From: Marinitoga aeolica
Lineage (GTDB): Bacteria; Thermotogota; Thermotogae; Petrotogales; Petrotogaceae
DNA length: 64,000 nucleotides
NCBI RefSeq assembly: GCF_029910535.1
Contig: NZ_CP069362.1
Location: 1,426,001 to 1,490,000, forward strand
Direction: 5' to 3'
Below are positions 1-64,000 of this stretch, one piece after another. Position 1 is the stretch's first letter, and each line of letters begins with the position of its first letter. The position numbers and the translations under genes were made by a program. Below the pieces are notes generated by a model, which saw nothing but the letters and a program-made list of their open reading frames with translations, did not search any database and was not told where the DNA came from.

Positions 1-642
1 TTAAAACACGTATCCGAAAGAATTAAAGTTGTGAACTATAATGAATTAAAAAATATTGAAGATAATATATTTCAATTATATAATGTTAATAATTTAAATA
101 ATAGTATGTCTTTAAGTAATTCAGATGAAGCTCTTAAAGCATTTACTAATTTTATAGCTGAAATGAGAAAACAAAAAGATGTTGAAAATGATGATGTGGA
201 TATAGAAATATTTATGGAAGAAGATGAAGAAAATGATGAAAATGAAACATTATGGGAAATAATAGACGAAATAGAAGAAGAAATAAAAAATATGTTAGAG
301 GGTGAAGAAACAGAAGAAGATTTTATTTTAACAAAAGAAGAAAAATTGGAAAGTATATATAATGAAATACAAAAGAGTTATGAAGTATTTAATAAAAAAG
401 TTTTAGATGAGGATGAAAAGAGTAAGGAAGAAAAATTAATAAAAAGCTTAATTCTAATATATGGAATAGAAACAATTTATGAATTAAAAGAGAGGCTAAA
501 AAAAGATTTTAAAAACATTAATTTAGAAAAAATAATAGAAGAATATTTAAAAAATTCAGATGAAGGAATTATTATGGAATATAAAAAATGGTATAAAAAA
601 ATAATGAAAAAATTAGGAAAGAATTTAAATCAAATAACATAA
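1..642 (+). CDS. 3' part of an acidic protein of unknown function (5' end outside window)
   Basis: The reading frame is open from the first base. An in-frame GTG at 31 has no Shine-Dalgarno sequence before it, so the real start probably lies upstream and this is a C-terminal fragment of at least 213 residues. The visible part has a very acidic stretch (about residues 60-110 from the left edge, rich in Glu and Asp), then a Lys/Glu-rich helical segment and a basic tail ending in KKLGKNLNQIT. I see no catalytic motif, signal peptide or membrane segment and do not recognise the family. A hairpin terminator overlaps the stop codon, so this gene ends its transcription unit. Function unknown. Confidence 0.6.
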   Translation, partial: LKHVSERIKVVNYNELKNIEDNIFQLYNVNNLNNSMSLSNSDEALKAFTNFIAEMRKQKDVENDDVDIEIFMEEDEENDENETLWEIIDEIEEEIKNMLEGEETEEDFILTKEEKLESIYNEIQKSYEVFNKKVLDEDEKSKEEKLIKSLILIYGIETIYELKERLKKDFKNINLEKIIEEYLKNSDEGIIMEYKKWYKKIMKKLGKNLNQIT

Positions 643-672
643 ACCCGGATTTTATTCTGGGTTTATTTTATT
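641..672 (+). terminator. Rho-independent terminator after the first gene
   Basis: The arms AAACCC (641-646) and GGGTTT (659-664) pair, the stem extends by further inner pairs, and a T-rich tail (ATTTTATTTT) follows. It starts inside the TAA stop of the upstream gene. Confidence 0.7.
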
Positions 673-702
673 TTGATAAATTTTTCACAGGGGGTATGAA
701 AA

Positions 703-2373
703 TTGGCAACCAAGAGTTTCTTCACAAAAGATGAGATAACCTATACAAATCCTATTTTTTCAAGAATCAGAACAACTATTGAAACTGCTTTCTACCGAAA
801 TAATGTAATAAAGGTAGATTCGCCTAAGGAGGCTTATAAACTTGCTAAAAATTCACCGGGAACAATAGTTACGGATATAAATGTTTATAAGCCTGAACTA
901 TTAGCCTTAGACGAAGGGACAAAGATATTGATATTTAATGATGGAGCAGTTACTGGAAGATATGCAGCTGGAAGGAGAATCGTTGGAGAACCTGGTGTTG
1001 ATGAGAATAAGTATGCTGAAATCATTAGAGAAGCAGTATATAATACCAGATACAAAAAAATGTATCATGCTATATCATTTACAGGGCTGCATGAAGATTT
1101 TATAGTAAAAAATCATTTGTTGATTCCAGAAGGACATGAAAATATTTTATATAATTGGTTATTAAACTTCCAACCATTTACTGTTGATTTTGTAAGAATA
1201 TATGAAAAATCAAGAATATTAAATGAAGGAGATATTTATATATTTTCGGATCCTGATTGGAAACATCCAGATTTCCCATTAGGATTATCATTTTTTGATC
1301 CGCAACACAATTGTGCTGCAATACTCGGGATGAGGTATTTTGGAGAATTTAAAAAGGGTACATTAACATTAGGATGGGGAACTGCAAATAGGAATGGATA
1401 TGCTTCCTGTCATGGCGGGTTAAAAAAATATACTTTAAAAGATAATGAAAGTTATGTAGCTGCATTTTTTGGTTTATCAGGTTCAGGCAAATCCACATTA
1501 ACTCATGCAAAACATAATGGTAAATATGATATAACAGTATTGCATGACGATGCATTTATTATCTCTATGGCAGATGGGTCTACAATATCATTAGAGCCAT
1601 CATATTTTGATAAAACAGCAGATTATCCAGTAAATTCAGAAGATAATAAATACTTATTGACAATACAGAATTGTGGAGCTACGCTTGATGAAGAAGGTAG
1701 GGTTATTTCGGTAACGGAAGATATTAGAAATGGCAACGGGAGAGCTTTAAAGTCAAAATTATGGTCACCAAATAGGGTTTATAAAATTGAAGAGCCAATA
1801 AATGCTATATTCTGGTTGATGAAGGATCCTGTATTACCGCCAATATTAAAAATAAATGATCCAATTTTAGCATCTACACTTGGTGCAACATTAGCTACAA
1901 AAAGGACATCGGCGGAAAAATTAGCAGAAGGTGTGGATCCAAATGCATTGGTATTTGAACCATATGCAAATCCATTTAGGACATATCCGTTATCAGATGA
2001 TTATTATAGCTTTAAGAAATTATTCGAAAAAGGTGTTGAATGTTATATATTAAATACAGGTCATTTTATAGATAAAAAAATAACTAAAGAGATTACATTA
2101 TCTGTAATTGAATCAGTTGTAGAAGGCAAAGCGGAATTTAAAGAATGGGCAAACAATATTGAAATAATGGAGATAGAAGGATATCTTCCGGATATGGAAA
2201 ATAAAGAATATATAAATAATTTTGTTAATTCAATGAAAAGAAGATTGGAATTTATAAAGTCACGTGAAATAGAAAGAGGCGGAATAGATAAATTGCCTTT
2301 TGAATGTAGCGAATCTATAGAAAATATTATAAATGTATGTAAAAAAAATAAAAAAGATTTACTGGAGGGATAA
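703..2373 (+). CDS. pckA: Phosphoenolpyruvate carboxykinase (ATP), divergent
   Basis: This enzyme interconverts oxaloacetate + ATP and PEP + CO2 + ADP, linking the C4 acid pool to glycolysis in the cytoplasm. The 556-residue length fits the ATP-type family. The kinase-1a P-loop GLSGSGKST lies at residues 257-265 and the metal-binding LHDDAF at 280-285. The C-terminal half shows family landmarks: a DPVLPP block, a TLGATLATKRT segment and a CYILNTG strand. The start is TTG at 703, with AGGGGG about 8 nt upstream; a nearby ATG at 696 is out of frame. The region before the P-loop (RNGYASCHGG) differs from the usual PMHCSAN-type motif, so this is a divergent branch. The next gene begins directly after its stop codon. 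Confidence 0.85.
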   Translation: MATKSFFTKDEITYTNPIFSRIRTTIETAFYRNNVIKVDSPKEAYKLAKNSPGTIVTDINVYKPELLALDEGTKILIFNDGAVTGRYAAGRRIVGEPGVDENKYAEIIREAVYNTRYKKMYHAISFTGLHEDFIVKNHLLIPEGHENILYNWLLNFQPFTVDFVRIYEKSRILNEGDIYIFSDPDWKHPDFPLGLSFFDPQHNCAAILGMRYFGEFKKGTLTLGWGTANRNGYASCHGGLKKYTLKDNESYVAAFFGLSGSGKSTLTHAKHNGKYDITVLHDDAFIISMADGSTISLEPSYFDKTADYPVNSEDNKYLLTIQNCGATLDEEGRVISVTEDIRNGNGRALKSKLWSPNRVYKIEEPINAIFWLMKDPVLPPILKINDPILASTLGATLATKRTSAEKLAEGVDPNALVFEPYANPFRTYPLSDDYYSFKKLFEKGVECYILNTGHFIDKKITKEITLSVIESVVEGKAEFKEWANNIEIMEIEGYLPDMENKEYINNFVNSMKRRLEFIKSREIERGGIDKLPFECSESIENIINVCKKNKKDLLEG

Positions 2374-3525
2374 ATGGAACCATTAGCATTATACATAACC
2401 TTTACTAATTTTTTTACAAGTTTTTTTAAATCATATTTTAAGCCATTAATTCCATTTTTTATGGAATATTTTAATGTGAATGAACCGAAAATATTTGTTA
2501 TGATGGCATCGATTTTAACGCTAATCTCTTCTTTTAGTCAGATTTTTTTTGGTTATATTGCAGATAAGTCAAATAAAAAACTTAAATTTTTATATCTATC
2601 AGTAATAATAACCATGGTGCCAATATTATTTTTAGGATATGTAAAAAGCATATGGTTATTATTTGTAATATTTTTGATAGGCTATATGGGAAGTGCTGCT
2701 CAAGAACCTTTAGGTGCAGGTATTAGTGGAACAATAGGTAAAGAAAAAAGTACGACACTTGCAGTATTTATGGTTGGAGGTACATTTGGGTATGCGCTTG
2801 GCCCTGTATTTATAACCTATTTTGTGAGTCATTATAATCTAAAAAATGCAACATATATTGGATTGATAGGAATATTATTATATACAATTTTATTTTATTT
2901 TGCGTATAATTATTTCAAAACACATAAACATCTTAAACCGAAAAATAAAAAAAGTCGTTTTTTTGAGAGTTTTAAAGGATTTAAATATATTGCACCAATT
3001 TGGTTTTTAACAATACATAGGGCTTTTATCAGTATTATGTTTAGGTCATATGTCCCAATAAAATCAAGAATGTTAGGCTATGATTTAACAGTGGGTGGAT
3101 TATTGGTAACATTAGGATTTTTAGCGGGTACATTTTCAAATCTTCTTGGAGCAAAATTAGAAGAAAAAACTAGTGTAAGATTTGTCAACATGTTGTATTT
3201 TTCAGCCTTTTCAATTTTGGTATTTTTATTCGCGACTTCTACAAATATATGGATATTGTCAATTTCATATATTTTAGCAGATGCTTTTATGTTTTTAACT
3301 ATGTCAGTAAACGTTCATTATGCACAACAATTATTGCCTGATAATAAAAGTTTTGCTTCTGGTGCTTTAATGGGCTTTACAAGAGCTATGGGAAATGTAC
3401 TGATCACAATATATTCATTCTTTTTTGGAAATAACATTCCTTTTATTTTAAATAGTTTATGGATATTTGGTATAGTAGGAATAATATTAACCTTAATATT
3501 AATAAAACCACAAATACAAAAATAG
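2374..3525 (+). CDS. MFS transporter, fosmidomycin-resistance (Fsr)-like
   Basis: A 383-residue integral membrane protein with about 12 hydrophobic segments, split into two halves by a basic loop (KPKNKKSRF, near residue 190). The conserved loop FGYIADKSNKK near residue 65 is the MFS motif A. The segment QEPLGAGISG followed by VGGTFGYALGP resembles the Fsr/MFS efflux subgroup. The ATG follows the pckA stop with no gap, and GGAGG lies in the end of pckA (2366-2370), so the two genes are translated from one message. The substrate cannot be told from sequence; drug or metabolite efflux is the family norm. Confidence 0.75.
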   Translation: MEPLALYITFTNFFTSFFKSYFKPLIPFFMEYFNVNEPKIFVMMASILTLISSFSQIFFGYIADKSNKKLKFLYLSVIITMVPILFLGYVKSIWLLFVIFLIGYMGSAAQEPLGAGISGTIGKEKSTTLAVFMVGGTFGYALGPVFITYFVSHYNLKNATYIGLIGILLYTILFYFAYNYFKTHKHLKPKNKKSRFFESFKGFKYIAPIWFLTIHRAFISIMFRSYVPIKSRMLGYDLTVGGLLVTLGFLAGTFSNLLGAKLEEKTSVRFVNMLYFSAFSILVFLFATSTNIWILSISYILADAFMFLTMSVNVHYAQQLLPDNKSFASGALMGFTRAMGNVLITIYSFFFGNNIPFILNSLWIFGIVGIILTLILIKPQIQK

Positions 3526-3557
3526 GGCAGGCCATTATGACCTGCCCATTCTATTTA
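3525..3557. terminator. Bidirectional terminator between convergent units
   Basis: The arms GGGCAGG (3525-3531) and CCTGCCC (3541-3547) form a strong stem. T-rich tracts follow on the plus strand (ATTCTATTT) and on the minus strand (TATTTTTGTATTT). It separates the MFS gene from the minus-strand heterocycle operon. Confidence 0.8.
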
Positions 3558-4277
3558 AACAACGGGACTGTCTGGAATAATTAACTCTTTATTTGCTTCA
3601 GCTACTTCAGCACTTGCTGGTTCAAGTTCAGTTTTTACTAATTGTTTTAAGTAATCTTTAATTGAAAGATCCCAATATTCTTTGGTTACGTAATAAACTT
3701 TTGCACCACCGAGCTCATGTTGTACATCTGGCCATGGATATGATGGTTGTGCCATACCTAATCCCCATCTCTTAAATCCATTATAACTTTCATATGTTGC
3801 CCACCATTCTTTAGCTCCTAATTTTTCAAAGGCATATTTTGCTTTTGCATAATACATAATAGCTCCAACTCTTAAACCTCTAACAAATGCCATTGAGTGA
3901 AGACTGATATGAATACCATTATTCATAACTCTTGCATTTGCAAATCCTGCTAATTTTCCATTTATTGTACCAATCATAAAATATGGATCTTTTAATCTAT
4001 TTCTGTACCATCCTAATAATTCACCATATACTCTTACACCAACTATATCATAGAAATCATGGTCAACATCTAATAATTTTTTTACAAAAGGTAATAATTT
4101 AGGGACTTCATCTTTTTCTAAAGGTCTAATATATAAATAACTTCCATCCTTTAATTTTGCCATTTCTGGTTCATAAGGTGGTAATTTTAATGATGGACCT
4201 GATAAAATAGGTTCTAATTCTCTAACATCAAATGTAATTTGTTCTTGAGATACTTTTTCTGGTATTTCTTTCCACAT
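3555..4277 (-). CDS. GNAT-fold N-acetyltransferase-like protein, last gene of the heterocycle operon
   Basis: 240 residues. After an N-terminal extension of about 50 residues comes a GNAT-like core: YIRPLEKDE strand (about 49-57), YFMIGTINGKLAGFA (about 100-113), then a RGLRVGA turn (about 134-140) at the place of the acyl-CoA pyrophosphate loop, and ESYNGFKRWG (about 163-172), typical of GNAT C-terminal helices. The turn is not a perfect R-x-x-G-x-G/A, so acetyl-CoA binding is probable rather than certain. RBS GGAGGGG precedes the ATG. It is the last gene of the Mo-hydroxylase/AllFGH operon, 60 bp after the cyclase gene. Its substrate may be an amine released by that pathway, which is inference only. 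Confidence 0.6.
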   Translation of the reverse strand: MWKEIPEKVSQEQITFDVRELEPILSGPSLKLPPYEPEMAKLKDGSYLYIRPLEKDEVPKLLPFVKKLLDVDHDFYDIVGVRVYGELLGWYRNRLKDPYFMIGTINGKLAGFANARVMNNGIHISLHSMAFVRGLRVGAIMYYAKAKYAFEKLGAKEWWATYESYNGFKRWGLGMAQPSYPWPDVQHELGGAKVYYVTKEYWDLSIKDYLKQLVKTELEPASAEVAEANKELIIPDSPVV

Positions 4278-4337
4278 AAATTTTCCCCTCCATATTTTTA
4301 GTGTATATTTTTATAGTCAATAATATCACTTTTAAAA

Positions 4338-5132
4338 TTATTCTTCAATTTCAAATGCAGCAACACGCGCTATACTTGATTCACCATCAACCAATCTCCA
4401 TGGGAATATACCAATATACATTCTTCTATTTAATACTTTATCGATATCTCCTCCAAGATTTTCTGCATGAAGAATTAAGTGTGGGAATAAATCAATATGC
4501 ATTAATTGATATGTTTTATCATCGAAATATTCATCAAGAGGTTTTCCATATTTTTCTCTAAAATGTTTATCTGCCATTGCAGCAAATTCTGGCCTATATT
4601 CTCTTAATATTGTATTCATTGGGTGATCTGCAGAACCACAATCAACACCAATCCATTTAATCTCCATTTCTTTTAACCAATCAGCAAATCTTTGATCTGG
4701 TCCAGGATGGAAATAATAATATTTATTTTCATTAGCTTCTGGTTGATCCCATGCATATTTGTGATAACCGGTGTTGATAATTAAAATATCACCTTTTTTA
4801 ATTTCAAGATTATTTTCTTTAGCAACTTTTAATAATGTTTCAGGTGTATAAATATCAAAATCGCCAACTTCTTTAGAAATATCTAAAATTACCCCTTCGT
4901 GGAATAAGTAACCATCTAATGGTAATGATGCAATATCTCTTCCACCTGTCATGAAATGTCTTTGGCCGTCTAAATGTGTACCATTATGCATACTTGTTTG
5001 AACTATTTGGCCGTTAACTTTTTGAAGCATCATCCTTTTGAAATACCACAATTTCATTGGCTCATAACCTGGCCAAGGTGGTGTTGTAATACCTATCTTT
5101 TGAGTTAAATCATACACTTTAATACCTGCCAT
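4338..5132 (-). CDS. Cyclase-family (kynurenine formamidase-like) metal-dependent amidohydrolase
   Basis: 264 residues. The family signature H-x-G-T-H-x-D-x3-H-F is intact: His49, His53, Asp55 and His59 are the expected divalent-metal ligands. Known members hydrolyse formamides or cyclic amides (kynurenine formamidase, isatin hydrolase). Sitting between AllG and a GNAT protein in an operon with a Mo hydroxylase, it is well placed to open a lactam or ureide ring made by that hydroxylase; this is inferred from context. There is no signal peptide, so it should be cytoplasmic. The RBS GGGGGG lies about 6 nt before the ATG, 12 bp after allG. Tryptophan breakdown is unlikely, as no tryptophan genes are nearby. 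Confidence 0.8.
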   Translation of the reverse strand: MAGIKVYDLTQKIGITTPPWPGYEPMKLWYFKRMMLQKVNGQIVQTSMHNGTHLDGQRHFMTGGRDIASLPLDGYLFHEGVILDISKEVGDFDIYTPETLLKVAKENNLEIKKGDILIINTGYHKYAWDQPEANENKYYYFHPGPDQRFADWLKEMEIKWIGVDCGSADHPMNTILREYRPEFAAMADKHFREKYGKPLDEYFDDKTYQLMHIDLFPHLILHAENLGGDIDKVLNRRMYIGIFPWRLVDGESSIARVAAFEIEE

Positions 5133-5144
5133 GATGTTCCCCCC

Positions 5145-6548
5145 TTAATCCAAATATTCTTTTACAAATGCTTCTAATGCATCTATAAATATGTTCATAG
5201 GTGGATAGGTTAAACCTGCTCCAACCTGACCTATACCTGGTTCTTTATGGGCAATACCTGTGTTAATTCTTGGTAATATACCTTTTTCTACAACTTTTTT
5301 AACATTTAATCCTGTAGGTGTTCCTCTAAAGTTTAAGAATGGTATTTTATATGTATTATTTTCTGCATCTGTTATTTCATACATTTTTAATGTCGTTTCA
5401 ATAGCTTCTTGTACTGTTCCACCAACAAATTTAACTATTGCAGGTGCTCCAGCCATTGCAAAACCGCCAAAACCACCAGTTTCTGTTATAGTACTGTCAC
5501 CAATATCTGGGTTTGCATCTTCCTTTGTGAATCCTGGGAAGTATAAACCTTCAACTTCTTGAGCTGGCCCAACAAACCATTGTCCTGGCAATCCAGCTAA
5601 TCTAATTCCAAAATCTGTTCCATTTCTAGCCATTACTGTAACTATTGTACTTCCTTTAATGCCTTCAGCAGCTAATGTAGCTGATTTAGCAGCTGGCATT
5701 GATAAATTCAAGAAGAAATGGTCATTAGAATTAATAAATTCAATTACTTCTTTCTTTTCTTTATTTGAGAAATTTGTATCCAAAATAGCAGGAGCTATTT
5801 CTCTTATGAATAATGATGTTGCTGCTCTATTTCTGTTATGACATTCATCACCCATTTGTACAGCTTGAGCAATTAGATTTTTCAAATTAATTTCACCTTT
5901 TAATTCAATAGCTTCTTTTAAAACAGGATATAATGTTTCTTCCATCCATTTTAATTTTTTAATTACATCAGGTCCATTTGCTCCATATCTTAAAACTTTA
6001 CCCAAACCTTCATTCATTGTACAATATGCTTTTATACCATATGTTTTGTTTTCTATAATAAATACAGGCATTGAAGGAGTAGCTACACCTGCCATTGGTC
6101 CAACACCATCATGATGATGCCATGGATCAAATTCGATTTCACCAGATTCTATTAATTCAATAGCTTCTTTCTCATCTTTAGCTTTTCCTTCGTATATTAA
6201 TCCACCAATAACTGCCCCTTTTAATGGTCCGCACATTCTATCCCAAGTAATTGGTGGTCCAGCATGTAAAACCATGTTATCTTTCATTCCTGGTACAACA
6301 TCTCTGGCGATTCCCATACCAACAAGAGTTGGTTGAGAGTTCATAATTCTTTCAACTGCTTCTTTATTAGCTTTTTCAACATCGATAGTTAATTTGTTAA
6401 AGTCATTTAATATTTTTAAAGCTTTTGACCCTCCAAGAGGAGGTTTCCAATCAACATGAACAACATTAGCACCTTGCTTTTTTAAATCTTCATAAAATGA
6501 TTTTAAACCGATATTAACTATTTTTAATTCTTCTTTGAATAAACTCAT
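5145..6548 (-). CDS. allG: DUF1116 protein, AllG (YlbE)-like subunit of an oxamate/ureide carbamoyltransferase
   Basis: A 467-residue DUF1116 protein. In E. coli, AllF, AllG and AllH (FdrA, YlbE, YlbF) together act as oxamate carbamoyltransferase, moving a carbamoyl group from oxalurate to phosphate at the end of anaerobic allantoin use. Here all three partners are adjacent in the order H-F-G. The N-terminal half contains GPPITWDRMCGPLKGA and a WHHHDGVGPM segment; the C-terminal half is Gly-rich (GGFGGFAMAG). I start at the ATG at 6548, which overlaps the allF stop as ATGA and has AAGGAG about 10 nt upstream. The TTG at 6566 would lie upstream of that RBS. The actual ureido substrate is unknown. 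Confidence 0.8.
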   Translation of the reverse strand: MSLFKEELKIVNIGLKSFYEDLKKQGANVVHVDWKPPLGGSKALKILNDFNKLTIDVEKANKEAVERIMNSQPTLVGMGIARDVVPGMKDNMVLHAGPPITWDRMCGPLKGAVIGGLIYEGKAKDEKEAIELIESGEIEFDPWHHHDGVGPMAGVATPSMPVFIIENKTYGIKAYCTMNEGLGKVLRYGANGPDVIKKLKWMEETLYPVLKEAIELKGEINLKNLIAQAVQMGDECHNRNRAATSLFIREIAPAILDTNFSNKEKKEVIEFINSNDHFFLNLSMPAAKSATLAAEGIKGSTIVTVMARNGTDFGIRLAGLPGQWFVGPAQEVEGLYFPGFTKEDANPDIGDSTITETGGFGGFAMAGAPAIVKFVGGTVQEAIETTLKMYEITDAENNTYKIPFLNFRGTPTGLNVKKVVEKGILPRINTGIAHKEPGIGQVGAGLTYPPMNIFIDALEAFVKEYLD

Positions 6549-8086
6549 CTTCCCAACTCCTTCCAAACATTAACTGCAAATTTTACTGCGCTTGCATTGC
6601 TTGGGAAGACTATAACACCAACATCTTCCAGCTTTTTCTTTTGTTCATAATATTTTTGTGGATCTTCATATGTTCCACAGATATTAGCAATAACACATCT
6701 ATACCTATCTGAAGTTTCTCTGGCAGTTTTAACTGCTTCTGCAATTTCACCTGCTGGATCCATATGAGACCCCCAACCTAAAACAACATCAACCATTATA
6801 ATAGCTGTCTCTTTATCTAAATATTCTTTTATTAATCTGGATTTTCTCATAGTAAAATCAATCATTGGATGAGGTCTTCCAACAGTGAATTCATCTTCAC
6901 CCATATCAACTACAGTATGTTCTTTACTTTCATTTATATTTTCAAGTAAATAATCTGGATTTAATGGCTTTGGTGAATAAATAGGACCTATTTCTTTACT
7001 CAATAAAACCATAGTCTCATCAGCAAGCGTTCCTCCAGAGTATAAACCTCTTATGTATTTGCCTTCTTTAATTTTTGAAGCTTCTTCTTTTACTTTTTTA
7101 TCGAAATCAAATGATTCTAAGAAATCGAAATAAGTGTATTCATTTTTGTCTATAGGTTTTTCCTGACATAATAGGGCAGCTTTTATAGCAGCATCTTCTA
7201 AAGTATATCCAACTGTTATAGTAGGATCTTCTACTACTCCATTTACAAAATGAACAACATGTTTTTTATCTGTATTTTTTAATAATTCAACAGACTTTTT
7301 AACAACATCTGGATAAGGCGGTTTTGATACTAATACAATTATTTCTGTTTCTTCATCTTCAATAAGTCTTTTAATACCTTCTAAAAACATTAATCCCCCA
7401 ACATCTTTTTTCACATCTCTACCACCAGTACCTATTAATTGTGAAATTCCACAACCGAGATTTGAAATAATTGAAGAAACTTCTTGAGCTCCAGTACCTG
7501 AAGCTGCAACAATACCAATTTTTCCTCTTTTTACTACATTTGAAAATGCCATAGGAACACCATTGATTATTGCTGTACCACAATCAGGTCCCATGACAAG
7601 TAACCCTTTTTCTAAAGCATATTTTTTTAATTCGATTTCTGTTTCTAAAGGAACATTGTCACTAAAAAGCATTACATTTAAACCGTAATCTAAAGCTTTT
7701 CTTGTTTCGAAACCAGCATATTCTCCTGCTATTGATATTACTGCCATATTTGCGCCATCTAATCTTTTTACAGCACTTTCAAGGGAAGGATAAAACTTTT
7801 CTCCCTCTTCTTCCTCAGTTTCAGCTTTTAATAATTTTTCAACTTCCTTTTCAATTTCATTCATATCAATATTTTCACCTTTGATGACTATTAATAAGTC
7901 ATTAGGTGTAGTCTTTTCCAGTTCTTCATCCATCATGTTTAATTCTTTCAAAAATTCTTTATTTGTATCCGTTCCCATTCCAACTAATGCTTCTTCCACA
8001 TCATCTCGTTTTTTGATATCCTCTGTAATAAGCATAAGCGTAACTGAATCATAATATGAATTTGGTTTAATCATTTTGTAAACCAC
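6545..8086 (-). CDS. allF: FdrA/AllF-like protein, succinyl-CoA-synthetase-fold subunit of a carbamoyltransferase
   Basis: 513 residues, the usual FdrA length. The middle carries a CoA-ligase-like Rossmann region (VAASGTGAQEV, then GTGGRDVKKDVGG) related to succinyl-CoA synthetase alpha; the C-terminal part has a VDVVLGWGSHMDP segment. In E. coli, FdrA (AllF) is needed with AllG and AllH for oxamate carbamoyltransferase activity. Start: GTG at 8086, with GGAGGG six nt upstream lying in the end of allH; two bases separate the allH stop from this start. It overlaps allG at its 3' end. Such coupling suggests a fixed-ratio complex. The usual partner carbamate kinase is not in this operon. Confidence 0.85.
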   Translation of the reverse strand: MVYKMIKPNSYYDSVTLMLITEDIKKRDDVEEALVGMGTDTNKEFLKELNMMDEELEKTTPNDLLIVIKGENIDMNEIEKEVEKLLKAETEEEEGEKFYPSLESAVKRLDGANMAVISIAGEYAGFETRKALDYGLNVMLFSDNVPLETEIELKKYALEKGLLVMGPDCGTAIINGVPMAFSNVVKRGKIGIVAASGTGAQEVSSIISNLGCGISQLIGTGGRDVKKDVGGLMFLEGIKRLIEDEETEIIVLVSKPPYPDVVKKSVELLKNTDKKHVVHFVNGVVEDPTITVGYTLEDAAIKAALLCQEKPIDKNEYTYFDFLESFDFDKKVKEEASKIKEGKYIRGLYSGGTLADETMVLLSKEIGPIYSPKPLNPDYLLENINESKEHTVVDMGEDEFTVGRPHPMIDFTMRKSRLIKEYLDKETAIIMVDVVLGWGSHMDPAGEIAEAVKTARETSDRYRCVIANICGTYEDPQKYYEQKKKLEDVGVIVFPSNASAVKFAVNVWKELGR

Positions 8087-8088
8087 GT

Positions 8089-8760
8089 TTATCCCTCCAA
8101 ATCAAAGAAAAATGAAATTCCCCACATCCAACCTAAACCAGAAGTAGCTCCCATTTTTAATAATGATTGTATATTTTTTGATTCTAAATACTGTTTTACC
8201 GGTTTAGGTGCATATCCTTTAGCAGCATAAAACATTTGAAAATAAGACAATTTATTTGTTTTTTTCTTTGCTATATTTAGAATACTTTCAGTATCTATTT
8301 TTTTGGTAATGGAATTAATCAATAATATGCCAGATAAAATATCATCAAATAATGGAGTTAATCCTGGTCCAAACCCTATTAAATCTGTGAAATTATAAGA
8401 TTTAAGTTGAGAATCTATTTTATTTAATATTCTCTTATCAACGAGTGGTTTTAATTTTACATATATATTTTTTATTGGTTCATAAAAAGTAATAGTTGAA
8501 ATTTTTGGGTCGTATAAAATAGGATTTTCAACTAAATATGTATTATCAAAAATTAAACTATTATTTGCAATCTTCAATGTTGAAAAATTTAAAAAATGGG
8601 GAGGGGCGGACATTCCTAGTGCCCCAACCCTATTATCATAAGTCGTCAAAGTAAAAATATCTTCATCGTTAAATAGGAAATATTTTGTATGATTGGTTTT
8701 AAAAAATTCTTTAGCAGTATGCTTTTTTTTCAAAAAAATCAGCTTAGAAACTTCGACCAT
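8089..8760 (-). CDS. allH: DUF2877 protein, AllH (YlbF)-like carbamoyltransferase subunit
   Basis: 223 residues. The conserved block LIGFGPGLTPLFDDILSG near residues 132-149 is the DUF2877 hallmark (G-x-G-P-G-L-T-P-x-x-D-D). In E. coli the homologue YlbF is AllH, third part of oxamate carbamoyltransferase. It is somewhat short for the family (often about 270), and the middle is Lys/Ile/Asn-rich. No membrane segment or signal is visible. It lies 11 bp after the permease gene and 2 bp before allF, clearly in the same operon. Confidence 0.75.
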   Translation of the reverse strand: MVEVSKLIFLKKKHTAKEFFKTNHTKYFLFNDEDIFTLTTYDNRVGALGMSAPPHFLNFSTLKIANNSLIFDNTYLVENPILYDPKISTITFYEPIKNIYVKLKPLVDKRILNKIDSQLKSYNFTDLIGFGPGLTPLFDDILSGILLINSITKKIDTESILNIAKKKTNKLSYFQMFYAAKGYAPKPVKQYLESKNIQSLLKMGATSGLGWMWGISFFFDLEG

Positions 8761-8771
8761 TTTTCACCTTG

Positions 8772-10073
8772 TTATTCATCAGAAGCCCCAGTTAAAACAA
8801 GAATACCATTTACAACAATACCAACAATAGCAGCAAGACCTAAGCCTTCTAAAGCAAAGTTACCAGCTTGGAAAACTGCTCCACCTAAACCTGTAACTAA
8901 CATCAATGACATTGTTACTAAGTTTCTTCCTTCAACTTTAACCTGGTTGTTTATCAATGTTTTTGCACCAATACTTGCTATCATACCGAATAATAATATT
9001 TCTATTCCACCCATTACTGGCACTGGTATTGATCTTACTAATGCTCCAACTTTTGGCACCATTGCTAATAAGATTGCAAAGAATGCTGCTATTCTCATTA
9101 TCCATGGATTGAATGCTTTTGTAAATGCTAATACCCCAGTGTTTTCACTATAGGTCGTGTTTGCAGGGCCACCAAAGAATCCACCTAATGATGTTGCAAG
9201 CCCATCACCCATTAATGTCCTGTGCATTCCAGGATCTTCATAGAATTTCTTTCCTACTACTGCTGAGATTGCAAATACATCACCAAAGTGTTCTACTGAT
9301 GGTGCAATAGCAACTGGTACTATTGCTGCTGCAGCATACCATGAGAACTTTGGTAAATACATTTCTGGTATTCCTACCCAGCTAGCTGTTCCTACTTCTG
9401 CAAAATGTACATTTCCTGTTATTGCTGCAACAATATATCCTACTATGATTCCCCATATTACAGGTATTAATCTGCTAAATCCCCTTGTATATAGTCTAAC
9501 TATAATTGCTGTACCAAGAGATACCATTGCTATCCACCAATTTCCACTTGCCATGTTTATTGCTACTGGACTTAGTATCAAACCAATTAATATAATCATA
9601 GTTCCTGATATTACTGGTGGGAATAACTTTTCAAATCTCCTAATGCCTATCCATTTGATCAAAGCACCAAAACCAAATTTAACTAAACCTGCCAAAAATA
9701 TACCACCTGTAGCATATGCAAGATATGGTTTTAAATCAACACCAGCAGCTACAGCATCCTGAATGTTTTTATATCCAAGTCCTGCTTGATTCATATAATG
9801 CATAGCAACAGCAACGATAGGTGCAATATATGCAAAACTTGAGCCCAGAAATACAGGTACTTTCCATTTTGTAATCCAGTGGAATAATAATGTTCCAAGT
9901 CCAGCAGTAAATAACGCAACATTAACTGGTATTCCTGTCAAATAAGGTACCAATACAGTTGCACCAAACATCGTGAAGGTATGTTGTAACCCTAATAATA
10001 TTAACCCCCCAACACCCATACCCTCACTTCTATCTTCCTGTGGAACGATGTTCAAATATTCGCTTTCACTCAT
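8772..10073 (-). CDS. NCS2 nucleobase permease, uracil (UraA)-type motifs
   Basis: A 433-residue polytopic membrane protein of the nucleobase-ascorbate transporter family, which imports nucleobases by ion symport. Motifs are GLQHTFTMFGATVLVP near residue 28, GSSFAYIAP near 77, PSVEHFGDVFAIS near 258 and TTYSENTGVLAFTK near 304. The GSSFA and Y-x-E-N-x-G-V motifs match the uracil/pyrimidine branch (UraA/RutG) rather than the xanthine/urate branch, which has Q-N-x-G. It lies between the Mo hydroxylase and AllH genes, so it probably imports the substrate of this pathway. RBS AGGAGGGG precedes the ATG. The exact base is not provable from sequence. Confidence 0.85.
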   Translation of the reverse strand: MSESEYLNIVPQEDRSEGMGVGGLILLGLQHTFTMFGATVLVPYLTGIPVNVALFTAGLGTLLFHWITKWKVPVFLGSSFAYIAPIVAVAMHYMNQAGLGYKNIQDAVAAGVDLKPYLAYATGGIFLAGLVKFGFGALIKWIGIRRFEKLFPPVISGTMIILIGLILSPVAINMASGNWWIAMVSLGTAIIVRLYTRGFSRLIPVIWGIIVGYIVAAITGNVHFAEVGTASWVGIPEMYLPKFSWYAAAAIVPVAIAPSVEHFGDVFAISAVVGKKFYEDPGMHRTLMGDGLATSLGGFFGGPANTTYSENTGVLAFTKAFNPWIMRIAAFFAILLAMVPKVGALVRSIPVPVMGGIEILLFGMIASIGAKTLINNQVKVEGRNLVTMSLMLVTGLGGAVFQAGNFALEGLGLAAIVGIVVNGILVLTGASDE

Positions 10074-10113
10074 GTTTCTCCCCTCCTAAAAAAGATTTGG
10101 ATAGACGTTTATT

Positions 10114-12468
10114 TTAACTATTATTTTTCTTTTTATCTAAAGCATTTAATATTTTATCTGGAGATAAAGGCAATTCATTTACATTTACCCCAAGAGCATC
10201 ATAAATAGCAGAAGCAATAGCAGGTGGAACAGAAATCATAGGATGCTCACCAACACCTTTTGCCCCAAATGGTGATGATTCTTCAAAAGTTTGAACAAAG
10301 TCATATTTTATTTCATCAGGAATATCTGCTATTGTGGGTATTTTATAATCAGTAAATGATATAGTTAGAGGATAACCTTTATCATTGTATTTAACACCTT
10401 CAAATAATGCAGGTCCCATGCCTTGAATCATTCCCCCAACTACCTGTCCTCCTGCAGTAATAGGATTAATAATTGTACCAGCATCAAAAACTCCAACTAA
10501 CTGCAACATTTTTAATTCTCCAGTATCAAGATCTATTTCAACTTCAGCAGCTTGAGCACCAAACGTCCATTCTGCTGCAGCATTTCCCTGTCCGGTTTCA
10601 AGGTCAAGATTTGTAAGCATTTCTGGAGTGAAGCTGCCTCTACCTATTACAGGGCCACCAATTGCATGACCATCTGGATATGTATAACCCATAACAACAT
10701 CTTTTAATAATAAATATTTTTCTGGCCTATATTTTACATATACTCTATCATCTTCTACCTCTAAATTATGTGGCGCAACGCCTAATACCTGTGAAGCAAT
10801 ATTTTTAATTTGATTTAAAGCATCTTCAGCAGCTCTGTATAATGCATTTCCTACTGTCCATAATGCTCTTGAAGCAACGGTTTGCCATTCATATGGATTA
10901 ACATCAGTATCTACAGGCATTACAAAATGAATTTTATCTGGTGAAATATGTAAAGCATCAGCAGCCATTTGAGTAACAGCAGTGTTAAAGCCTTGACCAA
11001 TTTCTTGAATACTTGCCTGTAGAGTAACTGTAGCATCTTCATGGAATTTTATAATTACAGCAGATGCTGCATTTGTAGGCATTGCTGGAGCTTTTACAAG
11101 ACCTGCGATACCTTTACCTCTTACTTTTCTTGGATCTGATGGTTTTTCTGGTTTTTTATGATATTCAATTAATTCAGCAGCCTTTTTTAAACATGCTTCA
11201 ACATCTCCAGTGTCATGATGTATTGTTTGTCCCATTGAATTTGTTAAACCTGGTTTTAATACATTTTTAAGTCTTAATTCTAAAGGATCTATTCCAAGAG
11301 TTTGTGCAACTTCATCAAGGTTTCTTTCTGTAGCCCAATGTAGTTCACCATGTCCAAATCCTCTAAATGCACCACCTAAGAAATGGTTTGTATATACACC
11401 ATAAGAGTCTGTTTTTAAGTTTGGAACATAATATGGACCAGGTAATGTGTAACCAGCTGCTCTAACAACATTTGTTCCATACTCCGCATAAGCACCGCCA
11501 TCAAAAATTAAAGTAGCTTCCATTGCAGTTATTGTTCCATCCTTTTTTACACCTGTTTTTATATGAGCAGTCATGCCCTGTCTAACAACTGTAGAAATGT
11601 CTTCTTCTCTTGTATAAACGAGTTTTATATGTCTTCCTTTTAATTTTTCGGATAAAGCTATAACAATGCCTTCCATATTTATACCGGCTTTCCCACCAAA
11701 ACCGCCACCTACATATGGAGCTATAACCCTAACCTTATGTCTTGGTATTTTAAATGCATATGCAATTAAATTTCTTAATGTAAAAGGTGATTGAGCGCTG
11801 GACCATACAGTTAATTTTTCATTATAATCCCAGAAGGATATTGCAGCATGTGGTTCAAGTGGAGCATGATACATTTGAGGTAATGAATAATCTCCTTCTA
11901 CAATAACATCAGCTTCTTCAAACCCTTTGCTAACATCACCTTTTCTTGTTTTATGATGATGGAAAACATTTTTTTCTGGTTCAATATTGTAGATTGGTAA
12001 TCTTTCATAATTAGCTAAATCAGGATGTATTAATACTTCTCCCTTCATTGATTCTTTAGGGTCTTGAATGGTTGGTAATTCTTCATATTCAACTTCAATT
12101 AACTCTACTGCTCGTCTTGCAATCTCTAATGTATCTGCAGCAACAGCAGCTACAGGTTCACCAACATACCTAACTCTGTCAGAAGTAATTATAGGTCTAT
12201 CTACGAGATATATGCCCTGTCTATAAGGAACATCTTTTCCAGTAACAATAGCTCTTACTCCATGTAAAGCTTCAGCTTTAGAAGTATCTATTTTTTTGAT
12301 AATTCCATGTGGAATAGGACTTCTTTTTACTGCGGCATAAAGCATATTTGGAAAGAACATATCAGTAACATATTTTGCATTTCCGGTAACTTTTTCAAAT
12401 CCATCAACTCTATTCATCGGTTTGCCAACATACTCAAATTTTATAGGTGATTTATATTCATATTTCAT
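10114..12468 (-). CDS. Molybdenum hydroxylase large (Moco-binding) subunit, xanthine dehydrogenase family
   Basis: The 784-residue catalytic subunit of a three-subunit Mo hydroxylase, which inserts water oxygen into an electron-poor C-H of an N-heterocycle or aldehyde. Seen: the cofactor loop GGGFGGK at 254-260, AFRGFG with Arg369 (equivalent to bovine Arg880), and KGVGE with the catalytic Glu741. The residue after GGGFGGK is Ala261, where bovine xanthine oxidase has the purine-binding Glu802. Xanthine is therefore not a safe substrate call. No export signal. The start overlaps the stop of the FeS subunit (TAATG), with GGGAGGTG upstream. The ureide and permease genes beside it point to a pyrimidine- or purine-like substrate. 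Confidence 0.85.
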   Translation of the reverse strand: MKYEYKSPIKFEYVGKPMNRVDGFEKVTGNAKYVTDMFFPNMLYAAVKRSPIPHGIIKKIDTSKAEALHGVRAIVTGKDVPYRQGIYLVDRPIITSDRVRYVGEPVAAVAADTLEIARRAVELIEVEYEELPTIQDPKESMKGEVLIHPDLANYERLPIYNIEPEKNVFHHHKTRKGDVSKGFEEADVIVEGDYSLPQMYHAPLEPHAAISFWDYNEKLTVWSSAQSPFTLRNLIAYAFKIPRHKVRVIAPYVGGGFGGKAGINMEGIVIALSEKLKGRHIKLVYTREEDISTVVRQGMTAHIKTGVKKDGTITAMEATLIFDGGAYAEYGTNVVRAAGYTLPGPYYVPNLKTDSYGVYTNHFLGGAFRGFGHGELHWATERNLDEVAQTLGIDPLELRLKNVLKPGLTNSMGQTIHHDTGDVEACLKKAAELIEYHKKPEKPSDPRKVRGKGIAGLVKAPAMPTNAASAVIIKFHEDATVTLQASIQEIGQGFNTAVTQMAADALHISPDKIHFVMPVDTDVNPYEWQTVASRALWTVGNALYRAAEDALNQIKNIASQVLGVAPHNLEVEDDRVYVKYRPEKYLLLKDVVMGYTYPDGHAIGGPVIGRGSFTPEMLTNLDLETGQGNAAAEWTFGAQAAEVEIDLDTGELKMLQLVGVFDAGTIINPITAGGQVVGGMIQGMGPALFEGVKYNDKGYPLTISFTDYKIPTIADIPDEIKYDFVQTFEESSPFGAKGVGEHPMISVPPAIASAIYDALGVNVNELPLSPDKILNALDKKKNNS

Positions 12469-12938
12469 TATTCTGCACCTCCCATTTTCTGGGCAGCTAT
12501 TTTTACTGCATCAAGAATTACGGTATAACCTGTACATCTACATAAATTTCCTGCTAATCTTTCAACGATAACTTCTTTGGTTGGATTTGGAACTTTCTCT
12601 AGCATAGCCTTAGTTGACATAATAAAACCAGGAGTACAATATCCACATTGGAATGCATTTGCTTCGATAAACGCTTCTTGAATAGGATGTAATTTGTTGT
12701 CTTTAGTTAAACCTTCAACAGTTTCAATAACTGCGCCATCAGCTTCTGGTGCAAGTACTAAACAAGAATTTACAGGTCTTCCATTGTATATAACTGTACA
12801 GGCACCACATTCGCCGTTGCCACATCCTTCTTTTGCACCTGTTAAATATAATTTTTCTCTTAACACATCAAGGAGGGTTTCATTGTTTTTTACCTCAACT
12901 TCTACATTTTCATTATTTACTGTAAATGTAATTTTCAT
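12468..12938 (-). CDS. Molybdenum hydroxylase small subunit, two [2Fe-2S] clusters
   Basis: 156 residues. The N-terminal plant-type ferredoxin domain has CGNGECGAC (about 38-46) and a further Cys at NSCLV. The C-terminal helical domain has CGYCTPGF and LCRCTGY for the second cluster. It passes electrons from the Mo centre to FAD. It matches XdhC/CoxS-type subunits in length and motif order. It overlaps both neighbours by one base (TAATG at both ends), with AAGGAGGG upstream, so the three hydroxylase subunits are translated in a coupled way. Confidence 0.92.
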   Translation of the reverse strand: MKITFTVNNENVEVEVKNNETLLDVLREKLYLTGAKEGCGNGECGACTVIYNGRPVNSCLVLAPEADGAVIETVEGLTKDNKLHPIQEAFIEANAFQCGYCTPGFIMSTKAMLEKVPNPTKEVIVERLAGNLCRCTGYTVILDAVKIAAQKMGGAE

Positions 12939-13804
12939 TATAATCCCTCCTTTATCATTTTTAATTCTCTAAGTAATTTAATAGGTAATATTTTTGCCAT
13001 TCTCTTTCTGTATTCAGCAGTTCCTCGTGCATCAGTAATAGGATTAACGCTATCGTGAATAATTTGAGCAAATTCTTCAACATTTTTCATTGTTAATTCT
13101 TTATCTTTTATAAACTCTTCAGCTTTAAAAATTCTTACAGGTGTAGGAGCTACAGAGGCCAGAGCTACTCTGATCTCCCTTTTTCCTTCCGGATCAATAA
13201 TAGTTAAAGCCATTCCTATTGTTGAAAGGTCTACAGCTTTGATTCTTGAAACTTTATAATATCTTCCTATGCTTTCACCTTCAAAAGGAATATGAACAGA
13301 TTTTACAATTTCTCCTTTCTCAAGAACTGTTTTTCCCGGTCCTGTAAAGAATTCTGTAATTTTTACTGTTCTTTCACCGTTTTTGGATATTAAGTTTAAT
13401 TCCGCATTGTAAGTTAATAAAGCTGGAGCAGTATCTGAAGCAGGTGAAGCATTACATAAATTTCCAACAACAGTGCCTCTGTTTCTTGTTTGATAACCGC
13501 CAACTACATGAATTCCTTGATAAAGTGTGGGATAATATTTTTTAACATAATCAAATTCCTCGATTAGAACATTTAATTTTAAACCAGCGCCAAATGTTAA
13601 ACCGCTTTCTTTTGAAAAATCAACATGAAATAGTTCATCAATACCTTTTAAATCGACAATCAATTTTGGTTTGATTCTACCTGCACGCATTTTTACAATC
13701 AAATCAGTTCCACCAAGAATAGGATAAGAGTCTTCTTCGTTGAGCGCGTCTAAAGCTTCATTGAGCGTTTTAGGTTTAATATAATCATAGCTAAAAGTAA
13801 TCAT
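12938..13804 (-). CDS. Molybdenum hydroxylase FAD-binding (medium) subunit
   Basis: 288 residues of the CoxM/XdhB type, which hands electrons from the FeS subunit to NAD or another acceptor. Seen: the FAD loops PILGGTDLIVKMRAG near residues 29-43 and GNLCNASPASDTAP near 110-123, and an RIKAVDLSTIG segment near 183. This is the first gene of the nine-gene operon. AAGGAGGG lies just before the ATG, and a good sigma-A promoter sits about 80 bp upstream. A KEYXYT-type loop involved in [4Fe-4S] variants is not seen, so this is the plain FAD type. Confidence 0.9.
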   Translation of the reverse strand: MITFSYDYIKPKTLNEALDALNEEDSYPILGGTDLIVKMRAGRIKPKLIVDLKGIDELFHVDFSKESGLTFGAGLKLNVLIEEFDYVKKYYPTLYQGIHVVGGYQTRNRGTVVGNLCNASPASDTAPALLTYNAELNLISKNGERTVKITEFFTGPGKTVLEKGEIVKSVHIPFEGESIGRYYKVSRIKAVDLSTIGMALTIIDPEGKREIRVALASVAPTPVRIFKAEEFIKDKELTMKNVEEFAQIIHDSVNPITDARGTAEYRKRMAKILPIKLLRELKMIKEGL

Positions 13805-13830
13805 GATTTCCCTCCTTCTAAAATAAAATC

Positions 13831-13875
13831 AAAAACTTAAAAAAGTTTTTTATATAACGAATATTAATTTGTTAT
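13831..13875 (-). promoter_or_regulatory. Operator and leader inverted repeats of the heterocycle operon
   Basis: Two inverted repeats lie between the promoter and the first gene. The first is ATAAC (13854-13858) facing GTTAT (13871-13875), with partial inner symmetry (GAAT...AATT), and overlaps the expected transcription start near 13875. It is a good site for a repressor dimer. The second is a perfect 8-bp repeat AAAAACTT / AAGTTTTT (13831-13838 and 13843-13850) in the leader, about 20 nt before the RBS. No regulator gene is adjacent, so the binding protein is unknown. Confidence 0.45.
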
Positions 13876-13881
13876 GAATAT

Positions 13882-13910
13882 ATTATATGCTTATTTTTTT
13901 CGTATTACAA
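13882..13910 (-). promoter_or_regulatory. Sigma-A type promoter of the heterocycle operon
   Basis: Read on the minus strand: -35 TTGTAA (13910-13905), a 17-bp spacer and -10 TATAAT (13887-13882). This is the only good match upstream of the nine-gene operon. The start is expected near 13875. Confidence 0.65.
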
Positions 13911-13989
13911 GTAACACAACATAAAGGAATATTTAAACTATAAATAATAATCGAGTATAATCTTATTTAATCAATTGTAATTTCTTGTT

Positions 13990-14009
13990 AAAAAGAAAAT
14001 TTTCTTTTT
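13990..14009. repeat. Perfect 20-bp palindrome between smc and the heterocycle operon
   Basis: AAAAAGAAAA (13990-13999) is followed directly by its complement TTTTCTTTTT (14000-14009). It lies downstream of the smc terminator and about 80 bp upstream of the operon promoter. It could aid termination or bind a regulator. Part of its symmetry may be chance in AT-rich DNA. Confidence 0.4.
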
Positions 14010-14016
14010 ATTTAAA

Positions 14017-14046
14017 GAAAAGAAAAAAGCGCCATAAAGGCGCTTT
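14017..14046 (-). terminator. Terminator of smc
   Basis: On the minus strand a perfect 8-bp stem AAAGCGCC / GGCGCTTT (14046-14039 and 14033-14026) is followed by TTTTTTCTTTTC. It starts a few bases after the smc stop codon. Confidence 0.85.
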
Positions 14047-14049
14047 GAA

Positions 14050-17000
14050 TTAGTCATCTAAACTTTCTATAAACTTAAAGTCAACAGGAACAACCTGTGA
14101 AACTCCATGTCTCATTGTGATTCCATGAAAAATTTCTGCGATTTCCATCATTAATTTGTTATGTGTAATAATTAGAAATTGCGTTTTATCAGCGTGTTTT
14201 TTTATTAATTTTGCTAATTTACCAGCATTAATATCATCAAGCGGTGCATCGATTTCATCCAATAAATAAAAAGGACTGGGATTTACATTCATTAGAGCAA
14301 ATAAAAATGCAGAAGTTATTAAAGCTTTTTCTCCTCCAGAGAAAAGTTGTAGTTTTTGAAAATTTCGTCCAGGTTTTTTAACGGAAATTTCAACACCTTT
14401 TTCAAAAGCTTTTCCGTCGCCTACCATTTTTAAAATGCCATCTCCGCCAACAAAAAGTTCTTTTATAAATTCACCAAATTTTTGATTCACCAGATTAAAA
14501 GTATTTAAATATTTTTCTTCAGCCTCTTTATCTATCTTTTCAATACCCTCTTTTAATGTCTTTATTGATTGTAAAATATCCTCTTTTTGTTTATGTCTGT
14601 CATCTAATTCTTTTTTTACCATTTCATATTCATCCAGAACTCCGAGGTCTACGCTTCCAATATGTTTTAAAGCCTTTTTAATATCTTCTATTCTTCTTTC
14701 CAAAGCCAGAATTTCTGCTTCTGATAATTCTTCGTAAATAAACTCTTCAGAGTTTATGCCTATATTTTTTGCTTTTTCTTTTAAAAATTCTTTTTCATGT
14801 TTTAAATTTTGAATTTCTAAATCCAATTCATGAGACAAATTTTTTAATTCATCAATTTTATCTTTTAATTCATTCTTTTTTAATTCAAATTTTTCTAATT
14901 CATCAAATTTTTCTGATTTCCCTTCTCTACTCATTTTCATCATTTTGAATGCATCTTCTATTTCTGTGTTCATTGATTTTATTTCTTTTTCATATTCATT
15001 AAGATCCATCTTTTTTTTGTTTATCTCTTCTTTTAATTCTTTTAGTAAATTATTAATTGATTCTATTGTATTTTTTATTGTGCTAAGGTTATTTTTAATT
15101 TTTGAATATTCATCTCTATAATTACTGATTTTTTCATTGATAGAATTTTTATAAAGATTTAATTCGTTTAATTTTGCTATTTTTAAACGTAATTCTTCAT
15201 GGATAGATTCGTTATTTTTTTCTATATTTGCAATATTTTTTTCTAATAATATAATTTGTTCATTATTTTTTTCGATTTCAATATCTATATTTTTTAGTTC
15301 AATATTTATATCATATTCGCGTTCTTTGTATGAATCTATTCTGCTAATAATTTCATTATATCTTTTCCTGGATGAATCATAATTATTTTTGAATTCTTTA
15401 TATGAATTTGCACCATTTAATCTATTATATTTTATTTCATTTAATTTTTCTTCAAGTTTTCTTAAATCTAAAGAATTCTTTTTATATTCATATTCTATTT
15501 TTTTTAAATTTTCTTCATATTCATTAATTTCAAGATTTAGTTCTTTTAATTCATCTTTTAATTCTTTCAATTCTCTTTTTCTTGTAAGTAATAAGGTAGA
15601 GTTATTTCCTTTTGATATACCCCCAGTAATGGCGCCGGAAGTATTAATAATTTCACCATCTGTAGTTGAGATAGTTAAAGACAAGTTTTTATATCTGTTT
15701 TTAATGTTCAAAGCTGTGTGTAAATTATCAACCACTATAGAATTGCTAAAAACGTAATGAATAGCTTTTTCGTATTCTTTATTGTATTTTATAAGGTCGA
15801 CGATATAACCATAAAAACCAGGTTCGTTTTCCAATTCTTTATATCTTCTAATTCTAGAAGATATCAAATCAAGTGGCAGAAATGTAACTCTACCAGCTTT
15901 TTCTGCTTTTAAATAATTTATATATGAAGATATATGACTTGAGTTTTTTACAACAACATTTTGTAATCTATATCCTGCAACCATCGTTACTGCAGTTTCT
16001 AATTCTTCTGGAACTTCAATTAAATTTAAAACAACATCAATCAAGTTTTCCTCTTTATGAAATGCTTCAAAAAGTTTCTTTATCGCAAATGAAAATCCTT
16101 CATATTCTGTAATTTGTACAGAAAGATTTTGAATTTTTCTTTCAGTTAAATCTTTTTCGTGCTTTAATTTTTGTAGATAATTATAAGTATTGGTTAATTG
16201 TGAATGTAAATCTTCGACGAAATTCTTTTTTTCATATATCTGGCTTTTTAGTTCTTCTTCTTTTTTATTCATAGAATCTAATTCTGTTTCAATTTTTCTT
16301 AATTCATCTTCTAAAGATTTTATGCGCTTTTCAAGATTTGATTTTTCAGTATGTAAAAACTTTAATCTTTCTTCTTTATCTGCTAATTCATTAATTAATT
16401 TATTCTTTTTATTTTCTAAATCTTTTAAATAATGGTTTGCTTTTTTGATATTTTCCTTTAATTCAGTTAATTTATTCATCTCTTCTGAAATAGAATTTTC
16501 AATTTTCTTTTTTTCATCTTCTACATTTTTTATTTCTTCTATATATTTTTCAATTTCATTATTATATTTGCTGAGTAAATCTCTAACTTCTTCATACCTT
16601 TTTTCATTTTTTTGAAAATCTTCTTCAAATTTTTTCTTTTCCCAGTCTTTTTCAACGATTTTTGAATTTAATTCATTTATTTCTTTCTCAAGGTGAGATT
16701 TCATTTCTTCGTAAGACTTTAATCGCTGTCTGAAGTTTTCGATTTTTTCACCGTATACAGAAAGTTGCTCTTCTTTTTCTTCAATTTCTTTTTTTAACTC
16801 TTTATATAATCTCTCTACTTCAAAACTTTCAGAAAGATAAATTTTAATTTGTTCTTTATTTTCTTTAATAGAATTTTCAATTCCCTTTATTTTTTTGTCT
16901 ATATCAAGATTTTTTGCGCCAAAATATTTAATTCCAATGGATTTTAATTCTTCGTTATATTCAACATATTTTTTAGCCCTTGAAGCTCTATTTGAAAGAG

Positions 17001-17592
17001 AACGGACTCTTTTTTCAACTTCATACAATACGTCGTTTAATCTTTCTAAGTTTTCTTTTGTTTGATTTAACATTTTTAAAGCAATTTCTTTTTTATTAAG
17101 GTAGGTTTTGATACCAGCAGCATCTTCTATAATTACTCTTAATTGGTCAGAGGAAGCGGAGACAAGTTCTCTTACCTGGTCCTGAGAAATTATTGAATAA
17201 AATGATTTACCTACGCCGGCACCACCAATAACTTCAAAAATATCTTTTAAACGAGCATTCCTATTATCAATTTTATATTGTATTTTTCCATCAGCAGTTA
17301 GTATTTTTCCTATAGTTCTAATTTTTCCATTATCGTCTTTTATCTTTAAAAAAACTTCAGCTTTCTTGGCAGGTGGAAATTTTTCTGATCCACTAAAGAT
17401 GACATCAGCTTTTTCTGATATTCTAATTTGTTTTGAAGACTGTTCCCCCAGTAACCATCTAATAGCATCAACAATATTAGATTTTCCAGACCCATTTGGT
17501 CCGACTATACTGACAATATTGGAATTTAAATTTAATGTTGTATTTTTTGCAAAACTTTTAAAACCCTTAATTCGCATTTCCAATAAATTCAA
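14050..17592 (-). CDS. smc: Chromosome segregation ATPase SMC
   Basis: 1180 residues, normal for bacterial SMC. SMC dimers form the condensin ring with ScpA/ScpB and organise the nucleoid. The N-terminal Walker A GPNGSGKS is at residues 31-38. Two very long Lys/Glu-rich coiled coils flank a hinge at about 500-670 (it includes GAITGGISKG). The C-terminal head has the signature FSGGEKAL and the Walker B strand FYLLDEIDAPLDD. The start is TTG at 17592, with GGGGG 8 nt upstream; an ATG five codons later would trim the first strand. A TATAAT on the minus strand at 17625-17620 is a likely -10. The gene stands alone and ends at a terminator. Confidence 0.96.
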   Translation of the reverse strand: MNLLEMRIKGFKSFAKNTTLNLNSNIVSIVGPNGSGKSNIVDAIRWLLGEQSSKQIRISEKADVIFSGSEKFPPAKKAEVFLKIKDDNGKIRTIGKILTADGKIQYKIDNRNARLKDIFEVIGGAGVGKSFYSIISQDQVRELVSASSDQLRVIIEDAAGIKTYLNKKEIALKMLNQTKENLERLNDVLYEVEKRVRSLSNRASRAKKYVEYNEELKSIGIKYFGAKNLDIDKKIKGIENSIKENKEQIKIYLSESFEVERLYKELKKEIEEKEEQLSVYGEKIENFRQRLKSYEEMKSHLEKEINELNSKIVEKDWEKKKFEEDFQKNEKRYEEVRDLLSKYNNEIEKYIEEIKNVEDEKKKIENSISEEMNKLTELKENIKKANHYLKDLENKKNKLINELADKEERLKFLHTEKSNLEKRIKSLEDELRKIETELDSMNKKEEELKSQIYEKKNFVEDLHSQLTNTYNYLQKLKHEKDLTERKIQNLSVQITEYEGFSFAIKKLFEAFHKEENLIDVVLNLIEVPEELETAVTMVAGYRLQNVVVKNSSHISSYINYLKAEKAGRVTFLPLDLISSRIRRYKELENEPGFYGYIVDLIKYNKEYEKAIHYVFSNSIVVDNLHTALNIKNRYKNLSLTISTTDGEIINTSGAITGGISKGNNSTLLLTRKRELKELKDELKELNLEINEYEENLKKIEYEYKKNSLDLRKLEEKLNEIKYNRLNGANSYKEFKNNYDSSRKRYNEIISRIDSYKEREYDINIELKNIDIEIEKNNEQIILLEKNIANIEKNNESIHEELRLKIAKLNELNLYKNSINEKISNYRDEYSKIKNNLSTIKNTIESINNLLKELKEEINKKKMDLNEYEKEIKSMNTEIEDAFKMMKMSREGKSEKFDELEKFELKKNELKDKIDELKNLSHELDLEIQNLKHEKEFLKEKAKNIGINSEEFIYEELSEAEILALERRIEDIKKALKHIGSVDLGVLDEYEMVKKELDDRHKQKEDILQSIKTLKEGIEKIDKEAEEKYLNTFNLVNQKFGEFIKELFVGGDGILKMVGDGKAFEKGVEISVKKPGRNFQKLQLFSGGEKALITSAFLFALMNVNPSPFYLLDEIDAPLDDINAGKLAKLIKKHADKTQFLIITHNKLMMEIAEIFHGITMRHGVSQVVPVDFKFIESLDD

Positions 17593-17625
17593 AGCTATGA
17601 CCCCCTTACATCTTTTTATATTATA

Positions 17626-17670
17626 TCATATTTATACTTTTTAGACACCATAATTTCATATTTATACTTT
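17626..17670. repeat. 15-bp direct repeat in the smc/DUF1292 divergent region
   Basis: TCATATTTATACTTT occurs at 17626-17640 and again at 17656-17670, exactly 30 bp apart (about three helical turns), between the start of smc and the start of the DUF1292 gene. The first copy abuts the likely smc -10. Possible paired regulator sites or duplicated promoter DNA. Confidence 0.5.
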
Positions 17671-17692
17671 AAAATTAAAAATATAATATTAA

Positions 17693-17710
17693 ATACGATT
17701 ATTATCGTAT
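17693..17710. promoter_or_regulatory. Perfect palindrome just upstream of the DUF1292 gene RBS
   Basis: ATACGAT (17693-17699), spacer TATT, ATCGTAT (17704-17710). The right arm ends directly at the RBS AAGGAGGG (17711). As DNA it may be an operator; as RNA it would form a hairpin beside the ribosome site. Confidence 0.45.
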
Positions 17711-17724
17711 AAGGAGGGTAAATT

Positions 17725-18066
17725 ATGGAAAGATTAGAATTTTTTACAATTACTGGTGAGGATGGAAATGAATATAACTTTATGTTTATTGAAGAGTTAA
17801 AAATTGATGGGGAAAAATATTGGATATGTTATGAAGCATTTAAAGAAGAAGATAGCGAAGATATTGTTTTAGGAGATACTGTAGCTTTTAAGGTTAATGA
17901 AAATAATGGTGAATTATTCCTTGATGCTGTAGAAGATGATGAAGAGTTAGAAAAAGTAGAAGAAGAATGGAAAAAGATTATGGAAGATATTGATATTGAT
18001 GAAAATGAAGATTTTATAATGCTTGATTCTGAAAATGATATCATAGAAGAAGATAAAGATAACTGA
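17725..18066 (+). CDS. DUF1292 family protein
   Basis: 113 residues, very acidic. The first 70 residues follow the DUF1292 (YrzB-like) pattern: FTITGEDGNEYNF, then KYWICYEAF and a FLDAVEDDEELEKVEEEW strand/helix. The family is widespread in Firmicutes and Thermotogota; its function is not known. The last 40 residues are almost all Asp/Glu and probably disordered. RBS AAGGAGGG lies 7 nt before the ATG. It leads a unit that continues into the FolD-like gene 18 bp later. Confidence 0.8.
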   Translation: MERLEFFTITGEDGNEYNFMFIEELKIDGEKYWICYEAFKEEDSEDIVLGDTVAFKVNENNGELFLDAVEDDEELEKVEEEWKKIMEDIDIDENEDFIMLDSENDIIEEDKDN

Positions 18067-18084
18067 TTGATGATATTTTAGGGG

Positions 18085-19092
18085 GTGTTGGAGTTAAATA
18101 AAGAAAAACTATTTGATATTAAATTTTTAATAGAAAATTTTGATAAACCTATTTTTGAGAAAAATATAGAATTATATAAAAAAAATAATATTAAACCACA
18201 ACTGGTTTGTATTTTAACATCAGACGATCCAGGAAGTATTTCTTATGCAAAGGGAATAAAAAACATATGTAAAAAATATAATGTTAATTCTATTTTAGAG
18301 AAATGCGAGAGTAAAGATGAGTTAGAAGAAAAAATAAATTATTATAACAACGATAATGGCACTAATGGCATTATCATTATGTACCCTACACCATATAATA
18401 TAAAAGATACATACTTTATGAATCTTATATCTACAGAAAAAGATGTTGAAGGGTTAAACCATGAATATATGGGGTATTTGGTTCAACATGAATTTTATAG
18501 CGATAAAGAAAGTTTAAGAAAATTAATTATTCCACCAACTGCAAAAGGGATATTATACGTTTTAAAAAGAAATTATCTTGTATATGAAAATTATTATAAA
18601 AGTTATGGAAAGTATCCCGATGATTTAAAAGAAAATCCATTTAAATTAGAGGGAAAAAAGGTTGTAGTTATCAATGATTCATTAGCGGTAGGACGTTCAT
18701 TGGCTTTAATGATGCTAAATGAAAATGCAAGTGTTAGAGTATGCCAAAAGTATACAGATTATGATGATATTTTAAAGTTTGTATCCATATCGGATATTAT
18801 AATTTCTGCAGTGCCTTCAGAAAAGTTTAGAATTCCAACAAAATATATTTCAAAAAATTCTATAGTTTTTGATATAGCTTTTGAAGGGAATTTTGAATAT
18901 CCAGATGTTTTTGATAAGGTGTATAAAATATCTCCAAAATGGAATTTAGTCAAAAAAGGAAATAGGATAAATGATATGACACTACATAGATTGATCTCCA
19001 ATTTATTTTATCTGGTGAATAGAAAATTACCAAATGATGATTTAATAGAATTGAAAAAATTGGAAAAAAGAGTTCAAGAGGTGGGGGTTTGA
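18085..19092 (+). CDS. FolD-like protein with degenerate active site
   Basis: 335 residues with the two-domain FolD plan. The N-terminal part (TSDDPGSISYAKGIKN; MYPTPYNI; EKDVEGLNH) matches the methylene-tetrahydrofolate site; the C-terminal Rossmann part has LEGKKVVVINDSLAVGRSLA. FolD oxidises methylene-THF and hydrolyses methenyl-THF. In this copy the Lys expected four residues after the Tyr of SYAKGIK is Ile, the usual GRS of the NADP loop is NDS, and the P-G-G-V-G-P motif near the C-terminus is missing (SPKWNLVKKG instead). Activity is therefore doubtful. It is about 50 residues longer than usual. The start (GTG 18085 or TTG 18088) is uncertain, because AGGGGG lies very close. The next gene follows after 1 bp. 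Confidence 0.6.
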   Translation: MLELNKEKLFDIKFLIENFDKPIFEKNIELYKKNNIKPQLVCILTSDDPGSISYAKGIKNICKKYNVNSILEKCESKDELEEKINYYNNDNGTNGIIIMYPTPYNIKDTYFMNLISTEKDVEGLNHEYMGYLVQHEFYSDKESLRKLIIPPTAKGILYVLKRNYLVYENYYKSYGKYPDDLKENPFKLEGKKVVVINDSLAVGRSLALMMLNENASVRVCQKYTDYDDILKFVSISDIIISAVPSEKFRIPTKYISKNSIVFDIAFEGNFEYPDVFDKVYKISPKWNLVKKGNRINDMTLHRLISNLFYLVNRKLPNDDLIELKKLEKRVQEVGV

Positions 19093-19093
19093 G

Positions 19094-20443
19094 ATGAAAA
19101 AAATATTTTTAATTATATCAATAACTATAATTTCTTTAATTACATATGGTTTTGGTTTTTCTCTAAAAATAGATGACAATATAAATAATGTAAAAACATA
19201 TCAGGGAATTACATTTAAAGTTTATCATAATTATGAGGGATTTACATTTTTAGGAGAACTTAATGCATATAATGATGGTAAGTATAAATCATCTATGGGA
19301 GATACATATTATAAAGGATTTTATTTTTATATGAAAAATGGTGGAATAATATTAGATTTTGATAGGTATAAATTTTCATTTGGCAGATTACAACATTATG
19401 ATATTGTAAACACACCTTATTCATTATTTATATCATCAAAAGGGTTACCCGCAGTTATACTTGATTTCAGTTATGAGGATGATAATTTTTTCTATGAAAC
19501 TCGTTATATTGAATTAAATAGAGAATCAGCTTTTGGCTATCCTGATAGAGGAGCTAATTTGAAAGCTTATGGTATAAAATTTGGAAATTTTAGATTTGCA
19601 TATGAAGAATCTGCAGTATATGTAAATACATCTTTTGATATTGAATATTTTGTAAATATAATACCAAATTTTTTTGTTCAATATGTTAATATTTCTTATG
19701 GAAAACCATGGACTCATGGGTATAATGCAAATTCTATAATGGGATTTTCTCTGGATTATACAGATGAAAACAAGTATTTATATGGTCAAATACTTGTTGA
19801 TGATATAAATACAAATAGAATATTTGCTCCAGATTCATATCAAAACCCAGATAAAATTGCATGGAGTTTTGGTGGAAATATCCAAACAGAATATGGAAAA
19901 TTTGGATTGTATAATGCTGGGGCAACAAAATATACATTTCAACCTTCTGGAAACGGCTCTAATCTATATTATGGATACACATATTACCCAGATGTAACCT
20001 ATAATTATGATGGGGAAAAAGTAATATTGCCTGAAGAAAATTATATAGGATATTATAATGGAGAAAATAATTTAGCTTTTATGGGAACATATATTAACAA
20101 TATAAAAGGCATTAATATTAATGGCTCACTTGAATATGTTATATCTGGAAGTAAATCTCCAGCAAACCCATGGGGTGAATATGCAGTGTGGAGTGAAGGT
20201 GGGCAAGGGACACATTTCTTAGACGATGATATACTTGAAAACAAGTATGATTTCAATCTTAATGTTGATTATATGTTTTATGGATTAAAAATATATAATG
20301 GATTGAATTTAAGATATACAAAAAATAAATTGGAATTAGTTGATACTGCCGAAACAGATAATTATGACATGAAGCTATTTAAACCATCAAATGAAAATGA
20401 ATTTTATTATAATATAAAATTAGGTGTAGAATATAGCTTTTAA
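19094..20443 (+). CDS. Predicted outer-envelope (toga) beta-barrel protein
   Basis: 449 residues. A clear Sec signal peptide (KK, then a hydrophobic run to about residue 20, then GFGFSLKI) leads into a mature part rich in Tyr, Phe, Asn and Gly. Alternating aromatic strands are seen throughout, for example FYFYMKNGGIILDF and YNIKLGVEYSF. It ends in an aromatic residue (Tyr-Ser-Phe), as outer-membrane barrels do. I do not recognise a named family; a Wzi-like or porin-like barrel is possible. The ATG overlaps the end region of the FolD-like gene, with GAGGTGGGGG upstream, so both are on one message. A terminator follows at once. Confidence 0.6.
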   Translation: MKKIFLIISITIISLITYGFGFSLKIDDNINNVKTYQGITFKVYHNYEGFTFLGELNAYNDGKYKSSMGDTYYKGFYFYMKNGGIILDFDRYKFSFGRLQHYDIVNTPYSLFISSKGLPAVILDFSYEDDNFFYETRYIELNRESAFGYPDRGANLKAYGIKFGNFRFAYEESAVYVNTSFDIEYFVNIIPNFFVQYVNISYGKPWTHGYNANSIMGFSLDYTDENKYLYGQILVDDINTNRIFAPDSYQNPDKIAWSFGGNIQTEYGKFGLYNAGATKYTFQPSGNGSNLYYGYTYYPDVTYNYDGEKVILPEENYIGYYNGENNLAFMGTYINNIKGININGSLEYVISGSKSPANPWGEYAVWSEGGQGTHFLDDDILENKYDFNLNVDYMFYGLKIYNGLNLRYTKNKLELVDTAETDNYDMKLFKPSNENEFYYNIKLGVEYSF

Positions 20444-20446
20444 AAA

Positions 20447-20473
20447 AATCCCCTGAGATTAACTCAGGGGATT
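20447..20473 (+). terminator. Terminator after the envelope barrel gene
   Basis: A perfect 11-bp stem AATCCCCTGAG / CTCAGGGGATT with loop ATTAA, three bases after the stop codon. No long T-run follows; the adjacent repeat element begins two bases later. Confidence 0.7.
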
Positions 20474-20474
20474 C

Positions 20475-20757
20475 AGTTTGTAGACAAAATCAAAAACAAA
20501 TACAAAGTATTTTCAAAAATAATATTCACTCATACGGAAAATTCTAAAACCTCAAAAATGCTCATGGACATATTTTTAATACGAAGCATTAAAAATAAAT
20601 AAAGGTTTTTATATTAAAAAAATATAATAATTAATATAGGTTTGAAATAGAGCAATTATTTTAGTTTATAATATTTAAAATTTCGCGAAGCGAAAGTTTG
20701 GGAATTTTCAAGTATTCGCTCATATTATTTTTTTAGAAAATACTTTGTCAACAATCT
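20475..20757. repeat. MITE-like structured repeat, copy 1 (283 bp)
   Basis: Fills nearly all of the 354-bp gap between two genes. Its left end AGTTTGTAGACAAA and the complement of its right end, AGATTGTTGACAAA, are alike. The likeness continues inwards (GTATTTTC, AAAAATAATAT, GAAAATTC), so the whole element could fold back as an imperfect hairpin. A second copy at 36552-36782 lies in inverted orientation. An inner palindrome TTTCGC-GAA-GCGAAA sits at about 20682-20696. There is no open reading frame of note, so any movement would depend on a transposase elsewhere. Confidence 0.65.
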
Positions 20758-20797
20758 AAATCCCTAAGTATATCAGGGTATTTTTTACTTATTGATT

Positions 20798-21229
20798 TTA
20801 TATTGAAAAATTTTTCCAATTTTCTGTTTTCATTCTTTTTTCAATTTCATAAGTATCTTTTATTTTCTTGTGTGTAGGGCTTTTTATAAGATTCCATGTA
20901 TAATCTATTAGTTTTGAAATTATAAGGAAATATGAAATTTTCTTAGAATAATATTGAGAAATGCCTATTAGATAATAATTTATAACATATACTACAAGGG
21001 CAGCTGAAATCAAATTAAGAAAATTTAACAATCGTTGAAATGTTCTTTTTTCTATAGTTATGCTTATTATTTCTTGAAATTTTAAATATGTATAAAATGG
21101 AAGAATAAAAAGCATCAAATATAAATAAGTGATATTATTTAATTTAATTTTGAGATAAAATTTATAAAAAATCACTATAAATATATATTCAAAAGCCAAA
21201 AAAGAAAGTTTGCTAAAAACTTTTTTCAT
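20798..21229 (-). CDS. Small polytopic membrane protein of unknown function
   Basis: 143 residues with three or four hydrophobic segments (about 8-26, 33-51, 68-90 and 95-110) and a charged C-terminal tail (KKIKDTYEIEKRMKTENW). I do not recognise the family. RBS GGGGGG lies before the ATG. It is 20 bp after prfB on the same strand and probably the last gene of the secA-prfB unit. The C-terminal tail is predicted to be soluble. Confidence 0.6.
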   Translation of the reverse strand: MKKVFSKLSFLAFEYIFIVIFYKFYLKIKLNNITYLYLMLFILPFYTYLKFQEIISITIEKRTFQRLLNFLNLISAALVVYVINYYLIGISQYYSKKISYFLIISKLIDYTWNLIKSPTHKKIKDTYEIEKRMKTENWKNFSI

Positions 21230-21248
21230 CCCATCCCCCCAACTGTTT

Positions 21249-22358
21249 TTATTCTTCTTTATTTAATTTAGCAAAATATAGTAGTTCTGCTTCTATAAAT
21301 CCGTCTAATTCTCCATCTAAAACAGCATCGGCATTTGAAGTTTCATAATTTGTTCTATGATCTTTTACCATTTTATAAGGATATAACACATATGATCTTA
21401 TTTGATTTCCCCACGATATATCTTTCATATCACCCATAAGCTTAAGCTTTTCTTCCATTTTTTTTCTCATTTCGAGTTCAAATAATCGTGCTTTTAAGAT
21501 TTGCATTGCAGTAGCTTTATTTTGGTGTTGTGATCTTTCATTTTGACATGCAACAACTATACCTGTCGGTAAATGTGTAATTCTTACAGCTGAATCCGTT
21601 TTGTTAACATGCTGGCCACCAGCTCCCCCTGCCCTGAATGTATCTATTTTTAGATCATCTGGTCTGATTTCTATTTCAATGTCTTCATCTAATTCCGGAG
21701 TTACTGAAACAGAAGCAAATGATGTATGTCTTCTGTTAGCGGCATCAAAAGGAGAAACTCTTACAAGTCTATGAACTCCTGATTCATACTTTAATTTTCC
21801 GTAAGCAAAAGAACCATTTATTTTTATAGTTACGCTTTTTATGCCAGCTTCATCACCTGGTAAATAGTCTATTATATCTATTTTGTATGAATTTTTTTCA
21901 GCCCATCTGGTATACATTCTTAACAACATATCGGCCCAATCATGAGATTCAGTTCCGCCAGCACCTGGGTGTATTGTTAAGAATACATTGTTTGAATCAT
22001 ATTTCCCAGATAATAGCATGGCTAATTCAAATTCTTTAACTTTTTTTTCTATTTCTTGTAGTATTTCAAGTGCTTGATCATCCATTGTAGGATCTTCTTC
22101 ACCAAATTCCATTGCAACTTCAAGGTCCTCAAATAATCTTTGAAGATTATTAAATTCTTCCCTTTCATTTTTTAAATGCTGCAATTCTCTTGAAATCTTT
22201 TCAGCCCTTTTTTGATCATTCCAGAAATCAGGGTTTGTCATTTCATTTTCAAGTTCATTTATTCTATCATTTGTTTTTTCTATATTAAATAGTTTTTGTA
22301 AATTTTTGAATTTTTCATGCAATTCTTCTATTTTGACTTTAACTTCGTAATCAAGCAT
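21249..22358 (-). CDS. prfB: Peptide chain release factor 2
   Basis: 369 residues. It recognises UGA/UAA stop codons and triggers peptide release. The GGQ catalytic loop is in AGGAGGQHVNKTDSAVR, and the stop-recognition domain contains the RF2-type motif SPFDAA. The frame is continuous from the ATG: the in-frame UGA and shift site found near codon 26 in most bacterial RF2 genes is absent (the region reads LQKLFNIEKTND). It lies 4 bp after secA, with GAGGTG as RBS. Confidence 0.95.
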   Translation of the reverse strand: MLDYEVKVKIEELHEKFKNLQKLFNIEKTNDRINELENEMTNPDFWNDQKRAEKISRELQHLKNEREEFNNLQRLFEDLEVAMEFGEEDPTMDDQALEILQEIEKKVKEFELAMLLSGKYDSNNVFLTIHPGAGGTESHDWADMLLRMYTRWAEKNSYKIDIIDYLPGDEAGIKSVTIKINGSFAYGKLKYESGVHRLVRVSPFDAANRRHTSFASVSVTPELDEDIEIEIRPDDLKIDTFRAGGAGGQHVNKTDSAVRITHLPTGIVVACQNERSQHQNKATAMQILKARLFELEMRKKMEEKLKLMGDMKDISWGNQIRSYVLYPYKMVKDHRTNYETSNADAVLDGELDGFIEAELLYFAKLNKEE

Positions 22359-22362
22359 TGTT

Positions 22363-24813
22363 TCACCTCTTTACTCTAATTCTTTTATGTGTTTTTTTCT
22401 TTTCTTTCCTTTTTTCAGCCCTATTAATAACACTGCCGTCATTATGAACAAAATTTAATTGATTAATTTTTTTCTTTGTTTCTTCTTCTTCTTTTGAAGT
22501 ATCAACTTTTATAATTCTCAATAAATAAGATACTGTATCATCATAAATTGTATTTATTAATTCTTCAAACAAAATATAAGATTCTTTTTTAAATTCCATA
22601 GCAGGATCTTTTTGCCCATAGGCCCTTAAACTAACAGCTTCCTTTAGATGTTCAATAGCTTCAAGGTGTTTTCTCCATCTTTCATCAATTATTCTTAACA
22701 TTATAAATTTAGCAATTTTCTGAAATTCTTCTCCAAATTCGTCCTTTTTAGAATGATATTTATCCCATAATATTTTAAATACCTTATCTTTGCATTCTTC
22801 AATATTAGCATAATCAATTTTTTCAACGACACCAAAAGCTAATAATTTTTTTGATAGGTCTTCTTTGTCCACTAACTCCTCTTCATTAATTGAAGATTCT
22901 ACTAATCTATCTACAACGTCTTCAAATATTTCTTTCAAGTGTTCATCATAATCATCCCGGCCAAGAATCCAATCTCTATGAGAATATATAGAAGCTCTTT
23001 GATAATCCATAATTGAATCAAGTTCAAATAATCTTTTCCTTATAGAGAAATGAATTCCTTCAACTCTTTTTTGAGCATCTCTTATTATTTTGCTCAATAT
23101 CCCATGTTCTATAGGTTGCCCGTCTTCAATTTTTAAAGTATTCATTATATTTTTTAATTTATCTCCGCCAAATAATCTTAATAGGTCATCTTCGAATGAA
23201 AGGAAAAATCGTGATTCTCCAGGATCACCTTGCCTTCCCGAACGTCCTATTAATTGATTATCGATTCTTCTACTTTCATGTCTTTCAGTACCAATAACAT
23301 ATAGGCCACCTAATTCAACAACGCCTTCACCTAATTTGATATCTGTACCTCTACCTGCCATGTTTGTAGCTATTGTTATCATGCCTTTTTGTCCAGCTTG
23401 AGCTATTATTTCAGCTTCTTTTTCATGATATTTAGCATTTAACACATTATGTGGAATGTTTTCTTTTTTTAGCATATGACTCAATAATTCACTCGTTTCA
23501 ATAGAAGTTGTACCAACCAACATAGGTTGCCCTTTCTTGAATCTTTCTTTTATTTCATTGATAACAGCGTTCCATTTTTCTTTTTGGGTTTTATATATTA
23601 AATCATTTTTATCTTTTCTAATAACAGGTTTATTTGTTGGAATAACTACAACTTCACAATTATATATTTGTTTGAATTCATCTTCTTCAGTTTTTGCTGT
23701 ACCAGTCATACCTGCTAATTTTTCATACATTCTAAAGTAATTTTGAAATGTAATTGTAGCATAGGTTAATGACTCTTCTTTAACTTTTACACCTTCTTTT
23801 GCTTCAATTGCCTGATGTAACCCTTCGCTATACCTTCTTCCGTGCATTAATCTTCCGGTGAATTCATCAACTATAATAACCTCGCCATCCTGAATTATAT
23901 AATCTTTATCTCGTTTAAAGTAATGTAAAGCTTTTAAAGCATTTAATGTGTGGAATAAAAAGTGAATGTTTTTAGGATCATATAAGTTTTCTATGCCTAA
24001 CATTTTTTCCAATCTGGATATTCCATCATCAGTGAGGATTACAGCTTTACTTTTTTCATCTAATGTAAAATCTTCATCTCTTCTTAATTTTCTAGCTATT
24101 GATGCAAATTTGGTGTATAGATGCGAAGGTGTATCAGATGGACCAGAAATAATTAAAGGAGTTCTAGCTTCATCAATTAAAATACTATCAGCCTCGTCAA
24201 CTATTGCATAGTGATGCCCTCTTTGTACCTTGTCATTTAAGTCATAAACAAGGTTATCTCTCAAATAATCAAATCCAAATTCATTAGCTGTTCCATAGGT
24301 AACATCGCATTGATAAGCTCTTTTTCTTTCCTCATTTTCCATACCAGCTTGAATAAATCCAACGGATAATCCTAAAAATTCATATATTGGTCCCATCCAT
24401 TGGGCATCCCTTTTTGCAAGGTAATCATTATGCGTAGCTAAATGAACACCTTTTCCAGTTAAAGCATTTAGGTATACTGGTAATGTTGCAACTAATGTTT
24501 TACCTTCACCTGTTTTCATTTCAGCAACATTACCTTCATGTAATGCAAGTCCACCCATTAATTGAACATCAAAATGTCTCATTTTTAAAACTCTTTTTGC
24601 TGTTTCTCGTACTACTGCAAATGCTTCAACCAGAATATCATCTAATGTTTCACCATCTTTGAGTCTTTTTTTAAATTCGTCTGTTTTTAATTTCAGCTGT
24701 TCGTCGCTTAATTTTTCGATTTGTTCTTCTAAAGCATTTATTTTTTCAACGATTTTTTTGTATCTGTTCAGAATTCTTTTATTCTTGTCAAAAATTTTTG
24801 TTAAAATACTCAT
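22363..24813 (-). CDS. secA: Preprotein translocase motor ATPase SecA
   Basis: 816 residues. It drives preproteins through SecYEG by ATP hydrolysis. Walker A TGEGKT is at 101-106, the DEAD-box-like [16 protein letters not shown] follows near 205, and the second helicase lobe has [13 protein letters not shown] and the [17 protein letters not shown] segment. The C-terminus ends in a basic tail ([17 protein letters not shown]) without the Cys-rich SEC-C zinc motif found in many SecA proteins, as in other short thermophile forms. The RBS AAGGTAGGTG lies 4 nt before the ATG, between it and the preceding envelope gene. Confidence 0.96.
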
Positions 24814-24821
24814 TTGAACAC

Positions 24822-26168
24822 CTACCTTAATATAATTTTCTCAATAAATTTATTATTATCAGAAGCATTTATTATTATAAATTCTCCTGGAACAGAATTA
24901 CCGATATATTCTTCAAAAAATGAATTAATGTTGGAATACCATAGATATAATATATTTTTAGGTATATCATTTGATTCAAATATTTTTATACTTGAGAATT
25001 TCCTGGAATTTACAATTAAATATTTCATTAGTGATGGAGATATTGATGAGATAATCATTTTGTTTTCATTTACATATAAATATAATGGTGAATTGACATT
25101 TTTATAGTAAATACTGTAATAATAATAATTTCCCAGAATTTTTTTTTCGATACCCCAATGTTTTATTTTTTCCTCTATTTTTTCCAGATTTACCTTTCCA
25201 GGAATAATAACGGATAAACCATCACCTTTTCTGGAAAAATACTCACTTAAATATAAATCGCCATTATTTTTAATAGTAGATAAAATATATTTTAGAGAAT
25301 CCTTTGAATAATTATCTTCGGGAACGAAAATTTTCGAAATGAAATCATATATTTCAGATGGCGAATTAAGATTTAAGAAAATTAATGAGTCACCAAAAAT
25401 TTTATATCCACTGTCAAATTTTGAAATATTTATAATTTTTAATGTGCTTTCAATATTAATAATTATCTCTTTATTAGAATAATTAATTCTTATGTTGCCC
25501 GAATCATTTTCAGAATATTTTGATATATATATTTTTTGAAAAGGTTCAATTAAGTAATTGAATTTTTTATTTTTAAAAGAAGCATATATACTATCTTTAA
25601 TTTTTAATTTTAAAGAATTGAAATCATCAAGCAATTTAAATATTTTTTCAAGGGAGATATTATTATTATATAGAATAATATGACCGCCAATAAAATATAT
25701 TTTTAGATTGAGATCTTTTATAAAATATTCCCCATTTATATATTCTACCTTATAACTAAAAAGATTTTTTATCAAATTAATTAATTTTTCTTGATTATTG
25801 TAATCTGTTATTATATAACCATTAAAATTTTTCAAGAATTTGATGATATCCTGTATAGGATTTATCCAGAAAAAATTTTTAATATTAAATGAATTATTGG
25901 ATATAATCAAAAAATTTGACGAAATTAGATTTTGTGCATCGTTTATTTCATCTTTATTTAAATTTTTAATTAAATAGTCATATAAAGATTCCTGGCCTGC
26001 GCCTTCATTTGAATATAAATATCTAAAAAAAGAAACATTATTATATAAATTATGGTAAAATAATTTTGGATTATGAAAATAAAAATAAAAATCATAATTA
26101 TTTAATAAATTAAAAGGAAAAGTGAATATTTGAAATAGCAAAAATAAAAATAGTAATATTTTTTTCAT
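24822..26168 (-). CDS. Secreted or membrane-anchored protein of unknown function (DUF3352-like architecture)
   Basis: 448 residues. It begins with a signal peptide or N-terminal anchor ([18 protein letters not shown]) and the rest is soluble, rich in Asn, Ile, Lys and Tyr. Long alternating strand/helix repeats, with a late G-x-S-x-x-I-P segment ([19 protein letters not shown]), recall DUF3352-type envelope proteins; this is a loose resemblance. No catalytic motif seen. It is the first gene of the secA unit, 8 bp before secA. Confidence 0.5.
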
Positions 26169-26184
26169 AGAATCACCCCATTTT

Positions 26185-26206
26185 CTGTTATAATAAATTA
26201 TAGCAG
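26185..26206. promoter_or_regulatory. Palindrome carrying divergent -10 elements
   Basis: CTGTTATAAT (26185-26194), AA, ATTATAGCAG (26197-26206) is a near-perfect palindrome (9 of 10 pairs). It offers a TATAAT on each strand between the secA unit (minus) and the GGDEF gene (plus). No clear -35 on either side. It may be a shared promoter/operator. Confidence 0.4.
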
Positions 26207-26269
26207 AAAAATTTTTTTTAATTATTTTTTTCTTAAAAATTTAATTACAATTTAAATAAGGTGATAATT

Positions 26270-27739
26270 ATGGAGATTGATGTTCAAGAAAAATTAAAAT
26301 TATATGAAAAACATATAAACAGTACTCAATTTGATATAGGCTTTTATTTTTTAATTGAAAATATCAGTAAGTTTATAGAATCGATAGATGTAAATATTTA
26401 TATTTGTGAAAATCCGAATTTTGTTCCCGAGAATCTATTCAAAATTATCAGGATATCAAGAATTTTTAATTTTCTTAGAATAAGAAAAATAGTAATTTTA
26501 AAAGGGGTTAAAAGGCAGCGAGTAGAATTAATGTATAAAGAAAAAAACTTAAAATTAAATTATGAATTATTATTAAAATCGGAAAGCGAAATAATGTATT
26601 ATATAATATCAAAAGTATCTCCTTTGATTTCATTAGAAATGGTTTCAACTTTATTAAAAGGCAGTGGATTATCATATATAATGCTTAATTCAAGAACTTT
26701 TTTGGAAGAAGCAGCTAAAAAAGAAACAAATGTAGATAAATTAATATATATTTATTTAACAGCAATTACTGTAAATATGGGGGGAGCTTTTAATAGGGCA
26801 ATATTATTTCGAAAAAAAGGTGATAATTATGAAGTTTTTAGAGCGTTGGGGTTTAAAGATGAAAAAGAAGCACATGAAGTCTGGAGATATATGGAAGAGA
26901 TTAATATAGATTTTGAAGAAAAAATAAAAAGTTATAAAAGTAGTAAATATTTTAGTTCATTGGAAAAAGAAATAAAAACATTTAAAATAAATAAAAAAAT
27001 TATATCAAAAAATCCGTTATTTGAGGAAATGTTAAACTCTGGTAAAACCATCCATATTCCTGTATCTGTTTTACCTGTTGAAATTTCAGATGCTTTAAAT
27101 ATTATTGGAGAATGTGCAATTTGTTCTTTAAAAACTGGAAATAAAGATTTTGGTTTCGTGGTAGCAGATAACAGATATAATCTTAAACCTATTTCAAGAG
27201 ATCAATTATATATTTTAGATTATTTTTCAAAACAAACAGTAATTTTGTGGGAAAATAAATTATTTATCGATGCTTTAAAATTTGAAGCAGAAAAAGACTT
27301 TTTAACAGGTTTTTATAATAGAAGAAGTCTTGAAAAATATATAGAAACATTAACCTTATCTGCCAAAGAAGATATAGGAATTGTTTTTATAGATTTAGAT
27401 GACTTTAAAATGATTAATGATACTTTTGGGCATGATAAAGGAGATGAAATTATACAAATATTTTCTAATATAGTATTGAAAAATATTAGAAGAGAAGATA
27501 AACCTTTTAGATATGGCGGAGATGAATTTGTTTTAATTTTTGATTCAATAAATAGTGAAAATTTATTTAACATTATTTCTCGGATAAATAATGAGTTTGA
27601 AAAAGAAACAGGATATACATTTTCGTCTGGTGGAACTATTTGCAAAGATTCATCTGAAATATATCAATGTTTGAAAAAATCCGATGACTTATTATATGAA
27701 ATAAAAAAATCTTCTAAAGGTAAAATATTAATCAAATAA
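26270..27739 (+). CDS. Diguanylate cyclase with GAF-like sensor region
   Basis: 489 residues. The C-terminal GGDEF domain is complete: GGDEF at 416-420, preceded by FIDLDDFKMINDTFGHDKGDE. It has an inhibitory I-site R-x-x-D at 407-410, five residues before GGDEF, so product feedback is likely. It makes c-di-GMP from GTP. The region about 150-330 resembles a GAF sensor (LTAITVNMGGAFNRAILF; KDFGFVVADNR); the first 140 residues are unrecognised. No membrane segment or signal. I use the ATG at 26270, with AAGG about 10 nt upstream, rather than the GTG at 26261, which would sit on the RBS. Monocistronic. Confidence 0.85.
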   Translation: MEIDVQEKLKLYEKHINSTQFDIGFYFLIENISKFIESIDVNIYICENPNFVPENLFKIIRISRIFNFLRIRKIVILKGVKRQRVELMYKEKNLKLNYELLLKSESEIMYYIISKVSPLISLEMVSTLLKGSGLSYIMLNSRTFLEEAAKKETNVDKLIYIYLTAITVNMGGAFNRAILFRKKGDNYEVFRALGFKDEKEAHEVWRYMEEINIDFEEKIKSYKSSKYFSSLEKEIKTFKINKKIISKNPLFEEMLNSGKTIHIPVSVLPVEISDALNIIGECAICSLKTGNKDFGFVVADNRYNLKPISRDQLYILDYFSKQTVILWENKLFIDALKFEAEKDFLTGFYNRRSLEKYIETLTLSAKEDIGIVFIDLDDFKMINDTFGHDKGDEIIQIFSNIVLKNIRREDKPFRYGGDEFVLIFDSINSENLFNIISRINNEFEKETGYTFSSGGTICKDSSEIYQCLKKSDDLLYEIKKSSKGKILIK

Positions 27740-27909
27740 CCGGATTTTTGACAAACTTTATATTATACAAAATATTTTATTGATAATTTGAAATAATATT
27801 TATTTTTATTAAATATAATTCATCAATCGTTCGATAAATTAATTTGTTATTAAATTATTTTATATATTAAGTAAAATAACTATATATATATATTGATTTA
27901 TGTTTTTTT

Positions 27910-27918
27910 TGTTATAAT
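27910..27918 (+). promoter_or_regulatory. Extended -10 promoter for the small membrane protein
   Basis: TG-T-TATAAT at 27910-27918, with a poor -35 region. The start is expected near 27925, giving a leader of about 85 nt that contains the GC-rich palindrome AGGCCGGCCT at 27961. The rest of the 27740-28009 gap is very AT-rich and I see nothing else in it. Confidence 0.5.
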
Positions 27919-28009
27919 AACATTAAGATTAGAATAATTTAACTTTTAGGAAAGAATATAAGGCCGGCCTCATAACTTACTATTATTATGAAAGAGTGGT
28001 GGGGATAAG

Positions 28010-28171
28010 ATGGATTTTTTCTTAACAGGGTTTTTGAATATTTTGAATTTGATTTTTTCCATTGTAATTTTAATTGTAGTAATAAAATTGTCTTATATTA
28101 TAATGAAACTACCATTAAAAAACAAAAGTGATGAAAACCACAAAATAAAAGATAATTTAGCAAACAAGTGA
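28010..28171 (+). CDS. Small single-span membrane protein (53 residues)
   Basis: An ATG ORF of 53 codons preceded by GGTGGGG 6 nt upstream, with its own extended -10 promoter and a strong terminator 68 bp after the stop. Residues 4-34 are hydrophobic (one transmembrane helix rich in Ile, Leu, Phe), followed by a polar Lys/Asn-rich tail (KNKSDENHKIKDN). I do not recognise it. The size and form fit a small membrane regulator or a type I toxin-like peptide; neither is shown. Signals on both sides make it more credible than a chance ORF. Confidence 0.55.
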   Translation: MDFFLTGFLNILNLIFSIVILIVVIKLSYIIMKLPLKNKSDENHKIKDNLANK

Positions 28172-28238
28172 AATAAATTGATAAAGCAAAAACTCTCTGA
28201 AAATCACAGATATTTTAGTCAATAATCAAATAAAAAAC

Positions 28239-28267
28239 AATATCTGACATCCAGGGTGTCAGATATT
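28239..28267. terminator. Bidirectional terminator between the small protein and ddl
   Basis: A perfect 11-bp stem AATATCTGACA / TGTCAGATATT (28239-28249 and 28257-28267) with loop TCCAGGG. T-runs follow on both strands (ATTTTTTATC on plus, GTTTTTTATT on minus). It overlaps the ddl stop codon. Confidence 0.85.
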
Positions 28268-29152
28268 ATTTTTTATCAATATGTCTATTAAATTTTCAAA
28301 TGATAAACCATAAGCATAAGCGGATTGAGGTAAATCACTCAATTCTGTTAATCCAGGGATAGTATTAGCTTCAAGTATATAATAATCATTTTCTTTCACA
28401 ATAGCATCTATCCTGGCAAAATCCTTTAATCCTATATCTTTAAATATTTTTTTAAAATCATTTTTGATTTTTTCTTCTAATTCTTTATTGAGATTAGCAG
28501 GGACTTCGAATTCAGTTAATCCTTGAGTATATTTTGCTTCATAATCATAAAATTCTTTTTTTGGTTTAATTTCAAGTATTGGTAATACAATAATTTCTTT
28601 GTTTTTTTCTATGATACTTACAGATATTTCTCTACCTTTTATGAATTTTTGAACTATCATTTCACCATAATTTTTCAATTCTTCAATAAGAAATTTTTTG
28701 TATTCTTCAATATTATGGCAGATATGTATTCCCAAACTTGATCCGCTTTTTCTTGGTTTTATTATTAGTGGAAATTCAAAAGGTGGATCTATATATATTT
28801 TAGTTGACACATAATCAGGAATAGAAAAATTTTTCCCGATTTTTTTCATGAAAATCAACTTATCAAATGTTTCTTCAGAAACCTTAGAATTGGAACCAAT
28901 ATATTTACCACCTAAACTTTCCAATTTTTTTTGTAGAGCTCCATCTTCACCTTCATATCCATGAACCACATTAAAAACTAAATCTATTCTTTTGTGTTCT
29001 TTTAGAAACTTCTCAAAATCATATTTTAAATCATATTTAAAAAGAGTATAACCAAGATTTTTAATAGCTTTTTCAACATTTTTAGCACTTTCTATTGAAA
29101 CTTCTCTTTCATTTGAATTTCCACCATATATTAATGCGATATTATAATTCAT
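28259..29152 (-). CDS. ddl: D-alanine-D-alanine ligase
   Basis: 297 residues, ATP-grasp family. It joins two D-Ala for the peptidoglycan stem peptide. Seen: the N-terminal YGGNSNEREVSIES near residue 9, ATP-binding PRKSGSSLGIH near 130, and the C-terminal FARIDAIVKENDYYILEANTIPGLT with the metal-binding Glu and Asn. Slightly short but complete. It overlaps topA by 11 bp and is the last gene of an alr-yhaM-topA-ddl unit, so D-Ala production and ligation are encoded together. Confidence 0.93.
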   Translation of the reverse strand: MNYNIALIYGGNSNEREVSIESAKNVEKAIKNLGYTLFKYDLKYDFEKFLKEHKRIDLVFNVVHGYEGEDGALQKKLESLGGKYIGSNSKVSEETFDKLIFMKKIGKNFSIPDYVSTKIYIDPPFEFPLIIKPRKSGSSLGIHICHNIEEYKKFLIEELKNYGEMIVQKFIKGREISVSIIEKNKEIIVLPILEIKPKKEFYDYEAKYTQGLTEFEVPANLNKELEEKIKNDFKKIFKDIGLKDFARIDAIVKENDYYILEANTIPGLTELSDLPQSAYAYGLSFENLIDILIKNNI

Positions 29153-31388
29153 TCAACTCACTCTCTTTAAAATATTTTTTTTCTTCAGGGCAATATAGCA
29201 TTTCTTCTTTATTTTTTCTTTTATAGAACAAAGGTCCATTACACGATGGACATCTATAATCAGAAGGTTCATCCCAGAACATTTCACCACATTCTGAACA
29301 TTTAAAGTATATTTTACCTTTTTTGCTTTTGAGTTTATGAACAACACTGCCACATTTAGGGCATTTTCCTCTTGCTGGCAATGGAGCGGTATATTTGCAT
29401 TCTGGATAATTTGAACATGCGATGAATTTACCAAATCTACCGCTTTTTATAATCAAATCTCCACCACACTTAGGGCATTTTTCTCCAGTTTTTTCTTCTT
29501 TACCTTTTTCAGTAGAAGATATGATTTCTTCATTTATGTATACATTGTTTTTTAAAGTTACACCCAAAGCTCCTTTAGGAATACTTTTGTTATCTCCACA
29601 TTTTGGACATTTCAAAAACAAACCATATCTTCCAAATTGTAATTCCATTTCAATATTACATTTAGAGCATTTTATATTTGATTTATAGTAAAAATCAAGT
29701 GCTTTTTCTTTCATTTTTTTCTCAGTATCACTAAGAAATTTCTCGAAATCTTTATAAAATTCAGTTAATACATCTTTCCAGTTGATTTCTCCTGATTCCA
29801 CTTTATCTAATTTTTCTTCCATATTAGCTGTAAATTTTATATCAACTATTTCTGGGAAATTCTTTTCAAGTAAATCAGAAACAATGAATCCAACGAGTGT
29901 TGGTATAAGATTACTTTTTTCTTTGATAACATATTTTCTGTTTAATAATGTGGTTATAATTGTGGCATATGTAGAAGGTCTTCCGATTCCCTTTGCTTCC
30001 ATCTCTTTTACAAGTGAAGCTTCTGTATATCTTGAAGGAGGTTTTGTTTCATCTTTATCGAATTTTAATTCAACAGGTTCTAATATACCTATTTCCGGTA
30101 ATTCATATTCTTTTTCGCTAGTTGAAGATTGCCAAAATTTTTCAAATCCATCGAAAATTCTTTTTCTACCAACTGCTTCAAATGTATATTTTTTTGAATT
30201 ATCAGTAATAGTGTATGTTTTTTCTATATATTTTGAAGAGGATGATTGAGAAGCTATAAATCTATTCCAGATTAATGTATATAATTTTAATAAATCACCT
30301 GTGATTAATTTTTTTGCTTTAGTAGGATCGATAAAAACATCGGTTGGTCTAATAGCCTCATGAGCATCCTGGATTTTTTTCTTTGATTTTTTAACTTTGA
30401 AATTACCTGTATAATCTTTTCCAAAGTTAGAATTTAAATATTCAAATGCTTTCTTTTGTGCTTCTTCAGAAATTCGCGTAGAGTCTGTTCTCATATATGT
30501 AATAAATGCTATAGGTCCTTCTGAGGTTTCAACACCTTCATATAATTTTTGGGCAATTTGCATTGTTTTTTTAGAAGACCATCCAAATTTTGAAATTGCA
30601 CTTTGTTGTAAAGTGCTTGTAATAAATGGTTGTGGAGGATTGCGTTTTGTTTCTTTCTCCTCCACTTTATCAATTGAGTAAGTTGCACTTTCTAATTCTT
30701 TTAATATTTCATCTTTTTTCTTTTCATTAATGCTTTCTTTTTTGAATTTTTTTCCATTTATTTTTACAAGTGGGATATCTTGATCAGCGTATTTTAAAAA
30801 AAATTTATAAAATTCTTTTGGTTTAAATTTAAAAATTTCTCTTTCTCTGTCAACTAAAATCTTTAAAGCAGCAGATTGAACTCTACCAGCACTAGTGTTA
30901 TAGTCTTTTAATATTCTCCATAATATAGGGCTGATTTTATACCCAACTATTCTATCTAAAATTCTTCTTGCTAATTGTGCTCCAACTTTCTTATCATCTA
31001 TTTTTTTTGGAGATTTAATAGCTTCTAAAATTGTATTTTTAGTGATTTCAGAAAATACAATTCTATTTTCTTCTGAATCGCTTAAACCCAATATATTACT
31101 TAAATGCCACGCTATTGCTTCTCCTTCTCTATCCATATCAGGTGCAAGGAAAACTTTTTTCCCTTTTGTTACTTTTTTAAGTTCTGATACAACTTTTTCT
31201 TTTCCGGGCATTAATTCAAATTCTGGTTCAAATCCATTTTCTATATCGACACCAAATTTTTTCTGAGGTAAATCACGAATATGACCTTTTGAAGCAACCA
31301 CTTTATAATCAGATCCGAGATATTTTTCAATAGTTTTTGCTTTTGCAGGAGATTCAACTATAACAATATTTTTAGCAGTTTTTGGCAT
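29142..31388 (-). CDS. topA: DNA topoisomerase I
   Basis: 748 residues, type IA. It relaxes negative supercoils. The Toprim domain starts at NIVIVESPAKAKTIEKYLG, with DMDREGEAIAWH near 96; the active-site Tyr298 is in YMRTDSTR. The C-terminal part has zinc-ribbon repeats: three complete four-Cys units (CSKC...CPKC, CPKCGG...CSNYPEC, CPKCGS...CSEC) and a last CPSC unit whose second pair is reduced to one Cys (YCPEE). Overlaps its neighbours on both sides (TAATG with the yhaM-like gene). Confidence 0.95.
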   Translation of the reverse strand: MPKTAKNIVIVESPAKAKTIEKYLGSDYKVVASKGHIRDLPQKKFGVDIENGFEPEFELMPGKEKVVSELKKVTKGKKVFLAPDMDREGEAIAWHLSNILGLSDSEENRIVFSEITKNTILEAIKSPKKIDDKKVGAQLARRILDRIVGYKISPILWRILKDYNTSAGRVQSAALKILVDREREIFKFKPKEFYKFFLKYADQDIPLVKINGKKFKKESINEKKKDEILKELESATYSIDKVEEKETKRNPPQPFITSTLQQSAISKFGWSSKKTMQIAQKLYEGVETSEGPIAFITYMRTDSTRISEEAQKKAFEYLNSNFGKDYTGNFKVKKSKKKIQDAHEAIRPTDVFIDPTKAKKLITGDLLKLYTLIWNRFIASQSSSSKYIEKTYTITDNSKKYTFEAVGRKRIFDGFEKFWQSSTSEKEYELPEIGILEPVELKFDKDETKPPSRYTEASLVKEMEAKGIGRPSTYATIITTLLNRKYVIKEKSNLIPTLVGFIVSDLLEKNFPEIVDIKFTANMEEKLDKVESGEINWKDVLTEFYKDFEKFLSDTEKKMKEKALDFYYKSNIKCSKCNIEMELQFGRYGLFLKCPKCGDNKSIPKGALGVTLKNNVYINEEIISSTEKGKEEKTGEKCPKCGGDLIIKSGRFGKFIACSNYPECKYTAPLPARGKCPKCGSVVHKLKSKKGKIYFKCSECGEMFWDEPSDYRCPSCNGPLFYKRKNKEEMLYCPEEKKYFKESELNEL

Positions 31389-32425
31389 TATTTATCCTCC
31401 GTTTTTGTAATTTTTATTTTCCTACCAAGATTTTTATGATAATCTGTCCAGTGTTCATTATTTGATTCTTCTATATGACTTCTAACCTGTTCAACTTTTG
31501 AGCTCAGGTTATCAGCAAAATGAAGTATAAACGCTTCAATGGTTTTAGGGACAATTGGACTTCCCCATTCTAATTCTCCATGATGTGATGCAATCATATG
31601 TAAAATTTCATTTAGTATATGTTTTGGAAAATTACTTATTTTTTTAGCATAATCGGAAACCATATGAATACCTATAGCAATATGTCCAATTAATTCACCT
31701 TCGTCTGTTTTTTCTATTCCGGATGGTGTAATTTTATATTCTTTTGTTTTCCCTATATCGTGAAGTAGCGCTCCCGCTATTAATATGTCTTTATTTACCA
31801 GGTTTTTATAGTTATTTGCAATGCCATTACATAATTTTGCAACATCGATAGTGTGTTCTAATAATCCATGCTTATATGCATGATGAACATTAATTGCGGC
31901 TGGAGCATATGAAAATGAGTCTGCAAATTTTTTATCTTTTATAAAAATATATTTTAATAATTCTTTTATATATTCATTGTTTATACTATCAATTATTGAA
32001 AATAATTCATTTTTTAATTGTTGAATATTTTTAGAAGAAGTTTTGATGAATTTTTCTGGATTTATTTCATTTTCATTTAGCTTATAGATTTCATAATTTT
32101 TTTCTACATTTAATTGTAATCTACTTTCAAAAACTACAATTTTTCCTTTTACACGAATTATATCTCCAATATTAATTTTTTCTGAATTTTCTCTGGCATT
32201 AAACCAATCAATAGCTCTTAATGTGCCGCTTTTATCACCTATTGTGAAAAGTAAAAACTCTTTTCCATCTTTTGTTGTTTGAAGTCGTTTGCTCAGAACT
32301 TTACCTTCAATTTCTTTGTTGTCATTCGGTTTAAGGTCTGAAATGTAAACATCTTCAATCATTTTATCGAATATTTGTCCTTTTTCTTTTAACAGGTCAC
32401 CCAGGTTTACACCGTTATTTTTCAT
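31388..32425 (-). CDS. YhaM-like 3'-5' exoribonuclease (OB-fold + HD domain)
   Basis: 345 residues. An OB-fold nucleic-acid-binding region (about 35-110: GKVLSKRLQTTKDGKEFLLFTIGD) is followed by an HD domain with H-x-x-LLEHTIDVA near 186 and LLHDIGKT near 217, plus ASHHGELEWG. This matches YhaM/CBF1, which trims RNA (and single-stranded DNA) 3' ends in B. subtilis. RBS GAGGAGG lies in the end of alr. Another HD phosphohydrolase role cannot be excluded, but the OB-HD order is typical. Confidence 0.85.
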   Translation of the reverse strand: MKNNGVNLGDLLKEKGQIFDKMIEDVYISDLKPNDNKEIEGKVLSKRLQTTKDGKEFLLFTIGDKSGTLRAIDWFNARENSEKINIGDIIRVKGKIVVFESRLQLNVEKNYEIYKLNENEINPEKFIKTSSKNIQQLKNELFSIIDSINNEYIKELLKYIFIKDKKFADSFSYAPAAINVHHAYKHGLLEHTIDVAKLCNGIANNYKNLVNKDILIAGALLHDIGKTKEYKITPSGIEKTDEGELIGHIAIGIHMVSDYAKKISNFPKHILNEILHMIASHHGELEWGSPIVPKTIEAFILHFADNLSSKVEQVRSHIEESNNEHWTDYHKNLGRKIKITKTEDK

Positions 32426-32426
32426 T

Positions 32427-33533
32427 TTATTCCTCCTCTATATAAATACGTGGAACTCTTTTTGTGATTTTTGACGTAATATCATAATTAATTGTTCTTG
32501 ATAAATTAGCTAACTCTTCAGCAGATATAAAATTTTCATCTTGTTGTCCTATTAAAACAACGTCTTCTCCAATTTTTACATTTGGAATTTGAGTTGTTTC
32601 AACTACGAATTGATCCATACATACTCTACCTATTATATTACATTTTTTTCCATGAATCAATACATAACCCTTATTTGATAATTGCCTGAAATAACCATCA
32701 GCATATCCTACAGGAATTGTTGCTATAGGGATATCTTTTTTTGTAAAATATGTTCTTCCATAACTTACACTTTCACCACTTTTTAATATTCCAACTCTTG
32801 CAACGGTGCTTTTCCAGGTTAAAACAGGTTTTAACCCTTTTTCGGCTTTTATATCAGATGGTTGTAATCCATATGTAGCAATTCCAGGTCTTACATAATC
32901 GAGTGCATATTCAGGGAAATATAAAGAAGCTGCAGAATTACAAATATGTTTTATTGGTATAGAAATATTCGAATTTTCTATATATTTAACAGCTGAGATA
33001 AATTTTTCATATTGTTCTTTAACAAAATTATCAAGATTATCTGCTGTAGCAAAATGTGAATATGCACCATGAATATTTATATTATATTCTTTTGTTAGTT
33101 TAATAATATCATCAATTTCTTCGGGGTTTATACCCATCCTATTCATACCGGTATTTATATTTAAATGAAATTTGATTTTACTGATATTTTTTCCAAAATA
33201 ATCAATTAATTCTTTTAATTGATTTAATGAACCAAGCGTATATATATATCCTTCAATATTGTCTTCAATACTTTTTGGAGTAGCATAATTAAATACAAGT
33301 GTTTCAATATTTATGCCATTTTTCCTTATTTCAATACCTTCACCTAAAAAAGCTACTGCAATAAAATCAACACCATAATTATAAGCAGCTTTGGCAAGTG
33401 GAACAGCCCCATGACCGTAACCATCAGCTTTCAAAACAGGAATTATATTGCTTTTTGTTCTTTGTTTAATTAATTCTAAATTATGAATATAATTTTTAAT
33501 ATTTATTTCTACAAATGTTTTTCTATCAAACAT
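32427..33533 (-). CDS. alr: Alanine racemase
   Basis: 368 residues, PLP-dependent fold type III. It converts L-Ala to D-Ala for cell-wall synthesis. The PLP lysine is Lys35 in VLKADGYGHG; the opposite catalytic Tyr is in SVSYGRTYF near 265; the RVCMDQFVV block near 306 is also present. First gene of the unit that ends in ddl. RBS GGGGGTG is upstream. A minus-strand TATATT about 45 nt before the ATG is the best -10 candidate, divergent from the arsR promoter. Confidence 0.95.
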   Translation of the reverse strand: MFDRKTFVEINIKNYIHNLELIKQRTKSNIIPVLKADGYGHGAVPLAKAAYNYGVDFIAVAFLGEGIEIRKNGINIETLVFNYATPKSIEDNIEGYIYTLGSLNQLKELIDYFGKNISKIKFHLNINTGMNRMGINPEEIDDIIKLTKEYNINIHGAYSHFATADNLDNFVKEQYEKFISAVKYIENSNISIPIKHICNSAASLYFPEYALDYVRPGIATYGLQPSDIKAEKGLKPVLTWKSTVARVGILKSGESVSYGRTYFTKKDIPIATIPVGYADGYFRQLSNKGYVLIHGKKCNIIGRVCMDQFVVETTQIPNVKIGEDVVLIGQQDENFISAEELANLSRTINYDITSKITKRVPRIYIEEE

Positions 33534-33607
33534 TACTGCACCCCCTGTTTAAATTAAAAGCAATATAATAATAAAGGAAAAAAGTTAAAAAAAAGTTACG
33601 AAATTTC

Positions 33608-33636
33608 TTGACAAATAGAAAAAAAGATGATATAGT
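33608..33636 (+). promoter_or_regulatory. Strong sigma-A promoter of the metal-resistance operon
   Basis: Perfect -35 TTGACA (33608-33613), 17-bp spacer, -10 TATAGT (33631-33636). Transcription should start near 33643. Confidence 0.8.
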
Positions 33637-33640
33637 TTAT

Positions 33641-33660
33641 ATATGTATAAGTGTTCATAT
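33641..33660 (+). promoter_or_regulatory. Probable ArsR/SmtB-family operator
   Basis: An imperfect inverted repeat ATATGTA ... TTCATAT (33641-33647 and 33654-33660; 6 of 7 pairs) at the transcription start and just before the RBS of the sensor gene. The position and AT-rich form fit autorepression by the zinc sensor encoded next. Confidence 0.55.
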
Positions 33661-33675
33661 ATAGGAGGTGTTTAT

Positions 33676-34005
33676 ATGGAAGATTGTAATGAGAAAGAGT
33701 TTATTAATAAATTACCAGAAAGGGAATTGATTCTAAACGCTGTTGAAATGTATAAAATATTTGCTGATGAAACAAGATTGAGGATATTGTTAGCTTTATT
33801 AGAAAATGAACTTTGTGTATCGAAGATAGTATCTATTGCGGGTATTTCTCAATCAGCGGTTTCTCATCAACTTCGTATTTTAAAACAAATGAATATTGTA
33901 AAATATCGCAAACAAGGGAAAAATGTATTTTATTCTTTAAAAGATGAACATATAGAAAAAATTATAAATATGGTTTTTGAACATTTAAATGAGAAAGGAG
34001 AATGA
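33676..34005 (+). CDS. ArsR/SmtB-family metal-sensing repressor (CzrA-like, probably zinc)
   Basis: 109 residues with a winged helix-turn-helix (VSKIVSIAGISQSAVSHQLRILKQMNIV; wing RKQGKNVFYSL). The last helix carries D90-x-H92-x10-H103-x2-E106, the spacing of the alpha-5 zinc site of CzrA/SmtB, with Glu in place of the last His. So zinc (or cobalt) is the likely inducer. A lone Cys (ELCVS) is present, but not the CadC/ArsR Cys pair. The ATG at 33676 has AGGAGG 7 nt upstream; the earlier ATG at 33643 lies at the expected transcription start and is not credible. The CDF exporter follows with an overlap region. Confidence 0.85.
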   Translation: MEDCNEKEFINKLPERELILNAVEMYKIFADETRLRILLALLENELCVSKIVSIAGISQSAVSHQLRILKQMNIVKYRKQGKNVFYSLKDEHIEKIINMVFEHLNEKGE

Positions 34006-34007
34006 AT

Positions 34008-34916
34008 ATGTCAAATCATAGTCATCATGAACATCATCACCATCATCATGGGAATGATTTAACAGATAAAAAGTTATTATTTTCTGTGGTATTTAATTTT
34101 ATTATAACTTTATCAGAAATATTAGGTGGTATATTTTCGCATAGTTTAGCTTTAATTTCTGATTCACTACATAATTTAAATGATACTATGGCAATACTTC
34201 TAAGTTATGTTGCAAGAAAGATATCAAAAAGACCAAAGGATGAAAAAAGAACATATGGATATAAAAGAGTGGAAATTTTAGCAGCGTTTACAAATACTCT
34301 TTTTTTATTTGCTGTAGCAATATTTTTAATAGTAGAAAGTATAAAAAAATTTTATAAACCTGAAATAATAGATGGAAGATTAATGCTTATTATTTCGATA
34401 ATAGGATTGGCTGGAAATCTGATAACAGCGATATTGTTATTTAAGGAATCAAAGGAAAATTTAAATGTAAAAGCAACATTTGTACATATTGCAAGCGATA
34501 CATTATCTTCGGTAATGATTATAATTGGAGCTATTTTTATTTATAAATATAATTGGTATATTCTGGATCCGATTTTTACTATGTTGATAAGTGCTTACAT
34601 ACTTTTTGAGGGATATCATATATTAAAGGAAAGTACAAATATTTTAATTCAAGGTACTCCTGATAGTATGGAATTAAATAAAATAAAAGAAGAACTTGAA
34701 AAGTTGAATTATGTTGAAGATGTTCATCATATACACGTATGGACAACAGATGGTCAGGATAAATATCTTGAATGTCATATTTCTTTAAAAGAGAATGAGA
34801 ATTATAATTTAGATGGATATTTAAAAGAAATAAATCATATTTTGAATGAAAAGTTTGGAATAATTCATAAGACAATTCAATTTGAGAAAAAGTTGTGTAA
34901 GGAGGGAGAAAAGTGA
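34008..34916 (+). CDS. Cation diffusion facilitator, zinc exporter (ZitB/CzcD-like)
   Basis: 302 residues with six membrane segments. A His-rich cytoplasmic N-terminus (HHEHHHHHHG) can bind metal. The transport site is of the zinc H-x3-D type: SLHNLND near residue 58 in helix 2 and HIASD near 162 in helix 5. The C-terminal cytoplasmic domain has VEDVHHIHVWTTDG, typical of the family. It exports Zn2+ by proton antiport. I prefer the ATG at 34008 (AAGGAG 7 nt upstream) over the ATG at 34002, which overlaps the sensor stop. Directly controlled with the ArsR sensor. Confidence 0.88.
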   Translation: MSNHSHHEHHHHHHGNDLTDKKLLFSVVFNFIITLSEILGGIFSHSLALISDSLHNLNDTMAILLSYVARKISKRPKDEKRTYGYKRVEILAAFTNTLFLFAVAIFLIVESIKKFYKPEIIDGRLMLIISIIGLAGNLITAILLFKESKENLNVKATFVHIASDTLSSVMIIIGAIFIYKYNWYILDPIFTMLISAYILFEGYHILKESTNILIQGTPDSMELNKIKEELEKLNYVEDVHHIHVWTTDGQDKYLECHISLKENENYNLDGYLKEINHILNEKFGIIHKTIQFEKKLCKEGEK

Positions 34917-35554
34917 GAAGAGAATTATGGGATTGGAAATATCAAAAATTAGGGGAGAAAGTTGTTGAAAGTTTGAAAAGAAAAAAACATGAAGCATATT
35001 TAGTTGAAAAAAAAGAAGATGTAATTCCATTGTTAAAAAAAATAATGAAAGAAAATTCAACAGTAGCAGTTGGTGGAAGTTTGACATTATCAGAATGTGG
35101 AGTTTTAGATTTTTTAAGAAAGGAGAATTTTAATTTTTTAGATAGATATAATGTAAAGTCAAAAGAAGAGTTGGAAGAAATTTATTATAATATGTTTAGA
35201 GCAGATTATTTTTTATGCAGTGCAAATGCTATTACTGAGGATGGGAAGATTGTTCAATTGGATGGAAATGGTTCAAGAGTAGCTCCCATGATTTTTGGAC
35301 CAAAAAATGTAATAATAGTAGCGGGAATGAACAAAGTTGTACCGGATTTAGAAAGTGCAAATAAAAGAATAGAATATATTTCGCCGATGAATTCAAAACG
35401 TCTAAATTTTGATACACCATGCACATATACAGGTAAATGTGATGATTGTTTATCGCCAGAAAGAATATGTATTCATAGAGTTATAGTAGAAAGTGGGGTA
35501 AGACATCCAGGGAGATTTAAAATCATTTTAGTAAAAGAGGATTTGGGATTATGA
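34913..35554 (+). CDS. LUD-domain protein (LutC/DUF162 family)
   Basis: 213 residues of the LUD fold: VAVGGSLTLSECGVLDFL (near 53-70), ADYFLCSANAITEDGKIVQLDGNGSRVAPMIFGP (near 102-135) and VIIVAGMNKVV. A Cys cluster C-x5-C-x2-C-x5-C (CTYTGKCDDCLSPERIC) near the C-terminus could hold a metal or FeS site. LutC takes part in lactate oxidation with LutA/LutB, but those are absent here. It is translationally coupled (GTGA overlap) inside a metal-exporter operon, so a role in metal or redox stress is possible. Function not known. Confidence 0.75.
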   Translation: MRRELWDWKYQKLGEKVVESLKRKKHEAYLVEKKEDVIPLLKKIMKENSTVAVGGSLTLSECGVLDFLRKENFNFLDRYNVKSKEELEEIYYNMFRADYFLCSANAITEDGKIVQLDGNGSRVAPMIFGPKNVIIVAGMNKVVPDLESANKRIEYISPMNSKRLNFDTPCTYTGKCDDCLSPERICIHRVIVESGVRHPGRFKIILVKEDLGL

Positions 35555-36042
35555 GTAATTTGATTTTTGGATTTGGATTATTGATATTTGTAATAATACT
35601 TTATGTTTATTTATTTAAAAGCAAAGGAAAAAAGGAATTTAAGAAAGCTGTGAAAAAAGGAAATAAAAACCTTATTCAAAATTCTATTAGAATATTTTCA
35701 ATATTTTTAATTATAGGAATTTTACAAAATTTTCTCTCTCCAAAACAAGTTGGTGATTTTTTATTGAATTTTTCTGGGGTGAAAGGTATAATAACAGGAT
35801 TATTTACTGGAGCAATAATGATGGGGCCTCCAGCTTCAGGATATCCTATTGCTCAATATCTATTTGAAAATAATGCGAGTGTATCTCTTGTTTCATCGTT
35901 TTTGCTTTCCTGGGTTATGCTTGGAATAATTTTTATAACCTATGAATTGCAAAATTTTGGAAAGAAATTTACTATTGTGCGAAATCTCTATTCAATAATA
36001 TCAATAATAATTATCGCATATTTAATGGAGTTGATATTATGA
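35551..36042 (+). CDS. Half-size permease, ArsP/DUF318-like (first half)
   Basis: 163 residues, four or five hydrophobic segments. The motif MMGPPASGYP near residue 90 is the hallmark of ArsP_1-type permeases, which are normally single proteins of 300 or more residues with two such repeats. Here the halves are separate genes overlapping by 4 bp (ATGA). The substrate is unknown; known members move organoarsenicals or are linked to metal and thioredoxin genes. Overlaps the LUD gene by 4 bp as well. Confidence 0.7.
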   Translation: MSNLIFGFGLLIFVIILYVYLFKSKGKKEFKKAVKKGNKNLIQNSIRIFSIFLIIGILQNFLSPKQVGDFLLNFSGVKGIITGLFTGAIMMGPPASGYPIAQYLFENNASVSLVSSFLLSWVMLGIIFITYELQNFGKKFTIVRNLYSIISIIIIAYLMELIL

Positions 36043-36539
36043 AAAATTTTATAAAAAATTATAAAGTAGAAATAATCATTTTTTTAATAGCAATAATACT
36101 AATATTTTTCAATCCAGATAAAGCAATACTTGGAATAAAATATGCAGTAAAAACATTTTTATATCTTTTGCCTATTATTGTAAGTGTAGCTTATTTAACA
36201 GGTTTTATTTCTGAAATAATACCAAAACAAACAATAAAAAAATTTGTAGGAAAAGAAAGTGGATTTAAAGGAAAATTATTAGGTGGTATTTTTGGTACTT
36301 TAATGATAGGACCAGCATATGCTTTTTACCCTTTTTTCGCAGAATTAATAAATAATGGTGCGAATATTGGGGTGATTGCAGTAACAATTGCTGCCTGGTC
36401 CATTAAAATTCAATGGTTACCATTTGCATTATCAATATTGGATATAAAATTTGTTTTGTTGTTGAATCTATTTATAATAATTTATGCATTTTCAAGTGGA
36501 TATATTATGGAGTTGTTTTTTAAAAGTAAAAAATTATAA
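36039..36539 (+). CDS. Half-size permease, ArsP/DUF318-like (second half)
   Basis: 166 residues, about five hydrophobic segments. The motif LMIGPAYAFYP near residue 88 mirrors the GPPASGYP motif of the preceding half, as expected for the second inverted repeat of an ArsP_1 permease. It ends the ArsR-controlled operon. Probably forms a heterodimer with the preceding protein. Confidence 0.7.
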   Translation: MKNFIKNYKVEIIIFLIAIILIFFNPDKAILGIKYAVKTFLYLLPIIVSVAYLTGFISEIIPKQTIKKFVGKESGFKGKLLGGIFGTLMIGPAYAFYPFFAELINNGANIGVIAVTIAAWSIKIQWLPFALSILDIKFVLLLNLFIIIYAFSSGYIMELFFKSKKL

Positions 36540-36551
36540 AAAACTAAAAGC

Positions 36552-36782
36552 AGACTGTTGACAAAATAAAATATGAAAAAATAATGTGAAAGAATCCTTG
36601 AAAATTCCCGAAAAAATGTGAATGGAGCCTGACAATTTTGCATGGATGCAAAATTGAGCGAAACCGAACATGGATGTGAGTTTGAGCGCCAGGCAAGAAC
36701 GAACATTTTTGAGGAATAAGAATTTTCACTGGATGAATGAATATTATTTTGAATATTTTATTTTGTACTTTGTATACAAACT
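36552..36782. repeat. MITE-like structured repeat, copy 2 (231 bp)
   Basis: Same family as 20475-20757, in inverted orientation. Ends AGACTGTTGACAAA and, on the complement, AGTTTGTATACAAA; shared inner blocks GAAAATTC and the CCTCAAAAATG/CATTTTTGAGG segment. A 10-bp direct repeat AAACTAAAAG lies at 36541-36550 and 36778-36787 and may be a target-site duplication, although its second copy partly overlaps the element end. The core holds two 28-bp units beginning CATGGATG (36641 and 36669), each with TTGAGCG, and a hairpin ATTTTGCAT / ATGCAAAAT. No coding potential. Confidence 0.65.
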
Positions 36783-36812
36783 AAAAGTGATGATATTTTT
36801 ATCATCACTTTT
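36783..36812. terminator. Terminator after the metal-resistance operon and repeat
   Basis: A 12-bp perfect stem AAAAGTGATGAT / ATCATCACTTTT (36783-36794 and 36801-36812), followed by TTATTTTTAATT. No other terminator precedes it after the permease genes, so the repeat element is probably transcribed with the operon. Confidence 0.8.
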
Positions 36813-36859
36813 TATTTTTAATTACAAAGAAATATTTTAGAAATAAAAATAATATAAAA

Positions 36860-36888
36860 TTATTTCGTATGCGAAATATTTCTATACA
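36860..36888 (+). promoter_or_regulatory. Candidate promoter with embedded MarR-type palindrome
   Basis: A weak -35 TTATTT (36860-36865), 17-bp spacer and -10 TATACA (36883-36888). A perfect palindrome ATTTCG-TATG-CGAAAT (36862-36877) overlaps the -35 and spacer. The MarR gene is the second gene of this operon, so self-repression here is a simple reading. Confidence 0.5.
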
Positions 36889-36936
36889 AAATATTTGAAT
36901 ACAAAATTTATAAAAAAATAATTATAGGAGGTTAAT

Positions 36937-37698
36937 ATGAAAATAATTGCTATTAATTCAAGTATGAGAAAAGGAAGAACATACGAATTATTAACTAATA
37001 TAGGTAAAAAACTTGATTATGATTTCGAAATAATTAATCTTAAAGATTATAAGATTAATTATTGTTTGGGTTGTGAGGTCTGTATAAAAAAAGATTATTG
37101 TGTAATCAAAGATGATGTTGAGAAATTAAAAGAAAAGTTAATTAATGCAGACGGGATAATAATTAGTACACCAGTATATATTGAAAATATTTCAGGGGCA
37201 TTAAAAACCTTCTTTGATAGAAATTGTAAATGGGTACATAGATCTGAGTTAATAGGTAAACCAGTATTATTAGTTTCTACCACTGCAGGTAGTGGTTTAA
37301 AAGAAGTTTTAAATTATTTAGAAAGTGTTGTTATTTCATGGGGTATGAAGCCTTGTGGGAAAATCGGTAGAAAAATACAAGAAAAAAAAGATGTGTCATC
37401 AGAAGAATTACAACTTTTTATTGATAATATTGAAGGTAAATCTAAAAAAGAAATAATAAAATTATCTAGACTTATTAGATTTCAAGTTCAAAAAGCAATG
37501 TCAACAAATTTATTAGATTTAGATAAACATTTTTGGGAAAAAAACGGATTAATAATTAAAAGTTATTTTTATGAAGAAAATACAAAAATCAATCCAATTT
37601 CCAAATTTATCTCAAATCAATTTGGAAAATTTTTATCTAAAAAAATAAGGGAAAATGCTCAAAAAGTAAAAATACAAGGCGGTGATAAAATTGGATAA
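36937..37698 (+). CDS. Flavodoxin-fold NAD(P)H-dependent FMN reductase family protein
   Basis: 253 residues. The N-terminal flavodoxin-like fold has the FMN phosphate loop NSSMRKGRTYELL (residues 6-18), YCLGCEVCIKKDYC (three Cys, a feature of the iron-sulfur flavoprotein/WrbA-like group) and the TPVYIENISGALKTFFDR segment near 83. The C-terminal 90 residues are Lys-rich with no known domain. It probably reduces quinones or xenobiotics. RBS AGGAGG before the ATG. First gene of an operon with a MarR regulator and a drug-type ABC exporter, which suggests a response to toxic organic compounds. Confidence 0.8.
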   Translation: MKIIAINSSMRKGRTYELLTNIGKKLDYDFEIINLKDYKINYCLGCEVCIKKDYCVIKDDVEKLKEKLINADGIIISTPVYIENISGALKTFFDRNCKWVHRSELIGKPVLLVSTTAGSGLKEVLNYLESVVISWGMKPCGKIGRKIQEKKDVSSEELQLFIDNIEGKSKKEIIKLSRLIRFQVQKAMSTNLLDLDKHFWEKNGLIIKSYFYEENTKINPISKFISNQFGKFLSKKIRENAQKVKIQGGDKIG

Positions 37699-38116
37699 GA
37701 CGTATGAAATTATTGTCTTATTTAAAGAAATAAAAGAAGCAGTAAAGAAAACGATGGTTACAAGTTTTAAGGATGTTGATATTACATCATCTCAATGGTT
37801 GGTATTGGGTGTATTATTAAAAAACGGTAAAATGACTATGAGTAAGTTAAGTAAATATGTTGGCTTATCAAATAGCACTGTTTCTGGTATAGTAGATCGA
37901 TTAGAAAGACAAGGATACGTTGTGAGAATTCGTGATGAAAAAGATAGAAGAAAGGTTTATGTTAAAGTTACAGATAAGTTTAATGAAGTAGCTAAAAAAA
38001 GTCATATGAGTATTGAAAAGAGTATTGAAAAAAAATTAAAAAATATATCAGAGGAAGATATAAATAAAGTAATAGAAGGATTGAAAATTCTTAAGAAAAT
38101 ATTTGAAGAAAAATAA
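37691..38116 (+). CDS. MarR-family transcriptional regulator
   Basis: 141 residues. The winged helix-turn-helix MTMSKLSKYVGLSNSTVSGIVDRLERQGYVVR and the wing RDEKDRRKVYVKVT are canonical MarR. The start is taken as TTG at 37691, with AAGGCGGTG just upstream; an in-frame GTG at 37682 overlaps that RBS. It overlaps the end of the reductase gene and precedes the ABC exporter by 23 bp. Likely represses its own operon until a small-molecule ligand binds; the palindrome at 36862 is the probable site. Confidence 0.88.
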   Translation: MDKTYEIIVLFKEIKEAVKKTMVTSFKDVDITSSQWLVLGVLLKNGKMTMSKLSKYVGLSNSTVSGIVDRLERQGYVVRIRDEKDRRKVYVKVTDKFNEVAKKSHMSIEKSIEKKLKNISEEDINKVIEGLKILKKIFEEK

Positions 38117-38139
38117 AATAATGAAAAGGAGTAGATAGA

Positions 38140-40338
38140 ATGCTAAAGATTATAAAATATTTAAAGCCATATACATTTTTTCTTATATTAGCGGTTCTAT
38201 TACTATATATTCAGGCAATGACAAATTTAGCTCTTCCAGATTATATGTCTGAAATAGTAAATGTTGGTATACAACAAAATGGGGTACAAGATACTATTCC
38301 TAAGGTTGTTAGAAGCAGTCAAATGAAAAATCTTTTTTTGTTTATGTCTAATGAAGATAAGAAAAAAGTACTTGAAAACTATGAATATATAAAAAAGGGT
38401 AGTGAAAAATATGATATATATTCAAAAGAATATCCAATCTTAGAAAAAGAACCAATATATGTTTTAAAAGATACTGTAGATACCAATGGACTTAATAATA
38501 TATTTGCTAAATCTTTTTTTGCTGTTCAAGCAATAGAAAAAGGTCAAACAGAAGGCTTAAATATTAATAAAAATAGCAAATTAAATATATTTAAATTATT
38601 AATATTTGTTCCTCAACAACAAAGATTGGATTTTGTAAATAATATTTATGAAAAAATTAGTGTCATGGGAGACGAAATGATAAGACAATCTTTAATAATG
38701 GCTATTAAAGATGAATATGAAAAGGTAGGAATTGATTTATACAAAGTTCAAAGAAATTATATTTTAAAATCTGGTAGCATAATGCTTCTAATAACTTTAA
38801 TAGGTGCAGTTGCGGCAATATTGGTGGGATTATTAGCCTCAAAAACAGCAGGCGGATTGGCGAGAGACCTTAGAGAAAAATTATTTACAAAAGTTGAAAA
38901 TTTTGCTGGAGAAGAATTTGATAAGTTTTCTACAGCTTCTTTAATTACAAGAACAACTAATGATATTACACAGATACAAAATGTTATGGTTATATTAATA
39001 AGGATAATGTTTTATGCCCCAATATTAAGTATAGGAGGTATTATTAAGGCTTTAGATAAAAGTGTTTCAATGTCTTGGACTATAGCGGTTGCAGTTATTT
39101 CTTTGTTGGGTGTTATTTCTGTTATATTTGCATTTGCACTACCAAAATTTAAGTTAATACAAAAATTAGTTGATAAACTAAATCTTGTTTCAAGAGAAAA
39201 TTTAACAGGTATGATGGTTATAAGGGCATTTAATACAGATGAAAAAGAAAAAGATAGGTTTGATGAGGTTAATAAGGAATTGACAAAAACATCATTGTTT
39301 GTTGGAAGATTAATGTCATTTTTAATGCCTGCAATGATGTTTGTACTTAATGGAGTTATGTTGCTGATTATTTGGGTCGGTGCACATCAGGTTAATAATT
39401 TTGATATTCAAGTAGGAGATATGATGGCATTTATGCAATATGCTATGCAAATAATTTTCTCATTTTTGATGATGGCTATGATATTTATCTTTTTACCAAG
39501 AGCTTCAGTATCTGCAACACGTGTGGCAGAAGTTTTAGAAACTCAACCATCAATAAAAGACCCAGAAGAACCAAAGACTCTAAATAATAAAGTAAAAGGC
39601 GTTGTGGAATTCAAGAATGTATATTTTAAATATCCCGGTGGTGAGGATTATGCTCTGAAAGGTATTAATTTTAAAGCTTTACCTGGACAAATGACAGCAA
39701 TTATTGGATCTACTGGTTCTGGGAAATCCACATTGGTGAATTTGATACCAAGATTTTATGATGTTAGTGAAGGACAGGTTTTAATAGATGATATAGATGT
39801 GAGAGAATTGACACAACATGAATTAAGGGAATATATTGGATATGTACCCCAAAAAACAACATTATTTAGTGGAACAATAGAATCAAACATAAAGTATGGT
39901 AATGAGAATTTAAGTGATGAAGAAATGGAAAAAGTTGCTGATATAGCGGAAGCTCTTGAATTTATTAATAAACTTCCGAAAAGATTCAAAGAAGAAGTTT
40001 CTCAAGGAGGTGTTAATTTTTCAGGTGGTCAAAAACAACGTTTATCCATAGCAAGAGCATTAGCCAAAAAAGCAAAGATATATGTTTTTGATGATAGTTT
40101 TTCAGCATTAGATTTCAAAACTGATTTAAATGTGAGAAGAAAATTAAAATCATATACAAAGGATAGCACTATTATTTTAGTTGCGCAAAGAATTTCTACG
40201 GTGATTAATGCAGACCAGATAATAGTGTTAGATAAAGGTGAAATAGTTGGAAAAGGAACACATAAAGAGCTTATGAATACATGTCCGGTTTATAGAGAGA
40301 TTGCCTACTCTCAACTGTCAGAGGAGGAGTTAGCATGA
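38140..40338 (+). CDS. Heterodimeric multidrug ABC exporter subunit, TM287-like, with large extracellular insertion
   Basis: 732 residues: a six-helix transmembrane domain plus nucleotide-binding domain. Walker A GSTGSGKST and a canonical signature FSGGQKQR are present, but Walker B ends in FDDS, with Asp in place of the catalytic Glu. This is the degenerate partner pattern of T. maritima TM287. Between helix 1 and helix 2 (about residues 45-210) lies a 150-residue charged insertion absent from TM287, presumably outside the cell. RBS AAAAGGAG. The second subunit starts inside its stop codon. Confidence 0.9.
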   Translation: MLKIIKYLKPYTFFLILAVLLLYIQAMTNLALPDYMSEIVNVGIQQNGVQDTIPKVVRSSQMKNLFLFMSNEDKKKVLENYEYIKKGSEKYDIYSKEYPILEKEPIYVLKDTVDTNGLNNIFAKSFFAVQAIEKGQTEGLNINKNSKLNIFKLLIFVPQQQRLDFVNNIYEKISVMGDEMIRQSLIMAIKDEYEKVGIDLYKVQRNYILKSGSIMLLITLIGAVAAILVGLLASKTAGGLARDLREKLFTKVENFAGEEFDKFSTASLITRTTNDITQIQNVMVILIRIMFYAPILSIGGIIKALDKSVSMSWTIAVAVISLLGVISVIFAFALPKFKLIQKLVDKLNLVSRENLTGMMVIRAFNTDEKEKDRFDEVNKELTKTSLFVGRLMSFLMPAMMFVLNGVMLLIIWVGAHQVNNFDIQVGDMMAFMQYAMQIIFSFLMMAMIFIFLPRASVSATRVAEVLETQPSIKDPEEPKTLNNKVKGVVEFKNVYFKYPGGEDYALKGINFKALPGQMTAIIGSTGSGKSTLVNLIPRFYDVSEGQVLIDDIDVRELTQHELREYIGYVPQKTTLFSGTIESNIKYGNENLSDEEMEKVADIAEALEFINKLPKRFKEEVSQGGVNFSGGQKQRLSIARALAKKAKIYVFDDSFSALDFKTDLNVRRKLKSYTKDSTIILVAQRISTVINADQIIVLDKGEIVGKGTHKELMNTCPVYREIAYSQLSEEELA

Positions 40339-42188
40339 GTGAAAGAAAATCACAACAAAGACATAGAGGTCCAGGTGGAGGTCCAATGATGAGAGGGCCT
40401 GTTGAAAAAGCTAAAGATTTTAAAGGAACAATGAAAAGGTTAATAAAATATCTTTCTCCATATAAAATTCCATTAATTATTGCGATTATATTTGCTATGA
40501 TAAGTGCCACTTTTTCTATAATCGGTCCAAAGATTTTAGGTAAGGTAACAACAAAAATTTTTGAAGGAATTATGGGTAAAATAATGGGAACATCTAATGG
40601 TATAGATTTCATATATATAGGAAGGATTATGTTTATTTTATTGGGGATATATACTTTGAGCGCATTATTTGGTTATATACAGGGATGGTTAATGACAGGT
40701 GTATCAATGAAAGTTACTTATAATTTAAGAAAGCAAATTATGGATAAAATTCATAAAATGCCTCTAAAGTATTTTGATGGAACAAATCATGGAGAAATAC
40801 TTTCAAGAATAACAAATGATGTGGATACAGTAAATAATACTTTAAACCAAAGTTTATCTCAGATAATTACTTCTTTGACAACAATTATTGGAGTTTTAGT
40901 AATGATGTTGTCTATTAGTTGGCAAATGACTTTAGTTAGCATTATAATTTTACCTATATCTGGATTTTTAATGATGTTTATTATTAAACATTCACAAAAA
41001 TATTTTAAGAAAAGACAAGACTTTTTGGGACATGTTAATGGTCATGTTGAAGAGATGTATGGTGGTCATGTAATAATGAGAGCTTTTAATGGCGAAGAGA
41101 AAAGTATTAAGAAATTTATTGGAATGAATAAGCAACTGTACGATGCTGAATGGAAATCTCAGTTTTTATCAAGTATGATGATGCCATTGATGAATTTTGT
41201 GGGGAATCTTGGGTATGTAGTCGTAGCTGTTATGGGAGGATGGTTTGCAGCAAAAAGAATTATAGAGGTAGGAGATATTCAAGCATTTATTCAATATGTA
41301 AGATCTTTTACGCAACCAATTGCACAAGTAGCGAATATTTCTAATGTTTTCCAGCAAACGGCGGCAGCTGCAGAACGTGTGTTTGAATTTTTAGATGAAG
41401 AAGAAGAAATCGAAGATGCGGAAATTCCATTAAAAATTGATAATATTAAGGGTAAGGTAGAATTTAAAAACGTAAAATTTGGATATAATCCAGAAAAAAT
41501 TGTTATAAAAAATTTCTCAGAAATAATTCAACCTGGTCAAACGGCGGCTATAGTTGGACCCACTGGCGCAGGAAAAACAACACTTGTAAAATTATTAATG
41601 AGATTTTATGATGTTAATGATGGGGTTATTTTAATAGATGACCAGGATATTAGAAAATTTTCAAGAAAAGATTTAAGATCGATATTTGGTATGGTTTTAC
41701 AAGATACATGGCTATTTAATGGAACTATCATGGATAATATAAGATATGGAAGATTGGATGCGACGGATGAAGAGGTAATTGAAGCTGCAAAAATGGCTTA
41801 TGTTGATAGTTTTGTTCATGCGTTGCCTGGTGGATATAATATGGTTATAAATGAGGAAATGAATAATATATCACAAGGTGAAAAACAGCTTATAACAATT
41901 GCTAGGGCATTTCTTGCAAATCCAAAGATTTTAATATTGGATGAGGCTACCAGCTCTGTGGATACAAGAACAGAAATAAAAGTACAGGAAGCTATGGATA
42001 GATTGATGAGAGGTAGAACAAGTTTTGTAATAGCTCATAGATTATCCACAATAAGAAAGGCTAATCTTATTATTGTTATGAATGAAGGAGATGTTATAGA
42101 ACAAGGTACTCATAAAGAATTGCTAAAGAAAAACGGATTTTATGCTGAATTATATAATTCTCAATTTGAAGTTGCGGAGGAAATATAA
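40335..42188 (+). CDS. Heterodimeric multidrug ABC exporter subunit, TM288-like
   Basis: 617 residues. After a basic, Gly/Arg-rich N-terminus (KSQQRHRGPGGGPMMRG) come six membrane helices and a nucleotide-binding domain with Walker A GPTGAGKTT, Walker B LILDEATSSVD (catalytic Glu present) and a degenerate signature ISQGEKQL in place of LSGGQ. This complements the partner subunit: one intact ATP site is built from this Walker B and the partner's signature, as in TM287/288. Overlaps the first subunit gene by 4 bp (ATGA) and ends at a terminator. Confidence 0.92.
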   Translation: MSERKSQQRHRGPGGGPMMRGPVEKAKDFKGTMKRLIKYLSPYKIPLIIAIIFAMISATFSIIGPKILGKVTTKIFEGIMGKIMGTSNGIDFIYIGRIMFILLGIYTLSALFGYIQGWLMTGVSMKVTYNLRKQIMDKIHKMPLKYFDGTNHGEILSRITNDVDTVNNTLNQSLSQIITSLTTIIGVLVMMLSISWQMTLVSIIILPISGFLMMFIIKHSQKYFKKRQDFLGHVNGHVEEMYGGHVIMRAFNGEEKSIKKFIGMNKQLYDAEWKSQFLSSMMMPLMNFVGNLGYVVVAVMGGWFAAKRIIEVGDIQAFIQYVRSFTQPIAQVANISNVFQQTAAAAERVFEFLDEEEEIEDAEIPLKIDNIKGKVEFKNVKFGYNPEKIVIKNFSEIIQPGQTAAIVGPTGAGKTTLVKLLMRFYDVNDGVILIDDQDIRKFSRKDLRSIFGMVLQDTWLFNGTIMDNIRYGRLDATDEEVIEAAKMAYVDSFVHALPGGYNMVINEEMNNISQGEKQLITIARAFLANPKILILDEATSSVDTRTEIKVQEAMDRLMRGRTSFVIAHRLSTIRKANLIIVMNEGDVIEQGTHKELLKKNGFYAELYNSQFEVAEEI

Positions 42189-42189
42189 T

Positions 42190-42217
42190 AAGGAGCCATA
42201 TCTGGCTCCTTAATTTT
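42190..42217 (+). terminator. Terminator of the MarR/ABC exporter operon
   Basis: A perfect 9-bp stem AAGGAGCCA / TGGCTCCTT (42190-42198 and 42203-42211) followed by AATTTTT, directly after the exporter stop codon. Confidence 0.85.
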
Positions 42218-42241
42218 TCCTTAAAATTATTTTGGATTCTT

Positions 42242-42269
42242 TTGTTTTTTGGAGTATATATGATATAAT
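42242..42269 (+). promoter_or_regulatory. Promoter of the rsmH-ftsI unit
   Basis: -35 TTGTTT (42242-42247), 16-bp spacer, perfect -10 TATAAT (42264-42269). It lies 28 nt before the rsmH start. Confidence 0.6.
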
Positions 42270-42275
42270 TTTTAA

Positions 42276-43184
<909 letters not shown>

Positions 43185-43197
43185 AGGGGGCTAAATT

Positions 43198-43473
43198 ATG
43201 GAAAAACGTCTTAAGTTTTTACCAGCAATAAATCAAAAAACATTGCAAAAAGCAAAAGGGTTATCCATGACTTTTGTTATTTTTTCTTTTTTGATTATAA
43301 TGATGATAGGGTTTATAGTCGCAACATTAAATTTTGGTAATAGAATTCAAACTTTGAAGAATAATGTTTCGATTTTGAATTCGCAAATTTCAGATTATCA
43401 CACCAGAATTCAAACGGTTAATACAGAATTGGATTTTTATAAGCAAGCTCTTCTTGTAATGGAGGAAGATTAA
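43198..43473 (+). CDS. FtsL-like division protein
   Basis: 91 residues: a short basic cytoplasmic N-terminus, one membrane helix (about 26-47), then a coiled coil outside (LKNNVSILNSQISDYHTRIQTVNTEL has heptad spacing). Size, topology and position between rsmH and ftsI are those of FtsL, which links FtsB and FtsI/FtsW at the septum. Sequence identity in this family is always low, so the call rests on context. RBS AAAGGGGG upstream. Confidence 0.65.
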   Translation: MEKRLKFLPAINQKTLQKAKGLSMTFVIFSFLIIMMIGFIVATLNFGNRIQTLKNNVSILNSQISDYHTRIQTVNTELDFYKQALLVMEED

Positions 43474-43477
43474 TTTT

Positions 43478-45181
43478 GTGTTTCGCAAACAGATAACCCT
43501 TCTCACTATAATAGTTCTATATCTCGTATTAATTTCCTATATTTTATTTTTAAAACCATATGAGATAAATAAAAACTATAAAATAAATGAAAATAGTAAA
43601 AAATTAGCGACCTTAATAGATAAAGAAGGTCGCATTATTGCTGTTGACAAAACAATTTATGAAGTCTGGCTGGATTTAAAAACTATGAAAAAAAGAAATA
43701 AGTTTGACCAATTAAAGTCTCAATTAGTAACTTTTTTAAAAGAGAGTGATTTTGAAAAACCATATGTTCTTTTAGGAAAATATGATGATATTTTAGAATT
43801 AAAAACTTACATACCGGAAAGTATTTTAAGGTATTGTAGAATATATAAAACATATGAAAGAAATTATAATACATCATATGATTTAAGGAAAAATATAGGC
43901 GAAAATGGGAAAACTGAGTATGGTATAGAAGCTTATCTATCCAATAATAATTTATTAAATAGCAGGAAAGAAATTAGATTATCATTGGATTTAAGAATGC
44001 AAAAAATTGCTTATGAAGAATTGAGAAAAATGATTAAAGTCCAAAATGCTGAGGGTGGGACAGTAATAATAATGGAAACAAAAACAGGAAAAGTAAGAGC
44101 TGTTGTTTCTGATTATCCCTGGAATATGGCTTTTATGGGATATATTGAACCAGGTTCTACAATGAAACCTATAATATATTCTATTGCACTTGAGGAAAAT
44201 TTAATATCACCATATCAAAAATTTTCTTTAACTCCAACAATATCTCCGGTTCCAGGAGTGAATTTTACAATAGGAGAAGCTGAAGGACATCATTTTACCA
44301 GTCTTGATGCTAAAGACGCAATAGCATATTCTTCAAATGTTGCTGCTGTTAAAGTGATGAAAAAGATAATGGAGAATTTTTCTGAAGAATGGTTATATAA
44401 TAAACTTGAACAAATAGGTTTTGGGGAAAAAACAGGAATAGAGTTTAATAAGGAGATTTCGGGTGTTTTTGCCAAGCCAAAAAAGTGGTATAAAATAACT
44501 CCTTATCAGATTGCTATAGGTCAGGGAATAGGAGTTACCCCTATTCAATTGGTATCTATTTTTAATGTATTTGCTAATGAAGGCAAATATGTAAAACCAA
44601 CTTTTTTAGAAAATAAAACTACACAGAGCTATCAGGTGTTTTCGCCTGAAATAGCTAATTTAATGAAAGATTGGTTAAGATATACTATGCTTAAAGGGAC
44701 TGCTAGAAAAGCATATAAGCCAGGTGTTTTAATAGCAGGTAAGACAGGAACAGCACAAAAAGCTGTTGCTGGAAAAGGATATTCTGATAAGTATTATTCA
44801 TTATTTGTAGGTTTTTTCCCGGCGTCTAAACCAAAATATACAATTGTCTCTATTATTGACGATCCCAAAAAAGAATATTATGGTGGTGAAGTAGCAGCGC
44901 CAGTAGCAACAAATATATTTTTTAGGTTGGAAGAATTTAATTATTCTAATAAAGTAAAAATGATAAAAAATTATTTACCAAATCTTGAAAATAAAAATTT
45001 ATTAGACGCTTTATTTATTTTGAAATCTCTGGGAGTGAGTGAGGAAAAAATAATATTATCTGGAAAAGGGGATTATGTTGTAAAACAGTTTCCAAATACA
45101 TCATATGAGATAAATAAATTGGAATATGTAATATTATACCTGGGAGATGGAAAAAATGAAAAAAATATTGATATACGGTGA
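43478..45181 (+). CDS. ftsI: Septal peptidoglycan transpeptidase (class B PBP)
   Basis: 567 residues. One N-terminal membrane anchor (about 7-25), a short pedestal domain, then a penicillin-binding transpeptidase with the three active-site motifs S227-T-M-K230, S285-S-N287 and K422-T-G-T425. The last 60 residues look like one PASTA-type module (NLLDALFILKSLGVSEEKI). It crosslinks septal peptidoglycan. The pedestal is shorter than in E. coli. Start is GTG at 43478, with GGAGGAAG about 10 nt upstream. Gene order supports FtsI/Pbp2 rather than the elongation PBP. Confidence 0.88.
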   Translation: MFRKQITLLTIIVLYLVLISYILFLKPYEINKNYKINENSKKLATLIDKEGRIIAVDKTIYEVWLDLKTMKKRNKFDQLKSQLVTFLKESDFEKPYVLLGKYDDILELKTYIPESILRYCRIYKTYERNYNTSYDLRKNIGENGKTEYGIEAYLSNNNLLNSRKEIRLSLDLRMQKIAYEELRKMIKVQNAEGGTVIIMETKTGKVRAVVSDYPWNMAFMGYIEPGSTMKPIIYSIALEENLISPYQKFSLTPTISPVPGVNFTIGEAEGHHFTSLDAKDAIAYSSNVAAVKVMKKIMENFSEEWLYNKLEQIGFGEKTGIEFNKEISGVFAKPKKWYKITPYQIAIGQGIGVTPIQLVSIFNVFANEGKYVKPTFLENKTTQSYQVFSPEIANLMKDWLRYTMLKGTARKAYKPGVLIAGKTGTAQKAVAGKGYSDKYYSLFVGFFPASKPKYTIVSIIDDPKKEYYGGEVAAPVATNIFFRLEEFNYSNKVKMIKNYLPNLENKNLLDALFILKSLGVSEEKIILSGKGDYVVKQFPNTSYEINKLEYVILYLGDGKNEKNIDIR

Positions 45182-46118
45182 TTCAAATATAAAAAAAGAA
45201 ATGACTTTAAAAGGTTTGTACAATAAAGAATTAGATATTGTTAAAATTTCTCCTAATTCTCAAGATCCATTGAACGAAATAAAAAGTAACATATTATCAA
45301 ATTCTTTGTTTGGAGATAAAAAGATTTTAATTATAAAGGATTTTGATAAGTTTAATAAAAAAGAACAGGATGAAATTTTAATGTTATTAAAGGATATATA
45401 TTCTGATAGTATAGAAAAGTTAATTATTATGAGTAGTACTAAAATAAAATCTAAATTTGATAAAGAAATAGAATGTGTTTTACCAAAACCTTGGGAAGAA
45501 GAAAAATGGATGAATTATGTAAAAGAAATTGCACAATTTTTTAACAAAGAGATTAATGAAGACGCAATTCATTATATATTGGAAATATATGGTAAAGATG
45601 ACAATTATTTATTTGAAGAGATAAAAAAAATATCAATTTATTCAGATGGGAAGATAAAGAAAAAAGATATTAAGGAAATAGGTTTTTTGCATGTAAATGT
45701 GGATTTTGAAGAATTTTCATATTTGTTATCTTCTAAAAGAAAAGAGGAAGTAATTGAAATGGCAAAAAGTTTTCTATCTTTACCGGACTTTAATATTATT
45801 TTTCTATTAGGCTATCTTTTTAAGTATTTTTTTGATTTATATCGTGTTATAATTAATGTAGAAACGAAAAAAAAATTTAGTTGGCCAGAGGTTCAAAAGA
45901 TTTCTCAGTTAACAAATGTATCAAAGATGCGGGTAAAAAAGTTTTTAGGAGTAAAATTTAAAAATGAAAAAAATTTTTATGCCAACCATTCTATTTTATA
46001 CACAAAAAAAGAGATTATGGATATTATAATAAAATTGGAGGAATATGATAGAATGGCAAAAACTGGTGAAAAAAAGGATTTAATTTTATTAAATCTAATT
46101 CAGGATATTTGTGGGTGA
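45156..46118 (+). CDS. holA: DNA polymerase III delta subunit
   Basis: 320 residues of the HolA family, the clamp-loader wrench that opens the beta sliding clamp. Seen: N-terminal ILIYGDSN, LFGDKKILIIKDFDKF near 55, a KPWEEEKWMNYV middle block and the helical collar domain with FLLGYLFKYFFDLYR near 225. There is no P-loop, as expected for delta. I start at the ATG at 45156 (GGGAG 9 nt upstream); the ATG at 45147 overlaps that RBS. The gene begins inside the end of ftsI. Confidence 0.82.
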   Translation: MKKILIYGDSNIKKEMTLKGLYNKELDIVKISPNSQDPLNEIKSNILSNSLFGDKKILIIKDFDKFNKKEQDEILMLLKDIYSDSIEKLIIMSSTKIKSKFDKEIECVLPKPWEEEKWMNYVKEIAQFFNKEINEDAIHYILEIYGKDDNYLFEEIKKISIYSDGKIKKKDIKEIGFLHVNVDFEEFSYLLSSKRKEEVIEMAKSFLSLPDFNIIFLLGYLFKYFFDLYRVIINVETKKKFSWPEVQKISQLTNVSKMRVKKFLGVKFKNEKNFYANHSILYTKKEIMDIIIKLEEYDRMAKTGEKKDLILLNLIQDICG

Positions 46119-46122
46119 TATT

Positions 46123-47214
46123 ATGAGCCTTGGGGAAAGTATATATGATTTAACAAATTTATTTACGATATACCGTTGGAATAATAGACCAGCATTGCTA
46201 AGGTTTACTGAAGCAGATAATGTTTTTCATAGTTTGCTGTTAAATATGATAACAATAGAATTTTTAAACAAAAAAGGGAAAGATTATTCTATTTCAACTA
46301 ATATAAGAGCAAAAATTTTTAAAGAATTGCCAAAAATTATATTATCGGATATTTCTCTTGATACAAAAAAAAGAATATTATTGAAAAATCAGGAAATGTG
46401 GGGAAAAGTACTTGAGAAAAGCTATGAGGAATTAAAAGAAAATAAAATAGTACAATTTTTTGATTCAGAGTATGAGGAAGGGTTTGAAAAATATACTAAT
46501 TTTATTGATTTGATGGTGTCTTTAAAAGAAATTGAGATTAACAGTAGAATATATCCAGAATATTTTGAGAAACCAAAGCGTGAAACAGAAAAAAAATTAA
46601 GAACATTAAGATTAAATTTGCCATATATAAATGAATTGGAAAATATATTAAACTATGTTTTAAAGATATCAACAAGGATGACTACTATGTATAGATGGAA
46701 CAAAAACCATAGAAATGTAAAAAATTCTGTATCTGCACACACTTTTATGGTTGTTGCAGCTTCAATTATTTTTTATTTTTTAAATAAAAATACAGATGAA
46801 CAATTACTTGATGAAATAATTATAGCAAGTATATTACATGATTTTCCAGAAGCATTTACAGGAGATGTAATTACACCAACAAAGAAGAAAGTAAAAGGAA
46901 TGGAAGATATAATTTCAAGAATTGAAGAGGAAATGATTGAAGAATGGCTTAAAGGTGATGAAGATACAGAAAAGATTTTTAAAAGATTTAAAGATTATAT
47001 GATTAATCCTTTTGAATCAGAATATGGAAGATATGTAAGAGCTTCAGATCTTTTTAATGCCATGCTTGAATGTGCTATTGAAATAAGATCTGGCAATTCA
47101 CAAATGTTATTTAGAGAGGCATTTTTTAATATGAAAAAAGAATTAAAACAGTTTGATTTTGATTTTATATATGATTTGATAGATGAAATAGAGAAAATAA
47201 CTTTTTTTAATTAG
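46123..47214 (+). CDS. Tandem HD-domain protein; first domain degenerate, second YfbR-like
   Basis: 363 residues built of two similar halves. The C-terminal half (about 185-363) is a full YfbR-like HD phosphohydrolase: H-x-F (SAHTFMV), ILHDFPEAFTGDVITPTKKK, and a late RASDLFNAM with Asp. Homologues dephosphorylate deoxynucleotides. The N-terminal half repeats the plan (IYRWNNRP against MYRWNKNH; IFKELPKIILSDISLDTKKR against the HD block), but the His-Asp pair is Lys-Glu and other ligands are lost, so it is probably structural. Start ATG at 46123, with GGGTGAT just upstream. Follows holA directly. Confidence 0.75.
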   Translation: MSLGESIYDLTNLFTIYRWNNRPALLRFTEADNVFHSLLLNMITIEFLNKKGKDYSISTNIRAKIFKELPKIILSDISLDTKKRILLKNQEMWGKVLEKSYEELKENKIVQFFDSEYEEGFEKYTNFIDLMVSLKEIEINSRIYPEYFEKPKRETEKKLRTLRLNLPYINELENILNYVLKISTRMTTMYRWNKNHRNVKNSVSAHTFMVVAASIIFYFLNKNTDEQLLDEIIIASILHDFPEAFTGDVITPTKKKVKGMEDIISRIEEEMIEEWLKGDEDTEKIFKRFKDYMINPFESEYGRYVRASDLFNAMLECAIEIRSGNSQMLFREAFFNMKKELKQFDFDFIYDLIDEIEKITFFN

Positions 47215-47287
47215 ATTTTATGTTTGTAACTCCCCAATAAAATTGTTTGACATATATAGAAACATAAATAGCGAGGGGAGGGAAATT

Positions 47288-49456
47288 ATGTTATATTACA
47301 TGCTTATAATACCATTATTGGCATTAAGTTTTGCAGTATTTAATTATTATTCTGTGTTAAAACTTGATGAAGGCACAGAAAAAATGAAAGAAGTTGCTTT
47401 AGCTATTCGTGAAGGTGCAAAAACATTTGTAAATCACGAGTATAAAACTGTAGGGTTGTATGTTGTATTTATAACCGTTATTTTGATGATTGTAACAGAT
47501 ATTAATGTTGGAATTGCTTTTATAATTGGAGCAATAATGAGTGGAAGTGCAGGATATGTAGGAATGAAAATGGCTACATATGCAAATGTTCGTGTTTCCA
47601 ATACGGCAAGAAAAACAAAGAATATAGGAAAAACACTTAAAGTAGCCTTCCAAGGTGGAAGTGTTATGGGGCTTTCTGTTGCAGGATTTGCGTTACTGGG
47701 ATTAATACTTGTATATATAATTTTTGGTATATGGAAAGGTCAGTTAAATAAAGAAAATATTGTTGTAATCAGAAATTGGTTGGGGATAAGTTACATACCT
47801 TTTGCAATGACTATTTCTGGATATGCTCTTGGATGCTCTATTATTGCTATGTTTGATAGAGTTGGAGGAGGTATATATACTAAGGCTGCAGATATGGGGG
47901 CGGATTTAGTTGGTAAAACAGAACTGGCATTGCCAGAGGATGATCCGAGGAATCCTGCTACAATAGCGGATAATGTTGGAGATAATGTTGGAGATGTTGC
48001 GGGATTAGGAGCAGATTTGTTGGAAAGTTATATAGGTGCAATAATATCATCAGTCATATTGGTATTATATGCAAGCTTTTTAATTTCTAGAGATGTTAAA
48101 GAAATTTCATATATAACAACTTTTAAATTAGCATTATATCCACTTTTTTTTACTATATTAGGACTTATTGGTGCAATGATAGGAATATTATATGTAATAT
48201 TTAAAAAGGGATCTGATAATCCACATAGAGAATTAAATATATCATTATTTTCTTCAGCAATACTTACAATAGTTTTCACATTTTTTTTAAGTATATTGTA
48301 TTTAAAGGATGTTCCTCATGATGAATTAAAATTAATGAGTTTTAGATATGGTGTTTATTCTCCGTGGTTATCAGCAATAGTGGGTATTTTTTCAGGGATA
48401 TTAATTGGTTTATTAGCGGAATATTATACCAGCGATAAGTATCATCCAACTAAAGAATTGGCTAAATTTGCTAAAGGTGGACCAGCTATAGTAATATCTA
48501 AGGGTATGGCATTAGGTATGAAAAGTGTATTATATCCAGTATTTATGTTGATGTTTGGTATTTTAATAGCAGATTATTTTTCTGGGTTATATGGTGTTGC
48601 TATGGCTGCTATGGGAATGTTATCATTTGTTGCGGCAACGGTTTCAGTTGACTCTTATGGGCCTGTTGCAGATAATGCAGGTGGTATAAGTGAGATGGCA
48701 GAATTAGAACCTGAAGTTAGAAAAATAACAGATATGTTAGATTCTGTTGGAAATACAACAGCAGCTATTGGTAAAGGATTTGCTATAGGATCAGCAGCAT
48801 TTGCAGCATTATCTTTGTTTGCATCATTTGTATATTCACAAATAAACCCATCCATGCAAGTGGATTTGAAAAGTTTTTTAAATATTAATTTAATCAGTCC
48901 AAGGACTATAGCAGGTGCTCTTTTTGGAGCAGCGTTACCATATTTTTTTAGTGCATATTTAATTGATGCGGTGGTGAATGCGGCTGAAAAAATGGTTGAA
49001 GAAATCAGAAGGCAATTCAAAGAAATACCTGGATTGATGGAAGGAAAAAATAAACCGGATTATAATAGATGTATTAAGATCAGTAGTGACGGAGCTTTAA
49101 AAGAAATGAAAATTCCTGCTTTAATTGCAGTATTAACTCCATTAATATCTGGATTTATATTTGGAACGGATTTTGTTGGAGGCTTATTAGCAGGAACTAC
49201 TTTTAGTGGTGTTATGTTAGCAATTTATACCGCAAATTCAGGTGGAGCATGGGATAATGCGAAAAAATATATTGAGAATGGGAATTTAGAAGGCGAGGGA
49301 AAAGGAACAGATGCACATAAAGCATCTGTAGTAGGGGATACTGTTGGAGATCCTTTAAAGGATACAGTTGGACCATCATTAGATATATTAATAAAAATAA
49401 TGGCTGTTACCTCTTTGATTACAGTTTCTATATTTAAAATATATCATTTATTTTAA
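47288..49456 (+). CDS. hppA: Membrane-bound pyrophosphatase, K+-dependent ion pump
   Basis: 722 residues, about 16 membrane helices. It splits PPi and pumps Na+ or H+ outwards. The substrate site is intact: GGGIYTKAADMGADLVGK, then EDDPRNPATIADNVGDNVGD, and SVDSYGPVADNAGGISEM. The motif GNTTAAIGKG has Ala rather than Lys at the key position, the mark of K+-dependent enzymes such as the sodium pump of T. maritima. The ATG at 47288 follows GGGGAGGG; an in-frame TTG at 47243 lies upstream of that RBS and is rejected. Works with a PPi-type phosphofructokinase also in this window. Confidence 0.94.
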   Translation: MLYYMLIIPLLALSFAVFNYYSVLKLDEGTEKMKEVALAIREGAKTFVNHEYKTVGLYVVFITVILMIVTDINVGIAFIIGAIMSGSAGYVGMKMATYANVRVSNTARKTKNIGKTLKVAFQGGSVMGLSVAGFALLGLILVYIIFGIWKGQLNKENIVVIRNWLGISYIPFAMTISGYALGCSIIAMFDRVGGGIYTKAADMGADLVGKTELALPEDDPRNPATIADNVGDNVGDVAGLGADLLESYIGAIISSVILVLYASFLISRDVKEISYITTFKLALYPLFFTILGLIGAMIGILYVIFKKGSDNPHRELNISLFSSAILTIVFTFFLSILYLKDVPHDELKLMSFRYGVYSPWLSAIVGIFSGILIGLLAEYYTSDKYHPTKELAKFAKGGPAIVISKGMALGMKSVLYPVFMLMFGILIADYFSGLYGVAMAAMGMLSFVAATVSVDSYGPVADNAGGISEMAELEPEVRKITDMLDSVGNTTAAIGKGFAIGSAAFAALSLFASFVYSQINPSMQVDLKSFLNINLISPRTIAGALFGAALPYFFSAYLIDAVVNAAEKMVEEIRRQFKEIPGLMEGKNKPDYNRCIKISSDGALKEMKIPALIAVLTPLISGFIFGTDFVGGLLAGTTFSGVMLAIYTANSGGAWDNAKKYIENGNLEGEGKGTDAHKASVVGDTVGDPLKDTVGPSLDILIKIMAVTSLITVSIFKIYHLF

Positions 49457-49485
49457 CTTTTATTTTAATTTTGGGAGCGATTGCT

Positions 49486-52400
49486 TTGGAAGAATTACAG
49501 TTTTTTTTGAGAGAAACTCTTTTTGGCAAGGAATATTTAAAGATAATAGATAATAGAACTTTCCGTGTAAGAATCACGGAAAGCTTCTTTTTTCAATATG
49601 AGAGATATTTGAAAATATTAAAAACATTAGAATCATTAAATGAGTTTGGAATAAATTTACCAGAAAAAATAGAGTATGATAATGAAAGTTATGCTATAAA
49701 TTTTGAATATTGGAATGAAGTTCCAATAACAGAAATAGAGATAAATGAAGAAATTTATTATAATATTTTATATACAGTTTTTGATATAGTGGATAGATTG
49801 ACACATTCTTCTAACCTTATTATTCCATACATTTATTTAGAGGATATATTTATAGATGAAACAAATAATGTTACTATGATTCCATCTATTTTTATTCCTG
49901 AAGAAAATGATAAAATAATTATAAATAACAAGAAAAATGAAGATGGAGTTATAGATTTATTGATTAAATTCGCAGTAAAATTATACTCTTTGATGGGTAA
50001 AAAATATGAAAAAATCGATAACTTTGTTAATAAGATAAAAAATGAAACCTTTGAATGTGTTCATGACTTGTATAATTTATTAACAAATTCCTTTGATTAT
50101 ACAAATAAAAAAGAGAAAATTAGGATTCCTCATTTTATAAATAGAGATATTGAAAGAGATAAAATTTTAAAAGTTATAGGGAAAAAGCATATTTATATAT
50201 ATGGTAACCAACGTGTTGGTAAAACAAGACTAATAAATTTTATGGAATTTAAGTTTAAAGAATTAGGATATACTGTGATAAAGGCATCTAATATTAAAGA
50301 TTTATTTCCTGGGGATATTGCTATACCACAAAGCTTAAATGTGTTCTACTTTTTAAAATTGATAGATTTAATGAAAAAAAATCAAGAAGATCTTAAATTA
50401 ATAATAATAGTTGATGATTATCAGGAGATTGATATTAAATTTAAAAACTTTATTGAAGATATTATTAGTAAAAATTTTGATTTTCCTTTTTCTTTTATTT
50501 TACTATCCCACATTTCACCTACTATAAGATTTGAAAACACTGAATATATTAAGTTAAAACCTTTTGATAAGAAAAAAACAGAAATATTATTAAATATATT
50601 ATTATCGAGTACATTCCTAAAAAAATATCCAGAAATAGTCGATATAGTATATAATTTATCAGAAGGATATCCAGGACATATTTTTCAAATTGTAAAAGAT
50701 TTGGTAATGTTAAAAATAATAGAAATTGAAGATGGAAAGTATGAGTTTTATCCTGAAAATTTAAAGGATAAAAAACTGATAGATTTAGCTATAGAAAAAA
50801 TTAAAAGAATTCCTGAAGATATAAGAAAAGACTTAAAATATATTTCTCTCCTGGGTTTTAAATTTAACGAAGATGAAATCAAACACCTTGAAAAATATTT
50901 CAAAAAGTCATTTGATATCTCAATTTTATATGCAATTGAAAAAGATATAATTCTTAAAGAAAACAGTGAATATAGATTTTTTAATCTAATATATCAAGAT
51001 TTATTTCACAATAGTTTATCAGAGGAAGAAAAAAGAATAATTCATGTATATTTATGTCAGAGAAGCGATTCTTTGAAAAAGAAAATATTTCATTTAAAAA
51101 GTTCAGGCAAAATAAGAGCAACTATAGCTTTAATTATAAAAAAAATGAAAGAATCTTTATTTAAATGGGAAAATTTGAGTTTTATAGATTATGGTTTTAA
51201 TGAAATTAAAAATCTTACAGATAATATTCCTTATTCAGCAATAGGAATTTATCTGTCAAAAAAATATTTTTTTAATGAATATAATGAAGATATAAAAAAA
51301 TATATTGAGTTAATCAGTAAAAGTAAAGTATATGGTTACATAGCATATTTATTCTTAAAGTTTTCAGATAAGAAAACTTTGAATGATATGCTTATTAAGT
51401 GGATTAATGATGAAAAAACTACAGACTATAAAAAAGTATTATATATTTATTATTATCTAAATATAAATTTTTCGAAATTAAAAAAAGAAGAAATTTACGA
51501 TTATTATTTTAAATTTGAAAGTATATTTTCAAAATATGCACACTTAAAAAAATTTAAAACCATTAAAGGTATGCTATTAAATATGCTTGGCATAAAACTT
51601 GAAACAGAATTACCGGAACTATCTTTAAAATATTATAATGAAGGGTTAAGTATAGCTTTGGAGGTAAATTATAAAAGATTAATTCAGATAATATATAGTA
51701 ATATGGCAATACTATATGAAAGTTTAAATTCTAATCTTTCTGAATATTATAATAAGAAAGTTCTTGAAATTTCTGAAGAAATAGGGGATTATCAGACATA
51801 TAATAGAGTGTTAATAAATATTGCTAATAATAAATTATATAAAGGGGAAATAAAAGAATTTTTTGAAATTGTAAATAGAGCAGAAAAATATTCTAAAATA
51901 AATAATGATTTTAATAGTTATATACTTGTAAATGATATAAAAAATTATTATTTTTTATATGCAAAAGATTATTCCAATCTTGATAGTAATATAAGGAAAG
52001 TGGAGAATTATATAAAAGATAAGCCATTTTTAAAAAGCAATATAAATGAGGTAAATGATAATATTTACGTATTAAAAGCAATCTTTGAAAAAGATAAAAG
52101 CTTTTTTGAGAACAAAAAATATAAAGAATTTATATTAAAAAACGATTTTCTTATTAATCTTTATAAAGTAGTGTTTGAAAGTGATGAAAAAAAGATTTAT
52201 GATTCATGGATATTTTTTAAAAATAATCCACTGATTTATTTCAAAGAAGAACTAATAAATACAGCTTCTGAAAAAATTGCAAATTATTCTTTTAACGATG
52301 AATATGAAAAATGGGCAATAGAATTAATCAAAGAGTTTAAAGATAAAAAACTATCTCTGGCTTTGCTATATGAAGGTTTGGGTTATTTTTATAATGTAAA

Positions 52401-53469
52401 AAGAGAAAAATTCAAATCTTTAAAGTATATAAGAAAGGCACAAAAAATATATGATGAATTGATGATGAAAAATAAATTTGAAGAAATAAATAAATATTTA
52501 ATGAATGAATTTAATATTCCAACATTTATATATGAAGAAAATTATTCATTGAAATATAAAAATAATCAGTATAATTATTATAATTTAATTTCAAGGATAA
52601 AATCATATGAAAAAATAAATAATCTAATTATAGATTTATTAAAATCAGACTCTCCAAAATATCTTGTGGATAAGATAGGAGAATATTTAAGAGACATATT
52701 TCCAATTGATGAAATTTTGATAAGAATAATAACAAATGACTATGAAGTTGAATATAACTTTAATTTTAAAGATGAAAATGAATTGAAAAAAGATCAATTC
52801 CTTATAAAACCATTAAAGTTATCATATATATCTGATTATAAAGATTATAAATATTATATATATTTGGCTAATTCTAATATAGAATTGAGTCAAAAAGAAG
52901 CTGCAGAAATCCTTGATAATATAATAATTATTGAAGATGTCCTTTACTCTATTCTGGATAAAATAACTCATTATGAGCATAGTATTTTAGATCCATTAAC
53001 AGCAGCATATACTAGAAGATATATGGAAAATAAATTGAAAGAACTATATGGACTATATGAGAGATATAACTTTGATTTTTCAGTTATATTAATTGACCTT
53101 GATGATTTTAAAAAAGTAAACGATGAATATGGACATCAAAAAGGGGACGAAGTATTGGTTGAACTTGTGAAATCTTTAAAAACGCATTTAAGGGATTTTG
53201 ATATGGTTTGTAGATATGGTGGTGAAGAATTTTTACTTATTTTACCTAATACTAATCTTGATGATGCAAAAAAGATAGCCCAAAGATTATTGAAGGATAT
53301 AAATAAGGATTTGTTAGAAAACACAAAAATGAATATTACATGTAGTATGGGAGTTTCTTCTATTTCAAATATTACAAAAGAACCAAAATTAAAATTATTA
53401 GTGAAAATAGCAGATGAAGCTCTTTACAAAGCAAAAAATAATGGAAAAAATAGAGTTGAAGTTTTATGA
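49486..53469 (+). CDS. Large STAND-type ATPase / TPR / GGDEF fusion protein
   Basis: 1327 residues. Residues 1-205 end like the tail of a kinase-type domain (LIKFAVKLYSLMGKKYEKIDNF), with no catalytic kinase motifs. Then a STAND/AAA ATPase has Walker A GNQRVGKT at 240-247 and Walker B LIIIVDDYQE near 307. A long helical TPR-like stretch runs from about 480 to 1020, followed by a GAF-like region to about 1160. A GGDEF domain closes it: GGEEF at 1245-1249, with an I-site R1236-x-x-D1239. This suggests signal-gated c-di-GMP synthesis. Start TTG at 49486 (GGGAG 8 nt upstream). A PHP gene follows after 14 bp. Confidence 0.8.
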   Translation: MEELQFFLRETLFGKEYLKIIDNRTFRVRITESFFFQYERYLKILKTLESLNEFGINLPEKIEYDNESYAINFEYWNEVPITEIEINEEIYYNILYTVFDIVDRLTHSSNLIIPYIYLEDIFIDETNNVTMIPSIFIPEENDKIIINNKKNEDGVIDLLIKFAVKLYSLMGKKYEKIDNFVNKIKNETFECVHDLYNLLTNSFDYTNKKEKIRIPHFINRDIERDKILKVIGKKHIYIYGNQRVGKTRLINFMEFKFKELGYTVIKASNIKDLFPGDIAIPQSLNVFYFLKLIDLMKKNQEDLKLIIIVDDYQEIDIKFKNFIEDIISKNFDFPFSFILLSHISPTIRFENTEYIKLKPFDKKKTEILLNILLSSTFLKKYPEIVDIVYNLSEGYPGHIFQIVKDLVMLKIIEIEDGKYEFYPENLKDKKLIDLAIEKIKRIPEDIRKDLKYISLLGFKFNEDEIKHLEKYFKKSFDISILYAIEKDIILKENSEYRFFNLIYQDLFHNSLSEEEKRIIHVYLCQRSDSLKKKIFHLKSSGKIRATIALIIKKMKESLFKWENLSFIDYGFNEIKNLTDNIPYSAIGIYLSKKYFFNEYNEDIKKYIELISKSKVYGYIAYLFLKFSDKKTLNDMLIKWINDEKTTDYKKVLYIYYYLNINFSKLKKEEIYDYYFKFESIFSKYAHLKKFKTIKGMLLNMLGIKLETELPELSLKYYNEGLSIALEVNYKRLIQIIYSNMAILYESLNSNLSEYYNKKVLEISEEIGDYQTYNRVLINIANNKLYKGEIKEFFEIVNRAEKYSKINNDFNSYILVNDIKNYYFLYAKDYSNLDSNIRKVENYIKDKPFLKSNINEVNDNIYVLKAIFEKDKSFFENKKYKEFILKNDFLINLYKVVFESDEKKIYDSWIFFKNNPLIYFKEELINTASEKIANYSFNDEYEKWAIELIKEFKDKKLSLALLYEGLGYFYNVKREKFKSLKYIRKAQKIYDELMMKNKFEEINKYLMNEFNIPTFIYEENYSLKYKNNQYNYYNLISRIKSYEKINNLIIDLLKSDSPKYLVDKIGEYLRDIFPIDEILIRIITNDYEVEYNFNFKDENELKKDQFLIKPLKLSYISDYKDYKYYIYLANSNIELSQKEAAEILDNIIIIEDVLYSILDKITHYEHSILDPLTAAYTRRYMENKLKELYGLYERYNFDFSVILIDLDDFKKVNDEYGHQKGDEVLVELVKSLKTHLRDFDMVCRYGGEEFLLILPNTNLDDAKKIAQRLLKDINKDLLENTKMNITCSMGVSSISNITKEPKLKLLVKIADEALYKAKNNGKNRVEVL

Positions 53470-53483
53470 GAGGAGTTTAATTT

Positions 53484-54323
53484 ATGTTACTGGATTTGCA
53501 CTGCCATAGCACTTATTCTGATGGAACGTTATCTCCACGACAACTTATTAAAAAAGCAAAAAATCTGGGAATAAAAATATTTTCTATTACAGATCATGAT
53601 ACCATAAAAGGTCAAAATGAAGCTATTGAATTTGCAAATGAATTAAGTTTAAAATATATTCCAGGGGTTGAGATAAATGCGGAATTTCCAACATTAATGG
53701 ATATTCTTGGATATAATATAGATATAAAAAACGACTATTTAAATTCAATACTTGAAATTATATATAATAAAAGAATAGAGAGAAATAAATTGATGATAGA
53801 ATTATTAAAAAAAGAAGGGTTTAAAATAGATATTGAAGATTTAGAGGGTTTATCTTTATATACTATAGGAAGACCACATATAGCAAGAATATTATTAAAG
53901 AAAGGATATGGCACATCAGTATCACAGATTATAGAAACATATTTGACAAGAGGGAAATCATGTTATATAGAGAGATTTAAATTTTCGCCTAAAAAAACTA
54001 TTCGAGCTATAAAAAAAGCTGGAGGATTAGCTGTTTTAGCCCATCCTAAAAAATTGAGATTATCCAACAATCAACTGGAAATACTTGTAAATGAATTAAA
54101 AGATTATGGACTTGATGGTATAGAGTGTTTTCATTATTCAAGTGATCCACATTATACAAATTTTCTCATAGATTTAGCAAGAAAAAATGGACTATTAGTT
54201 ACTGCAGGTAGTGATTATCATGGTTCAAATAAACCTTATGTATCATTGGGTGTTTATGTAGAAAACTTTGTAATTCAAGATACTATTAATTATTTTGTTA
54301 CAAATTATTATAAAAAAAGCTAA
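53484..54323 (+). CDS. PHP-domain phosphoesterase (RNase AM / YciV-like)
   Basis: 279 residues. PHP metal motifs are DLHCHSTYSDGTLSP (residues 4-18), ITDHDT near 35, a Glu at GVEINAE, AVLAHPKK near 186 and GSDYHG near 246. The form matches the YciV/TrpH family, whose E. coli member is a 5'-3' exonuclease on short RNA and releases 3',5'-bisphosphate. Cytoplasmic. RBS GAGAGGAG before the ATG; probably cotranscribed with the STAND-GGDEF gene. Confidence 0.82.
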   Translation: MLLDLHCHSTYSDGTLSPRQLIKKAKNLGIKIFSITDHDTIKGQNEAIEFANELSLKYIPGVEINAEFPTLMDILGYNIDIKNDYLNSILEIIYNKRIERNKLMIELLKKEGFKIDIEDLEGLSLYTIGRPHIARILLKKGYGTSVSQIIETYLTRGKSCYIERFKFSPKKTIRAIKKAGGLAVLAHPKKLRLSNNQLEILVNELKDYGLDGIECFHYSSDPHYTNFLIDLARKNGLLVTAGSDYHGSNKPYVSLGVYVENFVIQDTINYFVTNYYKKS

Positions 54324-54348
54324 TAATTATTCCTTATATGTCCGATAT
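54321..54348 (+). promoter_or_regulatory. Candidate sigma-28 (FliA) flagellar promoter
   Basis: TAAT (54321-54324) and TCCGATAT (54341-54348) resemble the FliA consensus TAAA-N15-GCCGATAA; the spacing is one base long. An inverted repeat ATAGGAA ... TTCCTAT (54353-54359 and 54379-54385) lies between it and flaG. Confidence 0.4.
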
Positions 54349-54397
54349 ATAAATAGGAAAGTTTTAATCAGGAAAGGATTCCTATGGGGGTGTAATT

Positions 54398-54778
54398 ATG
54401 GGAGAAATGAACAGGATAAATGGTGATTTTTCAAGTTTTATAGACTCACTTACTAAAGATGTAGACATTTCAAAAAAAAGCGGTCAAAAAACCACTACAA
54501 AGACTAATGTAAACAAAAATCAGGAACATCAAGTATCAAATAATGCTCTCGATACGAGGAATTTATCTAAAGTAATTGAAGAGAAATTAAACAAATTAAA
54601 AGAGATATTTAAGGGTGAAGTGAAGTTTGAAGTAAACGATGATATAAATATGATAATTGTTAAAATTGTTGACAAAGATTCAAAAAAAGTTATTAGACAA
54701 ATTCCTCCAGAAACAGCTGTGAAGATGGCAGAAATGCTGGATAAGCTGGAAGGCATTTTTCTTGATGAACGTGCGTAG
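54398..54778 (+). CDS. flaG: FlaG family flagellar protein
   Basis: 126 residues. The first 55 are polar and low-complexity; the C-terminal 70 residues form the FlaG domain, with LKEIFKGEVKFEVNDDINMIIVKIVDK and the conserved I-R-Q-I-P-P-E block near 102. FlaG affects filament length and lies next to fliD in many genomes, as here (18 bp apart). RBS GGGGGTG before the ATG. Confidence 0.85.
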   Translation: MGEMNRINGDFSSFIDSLTKDVDISKKSGQKTTTKTNVNKNQEHQVSNNALDTRNLSKVIEEKLNKLKEIFKGEVKFEVNDDINMIIVKIVDKDSKKVIRQIPPETAVKMAEMLDKLEGIFLDERA

Positions 54779-54796
54779 ATATGGAGGTGAAAAAAT

Positions 54797-56662
54797 ATGA
54801 GTGAAAATAGTTATCTTGGCTCTTTCCAATTTGGAGGAGTAGCAAGTGGTTTGGATACATCAGCCATTATAGATCAATTAATGTCTGTAGAAAGAAAACC
54901 ATTAGAAAGACTTCAAAATGAATTCGACACATTACAGCTAAAGCAAAAAGCATGGAAAGAGGTTGACTCAAAACTTAGTGATTTTTGGGACTTCCTTGCA
55001 ACATTTAAATTAAAAAGTAATTTAATACCTAAAAGTGTTCAGGTAAGTGATGTGAATGTTTTATCTGCTACAGCTTCTACTTCAGCAAGCAATGTTAGTT
55101 TTAAGGTTAAAGTTAATTCATTGTCATCCTCAACAGCCCTTACTCCAAATAATACATTAGGAAATATACCTGATTTAACAACACAATACTATCAATTAGA
55201 TGGTAGAACTACGCCTGTGGCCGGGACATTTACTTTAAAGGCATTGGATTCATCGGGTAATGTATTAGAAAGTACGCAAATTAGTTTTTCTGGTACTGAT
55301 ACAATTGGTGACATAATAAATCAAATAGATACAAATTCAACATATTTTACAGCTTCACTTGATAATGGGAAGTTGAAAATAGAAGAAAAAGCTGGAATGG
55401 AAGGAACTGTATCAAAAGTTTTATTGGGAGATTCTTCTGATACAAGTAATTTTGTAGATGTGTTTAATTTAGAGGGTTCAGATTTTGTTCCAGGGGGTGC
55501 AACTGCTGGGTATATTGAAAGTACTGTGCACGCTGGTGCAATAAACACATCTAAATTATTATCCGATATAAGTTCAGATGTTGCTTCAGGGATAATAAGG
55601 ATAAATGGAACAGAAATTACTGTTAGTTCAACAGATACATTGGGAGATTTAATTGCTCGAATAAATGCTTCCAATGCCAATGTAGTAGCATGGTATGATG
55701 AAAATGAAGATAAATTGATGATTAGAAATAAAGAGGGTGGCCCCCAATCAATTACTATAGAAGATGGAGATTCAACAGGTAGTAACAAAACTAATCTTTT
55801 AGATGATTTATCCTGGGTAGATAATTCAGGGAATTATATGGGGACTATTACGGCAGGTACTGCAGCAAATGTTGGAATTGATTTAGATGGAGATGGAACT
55901 GCAGATTTGACAAAAACTACATGGGGAAATACTGTAGAATATAATAATGTAACCTTAAATTTAAAATCAATATCCAGTGGATGGGTGGATGTTCAGGTAA
56001 CTCAAGATGCAGATGCAACATATGATAAAATAAGTGAATTTGTAGATAAGTATAATGAGGTTATAGGTTATATATATGATAAATTAAATGAAGAACCAGT
56101 AAAGGCTGAAAAAGGTCAAACATTATCAGAAGAAGATAAAATGAAGGGTATTTTAAAAGGCGATGAAAATTTACAGGATATTTTTTATAATTTAAGAGAT
56201 ATAGCATATGGGGTTATTTCATGGTCCTCTGATGTGAATGCTGAATATAATTCTTTATATGATATTGGTGTTAATTCTGGTGATGCTGGGGGCTCTTATG
56301 AAAATACAATGAAAGGCATTTTACAAATAAATGAAGGCAAACTAAAAGAAGCTATTCAAAATAATGCTGAAGAAGTCTGGAAATTATTCGCTTATGAAGA
56401 CGATAACAATAAAGGAATAGCAATACAATTTAAAGATTATGTTTGGGATACAACAAAATTTGGTGGAACAATAGATCAAATTTCCGGGACAACTGGTACT
56501 ATAGGTACCGAAATGAGGGATATTGCGAAAAGAATGACAACTTTGGTTGATCAACTGCAGAGAAAAGAAGCATATTATTGGCAAAAATTTTCAGCAATGG
56601 AACAATCAGTGTCTCAGATGCAATCACAAGGTTCGTGGATAGCAAGTGCATTTGCAAAATAA
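54797..56662 (+). CDS. fliD: Flagellar filament cap protein FliD (hook-associated protein 2)
   Basis: 621 residues. The N-terminal FliD domain begins GGVASGLDTSAIIDQLMSVERKPL, and the C-terminal coiled domain contains the helix DIAKRMTTLVDQLQRKEAYYWQKFSAMEQ. The middle has repeated Ig-like blades (two copies of a T/S-D-T-x-G-D-x-I-x-x-I-x-x-N motif at about 165 and 280) and a DLDGDGTADL calcium-loop-like stretch near 355. It caps the growing filament and folds flagellin. Exported by the flagellar type III route, so there is no signal peptide. RBS GGAGGTG. A strong terminator follows. Confidence 0.93.
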   Translation: MSENSYLGSFQFGGVASGLDTSAIIDQLMSVERKPLERLQNEFDTLQLKQKAWKEVDSKLSDFWDFLATFKLKSNLIPKSVQVSDVNVLSATASTSASNVSFKVKVNSLSSSTALTPNNTLGNIPDLTTQYYQLDGRTTPVAGTFTLKALDSSGNVLESTQISFSGTDTIGDIINQIDTNSTYFTASLDNGKLKIEEKAGMEGTVSKVLLGDSSDTSNFVDVFNLEGSDFVPGGATAGYIESTVHAGAINTSKLLSDISSDVASGIIRINGTEITVSSTDTLGDLIARINASNANVVAWYDENEDKLMIRNKEGGPQSITIEDGDSTGSNKTNLLDDLSWVDNSGNYMGTITAGTAANVGIDLDGDGTADLTKTTWGNTVEYNNVTLNLKSISSGWVDVQVTQDADATYDKISEFVDKYNEVIGYIYDKLNEEPVKAEKGQTLSEEDKMKGILKGDENLQDIFYNLRDIAYGVISWSSDVNAEYNSLYDIGVNSGDAGGSYENTMKGILQINEGKLKEAIQNNAEEVWKLFAYEDDNNKGIAIQFKDYVWDTTKFGGTIDQISGTTGTIGTEMRDIAKRMTTLVDQLQRKEAYYWQKFSAMEQSVSQMQSQGSWIASAFAK

Positions 56663-56698
56663 ATAAAATAAGGTAGGATTACCTACCTTATTTTATTT
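56661..56698. terminator. Bidirectional terminator between fliD and ribF
   Basis: A perfect 17-bp stem (56661-56677 pairs with 56682-56698, core AAGGTAGG / CCTACCTT), loop ATTA. The outer A/T-rich arms supply the U-tract in both directions. It overlaps the stop codons of both convergent genes. Confidence 0.9.
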
Positions 56699-57573
56699 AT
56701 GATTTTTCTTGCATTGTCCTCATCTTTTATCATCTGATTGATAAGTTCTTGCTTTGAATTAAATTTTATTTCTTCTCTAAGGAATTTTAATACCTCAATT
56801 TTTACTATTTTATTATATAAATCTCCAAAATAATCTAAAAAATAAATTTCAACTTTAGGTTCAGTTATTTTTTCATTAAAAGTTGGACGAAGTCCAACAC
56901 TCATTAATCCATAGTATTTATATGAACTATTTTTAATTCCGCCTTTTACTAAATATACACCATAATGAGGATATATTACTTCTTCCTTATATCTTATATT
57001 GATATTAGCAGTTGGAAATCCTAATTTGAAGCCAATATGTCTATCTTCATATACAGGGCCTTCGAGTGTCCAATTCCTTCCCAGCAAGTTATTTGCTTCT
57101 TCAATATTACCCGATAGCAAAGCGCGCCTAATAAACGTAGAACTTATCCTTGTTTCAGAAGTTTTTATATCTTTTAAAACCTCAACATAATAGTTGTTTT
57201 TATGTTGTTCAGCTAGAAGATAGGAAACATCACCTTTTCTTTCTTTCCCAAAAGTAAAATCTTCTCCACAAACAATAGCTTTCATTCCTTCTTTTACGAG
57301 AAAATTCAAATATTCTCCATGAGTTATATGTATTACATCAGGTAATTCGAAAATTTCTGTTTCAAAACCCATACTTTGGATTATTTTTTCTCGTTCATAT
57401 GAAGGTAAAATAACCCCTTTAAAATTCCCAAAGTATTTTGTTGCAGGATATTTCATAATATAAGCTTTTGGGATTAAATTATTTTTTTTAGCAACTTCAA
57501 GCGTTTTTTTGAGAATAATTTGGTGTCCTTTATGAACGCCATCGAAAGTACCTATAGTTACTGCATAATTCAT
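56683..57573 (-). CDS. ribF: Bifunctional riboflavin kinase / FAD synthetase
   Basis: 296 residues. The N-terminal nucleotidyltransferase domain (FAD synthetase) has GTFDGVHKGH (residues 8-17) and VCGEDFTFGKERKGD near 111. The C-terminal flavokinase domain has GFKLGFPTANIN near 200 and GVYLVKGG. It makes FMN and FAD from riboflavin, the latter needed by the FAD subunit of the Mo hydroxylase in this window. Follows pfkA with a 40-bp gap on the minus strand; RBS GAGGTG. Confidence 0.94.
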   Translation of the reverse strand: MNYAVTIGTFDGVHKGHQIILKKTLEVAKKNNLIPKAYIMKYPATKYFGNFKGVILPSYEREKIIQSMGFETEIFELPDVIHITHGEYLNFLVKEGMKAIVCGEDFTFGKERKGDVSYLLAEQHKNNYYVEVLKDIKTSETRISSTFIRRALLSGNIEEANNLLGRNWTLEGPVYEDRHIGFKLGFPTANINIRYKEEVIYPHYGVYLVKGGIKNSSYKYYGLMSVGLRPTFNEKITEPKVEIYFLDYFGDLYNKIVKIEVLKFLREEIKFNSKQELINQMIKDEDNARKIINKIR

Positions 57574-57613
57574 TATAAAAATTCACCTCTATAATATAAT
57601 TTAAATTATCTTA

Positions 57614-58636
57614 TTAATCAAAGAATAATTGAGCTAACTTATAGTATTCAAAAGGTACAAGTTTTTTAGTAGCTACACCATATTCTAGTGGGATAGATAC
57701 AATTTGATTTCCTTTTAAAGCAACCATTCTTCCAAAATCCTTTTCTTTTACAAGATTCATGGCTTCCACACCATATCTTGTCCCAAGAATTCTATCGAAT
57801 GCAGTAGGAGTTCCTCCTCTTAATAAATGCCCTAACACAACTGATCTTGTTTCGTAACCTGTTTTTTGTTCAATAATTTCAGCCAAATAATGAGCAATTC
57901 CTCCAAGTCTAATATGTCCGAAAGCATCTATAGTAGATTTATCAGCAACCACCTGTTCTAATTCTGTTGGTTTAAATCCTTCTGCTACAGCTATTATCAT
58001 ATATTTTTTTTCTTGCATTCTTTTATTCACATAGTTTACAATTTCATTTATTGTCATTGGAAATTCTGGTATTAATATTAAGTGAGCACCAGCTGCCATA
58101 CCAGCTTCTATAGTTATCCACCCAGCTTCTCTTCCCATTAATTCAACAATCATGACTCTTTGATGCGATTTTGCAGTAGAATGTAATCTATCAATAGCAT
58201 CTGCTCCAACATTTACGGCAGTATGAAAGCCAAAAGTATAATCAGTGTTTGAAACATCATTGTCTATCGTTTTAGGAACACCAATAACTGGGTATCCTAA
58301 GCTGGACAACCTTGCAGCAACAGACAATGTATCATCGCCACCTATTGCAATTAGTGCATCGAGTTTCATTTCTTTAAAATTTTTTTCAAGTAATTGTCTG
58401 CTTTCTTCATCTTTAAAAGGATTAACTCTGGCTGTTCCTAATATAGTTCCGCCTAATATATGAATACCTTCAACATCGTCATTGTCCAATTTTATCATTT
58501 CTTTTGTAAGCATGCCTTTCCATCCATTAAGAATACCGTAAGTTTCATAGCCTTCACCTGCAGCATGAACAATACCTCTTATAACTGCGTTTAATCCAGG
58601 GCAATCCCCTCCACCTGTCAATATTCCAACTCTCAT
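57614..58636 (-). CDS. pfkA: 6-phosphofructokinase, PPi-dependent type predicted
   Basis: 340 residues. It phosphorylates fructose 6-phosphate in glycolysis. Two diagnostic positions point to pyrophosphate as donor: GGDDT with Asp102 (ATP enzymes have Gly, GGDGS) and PKTIDND with Lys122 (ATP enzymes have PGTIDND). The catalytic Asp is in TIDND; GREAGW and the R-x-x-x-LGHLLRGG segment complete the site. PPi use would be reversible and couples to the membrane pyrophosphatase here. The symbol is kept as pfkA for the family; pfp is an alternative. RBS GGGAGGGG; extended -10 upstream. Confidence 0.88.
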   Translation of the reverse strand: MRVGILTGGGDCPGLNAVIRGIVHAAGEGYETYGILNGWKGMLTKEMIKLDNDDVEGIHILGGTILGTARVNPFKDEESRQLLEKNFKEMKLDALIAIGGDDTLSVAARLSSLGYPVIGVPKTIDNDVSNTDYTFGFHTAVNVGADAIDRLHSTAKSHQRVMIVELMGREAGWITIEAGMAAGAHLILIPEFPMTINEIVNYVNKRMQEKKYMIIAVAEGFKPTELEQVVADKSTIDAFGHIRLGGIAHYLAEIIEQKTGYETRSVVLGHLLRGGTPTAFDRILGTRYGVEAMNLVKEKDFGRMVALKGNQIVSIPLEYGVATKKLVPFEYYKLAQLFFD

Positions 58637-58677
58637 TTTTTCCCCTCCCTTTTTAAAAAATTTTAAATAAAATAAAG

Positions 58678-58707
58678 AGATAATAATTATAAAAGATAAT
58701 AATTATA
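58678..58707. repeat. Tandem 14-bp repeat in the pfkA/cheX divergent region
   Basis: AGATAATAATTATA occurs at 58678-58691 and 58694-58707, with the unit offset 16 bp. It lies in the pfkA leader between its -10 and RBS. It may be a regulator site, or simple AT-rich slippage. Confidence 0.4.
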
Positions 58708-58715
58708 TATATTTA

Positions 58716-58724
58716 ATTATACCA
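58716..58724 (-). promoter_or_regulatory. Extended -10 promoter of pfkA
   Basis: Minus strand TGG-TATAAT (58724-58716), a TG-n extended -10 with no good -35. The start would give a leader of about 75 nt. Confidence 0.5.
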
Positions 58725-58757
58725 GAAAAATTGTCTATTGAGAAAATTATTATAATG

Positions 58758-58786
58758 TTGTAATTTAGTTAAAATTATAGTATAAT
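58758..58786 (+). promoter_or_regulatory. Promoter of the cheX-ATP synthase unit
   Basis: -35 TTGTAA (58758-58763), 17-bp spacer, -10 TATAAT (58781-58786), 30 bp before the cheX ATG. It is the only clear promoter before the atp genes. Confidence 0.7.
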
Positions 58787-58816
58787 ATTTGTGAAATAAA
58801 TAAAGGAGGATTTTTT

Positions 58817-59287
58817 ATGAATGTAAAAGTTATTAATTCTATATTAGATGCTTTTTCAAAAACCTTTAAAATGGCAACAAATAATATGGATATAGTAATT
58901 CAAAAACCTGTTGTAGATAAAGGGGATAATAGATCTTATGAAGTTGTTGTTACTATAGGTTTTATAGGCGATCTTGATGGGAATATTCATATGGGATTGT
59001 CTGTTGAATCAGCAAAAGTTATAGTTTCTCAAATGATGATGGGCATGCCTGTTGAAAAACTGGATGAAATGAGTTTAAGTGCTCTGGGAGAATTAGGAAA
59101 TATGATTTCTGGTTCTATTGCAATAAATTTGGAAAAATTAGGGTATAAGATAAATATTACACCACCATCGATAATGCATGGAAATAACATTATCTTTATA
59201 AAAGATGGAATATCGTTGAGATTTCCTATGAATATTGATAATAAATTTTCTGAAGAATTTTTTGTTGTTTTAAAAAGTTCAATATGA
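58817..59287 (+). CDS. cheX: CheX-type chemotaxis phosphatase
   Basis: 156 residues of the CheC/CheX/FliY phosphatase family, which dephosphorylates CheY-P. The single active-site motif E92-x-x-N95 in ALGELGNMISG is present once, as in CheX (CheC has two). The second half ITPPSIMHGNN is also typical. Cytoplasmic. RBS AAGGAGG. The stop codon overlaps the start of the first ATP-synthase-linked gene (ATGA), an unusual neighbour for a chemotaxis gene. Confidence 0.88.
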   Translation: MNVKVINSILDAFSKTFKMATNNMDIVIQKPVVDKGDNRSYEVVVTIGFIGDLDGNIHMGLSVESAKVIVSQMMMGMPVEKLDEMSLSALGELGNMISGSIAINLEKLGYKINITPPSIMHGNNIIFIKDGISLRFPMNIDNKFSEEFFVVLKSSI

Positions 59288-59577
59288 AAAATCATAAGAT
59301 AGATGTTAAGATTTTTGCTAATCTTAACTTAATTCTTTTTTTTGCACTAACGGTATTAGCTAATATATTTATTGGATATTTAATAGGTTATGGGTTATCT
59401 TCCTTAACAAATAATGATATTTGGAAGATAGTGTTTTTATTTTTAGGGATAATTTCTGGACTATATAATGGCATAATGGAATTGCTAAAGGAGGCAGAAA
59501 AACAGGATAATGAACTCAGAACTAAAAAAGAAGGCAAAAGAGATAATAATAAAAATAATAATTCTTTCGATGATTGA
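59284..59577 (+). CDS. AtpZ/AtpI-like small membrane protein of the ATP synthase operon
   Basis: 97 residues. Two membrane helices (about 15-36 and 45-63) with the glycine pattern GYLIGYGL, then a highly charged tail. This is the form of AtpZ (AtpI-family) proteins that precede atpB and help Fo assembly or Mg2+ handling. It overlaps cheX by 4 bp. Sequence conservation in this family is weak, so position carries much of the call. Confidence 0.6.
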   Translation: MKNHKIDVKIFANLNLILFFALTVLANIFIGYLIGYGLSSLTNNDIWKIVFLFLGIISGLYNGIMELLKEAEKQDNELRTKKEGKRDNNKNNNSFDD

Positions 59578-59848
59578 ATTTTTAAGTTTGTTATATTTTT
59601 ATAAAATTACTGCGTTGTTTATTTTTCTTGGTAGTGTCGGAGCGATTGCGGGAATCTTAATGATAACTGAGGAAATTAAAACATTATTAACAAAACCCAA
59701 ACGTAAAATTTTAAAAGGTTATATAATTAGATACGCTTTTTTTGGTATAATCCTACTTGTTGCAGGGCTTTTTTCAAGTGAAGGTTTATTTTTAACTTTT
59801 TTGGGTTTAATGAATATGAAGTTTGCGGCTCTTATTTCACCAAAATAA
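59510..59848 (+). CDS. AtpI-like membrane protein
   Basis: 112 residues with four hydrophobic segments (about 13-33, 35-52, 70-88 and 92-107). It lies directly before atpB, where AtpI (ATP synthase protein I, a c-ring assembly factor) is usual. The reading frame overlaps the preceding gene by 68 bp; GGAGG 15 nt upstream of the ATG is a distant RBS, so translation may depend on coupling. I cannot confirm the family by motif. Confidence 0.55.
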   Translation: MNSELKKKAKEIIIKIIILSMIEFLSLLYFYKITALFIFLGSVGAIAGILMITEEIKTLLTKPKRKILKGYIIRYAFFGIILLVAGLFSSEGLFLTFLGLMNMKFAALISPK

Positions 59849-59863
59849 CAGGGAGGAATACAT

Positions 59864-60688
59864 ATGACTCAAGGACAGAAAAAGACATTATTAACTCTTT
59901 TTTTGATTTATGTGGGATTGGGATTAATTAATTTTATATTTTTCCCTTCAGCAAATTTAGAAGGTGTTGGGTTAAGATGGGTATATTCCTTTGGTGATAC
60001 TCCAACTTTTTGGAACACTATTAATCCAATGACGGTTATTATGTCAGGTGTTATTATACTAATATTAATTATTTTTGCTGCTGGAGTAAAATTTGAATTA
60101 ATACCTAATAAAAAACAGGCTTTGGTTGAATCCTTGCTTGGATATTTTTGGGAATTAGTTGAAGATGCTGTTCCAAATCCGAAGTATAGAAAACCGATTT
60201 ATGTAATTGCGACAACATTATTTTTATACATATTAATAGCCAATCTTTTGTCAGGTATGCCTGGTATAAATGTTTCACCAGTTGGAGACGGATTAAAAGT
60301 AGCTTTGTTTACGGATACATGGTATACACCAACATCTGATTTAAATACAAATGCTACATTTGCTGTAATGGTACTTGTTATCAGTCATATTTTTGCAGCA
60401 TCAGCAAAGGGAATAATTAATTGGTTAAAGATGTTTATTGAACCAACACCATTATTATTACCTTTAAACTTGATTGGTGAATTGGCAAAACCTGTTTCGC
60501 ATTCGTTGAGGTTGTTTGGAAACATCTTTGGTGGAGGAATATTAGTTTTAATTATTAGTTATATGTTAAAATATTTTGTTTTACCTATATTTTTATGGGG
60601 CTTTTTTGGTATTTTTGTTGGATTAATACAGGCATTTGTTTTTTCTTTATTAGCAATAGCATATATGGGGTCTTTGCTTGAAGAATAA
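59864..60688 (+). CDS. atpB: F1Fo ATP synthase subunit a
   Basis: 274 residues, about six membrane helices. It forms the ion path beside the c ring. The essential Arg is in SHSLRLFGNIFGG near residue 213, with the conserved ELAKPVSHSLRLFGN context; the last helix has GLIQAFVFSLLAIAYM. RBS GGGAGG before the ATG. The ion is probably Na+, judging by subunit c. Confidence 0.94.
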   Translation: MTQGQKKTLLTLFLIYVGLGLINFIFFPSANLEGVGLRWVYSFGDTPTFWNTINPMTVIMSGVIILILIIFAAGVKFELIPNKKQALVESLLGYFWELVEDAVPNPKYRKPIYVIATTLFLYILIANLLSGMPGINVSPVGDGLKVALFTDTWYTPTSDLNTNATFAVMVLVISHIFAASAKGIINWLKMFIEPTPLLLPLNLIGELAKPVSHSLRLFGNIFGGGILVLIISYMLKYFVLPIFLWGFFGIFVGLIQAFVFSLLAIAYMGSLLEE

Positions 60689-60739
60689 ATATAGCTAAGA
60701 ATTTGTAGCATATTATAATAAAATTTTGTAAGGAGGTAG

Positions 60740-61042
<303 letters not shown>

Positions 61043-61086
61043 TTGTAATTTCGGGGTAAGAATCCCCATAAAAGGGGGTGTAATGA

Positions 61087-61578
61087 GTGTTAGATTTTAA
61101 TTTTACATCAATACTTAATTTAGTAGGGTTTACAGTATTAGCATATTTTTTATGGGTTATGCTATATAAACCCTTTTTTGAGATGGCAGATAAAAGAAGG
61201 CAAATTGTTGAAAGCGAATTAAATCAATCAGAAAAATTAAGAAAAGAAGCTGAAGAAAAATTACAAAATGCAAATAAGGAATTAGAAGATATAAGAGCGA
61301 AAAAAGAAAGTATTATAAAAGAAGCTGAAGAATTAGCAAAAAGCATAGTATCAAATGCTAAAGAAGAAGCAACTGCTGAAAAAGCCAGAATTATAGCTTC
61401 GGCAGAAAAAGAAGCAGAGGAAATAAAAGAAGAGGCATTTAAAGATATACAAAATAAAGTGGTTTCACTCTCAATTGCAATTGCTTCAATGATATTAAAG
61501 AAAAATGTTGATGAAAAAGTTAATGAGGAAATTGTAAAAAGAGCATTTGAAGCACTTGATAAGGGTGAAAAATTATGA
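61087..61578 (+). CDS. atpF: F1Fo ATP synthase subunit b
   Basis: 163 residues: one N-terminal membrane helix (about 5-27), then a long Glu/Lys/Ala-rich coiled coil, the peripheral stalk. KPFFEMADKRRQIVESEL after the helix is typical. The start is GTG at 61087 with AGGGGGTG 6 nt upstream. Overlaps atpH by 4 bp. Confidence 0.92.
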   Translation: MLDFNFTSILNLVGFTVLAYFLWVMLYKPFFEMADKRRQIVESELNQSEKLRKEAEEKLQNANKELEDIRAKKESIIKEAEELAKSIVSNAKEEATAEKARIIASAEKEAEEIKEEAFKDIQNKVVSLSIAIASMILKKNVDEKVNEEIVKRAFEALDKGEKL

Positions 61579-62129
61579 AAAATTCAATATCAGTTGCAAC
61601 AAGATATGTAGAAGCTTTTTTAGAATATTTATCTGAAGAAAATAAACTGGATAAATTGGATGAATACGTTAATGCTATAAAAAAAGTTATAGATAAAATT
61701 CAAGGAGATAAGAAGTTTTATGATTTAATAGGTAATCCTTTGTTGCCAAAGGATTATATTACTATGCAAATTATTAAGGCTTCAGAAATTGAAGATGCTA
61801 ATTTCAATAAGTTCATTGAAGCTTTAGTATATAAAAAAAGGCAATTAATGTTACCAATGATCTATATATTACTTGAACAAAAGAATAATGAATTAAAGAA
61901 ATTAATAAAAGTAAAAATGATAACACCATATGAATTAAAAAACAAAACAATAGAAGAATTAAAAGAAATAATCTTCAAAAAAACTGGAAGAAAAGCTATA
62001 TTGGATTCAGAAATAAAAGAAGATTTAATAGGTGGAATGCAGTTACAATTAGAAGATAAAGTATTTGACTATTCTATAAAAGGTATGCTGGAAAAAATCG
62101 GACGCGAGTACGCTTCCAAGCGGGGGTGA
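61575..62129 (+). CDS. atpH: F1Fo ATP synthase subunit delta
   Basis: 184 residues. N-terminal helical OSCP/delta domain ([14 protein letters not shown]), and the C-terminal family block [22 protein letters not shown] near 155. It links F1 to the b stalk. ATGA overlap with atpF, and its stop overlaps the RBS region of atpA. Confidence 0.9.
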
Positions 62130-62134
62130 TTTGT

Positions 62135-63652
62135 TTGAGAATAAATCCTGATGAACTCGAAAAAGTTATTGAGGAACGTATAAAATCATATGAATCAGGT
62201 GAAATAAAGGAAGTTGGATGGATAATTCAGGTTGGTGATGGTATTGCCAGAGCATATGGTTTAAAAGATGCTATGGCAAGTGAATTAGTTGAAATCCATA
62301 CCGATACTGGTGATGTTGTAAATGGTATGGCATTAAACCTTGAAGAAGATAATGTTGGTATAATAATTTTAGGTGATTATAGGCTTATAAAAGAAGGGAA
62401 TAAAGTTGTTAGAACAGGTAAAATTGCAGAAGTTCCTGTTGGTGAAGAGCTATTAGGAAGAGTTGTTAATCCACTTGGAGAACCATTGGATGGTAAAGGG
62501 CCAATAAATGCAAAACACACAAGACCAATTGAATTTAAAGCCCCAGGTGTTGTTTTAAGAAAACCTGTCGATACACCATTACAAACAGGTTTAAAAGCTA
62601 TTGATACAATGATTCCTATTGGAAGAGGACAAAGAGAATTAATTATTGGCGATAGGCAAACAGGTAAAACAGCTATAGCCATTGATACAATAATAAATCA
62701 AAAAGGTAAAGGTGTTCACTGTATTTATGTTGCTATTGGGCAAAAAGCTTCAGCGGTTGCAAGAACAGTAGCAAAATTAGAAGAATATGGTGCTATGGAA
62801 TATACAACGGTTGTTGTGGCTAGTGCAAGTGATCCAGCATCATTATTATATTTAGCTCCTTATGCTGGTGCTGCAATGGGAGAATATTTTATGTTTAATG
62901 GTAAAGATGCATTAGCAGTTTATGATGATTTGTCAAAACATGCTGCAGCATATAGGGAATTATCTCTTCTTTTAAGAAGACCACCAGGACGTGAAGCTTA
63001 TCCTGGAGATGTTTTCTATTTGCATTCAAGATTGTTGGAAAGGGCTGCTAGATTGCATGAAAATTATGGTGGTGGATCATTAACAGCTTTACCAATAATT
63101 GAAACTCAAGCAAACGACGTTTCTGCATATATTCCAACAAACGTTATTTCTATTACAGATGGACAGATTTATCTCGAACCATCATTGTTCTATGCAGGCC
63201 AAAGACCTGCTGTAAATGTTGGTTTATCCGTTTCAAGGGTTGGTGGAGCTGCTCAAATTAAGGCTATGAAACAGGTAGCTGGTAGTTTGAGGCTTGACTT
63301 GGCTCAATACAGAGAATTAGAAGCATTCGCTCAATTTGCAACTGAATTAGATGAATCTACAAGAAAGCAATTAATCAGAGGTGAAAAACTTTCTGAGTTA
63401 TTAAAACAGGGTCAATATGTTCCAATGGAAGTTGAAGATCAAGTAGCAGTTGTTTTTGCAGGTGTAAATGGATATCTTGATGATATACCAACACAAAGCA
63501 TTAGTAAATTTGAGAAAGAATTCTTACAATTCTTAAAATCAAATAGACCATCAATTTTAGAATCAATAAAGACAAAGAAGAAAATTGATGATGACTTAGA
63601 TAAGGAGCTTAGAAAAGCTATTGAAGACTTTAAAGCAGCTTTTCAAGCTTAA
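62135..63652 (+). CDS. atpA: F1 ATP synthase subunit alpha
   Basis: 505 residues. Noncatalytic nucleotide-binding subunit of the F1 hexamer. P-loop [13 protein letters not shown] near 166, Walker B region [11 protein letters not shown] near 264, and [27 protein letters not shown], the alpha-subunit signature. I start at TTG 62135 (MRINPDEL), with GGGGGTG 6 nt upstream; GTG 62126 overlaps that RBS. Confidence 0.96.
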
Positions 63653-63666
63653 GGTGGTGACATCTT

Positions 63667-64000
63667 ATGAGTCGTGGAAAATTAAGGATTCTTAAACAAC
63701 GCCGTGCATCTACACAATCCACAATGAAAATCACAAAAGCTATGGAAATGGTAGCTGCTGCAAAAGCTAATAAAATAGTTAAAGAAATTACGGCGTTAAA
63801 GGATTATGCTCATTATGCAGAGAAAATAATAAAAAAAATATCTCCTGTTGAGGATAGTATATATACGTCAAATAATAAAGGAACTTTAATAGTAGTAATA
63901 ACTCCTGATATGGGATTATGTGGAGCTTTTCCTATTGAGTTGTCCAAAATGGCTATTGATTTATCAAATAAAACAAAAGATTTTGTTGGATTTTATAATA
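63667..64000 (+). CDS. atpG: F1 ATP synthase subunit gamma (5' part; gene runs off the window)
   Basis: ATG at 63667, after GGTGG, 14 bp past the atpA stop. The 111 codons present are open to the window end. The N-terminus reads LRILKQRRAST and KITKAMEMVAAAKANK, the standard gamma-subunit helix that enters the F1 hexamer, and later GLCGAFPIEL. The gene order a-c-b-delta-alpha-gamma predicts atpD and atpC next. Confidence 0.92.
   Translation, partial: MSRGKLRILKQRRASTQSTMKITKAMEMVAAAKANKIVKEITALKDYAHYAEKIIKKISPVEDSIYTSNNKGTLIVVITPDMGLCGAFPIELSKMAIDLSNKTKDFVGFYN

Follow-up and report, generated by a model that had tools for sequence, protein, structure and literature searches.

Do a metal exporter, a LUD protein and a permease split between two adjoining genes form one export module when they lie in a single apparent operon, or do they belong to separate modules? 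The question arises from five open reading frames of Marinitoga aeolica, arranged in the order ArsR-CDF-LUD-P1-P2 and all present in the window (here the whole analysed stretch of DNA, 64,000 nucleotides). The original prediction took them for a zinc operon with a CzrA-like regulator, whose downstream genes might be a new metal or metabolite export module. Marinitoga is a marine, heat-loving bacterium.

The five-gene operon

The features of the locus are collected in Table 1. All four gene junctions are 4-bp overlaps (ATGA, GTGA, ATGA and ATGA), as had been described for the downstream genes, and the five-gene operon is real; its genes are probably transcribed together. A TTGACA box with a TATA-like box, read by eye, stands at the equivalent position in three relatives with the operon, and promoter-like sites show no excess across the region (27 found, 33.4 expected). 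In genome G001 a hairpin similar to that of Table 1 follows the remnant of P2. Purifying selection was found on the compared frames in every pair (dN/dS 0.03-0.24, rough values, with synonymous sites close to saturation at pS 0.42-0.70), and the frames are therefore not chance ORFs.

Table 1. Features of the ArsR-CDF-LUD-P1-P2 locus, in window coordinates
Feature	Position	Strand	Basis
Sigma-70-like promoter, TTGACA-17-TATAGT	33608..33636	+	11/12 positions match
Putative ArsR/SmtB operator, 12-2-12 imperfect inverted repeat	33638..33663	+	TATATATGTATA-AG-TGTTCATATATA
ArsR/SmtB-family repressor, 109 aa	33676..34005	+	HTH_5, SmtB match, alpha-5 motif
CDF cation exporter	34002..34916	+	Cation_efflux, ZT_dimer, TIGR01297
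Single-domain LUD protein	34913..35554	+	LUD_dom; C170-x5-C176-x2-C179-x6-C186
Half-permease P1	35551..36042	+	N-terminal half of ArsP_1; GP-x4-YP
Half-permease P2	36039..36539	+	C-terminal half of ArsP_1; GP-x4-YP
Intrinsic-terminator-like hairpin, 3' of operon	36783..36812	+	sequence scan

A zinc-type regulator and its exporter

The regulator matches Pfam HTH_5 (4.1e-18) and carries, at residues 90-106, the alpha-5 motif DxHx10Hx2E (DEHIEKIINMVFEHLNE) with the SmtB-type set of ligands. In CzrA the final alpha-5 ligand is a histidine; here it is a glutamate, and the best solved-structure match is SmtB (1r1t, 3.5e-21), with the D, H, H and E of alpha-5 aligned, so the CzrA-like assignment was given up for the SmtB type. 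The most likely start of the gene is 33676, behind AGGAGG, rather than the ATG within the operator.

Ten of the 12 arm positions of the operator pair. Because a degenerate pattern with two mismatches does no better than chance in the window (2 found, being both strands of one site, against 2.31 expected), we relied on matches to the full pattern across seven whole genomes, where the reversed-pattern control gave no match. The full pattern occurs with no mismatch in G000, G001 and G006 and with two in G003, all of them Marinitoga, and is exact in G001 and G006 despite differing neighbours. Relatives of it, with 1-3 mismatches, lie upstream of CadC-like ArsR genes in G001, G003, G004 and G005. 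Matches with three mismatches also fall at unrelated sites: in G000 one sits within an ORF of 427 aa (its 26 bases recur unchanged in G001 and G006) and another between two other ORFs.

The exporter of the original prediction likewise stands, with Pfam Cation_efflux (3.5e-48; 164.4 bits, cut-off 26.6), ZT_dimer (41.5 bits, cut-off 26.7) and TIGR01297 (271.3 bits, cut-off 82.35) all above threshold; against the ZitB equivalog model it reaches 227.6 bits, below the cut-off of 408. Zinc transport is a prediction. Among 27 CDF loci (with flanks of about 1.5 kb, some of them shortened by contig ends), ArsR was a neighbour in 12 and LUD in 4. The signature DxHx10Hx2E is the one used for alpha-5 sensors in the accessible part of PMC8790569, and the locus shares with the SmtB/ZiaR/CzrA-type systems of that source this motif, a 12-2-12 repeat at the promoter and an adjoining exporter; it differs from them in that the apparent Marinitoga operon adds two more modules downstream. 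The alpha-5 motif, the SmtB match and the conserved operator thus make the proposed zinc-type sensor, controlling the CDF exporter, a well-supported prediction, and zinc is the probable effector of ArsR.

The LUD protein

The third gene product matches LUD_dom (PF02589) over nearly its full length (2.3e-52; 177.9 bits, cut-off 22.6). It had been called LutC-like with a Cys cluster, and both the domain, which it shares with LutC and other LUD domain proteins, and the cluster were found: Cx5Cx2Cx6C near the C-terminus is invariant in 20 of 20 aligned sequences (drawn, without G001, from 64 genomes with a match; a 21-sequence version gives the same four cysteines). These cysteines, which distinguish it from LutC and may hold an Fe-S or zinc site, are equally conserved at loci without an adjoining metal gene. 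A part in a LutABC system was rejected, since the genome has one PF02589 match and no second, LutB-type LUD protein. Sequence searches with LUD did not recover the solved LutC 2G40, and no credible relative turned up among solved structures for LUD or its alignment, for P2 or for the full-length ArsP paralog.

The split permease

In the model for ArsP/PF03773 permeases (TCDB 2.A.119), P1 matches the N-terminal part and P2 the C-terminal part: P1 covers profile positions 18-134 (1.1e-6, 28.5 bits) and P2 positions 170-293 (3.3e-6, 26.9 bits), each below the Pfam cut-off of 32.3. Seven of nine scanned half-proteins from relatives exceed the PF03773 gathering score, both halves from G007 falling below it. 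The GP-x4-YP motif recurs in both halves, as had been noticed from the sequence. ArsP proteins are usually one chain, averaging 344 residues according to the accessible part of PMC7176098, as the original prediction held; the Marinitoga transporter is two chains, and such split pairs proved common. It also lacks the transmembrane C(S/T)C motif, reported for all ArsP homologues of an ars-operon survey (PMC4435449, in its accessible part): the window's P1 and P2 contain no cysteine and no histidine, so thiophilic metals or As(III) would be less likely substrates. A role as ArsP arsenic exporter is not supported, there being no cysteine; the same genome encodes a separate full-length ArsP with CSC.

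Weaker similarity links P1 to the SO_0444 family (NF033936, E 0.0051) and SaoE (NF040736, E 0.0018), which are single chains and whose family cut-offs (300 and 325 bits) lie far above it; other P1 proteins come closer, L084 to SO_0444 and L088 to SaoE (1.5e-8 each). Among the open-licence literature matches listed, in several cases 10-20 of far more, none describes a two-chain ArsP pair; this is weak evidence of absence, also because the accessible part of PMC7176098 reports, beside the internal 4-TMS repeat of the family, members with a single 4-TMS unit.

Mean counts of K+R in 22 P1 and 21 P2 sequences run in opposite directions: 0.50 in P1 and 3.38 in P2 at the N-terminus, 7.00 and 2.00 in loop 1, 1.91 and 4.38 in loop 2, 3.55 and 0.48 in loop 4, and 0 and 2.52 at the C-terminus, for loops picked by eye and of unequal length between P1 and P2. 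This opposite charge bias suggests that the two halves sit in the membrane in opposite orientation, as would an antiparallel heterodimer. Fold predictions (mean pLDDT 55 for P1, from two sequences, and 62 for P2 alone) were too poor for topology, as was the P1 model for its broken helix at residues 91-93 to count.

Distribution and independent assortment

LUD is present in 64 of 103 genomes of the class and P1 in 36, mostly at 24-38% identity; by coordinates a second half adjoins P1 in all 36, decayed in G001. Close P1 copies (at least 60%) occur in G000, G002, G003, G005, G006 and G007, with a decayed one in G001. LUD next to paired half-permeases, a combination that the original prediction proposed to seek elsewhere, was indeed found, in 5 of the 103 genomes, all Marinitoga.

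The full gene order is seen in G000, G003 and G006, and likewise in G001, where ArsR, CDF and LUD are open and the adjoining pair is decayed; the block is thus intact in G006, and in G001 as far as LUD, though the neighbours differ. G005 has LUD-P1-P2 without ArsR-CDF and without the operator, G004 has LUD alone, and G002 and G007 carry the pair elsewhere, with no LUD in G002. P2 is interrupted in G003, an assembly that is suspect because several other genes are broken too. ArsR-CDF, LUD and P1-P2 are therefore three pieces that assort independently across relatives, at odds with a new module of LUD and permease tied to the exporter.

The split itself reaches further. P1 and P2 overlap by 4 bp in 17 of 21 pairs from relatives' loci, a count that depends on taking the first start codon as ORF start (the pairs come from 40 loci, leaving out L058, decayed; L091, where no ORF was called for P1; L096, with no match; the LUD-only loci; and the window's own pair). 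It is found also on one archaeal and two Bacillota plasmids, with the 4-bp overlap in all three records. Unrelated neighbours elsewhere had been named as what would speak against a metal role: in the 14 of 21 pairs that were family-searched they include PadR, CRP-type, NifX-like and Fe-S genes, which goes partly in that direction, but the archaeal pair adjoins a heavy-metal P-type ATPase.

Competing explanations

We think it probable that in some Marinitoga a conventional zinc-efflux unit (SmtB-type ArsR plus CDF) heads a longer transcript whose two further modules, a LUD protein standing by itself and a split ArsP-like permease working as a heterodimer, are functionally separate. At low zinc an ArsR dimer on the 12-2-12 operator, just past the -10 box, would block transcription; zinc bound at the alpha-5 sites would release it, and the CDF pump would export zinc. 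LUD and P1-P2, being downstream with 4-bp overlaps, would be made along with the exporter. The homologous halves P1 and P2, inserted in opposite orientations, would form one transporter in which the two GP-x4-YP segments face one another. Several observations weigh against this reading: the block persisting in G006 and, as far as LUD, in G001, purifying selection on P1/P2, the archaeal ATPase neighbour, the unrelated three-mismatch operator sites, and the Cu/Zn efflux role given for the SO_0444 family in the accessible part of PMC3219624.

Less probably, LUD and P1-P2 are a metabolite module (for a carboxylate or sulfur compound, for example), co-induced by metal as zinc poisoning blocks an enzyme whose substrate then needs handling. 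The link between the LUD family and lactate metabolism seen in Lut operons (PMC3924224, in its accessible part), the G005 arrangement and the Fe-S, NifX-like and CRP-type genes near some pairs would fit; the rarity of LUD-pair adjacency in the class (5 of 103 genomes, all Marinitoga), the pair without LUD in G002 and the lack of a LutB-type protein argue against it.

Quite unlikely is an integrated metal-export module, in which CDF would export zinc, the LUD cysteines would handle a cytosolic metal or metal-ligand complex, and P1-P2 would export a second metal species. It draws on the gene order kept in differing neighbourhoods, the invariant Cys cluster, the archaeal ATPase neighbour, and the SO_0444 family, also induced by Cd and Cu in Nitratiruptor (PMC10092412, in its accessible part); it is countered by the independent assortment, the pair decayed beside open ArsR, CDF and LUD in G001, the absence of Cys and His from P1 and P2, and LUD cysteines just as conserved where no metal gene adjoins. 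That the two halves are a single-chain ArsP broken by mutation or sequencing error is scarcely credible and was rejected: they match two parts of one Pfam model, and the pair is interrupted or decayed in G003 and G001, but the same split recurs across many genera and also in an archaeon and in Bacillota, frequently with the 4-bp overlap and under purifying selection, and the G003 assembly is itself suspect.

What the locus means

The zinc part is routine and all the parts are of known kinds; their lineage-specific arrangement is the sole unusual aspect. The useful part is the split permease, whose homologous halves occur across many Thermotogota as well as in an archaeon and in Bacillota, adjoined by at least three regulator types. 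A bolder view, which we hold improbable, is that split ArsP-like pairs are old and widespread antiparallel heterodimers, with GP-x4-YP re-entrant loops entering from opposite faces, and that in Marinitoga a pair of this kind, partnered by a four-cysteine LUD protein, has turned into a zinc-induced exporter of a second metal species or of a zinc-stress metabolite. Because each half can be tagged separately, the split pair offers a simple natural test of antiparallel repeats in the ArsP fold.

Operon structure and probable zinc-type control

The genome of Marinitoga aeolica (G000; 2.44 Mb, a single contig) carries five genes in the same direction with 4-bp overlaps. An ArsR repressor comes first, followed by a CDF exporter, a LUD protein and a pair of half-permeases (P1 and P2). 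A promoter-like site with a 12-2-12 inverted repeat lies 5' of this operon and a terminator-like hairpin 3' of it. The original prediction had described the five-gene operon correctly.

Features of the operon region, with positions in the window
Feature	Position	Strand	Remark
Putative operator	33638-33663
Operon ArsR-CDF-LUD-P1-P2	33676-36539	+
Dispersed repeat copy, ~230 bp	36551-36777		between P2 and operon terminator
RF01731 TwoAYGGAY RNA (Rfam)	36585-36732		inside the repeat; 44.2 bits, cut-off 43

Zinc-type control of ArsR-CDF, also proposed originally, is well supported by sequence comparison, with zinc as the putative effector. The best match of ArsR among solved structures is SmtB (3.5e-21), the alpha-5 ligand residues align, and the signature DxHx10Hx2E is present. 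The AzuR paper (PMC8790569), in its account of alpha-5 regulators, gives this signature for them and 12-2-12 repeats as their operators; ArsR resembles them in both the signature and the repeat at its promoter. The operator is exact in G000 and in two relatives (G001 and G006); a third relative (G003) differs by two mismatches. The reversed pattern, used as a control, had no matches in seven genomes. Against its specificity, at three mismatches the pattern also matches unrelated places, two of them in G000, one of which lies within an ORF and recurs unchanged in G001 and G006. In G001, G003, G004 and G005 a site one to three mismatches away from the operator lies 5' of a different, CadC-type ArsR gene, which in G001 and G005 is adjoined by a P-type ATPase (both names were read off the sequences rather than taken from a family search). 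ArsR has one cysteine in its alpha-3 region and another close to the N-terminus; because the latter is missing in G001 and G006, an alpha-3N metal site is unlikely.

Gene arrangements in related genomes

The block had been read as a possible new export module; the gene order was right, but an integrated module is weakened because relatives carry the parts separately. Among 27 CDF loci from 26 genomes, the window's own included, CDF has ArsR as a direct neighbour at 12 (at one of them divergently) and LUD at 4. LUD is present in 64 of the 103 genomes of the class, and its neighbours vary, those searched including PanD, acylphosphatase and a gene with the domains of the regulator Rex. By coordinates LUD touches P1 in five genomes, all Marinitoga (G000, G003, G005, G006 and, with P1 decayed, G001); further cases could escape notice where a draft assembly is split over many contigs. 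At the window's chromosomal spot, G005 has LUD-P1-P2 without ArsR-CDF or operator and G004 has LUD alone; G002 has the P1-P2 pair and lacks LUD, G007 has both far apart, and in G001 P1 and P2 are decayed while the ArsR, CDF and LUD reading frames are open. Counting against separability, G006 keeps the whole block together despite different neighbours. Judged from these arrangements, ArsR-CDF, LUD and P1-P2 are separable modules.

Residues C170, C176, C179 and C186 of LUD are invariant in all 20 aligned sequences and are spaced in a way that suggests binding of an Fe-S cluster or zinc. The window's genome has no second LUD protein, and LUD therefore does not look like part of a LutABC system.

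The split permease

In the window, P1 aligns with the first half of ArsP_1 and P2 with its second half, both scoring below the cut-off, which 7 of 9 scanned half-proteins of relatives pass. The second half adjoins the P1 match by coordinates in all 36 class genomes with P1 (E 1e-6), being decayed in G001; most of these P1 matches are distant (24-38% identity). The exact 4-bp P1/P2 overlap occurs in 17 of 21 pairs with called ORFs, and also on plasmids of Thermococcus, Acetoanaerobium and Niallia, the first with genes for a heavy-metal P-type ATPase and an HTH protein 5' of the pair. Split permeases of this kind are widespread, and no characterised member of the class was found in open-licence papers.

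Family searches of neighbouring genes, covering 14 of the 21 pairs, placed PadR beside three pairs (loci L080, L081 and L030), a CRP-type protein beside six (L085, where it is the end of a longer ORF, L087, L088, L089, L094 and L095), a NifX-like PF02579 protein beside three (L080, L081 and L082), and a beta-eliminating lyase, ABC ATPase or integrase beside others. In L080, L081 and L082 a PadR regulator and the NifX-like protein precede P1-P2, in L082 with a 4Fe-4S protein as well, and the gene orders of L083 and L084 are similar; the L082 regulator and all of L083 and L084 were judged from gene lengths and sequence only. A PF04060 Fe-S domain closes two longer P2 versions, and this C-terminal domain, in L085 and L088, is like that of RnfB, with CRP-type regulators adjoining.

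The window's P1 and P2 contain no Cys and no His, unlike arsenic-type ArsP, for which an ars operon survey (PMC4435449) describes a C(S/T)C motif in all its ArsP homologues. One full-length ArsP with a CSC motif (L001, G000:C1:836415-837401) lies elsewhere in the genome; when it is aligned, weakly, with P1 (E 0.022), its CSC lands inside the GP-x4-YP motif of P1. In five segments, the mean K+R counts of P1 (22 sequences) run opposite to those of P2 (21 sequences), as they do when only the Marinitoga type is counted (6 and 5 sequences). These counts fit opposite orientation of P1 and P2, in which the GP-x4-YP part would form a re-entrant loop; as fold predictions of the half-permeases were poor, this topology is inferred.

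A repeat before the terminator

The repeat downstream of P2 has 55 matches listed in the genome, many partial, and is bounded by imperfect inverted repeats (CAGACTGTTGACAAA / TTTGTCTACAAACTG). In 12 of 13 copies inspected, the two flanks share a direct repeat of 9-24 nt, which in about 10 of the 12 (by eye) comprises a terminator-like hairpin, whole or in part; G001 has no repeat at the corresponding place. The repeat looks like a small mobile element inserting at transcription terminators. Weinberg et al. (PMC2864571) report TwoAYGGAY RNA from human gut, gamma-Proteobacteria and Clostridiales. Of the 21 genomes searched here, 5 have the family, every one a Marinitoga; G001 and G006 have no match, and the window's genome has 24 matches, 11 over the cut-off.

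Overall, the locus appears to be a zinc-efflux operon of the standard kind with LUD and the split permease as two passengers.
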